Assembly: GCA_011051655.1 (NCBI GenBank)
Contig: DRKS01000095.1
Span: 1-36,633, forward strand
DNA: 36,633 nucleotides
Origin: Sedimenticola sp.
GTDB taxonomy: Bacteria; Pseudomonadota; Gammaproteobacteria; Chromatiales; Chromatiaceae
Direction: 5' to 3'
Positions 1 through 36,633 of the stretch are shown here, piece by piece (within the stretch, counting starts at the first letter, position 1; every line of letters begins with the position of its first letter). A program made the position numbers and the translations under genes. Below the pieces are notes generated by a model. It saw only the letters and a list, made by a program, of their open reading frames with translations, was not told the origin of the DNA and did not search any database.

Positions 1-123
1 ATGCGGCATGTTGCGCTGAATTTGCTTAAAAAAGACAAAAGCGTGAAGCTCGGTATAAAGAACAAACGATTAAAAGCAGGCTGGGATGAAGGCTATCTGG
101 CTAAACTATTGATGGCAGCCTAA
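1..123 (+). CDS. ISAs1-family transposase, C-terminal fragment (5' end outside window)
   Basis: The last 40 codons of a transposase run to the TAA at 121-123. The translation, with LNLLKKDKSVKLGIKNKR followed by LKAGWDEGYL, is the typical basic C-terminal tail of ISAs1-family (DDE) transposases: a conserved RH.ALN.LK stretch, then K..RL.AGWD..YL. The catalytic residues lie upstream of the window, so intactness cannot be judged. The fragment is more AT-rich than the neighbouring host genes, as expected for a mobile gene. The ATG at position 1 is probably an internal Met. Confidence 0.8.
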   Translation: MRHVALNLLKKDKSVKLGIKNKRLKAGWDEGYLAKLLMAA

Positions 124-142
124 ATTTCGTGCGTTTGCCCTG
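1..142 (+). mobile_element. Right end of an ISAs1-family insertion sequence
   Basis: The window opens inside an insertion sequence. The transposase C-terminus (1-123) is followed directly by a terminal sequence whose reverse complement begins CAGGGCAAACGCACG. This resembles ISAs1-family inverted-repeat ends as I remember them. The boundary at 142/143 is also fixed independently, because the reading frame of the integrase remnant on the other strand stops matching its family exactly there. The left end lies outside the window, so the target duplication cannot be checked. Confidence 0.75.
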
Positions 143-334
143 GGTGAGGAAGCGTTCGACTTCCGGGGCGCCCATTTCTTTGGGGTGCCTGACGCCGTGA
201 AAGAGGATGAAGCGCTTGACCCACTGGAGGTAGGCCCGCTCGGTCCTGATGCTGTAGTGCTTGCGCCGGATGGTGCCGCGCACCCGGGCGAGCAGCCTTG
301 AGTTCCCTACGATGTTGTCTGTGGTGGTTTCCAT
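101..334 (-). pseudogene. Integron-type tyrosine integrase, N-terminal remnant cut by the insertion sequence
   Basis: Translation starts at ATG 334 (reading leftward), preceded by AAAGGA at good spacing. The first 64 residues match the N-terminal SAM-like, core-binding domain of integron integrases: IRRKHYSIRTERAYLQWVKR, then FILFHG.RHP.EMGA.EVE.FLT. After Thr64 the frame crosses the insertion-sequence end at 142/143. The last 13 codons (QGKRTKFRLPSIV) come from the insertion sequence itself, so the open frame is a 77-residue chimera. The catalytic domain (R..K..H.R..H..Y) is absent, so the product cannot recombine DNA. The gene points away from the repeat array at 464-1008, which is the polarity an integron integrase has towards its cassette array. 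Confidence 0.85.
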
Positions 335-463
335 CGCCCAATCCTTTGCTTCCGTTGGCGCTCGGGCATTTTTATGCCGGATTTGTGTTTGGGGCAATAT
401 GGCAAATATGGCTTTGGGGGTCAAGATACGGGGCGGGGGCGTCAAGGATGTCCTGTTTTTGAA

Positions 464-979
464 TTCAAATCCCCCTCGGTCCCCCTTTGCGAAAGGGGGA
501 GGGTTGGTTGGTGCGTGTCTGGTGGTTGGAATGATGCTTTGTGTCTGGATTCAAATCCCCCTCGGTCCCCCTTTGCGAAAGGGGGAGGATTGGTTGGTGC
601 GTGTTCGGTGGTTGGAATGACGCTTTGCGTCTGGATTCAAATCCCCCTCAATCCCCCTTTGCGAAAGGGGGAGGGTTGGTTGGCGCGTGTCCGGTGGTTG
701 GGGTGATGCTTTGTGTCTGGATTCAAATCCCCCTCAATCCCTCTTTGCGAAAGGGGGAGGGTTGGTTGGCGCGTGTCCGGTGGTTGGAATGAGGCTTTGT
801 GTTTGGATTTAAATCCCCCTCGGTCCCCCTTTGCGAAAGGGGGAGGGTTGGTTGGTGCGTGTCTGGTGGTTGGAATGAGGCTTTGTGTTTGGATTTAAAT
901 CCCCCTCGGTCCCCCTTTGCCAAAGGGGGAAGGTTGGTGGCTGCATTTTGGCAAAGGAGGAGGGTTGGGGGCTGTACTT
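464..979. repeat. 86-bp tandem repeat array, six units
   Basis: Six head-to-tail units start at 464, 550, 636, 722, 808 and 894, with an exact 86-bp spacing throughout. Each unit begins with TTCAAATCCCCCT (TTTAAAT in units 5-6). It continues into the hairpin CCCCCTTTGCGAAAGGGGG (8-bp stem) and then a G/T-rich half with GGGTTGGTTGGTG and GGTGGTTGG. Units 1-5 differ at only a few positions; unit 6 diverges after about 935. The 86-bp unit is not a multiple of three and all frames are shadows, so I see no gene here. No integron attC core (GTTRRRY or RYYYAAC) is present in the unit. The hairpin segment resembles dispersed palindromic repeats known from many proteobacteria. Confidence 0.95.
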
Positions 980-1008
980 TGGCAAAGGGGGAAGGTTGGT
1001 GACCGTGG
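916..1008. repeat. Three 31-bp tandem units at the end of the 86-bp array
   Basis: From unit 6 onward the pattern changes to a 31-bp period. TTTGCCAAAGGGGGAAGG (916), TTTGGCAAAGGAGGAGGG (947) and TTTGGCAAAGGGGGAAGG (978) are each followed by a short GTTGG/CTG-rich tail. The units look like a shortened derivative of the hairpin plus G-rich part of the 86-bp unit. Confidence 0.85.
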
Positions 1009-1067
1009 GGAAGGCGTGATGGGTCTGTGGGTTTCGGCCGGCTGGGGAAAACGGCCCGGGGTGATAA

Positions 1068-1083
1068 TGTTGTTGCAACAACA
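1068..1083. promoter_or_regulatory. Perfect 16-bp palindrome, likely operator of the MarR-type regulator
   Basis: TGTTGTTGCAACAACA is a perfect inverted repeat centred 34 bp upstream of the regulator start. MarR-family proteins usually bind such 16-20 bp palindromes and repress their own operon. A second partial copy of the half-site (CAGTTGTT) follows at 1083-1090. The assignment as operator is inferred from position and symmetry. Confidence 0.6.
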
Positions 1084-1109
1084 GTTGTTCTGGCATTTAA
1101 TTAGCCATT

Positions 1110-1541
1110 ATGCCTTATCGTATCGAGGAGTCTCCGGGGTTTCCGCTGTACCGCGTCAATATGCGCCTGCGGGCGCTGGGGACGCAGCTTCTGCGTCCTT
1201 ATGGGTTGACGCCGGAGCAGTTCGCCGTGCTGGCTACTTTGTGCAACCGGGACGGCATGAGCCAGCGGGAGCTGGCGGACCTTTTGGTCAAGGACCGGCC
1301 CAATATGACGCGCATATTGGACAAGTTGCAGCATAAGGGGCTGGTGGAGCGCAGGTCTCATCCCCAGGACCGGCGTATCTGCCAGGTCTATGCCACTGCC
1401 GCCGGGCAGGATCTGGTGGCGCGCCTGGCGCCCGTGGTGCTGGAGGCGCGGGAGAGGATGTTCGGCGCCCTGTCCGGGAGGGAGAAGGCCACCCTGCGCC
1501 GTCTGTTGGAAAAACTGTTCAGATCGCTGGAGGGGTTATGA
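1110..1541 (+). CDS. MarR-family transcriptional regulator
   Basis: This 143-residue protein has the size and layout of MarR regulators. An N-terminal dimerisation helix is followed by a winged helix-turn-helix at about 50-100 (LTPEQFAVLATL, MSQRELADLLVKDRPNMTRI, then LVERRSHPQDRR, where the D-R pair in the wing is the family hallmark) and a C-terminal helix pair. It most likely represses the two efflux genes that follow: its stop overlaps the adaptor start (ATGA at 1538-1541), so the three genes form one operon. No clear Shine-Dalgarno precedes ATG 1110. The palindrome at 1068-1083 is the probable binding site. The ligand is unknown; MarR proteins beside RND pumps usually sense the exported drug or a phenolic compound. 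Confidence 0.9.
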   Translation: MPYRIEESPGFPLYRVNMRLRALGTQLLRPYGLTPEQFAVLATLCNRDGMSQRELADLLVKDRPNMTRILDKLQHKGLVERRSHPQDRRICQVYATAAGQDLVARLAPVVLEARERMFGALSGREKATLRRLLEKLFRSLEGL

Positions 1542-2581
1542 AGCGGCGCCTGCTTCTGTTCATGCTGTTGTTCGCGCCCGCCGTGCAGGCCCAGGAGCCG
1601 CCGCCGGCCCGGGTGGTCACCGCCCTGGTGGAGGAGCGGGAGCTGAGCCCCGCCGCCCGCATGGTGGGGCTGTTGGGTTTTTGGCGGGTCTCCGAGGTGG
1701 CCGGCGAGGTGGAGGGGCTGATTGTCACCCATAACTTCGATACCGGGACGATGCTGAAGAAGGGGGAGGTGCTGGCGGAGCTGGATACGGAGCTGCTGCG
1801 CAAGGATATCGAGGCCGTGAATTCCCAGATCGCCGAGGCCGGGGCGGAGGTGGAGAAGCTGGCCCTGGAGGTGAGCCGCCTGGCGCCCCTCAAGCGCGCC
1901 CAGGCGGCCAGCCGCAGCGCCTATGACGAGGCCTTCTACTCCCACAAGGCCCTGGTGAAGCGCAGGGACACCCTTGAGCGGCAGCGGGAGCGCCTGCAGT
2001 TGCTGTTGAAAAAGAGCCGCGTGCGGGCGCCCTTCGACGGCATTGTGCTGGAGAAGAAGAAGGAGCTGGGGGACTGGCTGGGCAGGGGCGAGCCCCTGGC
2101 GCGGCTGGGCGCGGTGGATGCGGTCCAGGTGGTCGTGCCGGTTTCCGAGTCCCTGTTGCCCTTCCAGCATGCGGGCCATGAGTTCGACCTGTTCGTGCCC
2201 GCCCTGGGGCGCAGCCTCAAGGGCAGGCTGCGGGGGGTGGAGCCTTTCGCCGAGGTGCGGTCCAAGTCGGTCTATCTGAAGATCGGGCTGCCCTATGAAG
2301 CGGGCATGATCGAGAACCTCTCGGTGGAGGTGGAGGTGCCCACGGCCGATCCCCGGCGGCTGCGCCTGATTCCCCGCGGGGCGCTGTTGCAGAGCCCGGG
2401 CGCCGATATGGTCTACACCGTCGCGGAGGGCAAGGCCGTGCCCTTGCCGGTCCATATCGTCGCCCGCACCGGTGAGTTCATCGCCGTGGACGATGCGGGC
2501 GTCAGCGCCGGGATGGCCGTGGTGGTCGATGGTAACGACCGCCTGCGGCCGGGCCAGGCGGTTCAAGTGATCGACCAGTAA
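1538..2581 (+). CDS. RND efflux periplasmic adaptor (membrane fusion protein)
   Basis: This 347-residue protein begins with a signal peptide (KRRLLLFMLLFAPAVQAQ) and would act in the periplasm, linking the RND permease to an outer-membrane channel. A split biotinyl/lipoyl-like domain is visible as GLIVTHNFDTGTMLKKGEVL before and VRAPFDGIVLEKKKELGDWL after a heptad-rich helical hairpin (about residues 90-160). A beta-barrel domain follows (VVVPVSESLLPF onward), then a C-terminal membrane-proximal part (IPRGALLQSPGADMVYTV). It is slightly shorter than AcrA-type adaptors, and its helical hairpin is short. It overlaps the MarR gene by 4 bp. No outer-membrane TolC partner is encoded in the window. 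Confidence 0.9.
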   Translation: MKRRLLLFMLLFAPAVQAQEPPPARVVTALVEERELSPAARMVGLLGFWRVSEVAGEVEGLIVTHNFDTGTMLKKGEVLAELDTELLRKDIEAVNSQIAEAGAEVEKLALEVSRLAPLKRAQAASRSAYDEAFYSHKALVKRRDTLERQRERLQLLLKKSRVRAPFDGIVLEKKKELGDWLGRGEPLARLGAVDAVQVVVPVSESLLPFQHAGHEFDLFVPALGRSLKGRLRGVEPFAEVRSKSVYLKIGLPYEAGMIENLSVEVEVPTADPRRLRLIPRGALLQSPGADMVYTVAEGKAVPLPVHIVARTGEFIAVDDAGVSAGMAVVVDGNDRLRPGQAVQVIDQ

Positions 2582-2582
2582 A

Positions 2583-2642
2583 GTTGACGGTTTACGGAAA
2601 AACAACCAGATGACTTTTGTTTCCGCCGTCAACCGTAAACCG
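2583..2642. repeat. Heptamer inverted repeat between adaptor and permease
   Basis: The left arm GTTGACGGTTTACGG (2583-2597) consists of heptads GTTGACG and GTTTACG. The right arm CCGTCAACCGTAAACCG (2626-2642) is the inverse heptads CGTCAAC and CGTAAAC. The arms can pair in two registers offset by 7 bp around a 28-nt spacer. The element fills almost the whole gap and ends 5 bp before the permease ATG at 2648. Confidence 0.8.
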
Positions 2643-2647
2643 ATTCA

Positions 2648-5600
2648 ATGATCCGGCTTTCCATCCGCCAGCCCGTTTCCACTTTTTCCGGGGTCATCCT
2701 GGTGGTGCTGTTCGGCCTGCTGGGTCTCTACCGGCTGCCGGTGCAGCTTACGCCGGATGTGGAGGCGCCCACCATCTCGGTGAGAACCGTCTGGATCGGC
2801 TCTTCGCCCTATGAGATAGAGAAGGAGATCGTCGAGCGCCAGGAGGAGGTGCTGAAATCCATCATGGGGCTGCAGAAAATGGAGTCTTCCTCCCAGAACG
2901 GCTTTTGCGAAATCACCCTGACCTTCAAGGTGGGGGCCGACCTGGAGTCGGCCATGACCCGGGTGGCCAACAAGCTCAATGAGGTCAAGCGCTACCCGGA
3001 GAACGCCGACAAGCCGGTGATCAGCGCCGCCGGCGGCGAGAGTTCGCCGGTGATCTGGACCATGCTGAAGATGCGCGAGGGGGACCTGGAGCGCATCAAG
3101 ACCTACCGCACCTTTTTCGAAAACGAGGTGCGCCATATCCTGGAGCGGGTCCCCGGCGTGGGTTCCCTGTTCGTCTTCGGCGGCACGGAGAAGCGGCTGG
3201 AGGTGGTGGTGGATCCGGTGCGGATGGCCGCCCGCGGGCTTACCATGGAGAGGGTGGCCGGGCGGCTCAACAGCGCCAACGCCAACATCTCCGCCGGTGT
3301 GCTGGGGGTGGGCAAGCGCAACTACCGGGTGCGCACCGTCAGCGAGTTCCAGTCGGTGGCGGAGCCGGGAGGGGTGCTGCTCGAGGACGACGGGGTGCAC
3401 CGGGTCTACCTGGCCGATGTGGCCGAGACCCGCATCGGCTACTACCCCAACGCCGCCCCCGTTCTGCACAACGGCGTGCCCATGATCGTCGTCGGGGTGC
3501 GCAAGGAGGCGGGGGCCAATGTGCTGGATCTCACCGCGCGCATGCGAAAGGTCGTGCGGGAACTCAATGAGGGCCTGCTGAAGGATAACGGCCTCTATAT
3601 CGACTGGGTGCACGACCAGACCGGCTATATCAACACCGCCATCGACACGGTCAAGATCAATCTGCTGCTGGGCGGGCTGCTGGCGGTGGGGGTGCTGCTG
3701 CTGTTCCTGCGCTCGGTCAGCTCCACCGCCACCGTGGCCATCGCCATTCCCATCTCGGTGGTGGGCACCTTTTTATTCATGTATCTCTTCGGCCGCAACA
3801 TCAACGTGGTCTCCCTGGCCGGCATCTCCTTCGCCGTGGGCATGCTGGTGGACAACGCCATCGTGGTGCTGGAGAACATCGACCGTCACCGGCGCCTGGG
3901 CAAGGATCCCTACCACGCCTCCTACGACGGCGCCCGGGAGGTCTGGGGGGCGGTGCTGGCCTCCACCGTGACCACGGTGGCGGTGTTCCTGCCGGTGATC
4001 TTCATCCAGGAGGAGGCGGGCCAGTTGTTCCGCGACATCGCCATCGCCATCAGCTTCTCCATCATGATCTCCCTGCTGGTGTCGATCTCTGTCATCCCGG
4101 CGGTGACCCGCCAGTTCTACGCCCTGGGCCGCAAGGGCGCCAGGACCCAGGCGCCGGGGGAGGGCAATCCCGCCGTGCGGCTGATCATGGCCTGCTCCCG
4201 CCTGACCCTGAAAAACGCCGTCACCCGCCTGGGCACGGTGGCCCTGTTCACCGCCGCCTCGGTGATGACGGTGCAGGCCCTGTTGCCCAAGGCCGAATAC
4301 CTGCCCCAGGGCAACCGCAACCTGATTATCAATATTCTCGTGCCGCCCCCCGGCCTGTCCGATGACAAGCGCCGGGAGATGGGCCGCTACATCATGGACG
4401 AGCTGGAGCCCTACCGGCTGGAGGACGGCCGCGACGGCGTGCCCCGGATCGAGAACCTGTTCTATGTCTCCTCGGACCGCTTCACCCTGTTCGGCGGGAC
4501 CTCCGAGCATGTCACCGAGGCCCGCCGCATGATGCCCCTGTTCAGCCGGGTGATGAACGCCATCCCAGGCGTGTTCGGCGTCTCCATCCAGCGGGGCATC
4601 TTCGAGTCCGCCATCGGGCGGGGGCGCACCGTGGACGTCAATGTCTCGGGGGAGGACTATCCCACCATCGTCGGCGCGGCCCGGCTGCTCTATGCCGAGC
4701 TGGCCCGGGCCATCCCCGGCGCCCAGATCCGTCCGGTCCCCTCCCTGGAGATCGGCTACCCGGAGGCCAATCTGAGGCCGGACCGGGAAAAGGTACTGGC
4801 CAACGGCCTGTCGGAGCAGGCCCTGGGCATGATCGTGGACGTGCTCATGGACGGCCGCAAGGTGGGCGAGTACAAGCCCGAGGGCAGCAAGATCATGGAC
4901 ATGGTGCTGACCGCCGGGGAGGGCCGCATCCGCACCCCCGAGGACCTGCTGGACGGCCTGGTCGCCACGCCCTTCGGGGAGCTGGTGCGGGTGGGGGACC
5001 TGGCGCGGCTGGAGTACACCCAGGGCATGACCCAGGTGGATCACCTGGAGCGCAAGCGCAACGTGCGCCTGGAGGTGACCCCGCCCCCGGATTTCGCCCT
5101 GCAACAGGCCCTGGAGGCGGTCAACGAGGAGCTGGTGCCCAGGCTGGCGGCGGCCGGCAGGCTGGATGGCGTGAACGTGCACGTGGGCGGCAATGCGGAC
5201 AAGCTCACCGAGACCCGCCTGGCCCTGCAATGGAATTTCCTGCTGGCGGTGGTCATCACCTACCTGCTGCTCTCCGCCCTGTTCGGCAACTATCTCTATC
5301 CCCTGATCATCCTGCTCAGCGTGCCCCTGGCGGCGGCGGGGGGGTTCGCCGGCCTGCGCCTGGTCAACCTGCTGATCGCCCCCCAGCCCTTCGATATCCT
5401 GGTGATGCTCGGCTTCATCATCCTGGTGGGCACCGTGGTCAACAACGCCATCCTCATCGTCCACCAGGCCCTCAACAACGTGCGCTACGAGGGAATCGAG
5501 GGGCTGGAGGCCATCCTGCAATCGGTGCGCACCCGCATCCGCCCCATCTTCATGTCGGCCACCACCTCCCTGTTCGGCCTGTTGCCGCTGGTGCTGGCCA

Positions 5601-5740
5601 CCGGCTCCGGCTCCGAACTCTACCGGGGACTGGGTTCGGTGATCCTGGGGGGGCTGGCGGTCTCCACCGTGCTGACCCTGTTCGTGGTGCCGGCCCTGCT
5701 GGCGTTTTTGATCGGCTATGAAAAGCCGCGGGAGTCCTGA
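2648..5740 (+). CDS. RND-family efflux permease (HAE-type), inner membrane
   Basis: At 1030 residues this is a full-length RND permease, a trimeric inner-membrane antiporter that exports substrates with the adaptor encoded upstream. It has the expected architecture: TM1 near residues 10-30, a large periplasmic loop, a TM2-6 block (about 340-480), a second large loop, and TM8-12 (about 855-1025). TM4 reads GMLVDNAIVVLENIDR (Asp402, Asn403) and TM10 reads VVNNAILIVHQ (Asn932-Asn933). Compared with AcrB, one Asp of the proton-relay pair and the TM10 Lys are therefore Asn. This pattern occurs in other RND subgroups, so it is not proof of inactivity. There is no good ribosome binding site: the region before ATG 2648 is the heptamer inverted repeat. 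The substrate is unknown. Confidence 0.92.
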   Translation: MIRLSIRQPVSTFSGVILVVLFGLLGLYRLPVQLTPDVEAPTISVRTVWIGSSPYEIEKEIVERQEEVLKSIMGLQKMESSSQNGFCEITLTFKVGADLESAMTRVANKLNEVKRYPENADKPVISAAGGESSPVIWTMLKMREGDLERIKTYRTFFENEVRHILERVPGVGSLFVFGGTEKRLEVVVDPVRMAARGLTMERVAGRLNSANANISAGVLGVGKRNYRVRTVSEFQSVAEPGGVLLEDDGVHRVYLADVAETRIGYYPNAAPVLHNGVPMIVVGVRKEAGANVLDLTARMRKVVRELNEGLLKDNGLYIDWVHDQTGYINTAIDTVKINLLLGGLLAVGVLLLFLRSVSSTATVAIAIPISVVGTFLFMYLFGRNINVVSLAGISFAVGMLVDNAIVVLENIDRHRRLGKDPYHASYDGAREVWGAVLASTVTTVAVFLPVIFIQEEAGQLFRDIAIAISFSIMISLLVSISVIPAVTRQFYALGRKGARTQAPGEGNPAVRLIMACSRLTLKNAVTRLGTVALFTAASVMTVQALLPKAEYLPQGNRNLIINILVPPPGLSDDKRREMGRYIMDELEPYRLEDGRDGVPRIENLFYVSSDRFTLFGGTSEHVTEARRMMPLFSRVMNAIPGVFGVSIQRGIFESAIGRGRTVDVNVSGEDYPTIVGAARLLYAELARAIPGAQIRPVPSLEIGYPEANLRPDREKVLANGLSEQALGMIVDVLMDGRKVGEYKPEGSKIMDMVLTAGEGRIRTPEDLLDGLVATPFGELVRVGDLARLEYTQGMTQVDHLERKRNVRLEVTPPPDFALQQALEAVNEELVPRLAAAGRLDGVNVHVGGNADKLTETRLALQWNFLLAVVITYLLLSALFGNYLYPLIILLSVPLAAAGGFAGLRLVNLLIAPQPFDILVMLGFIILVGTVVNNAILIVHQALNNVRYEGIEGLEAILQSVRTRIRPIFMSATTSLFGLLPLVLATGSGSELYRGLGSVILGGLAVSTVLTLFVVPALLAFLIGYEKPRES

Positions 5741-5746
5741 ACAGGC

Positions 5747-6046
5747 CTATTTCCTCAGGCGCTTGTTGCCCGGCTTGCCGCCGGAGGATTCGAAGAACCA
5801 GTTGCTCAGCGCCTGCCGCTTGCCTTCCTCGTGCTGCCGGCGGGCGGACGTCTCCGCCTCCGCGCACAGCTCCAGGCCGATGGCGCGGGCCCGCTGCCGG
5901 TTGTCTCCGGACAGGTCGAGCAGGCCCTCGCCGGACAGCCGTTCGATCATCCTTTGCGCCAGCGTCTCGCAGCGGAGGTCGATGTCGCCGGCCCGGGCCG
6001 GCAGGCAGGCGGCGGCCAGCAACAGTAGTGGCGGCAGTGTTCTCAT
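5747..6046 (-). CDS. Small exported protein of unknown function
   Basis: I do not recognise the family. The start at ATG 6046 is preceded by GGGGAG and gives a 99-residue product with a clear signal peptide ([20 protein letters not shown]). The mature part is short, helical and charged, with two Cys residues (LRCETLAQ and GLELCAEAE) that could form a disulfide. It ends in a Lys/Arg-rich tail ([11 protein letters not shown]). It overlaps the glycosyltransferase gene upstream by 4 bp (ATGA), so the two are translated from the same message. The gene ends 6 bp from the convergent RND permease. Confidence 0.65.
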
Positions 6047-6828
6047 GGGTGATTCTCCCCTGGTTTTTCCGGGTTCAGACGGGCCCCGGCGGCATTGAAG
6101 ATCCTGCTGCGCAGCAGCCCCCACTTGTTCAGCCGGTACAGGATCGAGGTCTCGAGGACCCCGAGGCCGTAGACCAGGCTGCGCCGGAAGCCGATGGACG
6201 AGGCCTCTTCGAAGTACTTGGTGGGACAGGATATCTCGCCGATGGAGAAACCGAAATAGGCGATCTGGGCCAGCATCTGGTTGTCGAACACGAAATCATT
6301 GGAGTTTTCGTTCAGGGGCAGGGATTCCAGCACCCGGCGGGAGAAGGCGCGGTAGCCGGTGTGATATTCCGACAGCTTTTTGGACAGCAGGGTGTTCTGA
6401 AACAGGGTGAGCGCCCGGTTGGCGATATATTTGTACAGGGGCATGCCGCCTTTCAGGGCGCCCTCGGTGAGGATGCGGGAGCCCAGCACGGCGTCGTACT
6501 CTCCCACCGCCACCATGGAGGCCATGGCCACCAGCAGTTTGGGCGTGTACTGGTAGTCGGGGTGGAGCATGATCACCACGTCGGCCCCGTGGTCCAGGGC
6601 CGCCCGGTAACAGGTCTTCTGGTTGGCCCCGTAGCCCTTGTTCTCCAGGTGGACGATGGTCTCGATGCCAAGCTCCCTGGCCAGCTCGGCGGTGCGGTCC
6701 GCGCTGGCGTCGTCCACCAGTATGACCTCGTCGACGAAGGACCGGTCCACTTCGCTGTAGGTCTGTCTCAGGGTGGCCTCGGCGTTATAGGCCGGCATGA
6801 CCACGATGATTTTCTTGTCATGAATCAT
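6043..6828 (-). CDS. GT2-family glycosyltransferase (dolichyl/polyprenyl-phosphate sugar synthase-like)
   Basis: This 261-residue protein has a GT-A fold signature: [14 protein letters not shown] at the N-terminus, [15 protein letters not shown] for nucleotide binding, [15 protein letters not shown], and HPDYQY in the place of the metal-binding DXD. It continues with [14 protein letters not shown] and the [14 protein letters not shown] region typical of polyprenyl-phosphate mannosyl/glucosyl-transferase-like GT2 enzymes. It lacks obvious transmembrane helices, so it would work at the cytoplasmic face, perhaps loading a lipid carrier. It overlaps the TPR membrane protein upstream and the small exported protein downstream by 4 bp each. 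The membrane protein is a plausible acceptor enzyme; sugar and target are unknown. Confidence 0.88.
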
Positions 6829-8810
6829 TTTGCGATATCTTCGAGCAGGCGCCTGGCCTTCCAGTAATCGGGCCGGGTTCTGAGTATATCGTTGAGCAAG
6901 CCGACAACTTCAGGCCTGCGGCCCAGCGCCATCAGGACCAGGGCGTGGTTGAAGCGGATGTCCGGGTTGTCCGGCGCCGCCCGCACGGCCCTTTCCGAAT
7001 AGGCCAGGGCCTGTTGGTAGTCGCCTTTTTGGTAGTGAATGAAGGACAGATCGGACAGGGCGTCGATCTGCCCGCTGTCGATTTCGAGCAGTTGCCGGTA
7101 GCGCTTCTCGGCTTCGGCGTAGCGGTTCAGCGCCAGGTTGGTTTTGGCCAGTTCCAGCAGGATCTCCCGCCTGTGGTAGCCAAAGGGCAGGGTCCGCTCC
7201 AGGTTGGCCAGCAACTGGGGCCTGAGTCCCAGGTTGCGGTAGAAGACGCTCAGCATGAGCCGGGCGTCCGGGCGGACATCGCCCTCCAGGATGGGGGTGT
7301 CGGCGGAGAAGACGATGGGCCGGGCCGAGCCCCGGGCCTCGTTTTTGACAAAGAAGGCGGCGGCGAAGTCGTAGTAGACCAGGGACCAGTCCGGGTCCCG
7401 GTAGAGGGCCGGGACCAGGGTCTTGGACTCCTCCGAGGTGTGGTGCAGCAGGGCGGTTTTTACACCGAAGCCCGCGCTCCAGCGCTTCCAGAAGCCGTAG
7501 TCCCGCCGCGCCCGGCTTCGATCCCGGAAGAAACGCTCGCCGTAGATCTCCCAGCGGCCGTCCATGAAGGGGATGCGGCCGGGGTAGAAGTGATAGAGGT
7601 AGAAGCCGCCCAGCCGGTTGGTGTTGTAGACCTGGCCTCGGATGCCGTGGCGGCGGATGAACGCGGGCAGGCCGTGGGGGAAGAAATCCGGGGTTACCCC
7701 CAGCCGCGCCCGGGCGGGGATCTCCATGTCAACGTAATAGCGCCCGGAGAGCGGGTAGGCGCTCCACAGCAGCATGCCCGCCACCAGGAGCGACTTCAGC
7801 CCGGCCCGGCCCGCCGCCGGTATCCTGATGCGTCCGGCGTAAAGGGAGAGGTTTTCGGCGATAAAGGGGGCCGCCACCAGCGCGAACAGCACCATGTTGC
7901 GCCGTCCGGTGAAGGCGGCCAGGCAGAGGGCGGCGACGATCAGCAGGCGCTCCATGGGTATGCGCCTGGGGTTGAGCGCAAGGGAGAACGCCGTCAGGCC
8001 GAGCAATGCGGCAAAGAACCAGAAGGCCGGGGCCCCCATGGCGGCCTCGCCAAAGGTGGGGCTGAGTTCGTTCACCGCCTTCATGTAGGCGGGGGCCTCC
8101 CGGCCCACTTCCCGGAACAGCAGGAGGCTGTACTCCAGGGCGCCGGCCCCATAGGGCGAGGCCAGCATGGCGGCGCTGACCAGCGCCAGCAGGAGACTGA
8201 GCCGTTGCAACCGGTTCTCCCGGCCCCTGGCGAAGCGGACGGCGTGGACCAGCCAGTAGCAGCCCACCATGAAGGGGCCGATGACAAAGAGCCCGTGGCT
8301 GTTGACCCAGATGATCTGCAGCGCCACCAGGAGCAGGATCTGGGCGGGGGTTTCATATTTTCCTTGCCTCAGCCGGGAGTAAAACAGCATCATCATGAGG
8401 AAGGTGATGATTTCGGGGCGGGGCAGGAAGCGCTCGGCGGACGCCCCCATGGCGAGGAAGGCGATCAAGGTTGCCCCGGCCACGCCGATAAAAGAGCGGA
8501 GCTCCCGGTAAAGAATGAAAAGGGTGAGCCCCCAGACGACGATCATGAACGGCACCGGGCCGTTCAGCCCCGCGAGGCGGTGGGACAGGGCCAGGGCGGC
8601 CTGAAACAGCCAGTGGGAATCATGGTAGGGCTTGTTAAGGGCACCGGCGGAGTAGAGGTTGGTCTCCGGGACCCGCAGATGCCGCAGAATGTCCTCGCCG
8701 ATGGCCAGGTGCCACCAGACGTCCAGCGAGCAGAGTTCGTGGATCAGAAAAGAAGCAACCACCCATATGAGAGAAGCCGCTAACAGTCTGTTGAGCAGGG
8801 GCGCGGTCAC
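6825..8810 (-). CDS. Polytopic membrane protein with C-terminal TPR repeats (GT-C-like)
   Basis: This 661-residue protein has about ten hydrophobic segments over residues 1-350, a soluble region, and at least two TPR motifs between about 555 and 650 ([20 protein letters not shown] and [20 protein letters not shown]). Loop features such as [13 protein letters not shown] near residue 30, LPRPEIIT, and the middle segment [19 protein letters not shown] with [10 protein letters not shown] resemble bacterial GT-C-like membrane proteins that use polyprenyl-phosphate sugars. This is similarity of layout, not proof. It is translationally coupled to the GT2 gene (ATGA, 6825-6828). A two-step scheme, in which GT2 charges a lipid and this protein transfers the sugar outside the membrane, is inference. 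It shares a 45-bp divergent spacer with the TVP38 gene. Confidence 0.75.
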
Positions 8811-8855
8811 CGGCCAACTGTAGCATGTTGATCTTGCAATGCAATTTGGAGCGGC

Positions 8856-9524
8856 ATGAGGGGAGATAGGATCAGGCGCATGGCGCTGTTGGCGCTGTTG
8901 CTCGGGTCAGCGGCCTGGGTGGCGGCCCACCGCGGCCAGTTCGATATGGAACTGCTGGAATCCTGGGTAAGGGGCACCGGCCCCCTGGGGCCCCTGGTGT
9001 TCATGCTGGTTGCGGCCGCCGCCACCGTCCTGCTGGTGCCGGCCTCCCTGTTCACCCTGGCCGGCGGGGTGTTGTTCGGCCCGGTGCTGGGGACCCTGTA
9101 TACCCTGTTCGGGGCCTGCGCCGGCGCGGCCCTGGCCTTTCTGATCGCCCGTTATATCGCCTCCGACTGGATTGTGCGCAAGAGCCATGGCCGGTTCGGG
9201 CGGCTCATCGAGGGGGTGGAGGAGGAGGGATGGCGTTTCGTCGCCTTTGTCCGGCTGGTGCCAATTTTCCCGTTCTTCCTGCTCAATTACGCCCTGGGGC
9301 TGACCCGGATCGGGTTTTCCCCCTATATCATCGCAACCTTCGTTTGCACGGTTCCGGGGGTGGTGGCCCTGACCTATCTTGGCTATGTGGGGCGCGAGGC
9401 CCTGGGGGGCGGGGAGGCGCTGATCCAGAAATCACTGATCGCCCTCGGCCTGCTGGCGCTGACGGCCTTTTTGCCCCGCTTCGCCAAGCGGCTGCATGAT
9501 AAAGGACTGAGGACTGAGGACTGA
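8856..9524 (+). CDS. TVP38/TMEM64 (DedA-like, VTT domain) membrane protein
   Basis: This 222-residue inner-membrane protein has the VTT-domain core. GGVLFGPVLGTLYTLFGACA is followed by a helix into LAFLIARYIA, and the second half-site is FVRLVPIFPFFLLNYALGLT. A hydrophobic first helix and a last helix (about 195-210) frame this core. Related proteins act in lipid flipping or envelope homeostasis; the specific role here is unknown. The start at ATG 8856 has GGAG at 8848-8851; ATG 8880 is a weaker alternative. The last codons (KGLRTED) and the TGA stop are made by the heptamer repeat at 9504-9549, so the C-terminal tail is repeat-derived. Confidence 0.88.
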   Translation: MRGDRIRRMALLALLLGSAAWVAAHRGQFDMELLESWVRGTGPLGPLVFMLVAAAATVLLVPASLFTLAGGVLFGPVLGTLYTLFGACAGAALAFLIARYIASDWIVRKSHGRFGRLIEGVEEEGWRFVAFVRLVPIFPFFLLNYALGLTRIGFSPYIIATFVCTVPGVVALTYLGYVGREALGGGEALIQKSLIALGLLALTAFLPRFAKRLHDKGLRTED

Positions 9525-9549
9525 AAACTGAAAACTGAAAACTGAAAAC
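9504..9549 (+). repeat. Heptamer tandem repeat forming the end of the TVP38 gene
   Basis: Three copies of GGACTGA (9504-9524) run straight into three copies of AAACTGA (9525-9545) plus AAAC. The 7-bp phase is unbroken. Codons for the last residues and the TGA stop at 9522-9524 lie inside the array. Gain or loss of a unit would change the C-terminal reading frame. Confidence 0.95.
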
Positions 9550-9566
9550 GCAAAGTCCGGCCCGGA

Positions 9567-9600
9567 AATAAAAAAGGCCGGAGGTCTGTGACCTCCGGCC
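9567..9600 (-). terminator. Rho-independent terminator of the cytochrome c5 gene
   Basis: GGCCGGAGGTC-TGT-GACCTCCGGCC (9576-9600) forms an 11-bp perfect stem with a 3-nt loop. On the minus strand it is followed by TTTTTTATTT, so it terminates leftward transcription from the cytochrome gene. The plus-strand side lacks a U-run but the hairpin may also slow readthrough from the TVP38 gene. Confidence 0.92.
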
Positions 9601-9643
9601 TGCCGTTGCGGGATTGTCTGAATGTATTCCCGGTGTTCGGCGC

Positions 9644-9967
9644 TTACTTGCTTTTGTCGATCATGTAGTCGACAGCGGCCTTCAGCTCGTCGTCGGAGCA
9701 GTCGGCGCAGGTGCCGCGGGCGACCATGGCGGGGTTGACCTTGGAGCCGTGGAGGGCGACGTCATACAGGGCGTCTTTACCCTTGGCGATGCGGGGAGCC
9801 CACTGCTCCTTGTTGCCGATTTCCGGAGCCATGACGCCGGCCGCCATCGGGGCGTCGTGGCAGTTCTTGCAAACGGTCTTGTAGATGTCTTCACCGGACC
9901 TGGCCTGGGCATTCATGCCAAATACCACCATGCCAGCGGCAGCCAACGCGATAATAGTTTTCTTCAT
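9644..9967 (-). CDS. Cytochrome c5-type monohaem cytochrome c
   Basis: The start at ATG 9967 has GGAGAAAG upstream and gives 107 residues. A signal peptide (MKKTIIALAAAGMVVFGMNAQA) sends it to the periplasm. Haem is attached at CKNCH (Cys33, Cys36, His37). NKEQWAPRIAKGKDALYDVA and the Met in NPAMVARG, the likely sixth ligand, are followed by the diagnostic c5 end CADCSDDELKAAVDYM, whose two Cys form a disulfide in the family. It would carry electrons between the bc1 complex or dehydrogenases and terminal oxidases. It is monocistronic, with its own promoter at 10097-10125 and its own terminator. A more upstream Met at 9985 is less likely because the signal peptide begins at 9967. Confidence 0.93.
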   Translation of the reverse strand: MKKTIIALAAAGMVVFGMNAQARSGEDIYKTVCKNCHDAPMAAGVMAPEIGNKEQWAPRIAKGKDALYDVALHGSKVNPAMVARGTCADCSDDELKAAVDYMIDKSK

Positions 9968-10096
9968 TGCTATCTTTCTCCGCAAAGGCCCCTTGTTATT
10001 GCCGGCTAAAGCTCTGTTTGTTCGGCTGCAGGGGCAGGGTTTACAAAATACTTGACCGGAACGTTAAGTCATCCGGGTCGAGCAAAAAGAACTGCA

Positions 10097-10125
10097 CTTA
10101 TACCAGCGTAAAATGGGCGGGTCAA
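10097..10125 (-). promoter_or_regulatory. Sigma-70 promoter of the cytochrome c5 gene
   Basis: Read on the minus strand, TTGACC (10125-10120) and TATAAG (10102-10097) are separated by exactly 17 bp, and TGG directly before the -10 gives an extended -10. This implies a leader of roughly 120 nt before ATG 9967. The rest of the gene-free stretch 9968-10374 shows no recognisable gene or riboswitch. Confidence 0.7.
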
Positions 10126-10374
10126 ATCCAATGCCCACTTGATTTGTGCGGGTTTTCTCCCGAAAAACAATGACTCGGATCAACCTGATCCCTTGCGGGT
10201 CCATCCCGCCACCATAATCGAAACGCCTGGAATATCGGGCCGTACTGGTCCGGCTTCCACGGAAATAGACCCCCTTTTCGTCCGTTTGTTTCACCGGCCG
10301 GCCGATAATTGTCAGCCAAAGACGGGAAGGGTGGTGTAGTGTATAGGCGCTGTGATGACCAATAAGGAGGACCC

Positions 10375-11733
10375 GTGGAAACCTTGACCGCCCTGATAAA
10401 AGAACTCAACGGCATCGTTTGGGGTGAGTTCATGCTGGTGCTGATTCTGGGCACCGGCCTTTTCCTCATGGCCGGCCTGCGGATGATGCCCCTGTATCGG
10501 CTGGGTTATGGTTTCCGCATGCTCTGGCGGGGGCGCAGGGGGCGGGGGGAGGGTGATGTCAGCCCCTTCAATGCCCTGATGACCTCGCTTTCGGCCACCA
10601 TAGGGACCGGCAATATCGCCGGTGTCGCCACGGCGGTCTTCTGGGGCGGCCCCGGCGCCCTGTTCTGGATGTGGTGCACCGCCCTGGTGGGGATGGCCAC
10701 CAAGTATGCGGAAGCGGTCTGCGCGGTGCATTTCCGGGAGGTGGATGAGCAGGGCAATCATGTCGGCGGCCCCATGTTCTATATAAGGAACGGGCTGGGA
10801 GGGAGATGGGGCTGGCTGGGGACCTCGTTCGCCGTTTTCGGCGCCCTGGCGGGTTTCGGCATAGGCAATACGGTGCAGGCCAATTCGGTGGCGAGCGCCT
10901 TGAATTCCGGCTTTGCGGGGTTTTCCCTGCCCCATGCGCTGACCGGTGTGGTCATGGCGGTGCTGGCGGCCCTGGTGCTCGTCGGCGGGATCCGGCGTAT
11001 CGCCGAGGTGGCCGGAAAACTGGTGCCCTTCATGGCGATCACCTACCTTCTCTCCGGCCTGGCGATACTGATCATCCATGTCGCGGAAGTCCCGGCGGCC
11101 CTGGGTCTGATCGTCAAAGACGCCTTTACCCCGGCGGCGGCCACGGGCGGTTTCGCCGGCGCCACGGTGATGCTGGCGATTCAGTGGGGCGTGGCGCGGG
11201 GGATATTCTCCAACGAGGCCGGCCTGGGCAGCGCGCCCATCGCCCATGCGGCGGCGGAGACGGACAGCCCGGTGCGCCAGGGCACGGTGGCCATGCTGGG
11301 CACCTTCATCGACACCATTGTCCTGTGCACCATTACCGGGCTGGTGATCATTGTCTCCGGCGCCTGGACCAGTGGCGAGACGGGGGCGGCGCTTTCCTCC
11401 GCGGCCTTCGAGCGGGCCCTGCCCGGCTTCGGCGGCTATGTGGTGACCTTCGGCCTGAGTCTTTTTGCCTTCACCACCCTGCTGGGCTGGAGCTTCTATG
11501 GCGAGAAGTGCGTGGAATATCTGTTCGGGGTCAGATCCATCATCCCCTTCCGGGTGCTCTGGATACTTGCCATTCCCATAGGCGCAACCGCCGAGCTGAA
11601 ATTCACCTGGCTGGTGGCGGATACCCTGAACGGCCTCATGGCGCTGCCCAACCTGGTGGCCCTGCTGCTGCTCAGTCCGGTAGTGTTTCGCCTGACCCGG
11701 GAGTTCTTCGGTAAAAACGGGGGGGCGGGATAA
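10375..11733 (+). CDS. AGCS-family sodium:alanine/glycine symporter
   Basis: This 452-residue polytopic protein belongs to the alanine/glycine:cation symporter family, which imports small amino acids with sodium. The diagnostic stretches are present: FNALMTSLSATIGTGNIAGV, GGPGALFWMWCTALVGMATK, and WGVARGIFSNEAGLGSAPIA followed by HAAAETD. About 11 membrane segments are visible. The start is GTG 10375, with a strong AAGGAGG at 10363-10369. The gene stands alone, convergent with the TraR-like gene 23 bp downstream. I looked for a glycine riboswitch in the 5' region because such genes often carry one, and saw none. Substrate choice between alanine and glycine cannot be read from sequence. Confidence 0.92.
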   Translation: METLTALIKELNGIVWGEFMLVLILGTGLFLMAGLRMMPLYRLGYGFRMLWRGRRGRGEGDVSPFNALMTSLSATIGTGNIAGVATAVFWGGPGALFWMWCTALVGMATKYAEAVCAVHFREVDEQGNHVGGPMFYIRNGLGGRWGWLGTSFAVFGALAGFGIGNTVQANSVASALNSGFAGFSLPHALTGVVMAVLAALVLVGGIRRIAEVAGKLVPFMAITYLLSGLAILIIHVAEVPAALGLIVKDAFTPAAATGGFAGATVMLAIQWGVARGIFSNEAGLGSAPIAHAAAETDSPVRQGTVAMLGTFIDTIVLCTITGLVIIVSGAWTSGETGAALSSAAFERALPGFGGYVVTFGLSLFAFTTLLGWSFYGEKCVEYLFGVRSIIPFRVLWILAIPIGATAELKFTWLVADTLNGLMALPNLVALLLLSPVVFRLTREFFGKNGGAG

Positions 11734-11756
11734 TCCGTGGGAAAGGGGCTTTTCCT

Positions 11757-12098
11757 CTACCGGGCGTCCTGCTTCTCCGCGCAGGCCACGCAGAGATCCG
11801 AATAGGGCAGGATTTCGAGCCGCTGCTCCGGGATGGCCCTGCCGCAGTTGGCGCAGGCGCCGTACTCACCGCTGTCGATGCGGGCCAGGGCGCGGTTGAT
11901 CTGGGCCAGTTCGCGGCGTCCCGCGTCGCCGAGGGCGTCCAGCACCTCGTCGTTCTGGCGCTCCACCGCCTGTTCGGAGAAATCCGGGGTCAGGGGCTCG
12001 TCGATGTGGCGGGCCTTGTCCGCCATCTTGTGGATGCGCCGGTTCAGCTCTTCGCGGCGCGCCAGCAGCTGCTGGCGGATGGCCTCGTACTTTTTCAC
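11757..12098 (-). CDS. TraR/DksA-type C4 zinc-finger protein
   Basis: This 113-residue protein has an N-terminal coiled coil (RQQLLARREELNRRIHKM and a second helix, DEVLDALGDAGRRELAQINR) and a C-terminal C4 zinc finger: CANCGR, 17 residues, then CVAC. This is the DksA/TraR layout, but the coiled coil is shorter than in DksA itself (about 150 residues). It may bind the RNA polymerase secondary channel or be a small relative of unknown role. It lies directly downstream of fur on the same strand with a 31-bp gap, so co-transcription with fur is likely. Confidence 0.85.
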   Translation of the reverse strand: MKKYEAIRQQLLARREELNRRIHKMADKARHIDEPLTPDFSEQAVERQNDEVLDALGDAGRRELAQINRALARIDSGEYGACANCGRAIPEQRLEILPYSDLCVACAEKQDAR

Positions 12099-12129
12099 TG
12101 GTGTCTCCAGGTTCGGGTTGGGGGCCTGC

Positions 12130-12552
12130 TTATTTCAGTTGCCGCCGGCAGTCTGCGCAGATGCCGTAGAGGACCATGCTGTGGTCCACGATCTCGTAAC
12201 CGGCCCGGGCGGCGATTTTGCGTTGGCGCTCTTCGATGATGCCGTCATGAAACTCCTCCACCAGGCCGCAGCGGGTGCATACGAAGTGGTCGTGATGGTT
12301 TTCCCGGTTCAGCTCGAACATGGCCGGGCCTTCGGTCTGAAGGCGCGCCACCAGGCCGGCCTGTTCGCACTGGGTCAGCACCCGGTAGATGGTGGCCACG
12401 CCGATATCCTCCCCGTTTTGCAGCAGGAGCCTGTAGATATCTTCGGCGGTATGATGCCGGTTGGGGTGCCTGCCGAGTATCTCCAGGATCCTGAGCCGCG
12501 GCAGGGTGACCTTCAGCCCGGCGCTCTTCAGCTTGTCAGAATAATCGGTCAT
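12130..12552 (-). CDS. fur: Ferric uptake regulator Fur
   Basis: This 140-residue protein matches Fur closely. The DNA-binding winged helix contains LKSAGLKVTLPRLRILEIL, HHTAEDIYRLLL and GVATIYRVLTQCEQAGLV. The dimerisation/metal domain has NRENHHDHFVCTRCGLVEEF and a C-terminal CADC, so both Cys pairs and the His-rich regulatory site are present. It represses iron-uptake genes when charged with Fe(II). It is divergent from hisI, and an extended -10 promoter lies upstream. The TraR-like gene follows on the same strand. Confidence 0.95.
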   Translation of the reverse strand: MTDYSDKLKSAGLKVTLPRLRILEILGRHPNRHHTAEDIYRLLLQNGEDIGVATIYRVLTQCEQAGLVARLQTEGPAMFELNRENHHDHFVCTRCGLVEEFHDGIIEERQRKIAARAGYEIVDHSMVLYGICADCRRQLK

Positions 12553-12585
12553 GGCCTCATTTTCACAAAACAGAGGACGGCCTTC

Positions 12586-12594
12586 AGTATACCA
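12586..12594 (-). promoter_or_regulatory. Extended -10 element of the fur promoter
   Basis: On the minus strand TGGTATACT (TG-N-TATACT) lies 34 bp before the fur ATG. No convincing -35 sits at 17 bp (TTGCCC is at 20 bp), as is common with extended -10 promoters. Confidence 0.5.
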
Positions 12595-12686
12595 GCACCG
12601 CCTCGTATGACGGGCAACCGGTCCATTATGGGGGTAGAATGCAGGTTCTGGTTTTTCCGGTGAATTCTATCATTGAGAGATATGCA

Positions 12687-13112
12687 ATGCTGAAACAGAC
12701 TGAATCCTTCCAAAAGGGAGAGGGCCTTCCCTGGGCCGATGTGGTGGATACCCTGCCTTTCAACCAGGATGGCCTGCTGCCCGCCATCGCCCAGCAGCAT
12801 GACAGCGGCGAGGTGCTGATGATGGCCTGGATGAACCGGGAATCCCTGGCCGAGACCCTGGAGACAGGCCGGGTCTGCTATTGGTCCCGCTCACGGCAAA
12901 AGCTGTGGCGCAAGGGGGAGTCATCGGGGCAGGTGCAGCGGTTGAAGGACCTGCGCCTGGATTGCGATGGGGACACCATCCTGCTGCTGGTGGACCAGAC
13001 CGGCCCCGCCTGTCACACCGGCCGCCGCAGCTGCTTCTTCAATGCAGTGCGGGGCGAGCGGGTGGAGGTGATCAGCGATCCCCTGATCGATCCGAAGGAT
13101 CTTTATAAATAG
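12687..13112 (+). CDS. hisI: Phosphoribosyl-AMP cyclohydrolase (histidine biosynthesis)
   Basis: The start at ATG 12687, with GAGAGA upstream, gives 141 residues, the usual size of single-domain HisI. The frame is open 16 codons further upstream, but that part does not resemble the family. It hydrolyses phosphoribosyl-AMP in step 3 of histidine synthesis. The motifs are present: EVLMMAWMNRESL, CYWSRSRQKLWRKGESSGQ, LRLDCDGDTILL and the metal ligands in GPACHTGRRSCFF. The HisE pyrophosphohydrolase is not fused, so it must be encoded elsewhere. hisI stands apart from other his genes here and lies 5 bp before gloB. Confidence 0.95.
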   Translation: MLKQTESFQKGEGLPWADVVDTLPFNQDGLLPAIAQQHDSGEVLMMAWMNRESLAETLETGRVCYWSRSRQKLWRKGESSGQVQRLKDLRLDCDGDTILLLVDQTGPACHTGRRSCFFNAVRGERVEVISDPLIDPKDLYK

Positions 13113-13117
13113 ATACC

Positions 13118-13897
13118 ATGCTTGAAATCACGCCTATCCCGGCCTTTTGCGACAATTACATCTGGCTGCTGAAAAATACCGGCGGCCGCGCGGCCGCGGT
13201 GGTCGATCCGGGTGATGCCGGCCCGGTGCTGGAGGCACTGGGACGGGAGCGGCTCCATCTGGGCGCCATTCTGATAACCCATCACCATCCTGACCATACG
13301 GGAGGCATCGGGGGGCTGAAGGCGGCGTTTCCGGACGTCCGGGTCTATGGCCCGGCGGGGGAGCCTGTTGCTGGCGTCGGCTCTGCGGTGGAGGAGGGTG
13401 GCGAGGTCCGGCCACCGGGTATCGAGGCCTGCTTCGAGGTCCTCGGGATGCCGGGCCACACCGCCGGGCATGTGGCCTATTACGGCGGGGGCGCACTGTT
13501 TTGCGGCGATGTCCTGTTCGCCGGCGGCTGCGGCCGGGTGTTCGAGGGGACCATGGAACAGATGGCGGCCTCGTTGGCCCGGATCGGCCGGTTGCCGCCG
13601 GATACGCTGATCTACTGTGCCCACGAGTACACCCTGGCCAATCTGGGCTTCGCCCGCTGGGTGGAGCCGGAAAACCGGGCCGTCCGGCAGCGCTGGGAAC
13701 AGGCCCGGGCCCTGCGGAATGCCCGCAGGCCCACCGTGCCCTCGCGGCTGGAACTCGAACTGGAGACCAATCCCTTTCTGCGCACCCGGGTCCCCGCCGT
13801 CATTGCCGCGGCGGAGCAGTGGGCCGGCCGCCCCCTGGAGGATCAGGTGGCGGTGTTCACCGCATTGAGGAACTGGAAGGACCGTGACTATGACTGA
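13118..13897 (+). CDS. gloB: Hydroxyacylglutathione hydrolase (glyoxalase II)
   Basis: This 259-residue metallo-beta-lactamase-fold enzyme hydrolyses S-lactoylglutathione to lactate and glutathione, the second step of methylglyoxal detoxification. The metal motif THHHPDHTGG is at residues 54-63, followed by the ligands in MPGHTAGHVAYY, FCGDVLFAGGCGRVFEG and the YCAHEYTLANLGFA motif that separates GloB from other family members. The C-terminal HAGH domain (ELETNPFLR...VFTALRNWKD) is complete. The gene overlaps the dihydroorotase start by 8 bp and follows hisI closely, so the three probably share transcripts. Confidence 0.95.
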   Translation: MLEITPIPAFCDNYIWLLKNTGGRAAAVVDPGDAGPVLEALGRERLHLGAILITHHHPDHTGGIGGLKAAFPDVRVYGPAGEPVAGVGSAVEEGGEVRPPGIEACFEVLGMPGHTAGHVAYYGGGALFCGDVLFAGGCGRVFEGTMEQMAASLARIGRLPPDTLIYCAHEYTLANLGFARWVEPENRAVRQRWEQARALRNARRPTVPSRLELELETNPFLRTRVPAVIAAAEQWAGRPLEDQVAVFTALRNWKDRDYD

Positions 13898-15248
13898 CAC
13901 CACCCTGATACTCAATGCCCGCATGGTCAGCGACGGGCTTGTCACCGAAGGGGACCTGCTGATCCGCAACGGCCGGATCGAACGGATAGGCGGCGATCTC
14001 AGCGCCATTCCCGCCGGCTCGATCATGGATGCCGGGGCCAAGGTCCTGCTGCCCGGCATGATCGACGACCAGGTTCACTTCCGCGAACCGGGCATCACCC
14101 ATAAGGGGGATATCCATTCCGAGTCCAGGGCGGCGGTGGCCGGCGGCATCACCAGCTTCATGGATATGCCCAACACCAGGCCGCAGGCGGTGACCCTGGA
14201 GGTGCTGGAGCAGAAGTACCGGCTGGCGGCGCAGAAATCCCTGGCCAACTACGCCTTCTACCTGGGGGCCACCAATGACAACATCGACGTCATCCGCGCC
14301 CTGGACCCGGGGCAGGCCTGCGGCATCAAGGTCTTCATGGGGGCCTCCACCGGCAATATGCTGGTGGACCGGGAGGAGACCCTGGAGGCCATCTTCCGCG
14401 ACGCCCCGGTGCTGGTGGCCACCCACTGCGAGGACACCCCGCTGATCCGGGCCAACGAGCAGGCCTTCCGGGAGCAGTTCGGCGCCGACGTGCCCATGGA
14501 GTGCCACCCGGAGATCCGCAGCGAAGAGGCCTGCTACCGCTCCTCCAGCCTGGCCGTCGAGCTGGCCCGCCGGCTGGGGACCCGCCTGCATGTGCTGCAT
14601 CTCTCCACCGCCCGGGAGCTGAAGCTGTTCCAGCCCGGCGCCCTGGACAACAAGCGCATCACCGCCGAGGCCTGTGTGCATCACCTCTACTTCCATGCCT
14701 CGGACTACGAACAGAAGGGCACCTTCATAAAATGCAATCCCGCCATCAAGACCAGGATGGACCGGGACGGCCTGCGCCAGGCCCTGGTGGACGGCCGTAT
14801 CGACGTCATCGGCACCGACCACGCCCCCCACACCCTGGACGAGAAGTGCAACCGCTATTTCGAGGCCCCGGCGGGCCTGCCGCTGGTGCAGCACGCCCTG
14901 CCCATGGTGCTGGAGCTCTACCACGAGGGGCTGCTCTCCCTGGAACTGGTGGCGGAAAAGACCAGCCACGGCCCCGCCCGGCTGTTCGACATCCCGGAGC
15001 GGGGCTACATCCGGGAGGGCTACTGGGCCGATCTGGTGCTGGTGGATCTGGATCGCCGCCACCGTGTCGAGCGGGAGGACGTGCTGTATAAATGCGGCTG
15101 GTCGCCGGTGGAGGGCCGGGTTTTCAACTCTGCCATCGACACCACCTTCGTCAACGGCCACCGGGTCTATCACCGGGGGGGATTCGACGAGAGCGTCAAG
15201 GGGCGCCGCCTGGAATTCGACCGCCCAAAATCAAACCGAAGACTGTGA
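13890..15248 (+). CDS. Dihydroorotase (DHOase subfamily with QxH metal motif)
   Basis: I prefer ATG 13890 over GTG 13884 because GGAAGG at 13875-13880 is then 9 bp away; the product has 452 residues. It cyclises carbamoyl-aspartate to dihydroorotate in pyrimidine synthesis. Amidohydrolase motifs are present: LPGMIDDQVHFREPGITHKG, GIKVFMGASTGNMLVD with the probable carboxylated Lys, ATHCEDTPLI, LHVLHLSTARELK, and IGTDHAPHTLDEK with the catalytic Asp. The first metal motif reads DQVH instead of the usual HxH. As I recall this is shared by a whole dihydroorotase subgroup, so the enzyme is probably active. The naming pyrC is plausible but allantoinase/hydantoinase relatives exist. Confidence 0.88.
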   Translation: MTDTTLILNARMVSDGLVTEGDLLIRNGRIERIGGDLSAIPAGSIMDAGAKVLLPGMIDDQVHFREPGITHKGDIHSESRAAVAGGITSFMDMPNTRPQAVTLEVLEQKYRLAAQKSLANYAFYLGATNDNIDVIRALDPGQACGIKVFMGASTGNMLVDREETLEAIFRDAPVLVATHCEDTPLIRANEQAFREQFGADVPMECHPEIRSEEACYRSSSLAVELARRLGTRLHVLHLSTARELKLFQPGALDNKRITAEACVHHLYFHASDYEQKGTFIKCNPAIKTRMDRDGLRQALVDGRIDVIGTDHAPHTLDEKCNRYFEAPAGLPLVQHALPMVLELYHEGLLSLELVAEKTSHGPARLFDIPERGYIREGYWADLVLVDLDRRHRVEREDVLYKCGWSPVEGRVFNSAIDTTFVNGHRVYHRGGFDESVKGRRLEFDRPKSNRRL

Positions 15249-15250
15249 TC

Positions 15251-15577
15251 ATGAATGAAGAAATCTTTACCAAGTGCAGGCTGAAGCTGGACTATCCCTC
15301 GTTGATCAGGCTGGCCGCCCTGTTGGGGCTGTGCGCCGGGGTGCTGGCCATCCCCTTTGTGCTGCTGCTGACCTCAGGGATGGCAAAGTTCAACATCGTA
15401 AGCGTCATATTCTTCGCCCCCCTCTCCGGGGCGGTTGCAGGACTGCTGATGGCCGTTTTGGGCTACCCCCTCTATTCCTGGGTGTTTGTGAAACTGGATG
15501 GGCAGGTGTATTCCGGGTATTTCCAGGTGATCGCCGGTTCAGGCATCGGCGCCGGAGACAAGGAGACCGCCGGATAA
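15251..15577 (+). CDS. Small membrane protein of unknown function
   Basis: Starting at ATG 15251, 2 bp after the dihydroorotase stop, the frame gives 108 residues. Two hydrophobic segments are visible: LIRLAALLGLCAGVLAIPFV and, about 20 residues later, IFFAPLSGAVAGLLMAVLGY. The N-terminus is charged (MNEEIFTKCRLKLDYPS), and the short Gly-rich tail ends GSGIGAGDKETAG. I do not recognise the family. It is probably co-transcribed with the dihydroorotase but nothing suggests a role in pyrimidine synthesis. Confidence 0.6.
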   Translation: MNEEIFTKCRLKLDYPSLIRLAALLGLCAGVLAIPFVLLLTSGMAKFNIVSVIFFAPLSGAVAGLLMAVLGYPLYSWVFVKLDGQVYSGYFQVIAGSGIGAGDKETAG

Positions 15578-15591
15578 ATCCGGCCCCCGTC

Positions 15592-15625
15592 CTTCGTTCG
15601 CCCCGCCTAAAGTTTGCGCCCGGAA
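15592..15625 (+). promoter_or_regulatory. Weak sigma-28-like promoter before the MotY-like gene
   Basis: CCTAAAGTTTGCGCC contains the TAAA of a FliA -35. Fifteen bp later GACGACCT matches the GCCGATAA -10 at only 4 of 8 positions. Position and gene content make it plausible; the match itself is poor. Confidence 0.3.
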
Positions 15626-15641
15626 AGACGACCTCTTATGG

Positions 15642-16541
15642 GTGATGCGATCCCTTCCTGCCTGTTCGAGCCTCCTGAAGCGGCCCCGGTTCCTGCTGGG
15701 CCTGTCCCTGCTCTTTCTGGCCGGCGGGATCTGCCGGGCAGGAGGGGCGCGTCATGAGGCCTCTTTGCACCAATCCCATTGGGGGTATTCCGGCTCCCCC
15801 CTTCAATGCACCCTGGTTCATGAGATCCCCGCTTATGGCAAGGCCCTGTTCATACGCAGCGCCGGCGGTGGCTTGATCTTCAGTCTCAGACCCAGGATAC
15901 GGCCCCCACAGGTAAAAGAGGTGCGCCTCACCACCGGTGCGCCACCCTGGAGGCATGGGGAGGTGAAGGCCTCTCCCTGGCGCATCCCCGTCCCCAAGGG
16001 GCATCTGAATATCGACCTCGACGGCAGGTATTCAGCCCGGATTTTTGAACAACTGGCCCAGGGGATGTCCCCGACCTTCGGCTATATCGATCCGGTGAAT
16101 GGCGGAGTCGAAATGGAGGTTGTGCTTTCTCCCGTGTGGCTGGGGCCAGCGCTGGCCGAGTTCCGGTCCTGCATTGCCAATCTGCTGCCATTCAGCTACG
16201 AGCAGATCCGCCGCAGCGCCCTGCTTTTTGACTTTGGCAGCAGCCGTCTGCTGCCAAAGGCGCGGGAGCGTGTGAATCAGCTGGCGGAGTTCGTGCTGGC
16301 GGACAAGGGCGTACGCCGGATCAGCATCGAGGGGCATACCGACAACCTGGGCCGCGCCAGCTACAACTACAGGCTGGGCAGGCGCCGCGCCGAAGCAGTG
16401 AAGAGTCTCCTGCTGGCCAAGGGGGTTGCCGCGAAGAAGATCGTCGTCAGGTCCCATGGCGAGCGCAGGCCGGGGGCCAGCAACAAAACCGATGCGGGAC
16501 GCGCGCAGAACCGGCGCGTGGTCATCCGTCTGGAGCGATAG
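15642..16541 (+). CDS. motY: MotY-like flagellar stator protein (OmpA-like domain)
   Basis: This 299-residue exported protein has a signal segment (FLLGLSLLFLAGGICRAG) and a MotY-type N-terminal domain with SPLQCTLVHEIPAYGKALF. Cys56 and Cys177 (FRSCIANLLPFSYEQI) correspond to the pair that forms a disulfide in Vibrio MotY. A C-terminal OmpA-like peptidoglycan-binding domain follows: LLFDFGSSRLLPKA, ISIEGHTDNLGRASYNYRLG and AQNRRVVIRLE. MotY forms the T-ring that holds stators around sodium- and some proton-driven motors. The start is GTG 15642 or ATG 15645, with no strong ribosome binding site. It lies 13 kb from the flagellar block, and its last 20 bp overlap comF on the other strand. Confidence 0.88.
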   Translation: MMRSLPACSSLLKRPRFLLGLSLLFLAGGICRAGGARHEASLHQSHWGYSGSPLQCTLVHEIPAYGKALFIRSAGGGLIFSLRPRIRPPQVKEVRLTTGAPPWRHGEVKASPWRIPVPKGHLNIDLDGRYSARIFEQLAQGMSPTFGYIDPVNGGVEMEVVLSPVWLGPALAEFRSCIANLLPFSYEQIRRSALLFDFGSSRLLPKARERVNQLAEFVLADKGVRRISIEGHTDNLGRASYNYRLGRRRAEAVKSLLLAKGVAAKKIVVRSHGERRPGASNKTDAGRAQNRRVVIRLER

Positions 16542-17265
16542 CCTTTCGGCCGCCCGCCCGCCGGGTCACCGCCCACACCTCCACCCGCGCGGCCCCGCCC
16601 CGGCGCAGGACGCCGGCCAGCTCATCGACGGTGTTGCCGGTGGTGACGACATCGTCGACGATGGCGATATGGCGGGCCGCAAGCCCTTCCCTCAGCCTGA
16701 AGGCGCCGCGGATGTTGCGGCGCCGCTCCTTTTTGTCCAGCCCCGATTGCGGAGCAGTCGCCCGGTCGCGGCTGAGGGCCCGGATGTCCACCGGGATGCC
16801 GAAGCGGCGGGCCAGGGGGCGGGCCAGCTCCAGGGCCTGGTTGAATCCCCGCTCCCGCTGGCGCGAGGGGTGCAGGGGCACGGGGACGAGAAGCTCCGGC
16901 AGTTCATGCCCCCGGTGCTCCAGAAAATCCCCCAGCAGGCCGGAGAGCAGGCGGCCATAGACCAGTTTGTCCCGGAATTTCAGGCCGCTGACGAGGTGGT
17001 CCAGCGGGTGCTCATAGCATAGCGCCGCCAGGCAGCGGTCAAACCTTGGGGGTCTTTGCTGGCATTGCCCGCACAGGGAGCCCGCCGGGGCGGTCGCGGG
17101 CAGGGGCAGGGCGCAGAGGCGGCAGGCGTGGCGGTTGTGGGGCAGGCTGTCCTGGCAGCCGCGGCACAGGTCCCGTCCCTCCCGCCCCGGCGCGCCACAG
17201 AGGACGCAGGTGGCGGGGTAGGCGAGTGCCTGGATCGTCTTCAGCCAATTGTAAACCATCTGCAT
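16522..17265 (-). CDS. comF: ComF-family phosphoribosyltransferase-like protein
   Basis: This 247-residue protein has an N-terminal double zinc-finger-like region with four CxxC pairs (CVLCG, CRGC, CRLC, CGQC) over residues 20-80. A type-I phosphoribosyltransferase domain follows, with ELLVPVPLHPSRQRERGFNQ and the PRPP loop HIAIVDDVVTTGNTVDE. ComF/GntX proteins are linked to DNA uptake in naturally competent bacteria; the catalytic role is unclear. The start may be 17265 or 17259. Both lie inside the BirA-type operator that also serves bioB, so comF expression may respond to biotin. The 3' end overlaps the MotY gene by 20 bp. Confidence 0.92.
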   Translation of the reverse strand: MQMVYNWLKTIQALAYPATCVLCGAPGREGRDLCRGCQDSLPHNRHACRLCALPLPATAPAGSLCGQCQQRPPRFDRCLAALCYEHPLDHLVSGLKFRDKLVYGRLLSGLLGDFLEHRGHELPELLVPVPLHPSRQRERGFNQALELARPLARRFGIPVDIRALSRDRATAPQSGLDKKERRRNIRGAFRLREGLAARHIAIVDDVVTTGNTVDELAGVLRRGGAARVEVWAVTRRAGGRKAIAPDG

Positions 17266-17281
17266 CGCTCCTGGTTGACAG
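17249..17281. promoter_or_regulatory. BirA operator (biotin box) between comF and bioB
   Basis: TTGTAAACC (17249-17257), 15 bp, then GGTTGACAG (17273-17281) matches the BirA box TTGTAAACC-N14/15-GGTTTACAA in 16 of 18 positions. BirA with biotinyl-AMP binds such sites to repress biotin synthesis. The right half contains the bioB -35 and the left half covers the first codons of comF. Confidence 0.88.
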
Positions 17282-17302
17282 GGGATTCCCTTCCTTTACC
17301 AT
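17275..17302 (+). promoter_or_regulatory. bioB promoter
   Basis: A perfect -35 TTGACA (17275-17280) is followed after 16 bp by TACCAT (17297-17302), a 4-of-6 match to the -10. The -35 is inside the right half of the BirA box, so repressor binding would directly block polymerase. Confidence 0.65.
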
Positions 17303-17338
17303 TGTCGGGCTTTTTCGGCCCGGAGAAAAGATGCGACC

Positions 17339-18313
17339 ATGACCGAATATCCCCTGCGGCACGACTGGACCCTGGATGAGATCGAGGCCCTGCTGGATCT
17401 GCCCTTCAACGATCTGCTCTACCGTGCGCAGACGACGCACCGGGCGCACTTCGACCCCAATGCGGTACAGGCCTCCAGCCTCATCAGCATCAAGACCGGG
17501 GCCTGTTCCGAGGACTGCGGCTATTGTTCCCAGAGCAGCAAGTACAACACCGAGCTGGAGCCGGAGAAACTGCTGCCGGTGGAGGATGTGGTGCAGGCCG
17601 CCCGCGCCGCCAGGGAGAAGGGGGCGAGCCGCTTCTGCATGGGCGCGGCCTGGCGCAACCCCACGGACAAGAATCTGGACCGTGTCATCGAGATGGTGCA
17701 GGCGGTGCGCGATCTGGGCATGGAGACCTGCCTGACCCTGGGCATGCTGACCGAAGAGCAGGCCGCCAGGCTCAAGGAGGCGGGGCTGGACTATTACAAC
17801 CACAACCTGGACACCTCGCCGGAATTCTACGGCGAGGTGGTCACCACCCGCACTTACCAGGATCGCCTCGACACCCTGGCGCGGGTGCGCGACCAGGGCA
17901 TCAACATCTGCAGCGGCGGCATCCTGGGGCTGGGCGAGACCCGGCGGGACCGGGCCTCCATGCTGCGGCAGTTGGCGAATCTGCCCCGACATCCCCAGTC
18001 CGTGCCCATCAATATGCTGGTGCAGATCGAGGGCACCCCCCTCTACGGCGCCGATGAGCTGGATCCCTTCGAGTTCGTGCGCACCGTGGCGGTGGCACGG
18101 CTCGTCATGCCCCGCTCCCATGTGCGCCTCTCTGCCGGGCGCAATCGCATGAGCGACGAGTTGCAGGCGCTGTGTTTCCTCGCCGGGGCCAATTCCATCT
18201 TTTACGGCGAGCGCCTGCTGACCACGGACAACAAGGAGGCGGACCAGGACCGTCTGCTGTTCAAGCGCCTGGGCATCCGCTTCGAGCAGGATGGGGCCTG
18301 GCAGCCGGCATGA
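17339..18313 (+). CDS. bioB: Biotin synthase
   Basis: This 324-residue radical-SAM enzyme inserts sulfur into dethiobiotin, the last step of biotin synthesis. The CxxxCxxC cluster motif (CSEDCGYC, Cys56/60/63) binds the [4Fe-4S]-SAM centre. The [2Fe-2S] ligands lie in [18 protein letters not shown] and the region around [13 protein letters not shown], and Arg in [14 protein letters not shown] completes the set. [14 protein letters not shown] and [14 protein letters not shown] are family hallmarks. Full length suggests activity. It is first in the bioBFHCD operon and under the BirA box. Confidence 0.97.
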
Positions 18314-18322
18314 ATAACCCTC

Positions 18323-18400
18323 CCCGTAGGAGCGGCGCCCCCGCCGCGATGACTTCGCACCGTGGCCTAATCATCGCGGCGAAGGCGCCGCTCCCACGGG
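18323..18400. repeat. REP-like palindromic doublet between bioB and bioF
   Basis: Two inverted 30-bp arms, 18323-18352 and 18371-18400, differ at about three positions and enclose 18 bp. Each arm begins GTAGGAGCGGCGCC or its variant GTGGGAGCGGCGCC and ends in CGCCGCGATGA. This is the GTAGGAGCG-type REP known from pseudomonads and other gammaproteobacteria, with the GTAGGAG ends outermost. It fills the whole bioB-bioF gap and ends 1 bp before the bioF start codon. Confidence 0.9.
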
Positions 18401-18401
18401 C

Positions 18402-19553
18402 GTGAAAGATCTCGCCGCCGGGCTGGCCAGGCGGCGCCGGGCCCATCTCTACCGCTCCCGCCGGGTGCTGTCCGGCATGCAGGGCCCGGAGCTGGTGGTG
18501 GACGGACGGCCCATGCTCTCCTTCAACAGCAACGACTACCTGGGGCTGGCGTCCCACCCCGAGGTGATCACCGCCCTGCAACGTGGCGCGGAGCGCTATG
18601 GCGCGGGCAGCGGCGCGGCCCACCTGGTGAGCGGCCACGGCGCGGCCCACCACGCCCTGGAGGAGGAGCTGGCGGATTTTACCGGCCGCCCCCGGGCGCT
18701 GCTGTTTTCCACCGGCTACATGGCCAACCTGGGCCTGGTCTCCGCCCTGCTGGGGCGGGGGGACGAGGTCTTCGAGGACCGCCTCAATCACGCCTCCCTG
18801 ATCGACGCCGGCATCCTCTCCCGCGCGCGGTTGAAGCGCTATGCCCACGCCGACGTGGATGCGCTGCTGAAGCTGCTGCGGGCCCGCCATGGCGGTGGGG
18901 CCCTGGTGGTCACCGACGGCGTTTTCAGCATGGATGGCGATATCGCGCCCCTGGCCGGGCTGGCGGAGGCCGCGCGCCGGCATGATGCCTGGCTGATGGT
19001 GGATGACGCCCACGGCCTGGGCGTCCTGGGCGAGCAGGGCCGGGGCAGCCTGGATCATCTCGGCCTGGGCCGGGACGACGTCCCTGTCCTGATGGGAACC
19101 CTGGGCAAGGCCTTCGGGACCTTCGGGGCCTTCGTCGCCGGATCGGAGGAGCTGATCGAGACCCTGATCCAGCAGGCCCGCACCTATATCTACACCACGG
19201 CGCTGCCGCCGGCGGTGGCGGAGGCCACCCGCGCCGGCCTGCGCATCGCCCGCGGGGATGAGTGGCGGCGCCAGCGGCTGCGGGAGCTGGTGGGACGCTT
19301 CCGCGCCGGGGCGGAGCAGCTTGGATTGCCTCTGATGGATTCCGTCACCCCCATCCAGCCGCTGCTGGCCGGCACCGCCGAACGGGCCCTGGCCTGGAGC
19401 CGCCGGCTGGAGGAGCGGGGCATCCTGATCAGCGCCATTCGTCCGCCCACCGTGCCGGAGGGCGGCGCGCGCCTGCGGGTGACCTTCTCCGCGTTGCACA
19501 CGGATGAGCAGGCGGACCGCCTGCTGGAGGCCCTGGCGGAGCTGAAACCATGA
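18402..19553 (+). CDS. bioF: 8-amino-7-oxononanoate synthase
   Basis: This 383-residue PLP enzyme joins pimeloyl-ACP and alanine. The PLP lysine is Lys236 in [17 protein letters not shown]. Other family features are [35 protein letters not shown] and [15 protein letters not shown]. The only in-frame start that keeps the N-terminus ([16 protein letters not shown]) is GTG 18402. It sits 1 bp after the REP doublet with no Shine-Dalgarno sequence, so initiation probably depends on the message structure or on coupling. It overlaps bioH by 4 bp. Confidence 0.96.
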
Positions 19554-20326
19554 GGCTGCATACCGAAACCACCGGCGCCGGGCCGGATCTGGTGCTGCTT
19601 CACGGCTGGGGCATGAACGGCGCCGTCTGGGAGACGGTGGCGGAATCCCTGAGTGCTGATTACCGGGTCACCATCATCGAGCTGCCGGGGCATGGCCATA
19701 GTCCCTTTGCCGGGGGTCTGGACAGCCTGCGGGACTGGGCCCGGGCCTGCCTGTCCGCCGCGCCGGATCGTGCGGTCTGGATAGGCTGGTCACTGGGGGG
19801 GCAGATCGCCGTCCAGGCGGCGCTGCTGTCGCCCCGGCGGATCTCAGGGCTTGTGCCGGTGGCGGCCAGTCCCTGCTTCGTCCAGGCGGATGGCTGGCCC
19901 CATGCCGTGGCGCGCGGCACCCTGGCCGGATTCGCCGCAACCCTGCGCGATGATCCCCGCACCACGCTGGAGCGTTTTCTGGCCCTCCAGGTGCGGGGTT
20001 CCGCCGAGGCCCGGCCCACCCTGCGGCGGTTGCGCCAGGACCTGAGTGACCGGCCCGACCCCGATCCGGCCGCTTTGGACAGGGGGCTGGAGCTGCTGCG
20101 GGAGACAGATCTCCGCGACCGGCTGGCCGGGCTTCAATGCCCCAGCCTGTGGCTGCTGGGGCAGCGGGACACCCTGGTGCCGGCCGGCGTGGCGGAGGAT
20201 ATCGAAAGGCTGCTACCGGCCGCGCGGATCCGGGTGATACCGGGCGCTGGCCATGCCCCCTTTCTCTCCCATGGCCGGGAGTCACTGGCGGCCCTGGCCG
20301 CGTTTCTGGAGCAACGGCGTGACTGA
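19550..20326 (+). CDS. bioH: Pimeloyl-ACP methyl ester carboxylesterase
   Basis: This 258-residue alpha/beta hydrolase frees pimeloyl-ACP from its methyl ester. The nucleophile Ser81 is in [10 protein letters not shown], the acid Asp in [13 protein letters not shown] and the His in [24 protein letters not shown] contributes the oxyanion hole. The length and the GWGMN/GWSLGG pair match BioH. It starts in the ATGA overlap with bioF and overlaps the probable bioC start by 8 bp. Confidence 0.95.
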
Positions 20327-21188
20327 GATCTTCCCTCCCATTGACAAGCTCCAGGCCCGGATCGCCTTCGAGCGGGCCGCCGGCTCCTATGACGGGGCGG
20401 CGGTGCTGCAACGCCAGACCGGTGAGAACATGCTGGAACGGCTGGAGGTGGTCAGGCTCCAGCCCAGGGTCATTCTGGACGTGGGCGCCGGCACCGGCCT
20501 GGCCGCGGCGGCCCTGGCCAGGCGCTACAAAAAGGCCCGCATCATCGCTCTGGATTTCGCCCTGCCCATGTTGCGCCACGCCCGCCGCCGGGGTCCCTGG
20601 CTGCGCCGCCCCCTCTGTGTCTGTGGCGACGCCGAACAGCTCCCCCTGGCCGACGGCAGCGTGGATCTCATCTTTTCCAATGCCGCCATCCAGTGGTGCA
20701 ACGACCTGGAGCATACCTTCGCCGGGTTCCGGCGGGTGCTGCGGCCGGGCGGCCTGCTCATGTTTTCCACCTTCGGGCCGGACACCCTGAAGGAACTGCG
20801 CCAGGCCTGGGGCGCGGTGGATGGTCATACCCACGTCAGCCCCTTTCCCGATATGCACGATGTGGGCGACGCCCTCATCCGGTCCGGGTTCGCCGACCCG
20901 GTGGTGGACGCCGACCGCATGACCCTCACCTATGAAAACGTGCGCGGCCTGATGCGGGACCTGAAGGCCATCGGCGCCCACAACGTCACCACCAGGCGCC
21001 GGCGGGGGCTCACCGGCAAGGGACGCATGCAGGCTATGGTCGACGCCTACGAGGCCTTCCGCTCCAACGGCCGCCTGCCGGCCAGCTATGAAGTGGTCTA
21101 CGGTCACGCCTGGGCGCCGGAGCAGCGGCGGCGGGATTCCAATGTAGAGGTGCCGGTGGACCGACTGGTCCGGAGCCGGCCGGGATGA
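20319..21188 (+). CDS. bioC: Malonyl-ACP O-methyltransferase
   Basis: BioC methylates malonyl-ACP to start pimeloyl synthesis. I place the start at GTG 20319, just before the bioH stop, which gives 289 residues beginning [20 protein letters not shown]. The open frame extends further upstream, but only as a bioH shadow. SAM-binding motifs are VILDVGAGTGLAAAALARRY, IIALDFALPML, LPLADGSVDLIFSNAAIQWC and RVLRPGGLLMFSTFGPDTL; the last two are typical of BioC. It overlaps bioD by 4 bp. Confidence 0.95.
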   Translation: MTEIFPPIDKLQARIAFERAAGSYDGAAVLQRQTGENMLERLEVVRLQPRVILDVGAGTGLAAAALARRYKKARIIALDFALPMLRHARRRGPWLRRPLCVCGDAEQLPLADGSVDLIFSNAAIQWCNDLEHTFAGFRRVLRPGGLLMFSTFGPDTLKELRQAWGAVDGHTHVSPFPDMHDVGDALIRSGFADPVVDADRMTLTYENVRGLMRDLKAIGAHNVTTRRRRGLTGKGRMQAMVDAYEAFRSNGRLPASYEVVYGHAWAPEQRRRDSNVEVPVDRLVRSRPG

Positions 21189-21877
21189 ACGGCCTTTTTA
21201 TCACCGGCACGGACACCGGCTGCGGCAAGACCCTGATCAGCCTCGGCCTGATGCGGCTGCTGCAAGGGCGGGGCCATTCCGTGCTGGGCATGAAGCCGGT
21301 GGCCTCCGGGGCTGATGTGACGCCGCAAGGGCTGCGTAACGGGGACGCCCTGCGGCTCCGGGCCCAGGGCAGCCTGGAACTGCCCTACCCGGCCATCAAC
21401 CCCTACGTCTTCGCCCCCCCCATCGCCCCCCATCTGGCCGCCGGGCAGGCCGGTGAAACCATCGACCTGAATCTGATCTGCGCACACTGCGAAGCATTGG
21501 CCGCCCAGGCCGATCACGTCATTGTGGAAGGCGTCGGTGGCTGGCGGGTGCCGCTCAACGAACGACAGGCGGTTTCGGATCTCGCCCTGATGCTGGGGCT
21601 GCCGGTGGTGCTGGTGGTGGGCCTGCGGCTGGGCTGCATCAATCATGCCCTGTTGAGCGCGGAGAGCATCCTTGCCGACGGCGCGCCCCTGGCCGGATGG
21701 GTGGCCACCGAGGTGGAGCCGGGGATGCTGGCCAGGAGCGGAAACATCGAGACGCTGGAACAGTGGATCGGGGCGGCCTGCCTTGGCGTGGTGCCTTACC
21801 TGGAGGGGCCCTCTGCCGATGAGGTTGCGCGAAGCCTGGAGTTGCCTGATTTACAGGGAACAGTGGGCGTCAAATAG
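21185..21877 (+). CDS. bioD: Dethiobiotin synthetase
   Basis: This 230-residue ATP-dependent carboxylase closes the ureido ring of biotin. The P-loop is ITGTDTGCGKTLIS near the N-terminus, with MKPVASGADV (substrate Lys), ADHVIVEGVGGWRVPL and LRLGCINHALL further on. It is the last gene of the tightly coupled bioBFHCD operon. bioA, needed for the step between BioF and BioD, is not in this window. Confidence 0.96.
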   Translation: MNGLFITGTDTGCGKTLISLGLMRLLQGRGHSVLGMKPVASGADVTPQGLRNGDALRLRAQGSLELPYPAINPYVFAPPIAPHLAAGQAGETIDLNLICAHCEALAAQADHVIVEGVGGWRVPLNERQAVSDLALMLGLPVVLVVGLRLGCINHALLSAESILADGAPLAGWVATEVEPGMLARSGNIETLEQWIGAACLGVVPYLEGPSADEVARSLELPDLQGTVGVK

Positions 21878-21945
21878 CCTCCTTGGGCTATAGTAAGGGG
21901 GGACGCGCCGGCCGGTATGCCCGGCAATCCCGGATCAAATTGACC

Positions 21946-22009
21946 AGGGCCTGTTAACACTAATCCAGCAGGTTCTGCTGGGGCTATTGGATTAGTGTTA
22001 ACAGGCCCT
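21946..22009. repeat. Perfect 22-bp inverted repeat element
   Basis: Arms at 21946-21967 and 21988-22009 are exact reverse complements, with the core CCTGTTAACACTAATCC. They enclose 20 nt that hold their own small hairpin (AGCAG-GTT-CTGCT). The right arm ends in the first base of the AAGGAGG ribosome-binding region of the next gene. It could be a small MITE remnant or a strong terminator of the bio operon, but no U-run follows. A transposon family could not be assigned. Confidence 0.85.
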
Positions 22010-22024
22010 AAGGAGGCAGGCAAC

Positions 22025-22825
22025 ATGGAACCTCTGACCATCTCCGACCTGTTCGTGATGCTGGTGGAACCCTCCGGCATCCAAAGCCGGATCATCTGCC
22101 AGCGGCTGGAAGAGGCCGGGGCGATCAAACCCCTGTGGAAGAAAAACGGCGCCGGCGCCCTGGAGGCGATGCCGGAGGCCGGTCCGGACCTGGTGATCAG
22201 CGCCATGCACCTGGAGGACATGACGGGCGCCGAACTGGTCCGGACCATGCGTGAGGATCCCGCGTTGGCGGACATCCCCTTCATGCTGATATCCAGTGAA
22301 ACGGATGAACAGTACCTGGATCCCATCCGCCAGGCCGGTGCCATCGCCCTGCTGCCCAAACCCTTTGCCCCGGAAGACCTGAAGCGGGCGCTCTACGCCA
22401 CCCTGGACTACATGGCGCCCAATACACAACTGCTGGCCGAACTGGATCTCGCCAACGTCAAGACCCTGGTGGTGGATGACAGCTTCACGGCGCGCAGGCA
22501 CATCACCAGGGTGCTGAACAACATCGGCATCGAAAACATCACCCAGGCGGAGAATGGCAAAGAGGCCATCGAATTTCTGCAAAGCGATTATTTCGACCTG
22601 CTGGTCACCGACTACAACATGCCGGAACTGGACGGCCGGGAACTGGTGAAATACGTGCGCGACGCCAGCACCCAGTGCTCCATCCCCATCATGATGGTGA
22701 CCAGCGAGACGGATGAAAGCCGCCTCACCGCCGTGCGCCAGTCCGGCGTCTCCGCCATCTGCGACAAACCTTTCGAAACCGCTTCGGTACAGGCGCTGCT
22801 GCGGCAACTGCTGGCGGATGCCTAA
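22025..22825 (+). CDS. Double-receiver response regulator (degenerate REC + canonical REC)
   Basis: ATG 22025 follows AAGGAGG and gives 266 residues that contain two CheY-like domains and no output domain. The first (about 8-130) lacks the acidic pocket (LVEPSG) and has Ala60 where the phosphorylated Asp should be (LVISAMHLEDMTG), though LLPKPF keeps the Lys. The second (about 145-264) is canonical: VVDDS, Asp196 in LVTDYNMPELDG, MVTSETDE and CDKPF. The protein may be a phosphate sink, a scaffold or a CheY-like regulator of motility, possibly with the flg/che block 9 kb away. No kinase is adjacent. Confidence 0.88.
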   Translation: MEPLTISDLFVMLVEPSGIQSRIICQRLEEAGAIKPLWKKNGAGALEAMPEAGPDLVISAMHLEDMTGAELVRTMREDPALADIPFMLISSETDEQYLDPIRQAGAIALLPKPFAPEDLKRALYATLDYMAPNTQLLAELDLANVKTLVVDDSFTARRHITRVLNNIGIENITQAENGKEAIEFLQSDYFDLLVTDYNMPELDGRELVKYVRDASTQCSIPIMMVTSETDESRLTAVRQSGVSAICDKPFETASVQALLRQLLADA

Positions 22826-22889
22826 CCCGGTTTCAAGATGCTTGTCACGAAGATAGCCGTGCGTACAGGGGTGGCTCTTTCGTGAGCCG

Positions 22890-23645
22890 ATGAGAAACCG
22901 ATCAAACCGATGGTTTATGAAAAAACCGGAAAAGAGAGAGGGGATCTTGCTTTTTATCCTGCTTGTCGTGACGGGGGCACTCACCCTGTGGGCCGCCTTG
23001 TCCAACGGCTCCGTTTTTGTCGTATTGCCGGTCTGCGGCTATGTACTGTTCGGCATGCTGTTGTTTTTGTTTTGGAGGCCGCCTGAGCCGCTGCTCCGGC
23101 ACTTCGGCCGGGAGGAGATAAGAAACGCGGTTTTGGCCGTGCTGGCGCTCACGCTCTTGAGCGCCGCCCTGCTGTTGATCTGCGCCGAGGCGCCCCATAT
23201 CGACAACACCCTTGACGGCGTCAACCTGCTGCGCATTTCTTTGCTGGCGGGGGCGCCCTTCGGGGTCATGTTCTGGGTGAAGCTGTCGCGGGTTTTCGAC
23301 AAGCGCAATATCGTCATGCTGAAGAGCTTTCTGATCGCCTTCGCCCTTGCCGCCGCGGCGGGGGCCTCCCAGGTCAACCGGGTGGCGGGGGCGCGGGAGG
23401 ACGTCCCCATTCAGACGGATATCCTCGGAAAGGAAAAACCCGACGGCGGCATCACTTCTTTCTTGACCGCCAGCGAGCCGCGCGGCTATATCTTCGTGCC
23501 CTACGGGGAGGATGAAGAGCGGCTGGTTCCGCCGAAAGGGGTATGGAATGCCCTGTACCGTGGCGGGGAGGTGAGGCTCTCCGTAATATCCGGGTACTTT
23601 GGCTACCCGTACGTCGCCGCCTTTAACGGCCGCCCGCTGAGGTAG
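22890..23645 (+). CDS. Membrane protein of unknown function
   Basis: This 251-residue protein is not recognised. It has four hydrophobic segments: LLFILLVVTGALTLWAAL, FVVLPVCGYVLFGMLLFLF, VLAVLALTLLSAALLLICA, and a pair around ISLLAGAPFGVMFWV and SFLIAFALAAAAGAS. A C-terminal soluble domain of about 75 residues (from QVNRVAGAREDVP to the end) contains YIFVPYGEDEERLVPP and GYFGYPYVAAFNGRPL. The start could be ATG 22890 or 22917; neither has a good ribosome binding site. It is convergent with the PEP-CTERM-like gene 6 bp away. Confidence 0.65.
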   Translation: MRNRSNRWFMKKPEKREGILLFILLVVTGALTLWAALSNGSVFVVLPVCGYVLFGMLLFLFWRPPEPLLRHFGREEIRNAVLAVLALTLLSAALLLICAEAPHIDNTLDGVNLLRISLLAGAPFGVMFWVKLSRVFDKRNIVMLKSFLIAFALAAAAGASQVNRVAGAREDVPIQTDILGKEKPDGGITSFLTASEPRGYIFVPYGEDEERLVPPKGVWNALYRGGEVRLSVISGYFGYPYVAAFNGRPLR

Positions 23646-23651
23646 GGGCCC

Positions 23652-24332
23652 CTATCGCGCCCGGCGGTTCCCGCCGCGGCCGAGAAAGCCGGTAACCGCG
23701 AGGGCCGAGAGCAGCAGCCAGATGGCGGGGGGCAGGGGCGTGGGGAGCATGTGGCCACCTGTGAGAAACCCCTCCTGGTGTATGGATGGTGCTAAGGGTA
23801 GTGCTTCAAATTGATATGCCGTAACCTCTACGCCTGCTGTCAGGGTGCCGGCATCAATGCCGGATATGACGCTCCCCAGGGAAGAATCCAGTTCCCCGTC
23901 CGGCTGAATGCTGATGGAGACGCCGCCATAGTGATGCATGTCCGGTCTCCCATTCGGGTTGTTTATGTAATGAAATTCCTCGCCGCGGAAGAAGAGGGTG
24001 TCGCCATAGACCTTTCCACCCAAGGTGACCGTGCCGGGGGTGTACAGGTGCAGTTGGCCGGGGCCGGTGTCCAGGGCGCCCAGGATGCTGATGTCCCCGG
24101 TGGCCAGCAGGTAGATGTCCCTGTCCCAAGAGCTGCGGTCGAAAGAGACCAGGACCGGCTCCGGGATGTCGATGGTGGTGAAGTTGAATACGCCGTCTGC
24201 ATCCGGCGTGAGGCGTATGGAGCCGTCGGGGGCAAAGGCGCCGTCCATGCCGTTGGAGAGCATCAGGGGCGCGGCGAAGGATTGCGTGGTCAGGATTGCG
24301 CAGGCGAACAGCAGGCGGGCGACACTTTTCAT
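23652..24332 (-). CDS. PEP-CTERM-type exported protein (exosortase substrate)
   Basis: This 226-residue protein has a signal peptide (MKSVARLLFACAILTTQSFA) and a low-complexity beta-rich body. It ends in a sorting tail: LPTPLPPAIWLLLSALAVTG followed by a basic end (GRGGNRRAR). That is the PEP-CTERM/VPxPA arrangement of a Pro-rich motif, a transmembrane helix and Arg residues that exosortase recognises. Such proteins are linked to exopolysaccharide and biofilm. No exosortase gene is present in the window. The body has segments such as ATGDISILGALDTGPG and SLGSVISGIDAGTL of a kind seen in secreted adhesin-like proteins. Confidence 0.8.
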   Translation of the reverse strand: MKSVARLLFACAILTTQSFAAPLMLSNGMDGAFAPDGSIRLTPDADGVFNFTTIDIPEPVLVSFDRSSWDRDIYLLATGDISILGALDTGPGQLHLYTPGTVTLGGKVYGDTLFFRGEEFHYINNPNGRPDMHHYGGVSISIQPDGELDSSLGSVISGIDAGTLTAGVEVTAYQFEALPLAPSIHQEGFLTGGHMLPTPLPPAIWLLLSALAVTGFLGRGGNRRAR

Positions 24333-24437
24333 TTTCCTTTCTCCTTATGTCGGGGGGTTCCGAGGGGCGGGGATTCGTGACGACCCGCTATGGATCGGTG
24401 TTCCTCAATCCATGGCCATTTCTCCGCCGGTGTTTTT

Positions 24438-24474
24438 GTTTTCCGGCGATTATACACCCTTGCAGCCGGAAAAC
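24438..24474. repeat. Inverted repeat with a TATAAT box in its loop
   Basis: GTTTTCCGGC (24438-24447) and GCCGGAAAAC (24465-24474) form a 10-bp perfect stem around 17 nt. On the minus strand the loop contains a perfect TATAAT (24454-24449), a possible -10 for the PEP-CTERM-like gene that starts at 24332. The hairpin is not followed by a U-run on either strand, so it is not a classical terminator for acs. Confidence 0.6.
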
Positions 24475-24481
24475 ACCCCGG

Positions 24482-26419
24482 CTACTTGTGATGCCGGTTC
24501 TCCACCAGGTGGTCGACCACGGACGGGTCGGCCAGGGTGGAGGTGTCGCCCAGCTGATCCACCTCGTTGGTGGCCACCTTGCGCAGGATGCGCCGCATGA
24601 TCTTGCCCGAGCGGGTCTTGGGCAGGGCCGGGGCCCACTGGATGACGTCGATGGTGGCGATGGCGCCGATCTCCTTGCGCACCAGGGCCACCAGTTCCTG
24701 CTTGAGGTCCTCGTCCTCGGCCACGCCGGCCATCAGGGTGACGAAGGCGTAGATGCCCTGGCCCTTGATGTCGTGGGGGTAGCCCACCACGGCGGCCTCG
24801 GCCACCTTGGGGTGCAGCACCAGGGCGGATTCGATTTCGGCGGTGCCGAGACGGTGGCCGGAGATGTTGAGCACGTCGTCCACCCGGCCGGTGATCCAGT
24901 AGTAGCCGTCGGCGTCCCGGCGGCAGCCGTCGCCGGTGAAGTACATGCCGGGGTAGGTCTTGAAATAGGTGTCGATGAAGCGCTGGTGGTCGCCGTAGAC
25001 GCTGCGCATCATCCCCGGCCAGGGACGGGTGATCACCAGGTTGCCGGAGCCTTCACCCTCCAGCACCCGGCCGTCGCCGTCGACGATGGCGGGGGTGATG
25101 CCGAAGAAGGGTTTGGCGGCGGAGCCGGGTTTGAGGGCATGGGCGCCGGGCAGGGGAGTGATGAGATGGCCGCCGGTCTCGGTCTGCCACCAGGTGTCCA
25201 CCACCGGGCAGCGCTCGTCGCCCACCACGCGGTAGTACCACTCCCAGGCCTCGGGGTTGATGGGCTCGCCCACGGTGCCCAGCAGGCGCAGGGAGGCGCG
25301 GGAGGTCTTTTTCACCGGCTCGTCGCCGGCGCGCATCAGGGCGCGGATGGCGGTGGGGGCGGTGTAGAGGGTCGCCACCCGGTGCTTGTCCACCACCTGC
25401 CAGAAGCGGGAGTGGTCGGGGTAGGTGGGCACGCCCTCGAACATGAGGCTGACCGCACCGTTGGCCAGGGGGCCGTAGACGATGTAGGTGTGGCCGGTGA
25501 CCCAGCCCACGTCGGCGGTGCACCAGTAGACCTCGCCGTCGCGGTAGTCGAAGACGTACTTGTGGGTGATGGCGGAGTAGACCAGGTAGCCGCCGGTGGT
25601 GTGCAGCACGCCCTTGGGCTTGCCGGTGGAGCCGGAGGTGTAGAGGATGAACAGGGGGTCCTCGGCGTCCATCTCCTCCGGCGGGCAGTCGGTGGAGGCG
25701 GCGGCCATCAGCTCGTGGTACCAGGCGTCGCGGCCCTCGGTCCAGCCGATATCGCCGCCGGTGCGCCGTACCGTCAGCACCGTGTGGACATTGGGGCAGT
25801 CCTTCAGGGCCTCGTCCGCATTGGCCTTCAGGGGTATGTTCCTGCCGCCGCGCACCCCCTCGTCGGCGGTGATCAGGGTCTGGCAGTCGGAGTCCAGGAT
25901 GCGGTTGCGCAGGGAGTCCGGGGAAAAGCCGCCGAACACCACGGAGTGGACGGCGCCGATGCGGGCGCAGGCCAGCATGGCCACGGCGGCCTCCGGGATC
26001 ATGGGCATGTAGATGCAGACCCGGTCGCCTTTCTTGACCCCCCGCGCCTTGAGCACATTGCCGAGCCTGCACACCTCGGCGTGGAGCTCGCGGTAGCTGA
26101 TCTTCTTGTCCACGGCGGGATCGTCCCCTTCCCAGATGATGGCGGTCTGGTCGCCGCGGCTGTCGAGGTGCCGGTCCAGGCAGTTGTAGGCCACGTTGAG
26201 CCTGCCGCCCTCGAACCATTTGATATCGGCGCTGTGGAAGTCCCAGGCCTGGACCCTGTCCCATTTTCTGGACCAGGTGACGAACTGCTCCGCCTGTTCG
26301 GCCCAGAAGCCGTCCGGATCCTCCACCGAGCGCCGGTACATCCGCTCGTACTGCTCGGCGTTGATGAGTGCATTGGCAGCGAAGCCGGCCGGGACGGGGT
26401 AGACCTTTTCCTCGGACAT
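24482..26419 (-). CDS. acs: Acetyl-CoA synthetase (AMP-forming)
   Basis: ATG 26419, with GAGGAG upstream, gives 645 residues, the typical Acs length; an upstream Met at 26443 lacks such a signal. It activates acetate to acetyl-CoA through acetyl-AMP. The adenylate-forming motifs are [47 protein letters not shown] and [20 protein letters not shown], with [19 protein letters not shown] following. The C-terminal [16 protein letters not shown] holds the catalytic Lys that is regulated by acetylation in other bacteria. It is divergent from the isoaspartyl methyltransferase gene. Confidence 0.97.
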
Positions 26420-26501
26420 TGTTTTTCTCCTCATCGGGATCAAGAATCTGCTGTTCGGCTAAGCTTAACGTGAAAGCCTTGAAGACAGAAGGGTGCTGAT
26501 C

Positions 26502-27239
26502 ATGGGAAGGCTCTTTCGCTTGGTTGCTCTTGCCGGCCTCATGGCGTTGCTCGCCGCCGGGCGCGGCTGGGCCGGTGATGCCTATGGGCAAGAGCGCCGC
26601 TATATGGTCAGGCTCATCGAGGCCGATGTGCGGGATACCCGCCGCTATATTGGAAAAGAGGCGCTGGATCCCCGGGTGATGGCGGCCCTGGGCCGGGTGC
26701 CGCGGCATGAATTCGTGCCCCCTTCGCTGCGCACTGCGGCCTACGAAAACCGCCCCCTGCCCATCGGCCACGGGCAGACCATCTCCCAGCCCTACATCGT
26801 CGCCCTGATGACGGACCTGCTGGGGCTGAAGCCGGGCGACCGGGTGCTGGAGATCGGCACCGGCTCCGGCTACCAGGCGGCCATCCTGGCGGAGCTGGTT
26901 GACCAGGTCTTTACCATCGAGATCATCGGGCCGCTGGGGAGAGAGGCCGGGGAGCGGCTCAGGCGGCTGGGATACCCAAAGATTGAGACCCGCATCGGCG
27001 ACGGCTACTACGGCTGGGAGGAGGCTGCGCCCTTCGACGCCATCGTGGTGACGGCCGCCGCCGGCCACATACCCCCGCCGCTCATCGCCCAGCTCAGACC
27101 GGGCGGGCGCATGGTGATCCCGGTGGGCAGCCGCTTCATGACCCAGCAGTTGCTGCTGGTGGAGAAGGACGCCCGGGGGGAGCTGACCAGCCGTCAGATC
27201 CTGCCGGTGCGCTTCGTGCCGTTGACCGGGGCGCATTGA
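26502..27239 (+). CDS. Exported protein-L-isoaspartate O-methyltransferase
   Basis: ATG 26502, with AGAAGGG 8 bp upstream, gives 245 residues; GTG 26493 is a weaker alternative. It has the PCMT fold, with VPRHEFVPPSLRTAAYENRP, IGHGQTISQPYIVALMTDLL, the SAM motif VLEIGTGSGYQAAILAEL (about residue 115) and DAIVVTAAAGHIPPPLIAQL. The family methylates isoaspartyl residues of damaged proteins for repair. Unusually, the first 27 residues form a signal peptide (MGRLFRLVALAGLMALLAAG, then RGWAGDA), so the enzyme is predicted to be periplasmic, where SAM is not normally available. It lies 57 bp before the membrane-bound spermidine-synthase-like gene. Confidence 0.88.
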   Translation: MGRLFRLVALAGLMALLAAGRGWAGDAYGQERRYMVRLIEADVRDTRRYIGKEALDPRVMAALGRVPRHEFVPPSLRTAAYENRPLPIGHGQTISQPYIVALMTDLLGLKPGDRVLEIGTGSGYQAAILAELVDQVFTIEIIGPLGREAGERLRRLGYPKIETRIGDGYYGWEEAAPFDAIVVTAAAGHIPPPLIAQLRPGGRMVIPVGSRFMTQQLLLVEKDARGELTSRQILPVRFVPLTGAH

Positions 27240-27242
27240 AAT

Positions 27243-27305
27243 CGGTTTGCGGTTGGCCCATAAGGGGATTTCGCCGTCAACCGTGAAGCGTCAACCGTGA
27301 ACCGT
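27243..27305. repeat. Heptamer inverted repeat containing a start codon
   Basis: The left arm CGGTTTGCGGTTGG (27243-27256) is two inverted heptads. The right arm from 27274 is CCGTCAA, CCGTGAA, GCGTCAA, CCGTGAA, CCGT in perfect 7-bp phase. The GTG start of the next gene (27297) is the GTG of the last CCGTGAA unit. It has the same layout and nearly the same heptads as the element at 2583-2642. Confidence 0.85.
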
Positions 27306-29714
27306 TTCCCCCGCTTTTCCATCGCCCTGGTCTCAGCGGTTGCGCTGGGCTACGAGATCCTGCTTATCCGCCTTTTTTCCATTATCCAATGGCACCACTT
27401 CGCCTACATGATCATCAGCCTGGCGCTGCTGGGCTATGGCGCCAGCGGCGCCTTTCTCTGTGTGCTGCGGGAGCGGCTGCTGGCCCGTTTTCAGGCCGCC
27501 TATATCGCCAGCCTGTTGCTGTTCGGGCTTTCGGCGGTGGCCTGCTTTCTGATCGCCCAGCAAGTGCCCTTCAACCCGGAGGAGATGCTCTGGGATCCGG
27601 CCCAGCCGTTGCGGCTGCTGGCCGTCTACCTGCTGCTGAGCCTGCCGTTTTTCTTTGCCGCCAATGCCATCGGGTTGGCGCTGAGCCGGTTTCGCCGGCG
27701 GGTTGCCGGCATCTACGCCGCCGATCTGTTCGGCGCCGGGCTGGGCAGTGTGGCCATTGTCGGCCTGCTGTTTGTGGTTTTTCCCGGGCGGGCGCTGCAA
27801 TTGCTTGGCATCCTGGGGACCGGTGCCGCGGCGCTGGCCTGTTGGGAACTTCGGGTCCGGCGGGCCTGGGGCCTGCTGGTCCTTGGCGCGATGCTGCCGT
27901 TGCTCCTGCTGCCGGCGGACTGGCGGGGGCTGGCCATTTCTCCCTACAAGGGCTTGAGCCAGATGCTGCGTATCGACGGCGCGAGGATCGTGGAGCAGCG
28001 CTCCAGCCCTCTGGGGTTGCTCAGCGTGGTGGAGAGCCCGCGGGTGCCGCTGCGCCATGCCCCCGGCCTGAGCCTGAAGGCCACCGCCGAGCCACCGCCC
28101 CAGGTGGGGGTCTTCACCGACGGCGACGGCATGACGGTGCTCACCCGGGACAGCGGCCGGCGGGAGCGGTTCGGTTATCTCGATCAGCTCACCTCGGCGC
28201 TGCCCTATCACCTGGGCGGGCCGAAGCGGGTCCTGGTGCTGGGCGCCGGCGGCGGGGCGGAGGTGCTCCAGGCGCTCTATCACGGCGCGGAGCAGGTCGA
28301 TGCGGTGGAGCTGAATCCGCAGATGGTCGATCTGGTCAAGGGTCGCTACCGGGAGTTCACCGGCGACCTCTATGGCCGGCCGGGGGTGAAGGTCCATGTC
28401 GCCGAGGCGCGGGGCTTCGTGGCCGCCACCAAGCAGCGTTATGACCTTGTCCAGTTGGCGCTGGTGGACGCCTTCGGCGCCTCGTCCGCCGGGCTGCACG
28501 CCCTGAACGAGAGCTATCTCTATACCGTGGAGGCGCTGCAAGAGTACCTGCGCCACCTCGCGCCGGACGGCTATCTCGCCATCAGCCGCTGGGTGAAGCT
28601 GCCGCCGCGGGACAGCCTGAAGCTGTTCGGGATGGCCGTGCAGGCGCTGCGAAACCTGGGGGTTGAAGACCCGGGGCGGCGGCTGGCGCTGATCCGCGGC
28701 TGGCAGACCAGCACCCTGGTGATCAAGAACGGGGAATTCTCCGCCGGGGAGTTGACGGATTTGCGCCGCTTTTGCCGGGAGCGGGCCTTCGACAGCGCCT
28801 ACTACCCCGGCATGGCCGGGGAAGAGGCCAACCGCTATAACCGGCTGCGCCAGCCCTATTTCTTCACGGCGGCCCGGGCGTTGCTGGGCGAGTCCGGGGA
28901 TGAATACCGCAGGCGCTATAAATTCAACATCGAGCCCGCGACGGATGATCGGCCCTATTTTTTCCACTTCTTCAAGTGGGAGCTGTTGCCGGAGATATGG
29001 GCGCTGCGGGGGCGGGGCGGCTTCCCCTTGCTGGAGTGGGGGTATCTTATCCTGGTGGCGACCCTGGCGCAGGCGGTGCTGGTGAGCCTGGTGCTGATCC
29101 TGTTGCCCCTCACCCTTCTGCGTTCCCGGGCAGGGAACGGGAGCTTCAGCCGCCGGCGGGTCTTTATCTATTTCGGGGCCATCGGTCTGGCGTTTCTGTT
29201 TCTCGAGATCGCCTTTATCCAGAAATTCATCCTTTTCCTGAGCCATCCCCTGTATGCGGTGGCGGTGGTGCTGAGCAGCTTTCTGATCTTCGCGGGCCTG
29301 GGCAGCGCCTGGTCCGGGCGTCTGGCGGCGGCCCGGGGTGATCGTGTGGTCCTGGGCCTGGCGGTGGGTGCCATCGCCTTGTTCGGCGGGCTGTTTCTGC
29401 TGTTGTTGCCGGTGGTCATCCCCATGCTGGCGTCATTGCCGGACCCGGTCAAGGTTCCCGTGGCGGTGCTGTCGATCGGACCTTTGGCTTTTTTTATGGG
29501 TATGCCCTTCCCCACGGCATTGGCCAGGCTGGGGGACGAATCGCCCGGTTTGATTCCCTGGGCCTGGGGGGTGAATGGTTGCGCCTCGGTAATAAGCTCT
29601 GTGCTGGCCACCCTGCTGGCCATTCACTTGGGATTCAGCCTGGTGGTGTTGGCCGCCCTGGCCCTTTATGGCGTCGCCTTTGCGGTCTTTCCGGGGCGCC
29701 GCGGTGGGGCTTGA
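27297..29714 (+). CDS. Polytopic membrane protein with spermidine-synthase-like methyltransferase-fold domain
   Basis: This 805-residue protein has about six to seven N-terminal membrane helices (ALVSAVALGYEILLIRLFSI and onward, with HFAYMIISLALLGYGASGAF typical of the family). A cytosolic Rossmann domain follows (VLVLGAGGGAEVLQALYHGA at about 311, then QVDAVELNPQMVDLVKGRY and YDLVQLALVDAFGASSAG), and a C-terminal block of about seven helices. Such fused spermidine-synthase-like proteins are common in environmental bacteria; polyamine synthesis has not been shown for most. The start is GTG 27297 inside the heptamer array, with no Shine-Dalgarno. It may be co-transcribed with the exported methyltransferase. 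Its stop is 5 bp from flgN on the other strand. Confidence 0.8.
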   Translation: MNRFPRFSIALVSAVALGYEILLIRLFSIIQWHHFAYMIISLALLGYGASGAFLCVLRERLLARFQAAYIASLLLFGLSAVACFLIAQQVPFNPEEMLWDPAQPLRLLAVYLLLSLPFFFAANAIGLALSRFRRRVAGIYAADLFGAGLGSVAIVGLLFVVFPGRALQLLGILGTGAAALACWELRVRRAWGLLVLGAMLPLLLLPADWRGLAISPYKGLSQMLRIDGARIVEQRSSPLGLLSVVESPRVPLRHAPGLSLKATAEPPPQVGVFTDGDGMTVLTRDSGRRERFGYLDQLTSALPYHLGGPKRVLVLGAGGGAEVLQALYHGAEQVDAVELNPQMVDLVKGRYREFTGDLYGRPGVKVHVAEARGFVAATKQRYDLVQLALVDAFGASSAGLHALNESYLYTVEALQEYLRHLAPDGYLAISRWVKLPPRDSLKLFGMAVQALRNLGVEDPGRRLALIRGWQTSTLVIKNGEFSAGELTDLRRFCRERAFDSAYYPGMAGEEANRYNRLRQPYFFTAARALLGESGDEYRRRYKFNIEPATDDRPYFFHFFKWELLPEIWALRGRGGFPLLEWGYLILVATLAQAVLVSLVLILLPLTLLRSRAGNGSFSRRRVFIYFGAIGLAFLFLEIAFIQKFILFLSHPLYAVAVVLSSFLIFAGLGSAWSGRLAAARGDRVVLGLAVGAIALFGGLFLLLLPVVIPMLASLPDPVKVPVAVLSIGPLAFFMGMPFPTALARLGDESPGLIPWAWGVNGCASVISSVLATLLAIHLGFSLVVLAALALYGVAFAVFPGRRGGA

Positions 29715-29719
29715 TGGGA

Positions 29720-30193
29720 CTATGCCTTGGCCAGGCGCTGGGAGGCGGCGTTGCCATGGGTCTGGCCGCTGCGCCCATAGGTCGGAGAGGTGCTTGCCCG
29801 GCCGGTCAGGATATCGAGGGCCAGGGTGATATGCCGCTGGGTCAGTGCCACGATGCTGCCGTTGATTTCATTTTGGCGCTTCAGCTTTCCGGCCAGGCTC
29901 CGGAGTTCACGCCACTGCCCGGCAACAGGGGTGTCGCCGGGAAGGGATTGCACCAGGGCCTCCATGCCGGCGGCCCCGGAAGAGAATCCCTGGTCGACGA
30001 GAAATTGCTCCCGCTTCGCATGGTGGCGCTCGAGCTCTTTCAGGCAGTCGAGTTTTTTCAGGCTGATGGCGGTGATACGGTCCGGGTCCGGCTGACCCAA
30101 TGCCTGGTGTTCCTCAATCAGGATGTCCAACAATTGGCGGGTGTGTTTCAGTTCCGTTGCCAGCAGCCTGGATAGTTGTTGCGGTTGCTTCAT
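29720..30193 (-). CDS. flgN: Flagellar export chaperone FlgN
   Basis: This 157-residue, largely helical protein has the FlgN pattern: a long N-terminal coiled coil (LLATELKHTRQLLDILIEEH and DCLKELERHHAKREQFLVDQ) and a C-terminal tail with ILTGRASTSPTYGRSGQTHG. FlgN escorts the hook-filament junction proteins FlgK and FlgL to the export gate. It lies 3 bp after flgM on the same strand, the usual flgM-flgN pair. Confidence 0.88.
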   Translation of the reverse strand: MKQPQQLSRLLATELKHTRQLLDILIEEHQALGQPDPDRITAISLKKLDCLKELERHHAKREQFLVDQGFSSGAAGMEALVQSLPGDTPVAGQWRELRSLAGKLKRQNEINGSIVALTQRHITLALDILTGRASTSPTYGRSGQTHGNAASQRLAKA

Positions 30194-30196
30194 GAG

Positions 30197-30514
30197 CTAC
30201 TTCTGCTTGGCCAGCGCCAGCTCGGAGGTGAGCAGGTTTTCCGCCGTGCTGACGGGGTCGATCACATGGCTGCCGGTGGCCAGGGCGTGCCTTGTCTCCG
30301 CGACACGCTGCGCATCCACCACCGGGAGGCTTTTGATCCGGTCTTCCAGAGATTTCAACAGGGTTGCCGATGATGTCAGACTGACGGTATCGCCGCCGCC
30401 GGATCCAGCGGATGACGGATTCGAGCCCCGGTCGCCCTTGGCGTCACCGACCTGACTGCTGTTTCCGGTATTATTGGTTGACCTGCCGGAAAGGCCGCTG
30501 ATTTCTATAGTCAT
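30197..30514 (-). CDS. flgM: Anti-sigma-28 factor FlgM
   Basis: ATG 30514, with GGGAG at good spacing, gives 105 residues; the open frame upstream is not coding. The N-terminus MTIEISGLSGRSTNNTG is followed by a disordered Gly/Ser-rich stretch (about 20-45). The sigma-binding C-terminal helices include LLKSLEDRIKSLPVVDAQRV and VIDPVSTAENLLTSELALAK. FlgM holds FliA inactive until the hook is complete and FlgM is exported. It has its own sigma-28 promoter, which gives the usual feedback loop. Confidence 0.93.
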   Translation of the reverse strand: MTIEISGLSGRSTNNTGNSSQVGDAKGDRGSNPSSAGSGGGDTVSLTSSATLLKSLEDRIKSLPVVDAQRVAETRHALATGSHVIDPVSTAENLLTSELALAKQK

Positions 30515-30548
30515 TACTGCTCCCGCGTTGAGCCTGCTTCGGTTAAGG

Positions 30549-30575
30549 CTATCGGCTTGGCCGCAAAGAACTTTA
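30549..30575 (-). promoter_or_regulatory. Sigma-28 (FliA) promoter of flgM-flgN
   Basis: On the minus strand TAAA (30575-30572), 15 bp, then GCCGATAG (30556-30549) matches the FliA consensus TAAA-N15-GCCGATAA at 11 of 12 positions. It lies 35 bp upstream of flgM. Confidence 0.88.
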
Positions 30576-30650
30576 ACCGGTTTGGCCGGGTATCGCCACA
30601 GCCGGGCGATTTTGAGAACCAATCGAATATCCGGCCCATTGTCATCAGGT

Positions 30651-31376
30651 TTACATCGAAACCCGCACCACTCCCGGCGATATGACAGTGGCCTCTATTT
30701 CTTTCTTTGAGCTCAGATTCTGCACCCGGATGCGTTCACCGGTTGCGCCGTTGCCCAGGGCCTTGCCCTGCATGCGAACCTGGATGGCGCCACTGCTGGC
30801 GACAATGGCCACCCGGCTGCCCTTTTTGATCGCCAAGGGAGCGGCGATCTGGTTGGGGGTGAGCACTTGGCCCCGCCGCAGGTTCCGCTTGAGGGTCTTG
30901 CCGATGGCCTGGCCGGGCCGTTCCATGAAGCCGCGGTGAAGGCGTGTGATGTCTTGTGCCACCAGCTCCAGATCCTTTGAGGTGAGTATGGCGCCCCGCG
31001 GCAAGTCGCGGGCGGCCACGATGACATCGGTGATGACGGCGACGGTGACCGGTACATAGAGACTCCAGGGTTTGGTGCCGCTGCAGCGGACGCCTACGGT
31101 TATTCTGCCCAGGCTGCGCCCGGCCGGCGGTGAGAACGCCTCCAGGGGCTTGTCACAGGCCTGGAGCCTCAGGCGGCTGTCCAGGCGGCCGACGCTGACC
31201 GTTGGCGGCACGGAATAGCCGGCGGTTTTCTCCAGGACATGGCGGCGGGCCGCTTCCCGGATGCTGTCATGGGACTGTACAGCCCTGGATGACAGCGCCG
31301 GCGCTGGTGATAACAGCGCCGCCAGAAGCACGAAAAAAAGGGGTGAAGCGAGATAATTCAAGGATTTGACCTGCAT
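30651..31376 (-). CDS. flgA: Flagellar P-ring assembly chaperone FlgA
   Basis: This 241-residue exported protein helps FlgI form the periplasmic P-ring. After a signal peptide (SPLFFVLLAALLSPAPALSS) it shows the FlgA N-terminal part (LDSRLRLQACDKPLEAFSPP), then the SAF-like domain (VIVAARDLPRGAILTSKDLE, QAIGKTLKRNLRRGQVLTPN). The C-terminus is RMQGKALGNGATGERIRVQN, then LSSKKEIEATVISPGVV. It is divergent from cheV and lies upstream of flgM, the common gammaproteobacterial order. Confidence 0.94.
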   Translation of the reverse strand: MQVKSLNYLASPLFFVLLAALLSPAPALSSRAVQSHDSIREAARRHVLEKTAGYSVPPTVSVGRLDSRLRLQACDKPLEAFSPPAGRSLGRITVGVRCSGTKPWSLYVPVTVAVITDVIVAARDLPRGAILTSKDLELVAQDITRLHRGFMERPGQAIGKTLKRNLRRGQVLTPNQIAAPLAIKKGSRVAIVASSGAIQVRMQGKALGNGATGERIRVQNLSSKKEIEATVISPGVVRVSM

Positions 31377-31476
31377 TCTGTTTCCCGTGGCAATGGGCCG
31401 TCAATATTCCGGCGCCCCGCTGAATCTGCTTGCAATCAATGCAATTTACATGCCCGGATGCCGGGGCATATTGCTC

Positions 31477-31503
31477 TAAAGCTTTGATAGGGTGCGCCGT
31501 TAA
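31477..31503 (+). promoter_or_regulatory. Sigma-28 (FliA) promoter of cheV
   Basis: TAAA (31477-31480), 15 bp, then GCCGTTAA (31496-31503) matches the FliA consensus with one mismatch in the -10. It lies 33 bp upstream of cheV. Confidence 0.85.
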
Positions 31504-31536
31504 CCTGGACACACCAAGGTACTGGGAGATAACAAA

Positions 31537-32478
31537 ATGGCAGGAATCCTTGATGGCGTCGACATGCGCACCCAGCTCGCCGGGCGGAACCGGCTGGAAT
31601 TGTTGCTGTTCCGGCTGACCGGGCGTCAGCGTTTCGGCATCAATGTGTTCAAGGTGCAGGAGGTCATCCAGTGCCCGCCGCTGACCCAGATGCCGGGGTC
31701 TCATCCGGTGGTGCGCGGCATCGCAAACATGCGGGGCAAGACCATTTCCGTCATGGATCTGTCCATGGCCATCGGCGGTCCGTCGCTGGGTGACATAGAG
31801 GGGCGCTTTGTCATCATTACCGAATACAACCGGCGGATTCAGGGCTTCCTGGTGGGGGCCGTGGATCACATCATCAACATGAACTGGGAGGACATACTGC
31901 CGCCACCCAAGGGTGCGGCGGGCGGCAGCTATCTGACGGCGGTCACCCAGGTGGAGAACGAACTGGTGGAGATCATCGATGTGGAGAAGGTGATGAAGGA
32001 CATCATCGGCTGCACTGAAGATGTTTCCGCTGGTATCATTGATGAGGGTTTCGACAAGGCAGGGCAGCACGTGCTGGTGGTGGATGATTCCGTGGTCGCC
32101 CGCAAACAGGTAAAGCGGGTGCTGGATCAATTGGGTGTGGAATGCACCCTCTGCAATGATGGACGCCAGGCGCTGGAACAGTTGAAGGCCTGGGTGGCCG
32201 AAGGGAAGGATCTCGATAGCTGGTTGCCATTGATAATATCCGATATCGAAATGCCCAAGATGGACGGCTATTCCCTGACCGCCGCCATTCGCAAGGATCC
32301 CGAACTGCAAGGCCTGCACGTCTTCCTGCACTCATCCCTGAGCGGCGTGTTCAACGAGGCCATGGTAAAGAAGGTGGGCGCCAACCGCTTCCTTCCCAAA
32401 TATGATCCCGATGAACTCGCGCAAATCGTGCAGGAGCGCCTCAAGGCTCATGCCGAAGGGCATACCCAGGCTGCCTGA
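31537..32478 (+). CDS. cheV: Chemotaxis coupling protein CheV (CheW-REC)
   Basis: This 313-residue protein has an N-terminal CheW domain (LELLLFRLTGRQRFGINVFK, VVRGIANMRGKTISVMDLSM, NELVEIIDVEKVMKDI) and a C-terminal receiver domain (LVVDDSVVARKQVKRVL, Asp236 in ISDIEMPKMDGYSL, LHSSLSG, LPKYDP). It links receptors to the kinase and adapts by phosphorylation. GGGAG precedes ATG 31537. It forms the cheV-cheR pair that precedes flgB in Vibrio, Pseudomonas and their relatives. Confidence 0.95.
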   Translation: MAGILDGVDMRTQLAGRNRLELLLFRLTGRQRFGINVFKVQEVIQCPPLTQMPGSHPVVRGIANMRGKTISVMDLSMAIGGPSLGDIEGRFVIITEYNRRIQGFLVGAVDHIINMNWEDILPPPKGAAGGSYLTAVTQVENELVEIIDVEKVMKDIIGCTEDVSAGIIDEGFDKAGQHVLVVDDSVVARKQVKRVLDQLGVECTLCNDGRQALEQLKAWVAEGKDLDSWLPLIISDIEMPKMDGYSLTAAIRKDPELQGLHVFLHSSLSGVFNEAMVKKVGANRFLPKYDPDELAQIVQERLKAHAEGHTQAA

Positions 32479-32508
32479 GGGCCGCCTGGTGACTGTTCGG
32501 GTCGACCG

Positions 32509-33351
32509 GTGAACCAGGTTGCCGCCAGGGGCCGGCTGGTCTGTACTCCCGATGAGTATCAGGCCTTCAAGAGATTTCTGCGTGATGCAAGCGGCATCGA
32601 ACTGGGGGAGGGCAAAGAATATCTCGTCACCAGCAGGTTGAGCGGCCTGATGCGGCAACACGGGCTTGGCAGCATGAGAGATCTGATGGCGGCGTTGTCC
32701 GGCGGACGTCAGCACCGGTTACGCGCCGGGGTTATCGACGCCATGACCACCAATGAAACCTTCTGGTTTCGTGATCCCTCGCATTTTCGATTATTGACGG
32801 CAAAGGTGTTTCCGGAGGCGTCCGCCCAGCGGCTTCGCATCTGGTCTGCGGCCTGTTCATCCGGACAGGAGCCCTACTCTATCAGCATGCAGGTGCAGGA
32901 ATACCGGATAAACAACCCCGGCAAACTCATAGGTGATGTCGAGATCGTGGCGACGGATATCTCCAGCAGTGTACTGGACGAGGCCCGCAAGGGCGTCTAC
33001 TCGGGGATGTCGGCTTCGCGCGGCCTCAATGAGGAGCAGCGGCAGCGCTTCTTTTCCCCTCATCCCGATGGACTGGAAGTGCGGCCGGAGATCCGCCGCC
33101 GGGTCCGCTTCCAGGAGTTCAACCTTACCCGCGGCTTTGAGTCCCTGGGCCGCTTCGATGTCATATTCTGCCGTAATGTATTGATCTATTTTCCCAGCGC
33201 GGCGAAACGCGACATCATCAACCGCATGGCCAAGGCGCTGCAGCCAGGCGGTTACCTCTTCCTCGGCTCCACGGAGTCCCTGTCTTCACAGGCCAATGCC
33301 TTTGAGATGGTCGCCGAGCAAGGCGGCATTGCTTACAGGCTGAAAGAATAG
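32509..33351 (+). CDS. cheR: Chemotaxis protein methyltransferase CheR
   Basis: This 280-residue SAM-dependent enzyme methylates glutamates of chemoreceptors. The N-terminal helical domain (EYQAFKRFLRDASGIELGEG, LVTSRLSGLMRQHGL) is followed by TTNETFWFRDPSHF, the SAM motif LRIWSAACSSGQEPYSISM, VEIVATDISSSVLDEARKGV, FDVIFCRNVLIYF and GGYLFLGSTESL. The start is GTG 32509 and no good ribosome binding site is visible. It follows cheV by 30 bp. Confidence 0.94.
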   Translation: MNQVAARGRLVCTPDEYQAFKRFLRDASGIELGEGKEYLVTSRLSGLMRQHGLGSMRDLMAALSGGRQHRLRAGVIDAMTTNETFWFRDPSHFRLLTAKVFPEASAQRLRIWSAACSSGQEPYSISMQVQEYRINNPGKLIGDVEIVATDISSSVLDEARKGVYSGMSASRGLNEEQRQRFFSPHPDGLEVRPEIRRRVRFQEFNLTRGFESLGRFDVIFCRNVLIYFPSAAKRDIINRMAKALQPGGYLFLGSTESLSSQANAFEMVAEQGGIAYRLKE

Positions 33352-33485
33352 TTTCCAGCGGCTGCAAGGCTCCTGGTTGCCGGCAGATATTCATATTTCC
33401 GCGGTACTTGCACGCCTTGGCGTTTTGGTCCCGGCCCTCGCTGCCCGTTATTGCCGCCTGGGCGGAAAGCCCTTGCCGCTTTTGC

Positions 33486-33525
33486 TTTTTCAGGCCGGAG
33501 AATCATCGCGCCGGCCCTGAAAAAA
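33486..33525. repeat. Palindrome upstream of the flgB sigma-54 promoter
   Basis: TTTTTCAGGCCGG (33486-33498) and CCGGCCCTGAAAAA (33511-33524) pair with a single bulge around 12 nt. The T-run precedes and the A-run follows the hairpin on both strands, so it is not a terminator. It lies about 18 bp upstream of the -24 element and could bind a regulator. Nothing else is seen in 33352-33485. Confidence 0.65.
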
Positions 33526-33541
33526 CAATGACTTAAATTGT

Positions 33542-33558
33542 TGGCACAAAGTCTGCAA
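33542..33558 (+). promoter_or_regulatory. Sigma-54 promoter of the flgBCDE operon
   Basis: TGGCACAAAGTCTGCAA fits the RpoN consensus TGGCAC-N5-TTGCA, with GG (33543-33544) and GC (33555-33556) exactly 12 bp apart. It lies about 37 bp before flgB. Basal-body and hook operons are RpoN-dependent in many gammaproteobacteria. Confidence 0.88.
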
Positions 33559-33594
33559 CATGCTGGTTGAAAAGAACCGCCTGGAGCAGACAGC

Positions 33595-33987
33595 ATGAAA
33601 CTCGATAACGTATTCGGCATCCATGAGCAGGCCCTGAAGCTGCGGTCCCGCCGCGCCGAGTTATTGGCCGGCAATCTGGCCAATGCCGATACCCCCGGTT
33701 TCAAGGCCCGCGATTTTGATTTCCGGCGGGCCTTGAAAGGGGAGATGGCCCGGCCGGTAACGCTTGAGAAGACCCACCGGAATCACATATCCACGACGGC
33801 GGCGGCCGGCTCCTCTCCTTTCCGGCTGCTTTACCGGGTGCCCGGGCAGCCGTCACTGGACGGCAACACCGTGGATACCCAGCTTGAGAAAAGCGCCTTT
33901 TCCGTCAATGCCATGGAGTATCAGGCCAGCCTGCGCTTTCTCGGCGGCAAGATAGAGGGATTGAAGCGGGCCATCAGGGGTGAATGA
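33595..33987 (+). CDS. flgB: Flagellar proximal rod protein FlgB
   Basis: This 130-residue rod protein begins LDNVFGIHEQALKLRSRRAE, followed by the rod signature LLAGNLANADTPGFKARDFD, and ends with the coiled region MEYQASLRFLGGKIEGLKRA. It is exported by the flagellar secretion system without a cleaved signal and joins the MS-ring to the rod. GGAG lies upstream of ATG 33595. First gene of the flgBCDE operon. Confidence 0.96.
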   Translation: MKLDNVFGIHEQALKLRSRRAELLAGNLANADTPGFKARDFDFRRALKGEMARPVTLEKTHRNHISTTAAAGSSPFRLLYRVPGQPSLDGNTVDTQLEKSAFSVNAMEYQASLRFLGGKIEGLKRAIRGE

Positions 33988-33989
33988 CC

Positions 33990-34403
33990 ATGTCCAGTAT
34001 GAAGATTTTTGATATTACCGCCTCCGCCCTCAGCGCCCAGAGCCAGCGCCTGAACCTGGTGGCCAGCAACATGGCCAATGCCGACAGCGTAAGCAGCAGC
34101 ATGGGTGAGACTTATCGCAGCCGCCAGCCTGTGTTCAAGGCGGTGTTCGACCGGATGAATCCCGGGGGGCAGGCTGCCGGCGTCCGGATGCTGGGCGTGG
34201 TGGAGAGCAAGGCGCCGCTGCAACAGGAGTATGCCCCCGATCATCCGCTGGCCAATGAACAAGGCTATATCTTCCGCCCCAATGTCAACATGGTGGAAGA
34301 GATGGCCAATATGATTTCGGCCTCCCGCTCTTATCAGAGCAATGTGGAGGTCGCCAATGCGGCGCGGCAGATGATGATGGGGCTGCTGCGCCTGGGTCAG
34401 TAG
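33990..34403 (+). CDS. flgC: Flagellar proximal rod protein FlgC
   Basis: I choose ATG 33990 because AGGGG at 33977-33981 is then well spaced; ATG 33984 (overlapping flgB) is possible. The 137-residue product starts MSSMKIFDITASALSAQSQR, with LNLVASNMANADSVSSSMGE as the rod signature. It continues with PLANEQGYIFRPNVNMVEEM and ends with a helical tail ANMISASRSYQSNVEVANAA. It is a component of the rod. Confidence 0.95.
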   Translation: MSSMKIFDITASALSAQSQRLNLVASNMANADSVSSSMGETYRSRQPVFKAVFDRMNPGGQAAGVRMLGVVESKAPLQQEYAPDHPLANEQGYIFRPNVNMVEEMANMISASRSYQSNVEVANAARQMMMGLLRLGQ

Positions 34404-34413
34404 AGGTTAAGTC

Positions 34414-35088
34414 ATGAGCACAGTCAATACAGACAACGATATCTTCGCCAGTCTCGGCCTGGTCCGGGAACTGGAGACAAAAAAGAATGACGAACTCGGC
34501 CAGGAGGATTTCCTGGAGCTGATGATCACCCAGCTTAAAAACCAGGATCCCTTCAGCCCCATGGAAAACGGGGACTTTCTTGCTCAAATCGCCCAGTTTT
34601 CTTCGGTTTCCGGCATCAACCAGCTCAATAACTCCTTTGCCGATCTGGCCTCTTCCCTCACCTCCAACCAGGCGTTGCAGGCAGGGGCGCTGGTCGGCCG
34701 CGAGGTGCTGGCGCCGCTGGATTATGGCCTGTTGCCCGCGGACGGCGCCTTGCGCGGAGAGATAGATTTGCCGGCCAGCACGGGGAATCTGGTGCTTACC
34801 GTATCGGATGCCAGCGGTGCTTTGGTGCGGGAGTTGCAGTTGGGGGTGCAGCCCGCCGGAAAATTCAAGTTCAGTTGGGACGGTCTTGACGACAATGGTG
34901 AATTCGCGCCGCCGGGCGTCTACCGCATCCAGGCCCAGGGCATCTACGACGGCGAGCCCACCGCCCTGGAGACGCTGATCGCCGCCCGCGTCGGTAGCGT
35001 CAGCCTCGGGGCCGACAAGCAGGACTTCAAACTCAACCTCGATGGGCTGGGCCCCATTTCTCTGAATGATGTAGCGCAGATCTATTAG
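34414..35088 (+). CDS. flgD: Flagellar hook assembly (capping) protein FlgD
   Basis: This 224-residue protein has the conserved N-terminal FlgD region LGQEDFLELMITQLKNQDPF with SPMENGDFLAQIAQFSSVSG. A C-terminal FlgD Ig-like/Tudor part follows (QPAGKFKFSWDGLDDNGEFA, PPGVYRIQAQG). It caps the growing hook and is later replaced. It is fourth in the operon order only because flgB and flgC precede it directly; spacing to both neighbours is short. Confidence 0.95.
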   Translation: MSTVNTDNDIFASLGLVRELETKKNDELGQEDFLELMITQLKNQDPFSPMENGDFLAQIAQFSSVSGINQLNNSFADLASSLTSNQALQAGALVGREVLAPLDYGLLPADGALRGEIDLPASTGNLVLTVSDASGALVRELQLGVQPAGKFKFSWDGLDDNGEFAPPGVYRIQAQGIYDGEPTALETLIAARVGSVSLGADKQDFKLNLDGLGPISLNDVAQIY

Positions 35089-35141
35089 GGAAAGCCGAAG
35101 CAACAGGGTTTCCTCGGACCAAATTCAACGGGAGAGCAGAT

Positions 35142-36386
35142 ATGCCTTTTCGAATCGCACTCAGCGGACTCAACGCCGCTTCCACCGACCTGCAGGTCAC
35201 CGGCAACAACATCGCCAATGCGGCCACCCATGGCTTCAAACAGTCGCGGACGGAATTCGCGGATCTCTACTCCACCTCCATCTCGGATGTGAGCAAGACC
35301 ACATCCGGCCGTGGCGTACAGGTGTCCCGCATCGCCCAGCAGTTCAGCCAGGGCAATGTCGATTTCACCTCCAACAACCTGGATATGGCCCTCAATGGCG
35401 AAGGCTTCTTCGTATTGAAGGATACGGACGGCACCAACCTCTATACGCGGGCGGGCGCATTCACCGTCGACCGGGAGGGCTATGTGGTCAATCACGCCAA
35501 CCAGCGGTTGCAGATATTTCCCACCGTCTCCACCGGTACCAATCCGACCTTCAACACGGGCGTGCTGAACGATCTGCTGCTGCCCACCGCGCCGGGTGCC
35601 CCTTCGGCAACGACCTCGGCAACGGTGACCGTCAACCTGGACGCCTCGCAGACGGAGCCTGTGCCCGCCTTTTCGCCGACCAATGCGGCAAGCTATAACC
35701 ACGCGACGTCCACCACCGTTTACGATTCACTGGGAACCGCCCACACGGCCACCATGTATTACCGGGCGACCGCCACGGCCGGACAGTGGGACACCTATCT
35801 CTATGTCGACGGGACCAATGTGACGGCCGGCGGTGCGGCCCCGGACGCCGTCACCCTGGGATTCGACGCCTCGGGCGTGCTCACGACGCCCGCCACCGGC
35901 ACCATCACCTATGATCCCTATAACCCCGGCGGCGGCGCCGCGCCCATGAACATGGTCTTCGACTACTCATCCAGCACCCAGTACGGCAGCGGCTTTGCCG
36001 TCAACAACCTGGTGCAGGACGGCTACTCCAGCGGCCGCCTGAGCGGCCTGGATACGGACGATACCGGCATCGTATACGCCCGCTTCACCAACGGACAGTC
36101 CAGGGCCCTGGGCAAGATCGCCCTGGCCCGTTTCAACAACCAGCAGGGATTGCAGCAGGCGAGTGACACCAACTGGGCTCAAACCTTCACCTCCGGCGAC
36201 GTGCAACTGGGCGAGGCCGGCACCTCCAGTTACGGCATGGTCCAGTCAGGCGCCCTGGAGAGTTCCAACGTGGATGTCGCGGAGCAGTTGGTGAACCTGA
36301 TCACGGCCCAGCGCAACTTCCAGGCCAATGCCGAGGTGATCACCACGGCGGACACCATAACCCAGACGATTATCCAGATGAAATAG
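35142..36386 (+). CDS. flgE: Flagellar hook protein FlgE
   Basis: This 414-residue protein builds the hook. The N-terminal rod/hook signature is FRIALSGLNAASTDLQVTGN followed by NIANAATHGFKQSRTEFADL. FTSNNLDMALNGEGFFVLKD is the flagellar hook-basal-body motif, the middle is Thr/Ala-rich and variable, and the C-terminus is LESSNVDVAEQLVNLITAQR followed by NFQANAEVITTADTITQTII. GGGAG precedes ATG 35142. The length is typical of gammaproteobacterial hooks. Confidence 0.96.
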   Translation: MPFRIALSGLNAASTDLQVTGNNIANAATHGFKQSRTEFADLYSTSISDVSKTTSGRGVQVSRIAQQFSQGNVDFTSNNLDMALNGEGFFVLKDTDGTNLYTRAGAFTVDREGYVVNHANQRLQIFPTVSTGTNPTFNTGVLNDLLLPTAPGAPSATTSATVTVNLDASQTEPVPAFSPTNAASYNHATSTTVYDSLGTAHTATMYYRATATAGQWDTYLYVDGTNVTAGGAAPDAVTLGFDASGVLTTPATGTITYDPYNPGGGAAPMNMVFDYSSSTQYGSGFAVNNLVQDGYSSGRLSGLDTDDTGIVYARFTNGQSRALGKIALARFNNQQGLQQASDTNWAQTFTSGDVQLGEAGTSSYGMVQSGALESSNVDVAEQLVNLITAQRNFQANAEVITTADTITQTIIQMK

Positions 36387-36393
36387 GTTTTGG

Positions 36394-36612
36394 TTAGCGA
36401 TTAGCGATTAGCGATTAGCGGTTAGCGGTTAGCTGATCAGTATACAGAAACCATGTGCGAGATTTGTTCGCGCCTAAAGGCGCTCCTACAAAATAACCTG
36501 CAACTTCATTTGGTTGTAGGAGCGTCTTTAGGCGCGAAGAGAAAAGCACTACTTCTGGACAAATACCTGCCAACCGCCAATTGCTAATCGCTAAAAGCTA
36601 ACCGCTAAAAAC
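36394..36612. repeat. Heptamer inverted arrays between flgE and flgF, enclosing a REP doublet
   Basis: The left array is TTAGCGA x3, TTAGCGG x2 and TTAGC (36394-36433). The right array is CAACCGC, CAATTGC, TAATCGC, TAAAAGC, TAACCGC, TAAAAAC (36571-36612), in unbroken 7-bp phase and inverted relative to the left. The REP doublet at 36467-36538 lies between them. The right array ends 15 bp before the flgF start. Confidence 0.9.
36467..36538. repeat. REP-like palindromic doublet inside the flgE-flgF gap
   Basis: Two 25-bp inverted copies (36467-36491 and 36514-36538) differ by one base and enclose 22 bp. Each copy carries the GTAGGAGCG core and ends in CGCGAA. This is the same REP type as before bioF, but here the GTAGGAG ends face inward. 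Confidence 0.9.
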
Positions 36613-36627
36613 TCCAGGGAGATCAGA

Positions 36628-36633
36628 ATGGAC
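36628..36633 (+). CDS. flgF: Start of the next flagellar gene, probably flgF (cut by window end)
   Basis: ATG GAC at 36628-36633 is preceded by AGGGAG at 36616-36621, a good ribosome binding site. FlgF, the proximal rod protein that follows flgE in this operon type, usually begins Met-Asp. Only two codons are visible, so the identity rests on gene order. Confidence 0.55.

Follow-up and report, generated by a model that had tools for sequence, protein, structure and literature searches.

A tandem array beside an integron integrase remnant is very probably a local amplification of a dispersed REP-like element

Tandem repeats that adjoin an integron integrase gene raise the question of whether they are part of an integron or merely its neighbors. 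We analyzed a 36,633-nucleotide stretch of Sedimenticola sp. DNA (the window) in which an 86-bp tandem array (463–938, + strand) lies between a minus-strand intI-like N-terminus and a plus-strand MarR gene. Relative to intI, the array is upstream, on the attI side, ~128 bp from the start of the gene, and its end is ~110 bp upstream of marR (1110–1541, + strand). marR opens a set of RND efflux genes that includes an adaptor (1538–2581) and a permease (2648–5740). A sequence-only reading had described six exact units beside an integron-type integrase – and had considered a non-canonical recombination substrate, an expansion of a REP-like element, and a transcribed structured RNA as explanations.

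The array itself is well supported. TRF called a period of 86, with 5.5 copies, 93% matches, no indels, and a score of 791, a periodicity that is far beyond chance. The spacing never varies, but the units are inexact copies of one another: units 1–5 differ pairwise at 3–9 of 86 bases. The count of six also needs qualification: the sixth unit follows the consensus for ~52 bp (893–944) and then departs from it, giving way to a degenerate tail (915–1001, + strand; TRF period 31 bp, 2.8 copies, CTTTGGCAAAGGGGGAAGGTTGGTGGCTGCA) that overlaps the array end and derives from the 3' half of the palindromic element described below. Units 3 and 4 share AA at columns 16–17 and C at 50, units 4 and 5 share G at 73 and T at 83, T at column 4 is common to units 5 and 6, and only three positions separate units 1 and 5. 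The variants shared by neighbors and the near-identity of units 1 and 5 thus fit local duplication with some reshuffling. The array lies close to the end of its contig, in a fragmented assembly, and copy number is known from this one genome, the only representative of its genus compared.

Each unit consists of a ~36-bp palindromic element, AAATCCCCCTCnnTCCCCCTTTnnnAAAGGGGGAGG, and ~50 bp of spacer. The element combines a hairpin with a third C-run, and the hairpin reported by the sequence-only reading was recovered as a 9-bp stem with a 3-nt loop (TCCCCCTTT-GCG-AAAGGGGGA) that carries one mismatch in unit 4. The first copy, AAATCCCCCTCGGTCCCCCTTTGCGAAAGGGGGAGG, occupies 467–502 (+ strand), and later copies start at 553, 639, 725, 811, and 897 on the same strand, in 86-bp steps. 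Variable columns number 3 of 36 in the element and 10 of 50 in the spacer – a small difference over few sites, but a possible hint of constraint.

The element is not confined to the array. Allowing up to two mismatches, we identified seven further copies in the host genome, mostly between ORFs (contigs C6, C13, C17, C50, C67, and C91), along with more degenerate forms on C21, C61, and C84. These dispersed copies occur singly or close-set and lack the array spacer. At the same threshold, 24 of 274 genomes of the host's class contained the element, with counts ranging from 1 to 97, while a reversed-pattern control produced zero matches in every one of the 274. Many copies in another genome (G031) form inverted pairs ~64 bp apart. 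A phage or plasmid origin of the array was considered and rejected, as viral contigs yielded no tandem match and plasmids no match. No description of the element sequence was found among the papers listed by literature searches.

Other repeats were observed in the same genome. Heptanucleotide microsatellites of differing sequence – (ACTGAAA)n, (TTAGCGA)n, (TTAGTTA)n, and (CTGACCA)n – recur in host intergenic regions (window 9503–9549, 36394–36433, and 36572–36610; locus L084, 712–771 and 1154–1294). Inverted or repeated TTGACGG/TTTACGG-type motifs at window positions 2581–2640 and 27274–27305 (TTGACGGTTTACGG ... CCGTCAACCGTAAACC; CCGTCAACCGTGAA twice) seem to form a further intergenic repeat, phased at 7 or 14 bp. 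Near the contig end (window ~36465–36545), an inverted repeat, CGCGCCTAAAGGCGCTCCTACAA ... TTGTAGGAGCGTCTTTAGGCGCG, forms a pair of REP-like palindromes of another type.

We then considered the integrase gene. The intI-like sequence (143–336, - strand) comprises ~64 codons from the ATG and matches PF13495 (E 8e-15) and TIGR02249 (57 bits), in the latter case over positions 1–52 of 315. The description of an integron-type integrase thus applies to these first 52 model positions only, the remainder being cut off by an insertion sequence. Positions 1–142 (+ strand) represent the 3' end of an ISAs1-family element, with the last 40 transposase codons, a stop at 121–123, and the terminal end TAAATTTCGTGCGTTTGCCCTG. 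Annotated ISAs1 family transposases on plasmids match the transposase tail at 55–70% identity. The same end opens two other contigs of the host genome (C23 and C98), and similarity among the three stops right after ~142. A TIGR02249 search of the assembly (E <= 1e-20) recovered no further part of intI; the sole other match in the host genome, over positions 237–303, is a tyrosine recombinase on contig C94 with a 304-residue frame that looks like an XerC/D-type protein. Because only the first 52 positions are present, an insertion sequence ends at ~142, and no other part was found in the genome, the gene beside the array is a remnant, cut by the ISAs1-family element. At 95.8% completeness, however, the genome may lack a contig that carries the rest of intI. 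The functional intI that defines an integron is, in any case, not what the window encodes.

If the array were a non-canonical integron substrate, IntI would excise or insert the 86-bp units as it does cassettes. The position on the attI side and the hairpin carried by each unit on a folded strand favor this interpretation, and the array resembles a cassette array in being tandem, hairpin-forming, and next to an intI (here a remnant). It differs, however, in its fixed 86-bp unit, its lack of cassette ORFs, and the truncation of the integrase, of which the rest was not found in the genome. It also differs in its lack of attC cores: a scan of window positions 1–1110 on both strands found no RYYYAAC...GTTRRRY pairs, as the sequence-only reading had stated, with the scan using a strict consensus rather than the published covariance model. 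A simple consensus scan is unsuited to attI sites, which vary too much.

Related integrase loci likewise speak against a recombination substrate. We compared 30 related intI loci with 89.5 kb of upstream sequence in total, which reached 500 bp or more at 24 of them and 1000 bp or more at 22. None had a comparable tandem array upstream, where the only tandem repeats were short ones unlike the 86-bp unit. The palindrome was absent from all 16 of the related loci scanned for it. A convincing attC-like site was found at 1 of 16 (L079) by a strict core-pair scan that may miss sites, which suggests that canonical cassettes are not abundant beside the gene at most of these loci either. One locus in G031 (L094, 3048–3526, contig C36) has a 108-bp-period, 4.4-copy array ~300–770 bp downstream of an intact intI. 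This second case of repeats close to an intI weighs against coincidence, though it is on the other side and has another unit, built on a different palindrome (GTCATTCCTGCCGGGATGCAGGAATC).

Arrays of the same element do occur with no integrase nearby, which also counts against a recombination substrate. A second genome of the host's class (G297) contains a 5.7-copy, 135-bp-period array in which the element is combined with a second, inverted palindrome. Its neighbors are contractile-injection-system genes with tail-tube, CIS_tube, and Pvc16_N domains, and none of the seven flanking proteins matched a recombinase family. A Nitrospinota MAG (L086) contains a 4.4-copy, 46-bp array between two HD-domain response regulators, and G031 contains a 2.9-copy, 142-bp-period array on contig C137, with its integrase matches on other contigs. 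The G297 and L086 arrays share the palindromic core and head-to-tail arrangement of the host array but differ in spacer, period, and genomic neighbors, and lack an integrase. The sequence-only reading had proposed that the association would be due to chance if similar arrays were scattered without any integrase or if integrase relatives had ordinary attC arrays. The former was observed in other genomes (G297, G031, and L086), whereas copies outside the array in the host genome were seen singly or close-set; the latter was not, given the single convincing attC-like site. Taken together, the attC core scan, the incompleteness of the integrase, and the related loci lead us to reject an integron cassette array, and we consider recombination of the units by IntI extremely improbable.

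Two further explanations have little to recommend them. A transcribed structured RNA, or a set of transcription terminators between the divergent genes, is favored by the nine-bp GC-rich stem, repeated six times with a hairpin predicted on both strands. However, there is no Rfam match, RNA folding of the units does not outperform dinucleotide shuffles (z +1.2 to -0.8), and the array is upstream of both flanking genes. An intrinsic terminator was rejected, as terminator-like T tracts are absent from the array. We therefore view an RNA or terminator role as highly unlikely. A putative selected regulatory or architectural element for the MarR-RND efflux genes – acting through nucleoid protein or gyrase binding, or through promoter insulation – is similarly hard to credit. 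REP clusters bind nucleoid proteins and gyrase in enterobacteria, and the array ends close to marR, but the element is also present at unrelated sites elsewhere and the unit spacer varies freely.

We regard the element as an unclassified REP-like repeat. With a perfect 9-bp stem and 3-nt loop within ~36 bp, it belongs among 20–40 bp palindromes, it is dispersed and mainly extragenic, and it forms inverted pairs and clusters (tandem clusters in the host genome, G031, G297, and L086). In these respects it resembles REP/BIME clusters (PMC3733652, PMC3116915), which are likewise short, dispersed, mostly intergenic palindromes that occur singly, in inverted pairs (the BIME arrangement, seen here in G031 and G297), and in tandem clusters carrying flanking DNA. 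Tandem reiteration of a REP plus flanking DNA is documented, and ordered tandem REP arrays are known from P. fluorescens SBW25 (PMC3116915) – a form that the host array shares. The element differs from the two described REP superfamilies, which have a GTAG or CGTC terminal tag (PMC3733652), in that neither tag is present by the conserved palindrome. It also differs in its lack of a detected RAYT-type Y1 transposase, with no PF01797 (Y1_Tnp) match in the host genome or in G232, the genome with 97 copies. Y1 genes were identified in four of six element-bearing genomes searched, but no element copy lay within the ~1.5 kb flanks of their 15 Y1 loci. The flanking of a RAYT by the repeat, typical of GTAG REPs and REPtrons, was thus not observed, and RAYT mobilization was rejected. 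An element without a Y1 association is not unprecedented, since CGTC repeats also lack an association with a transposase (PMC3733652).

These results suggest that the array is very probably a local tandem amplification of a dispersed REP-like element, and that its adjacency to the integrase remnant is coincidental. The direct basis for this explanation, which the sequence-only reading had listed among its candidates, is that the element is repeated elsewhere in the host and in other genomes (including in arrays without an integrase), that each unit is the element plus spacer, and that some neighboring units share variants. A copy of the element in the intI–marR intergenic region would have been amplified together with ~50 bp of neighboring DNA, presumably by replication slippage or unequal recombination assisted by the hairpin. 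This explanation requires no specific function for the array, which may nonetheless have passive effects on DNA structure or on transcription in the region separating the divergent genes.

A loose end of some interest is the spread of a tagless palindrome family in genomes without a detected Y1 transposase. The element could constitute a REP-like class outside GTAG/CGTC that spreads across distant lineages (the host's class and Nitrospinota) without Y1 and so implies an uncharacterized mobilizing enzyme, a possibility that we regard as doubtful. For the locus itself, a position beside intI is weak evidence on its own: what is left of the gene is a fragment, and the repeat belongs to a dispersed family. 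The array is an ordinary kind of thing with an accidental neighbor, and recognizing it as such removes the tempting false lead of a non-attC integron array.
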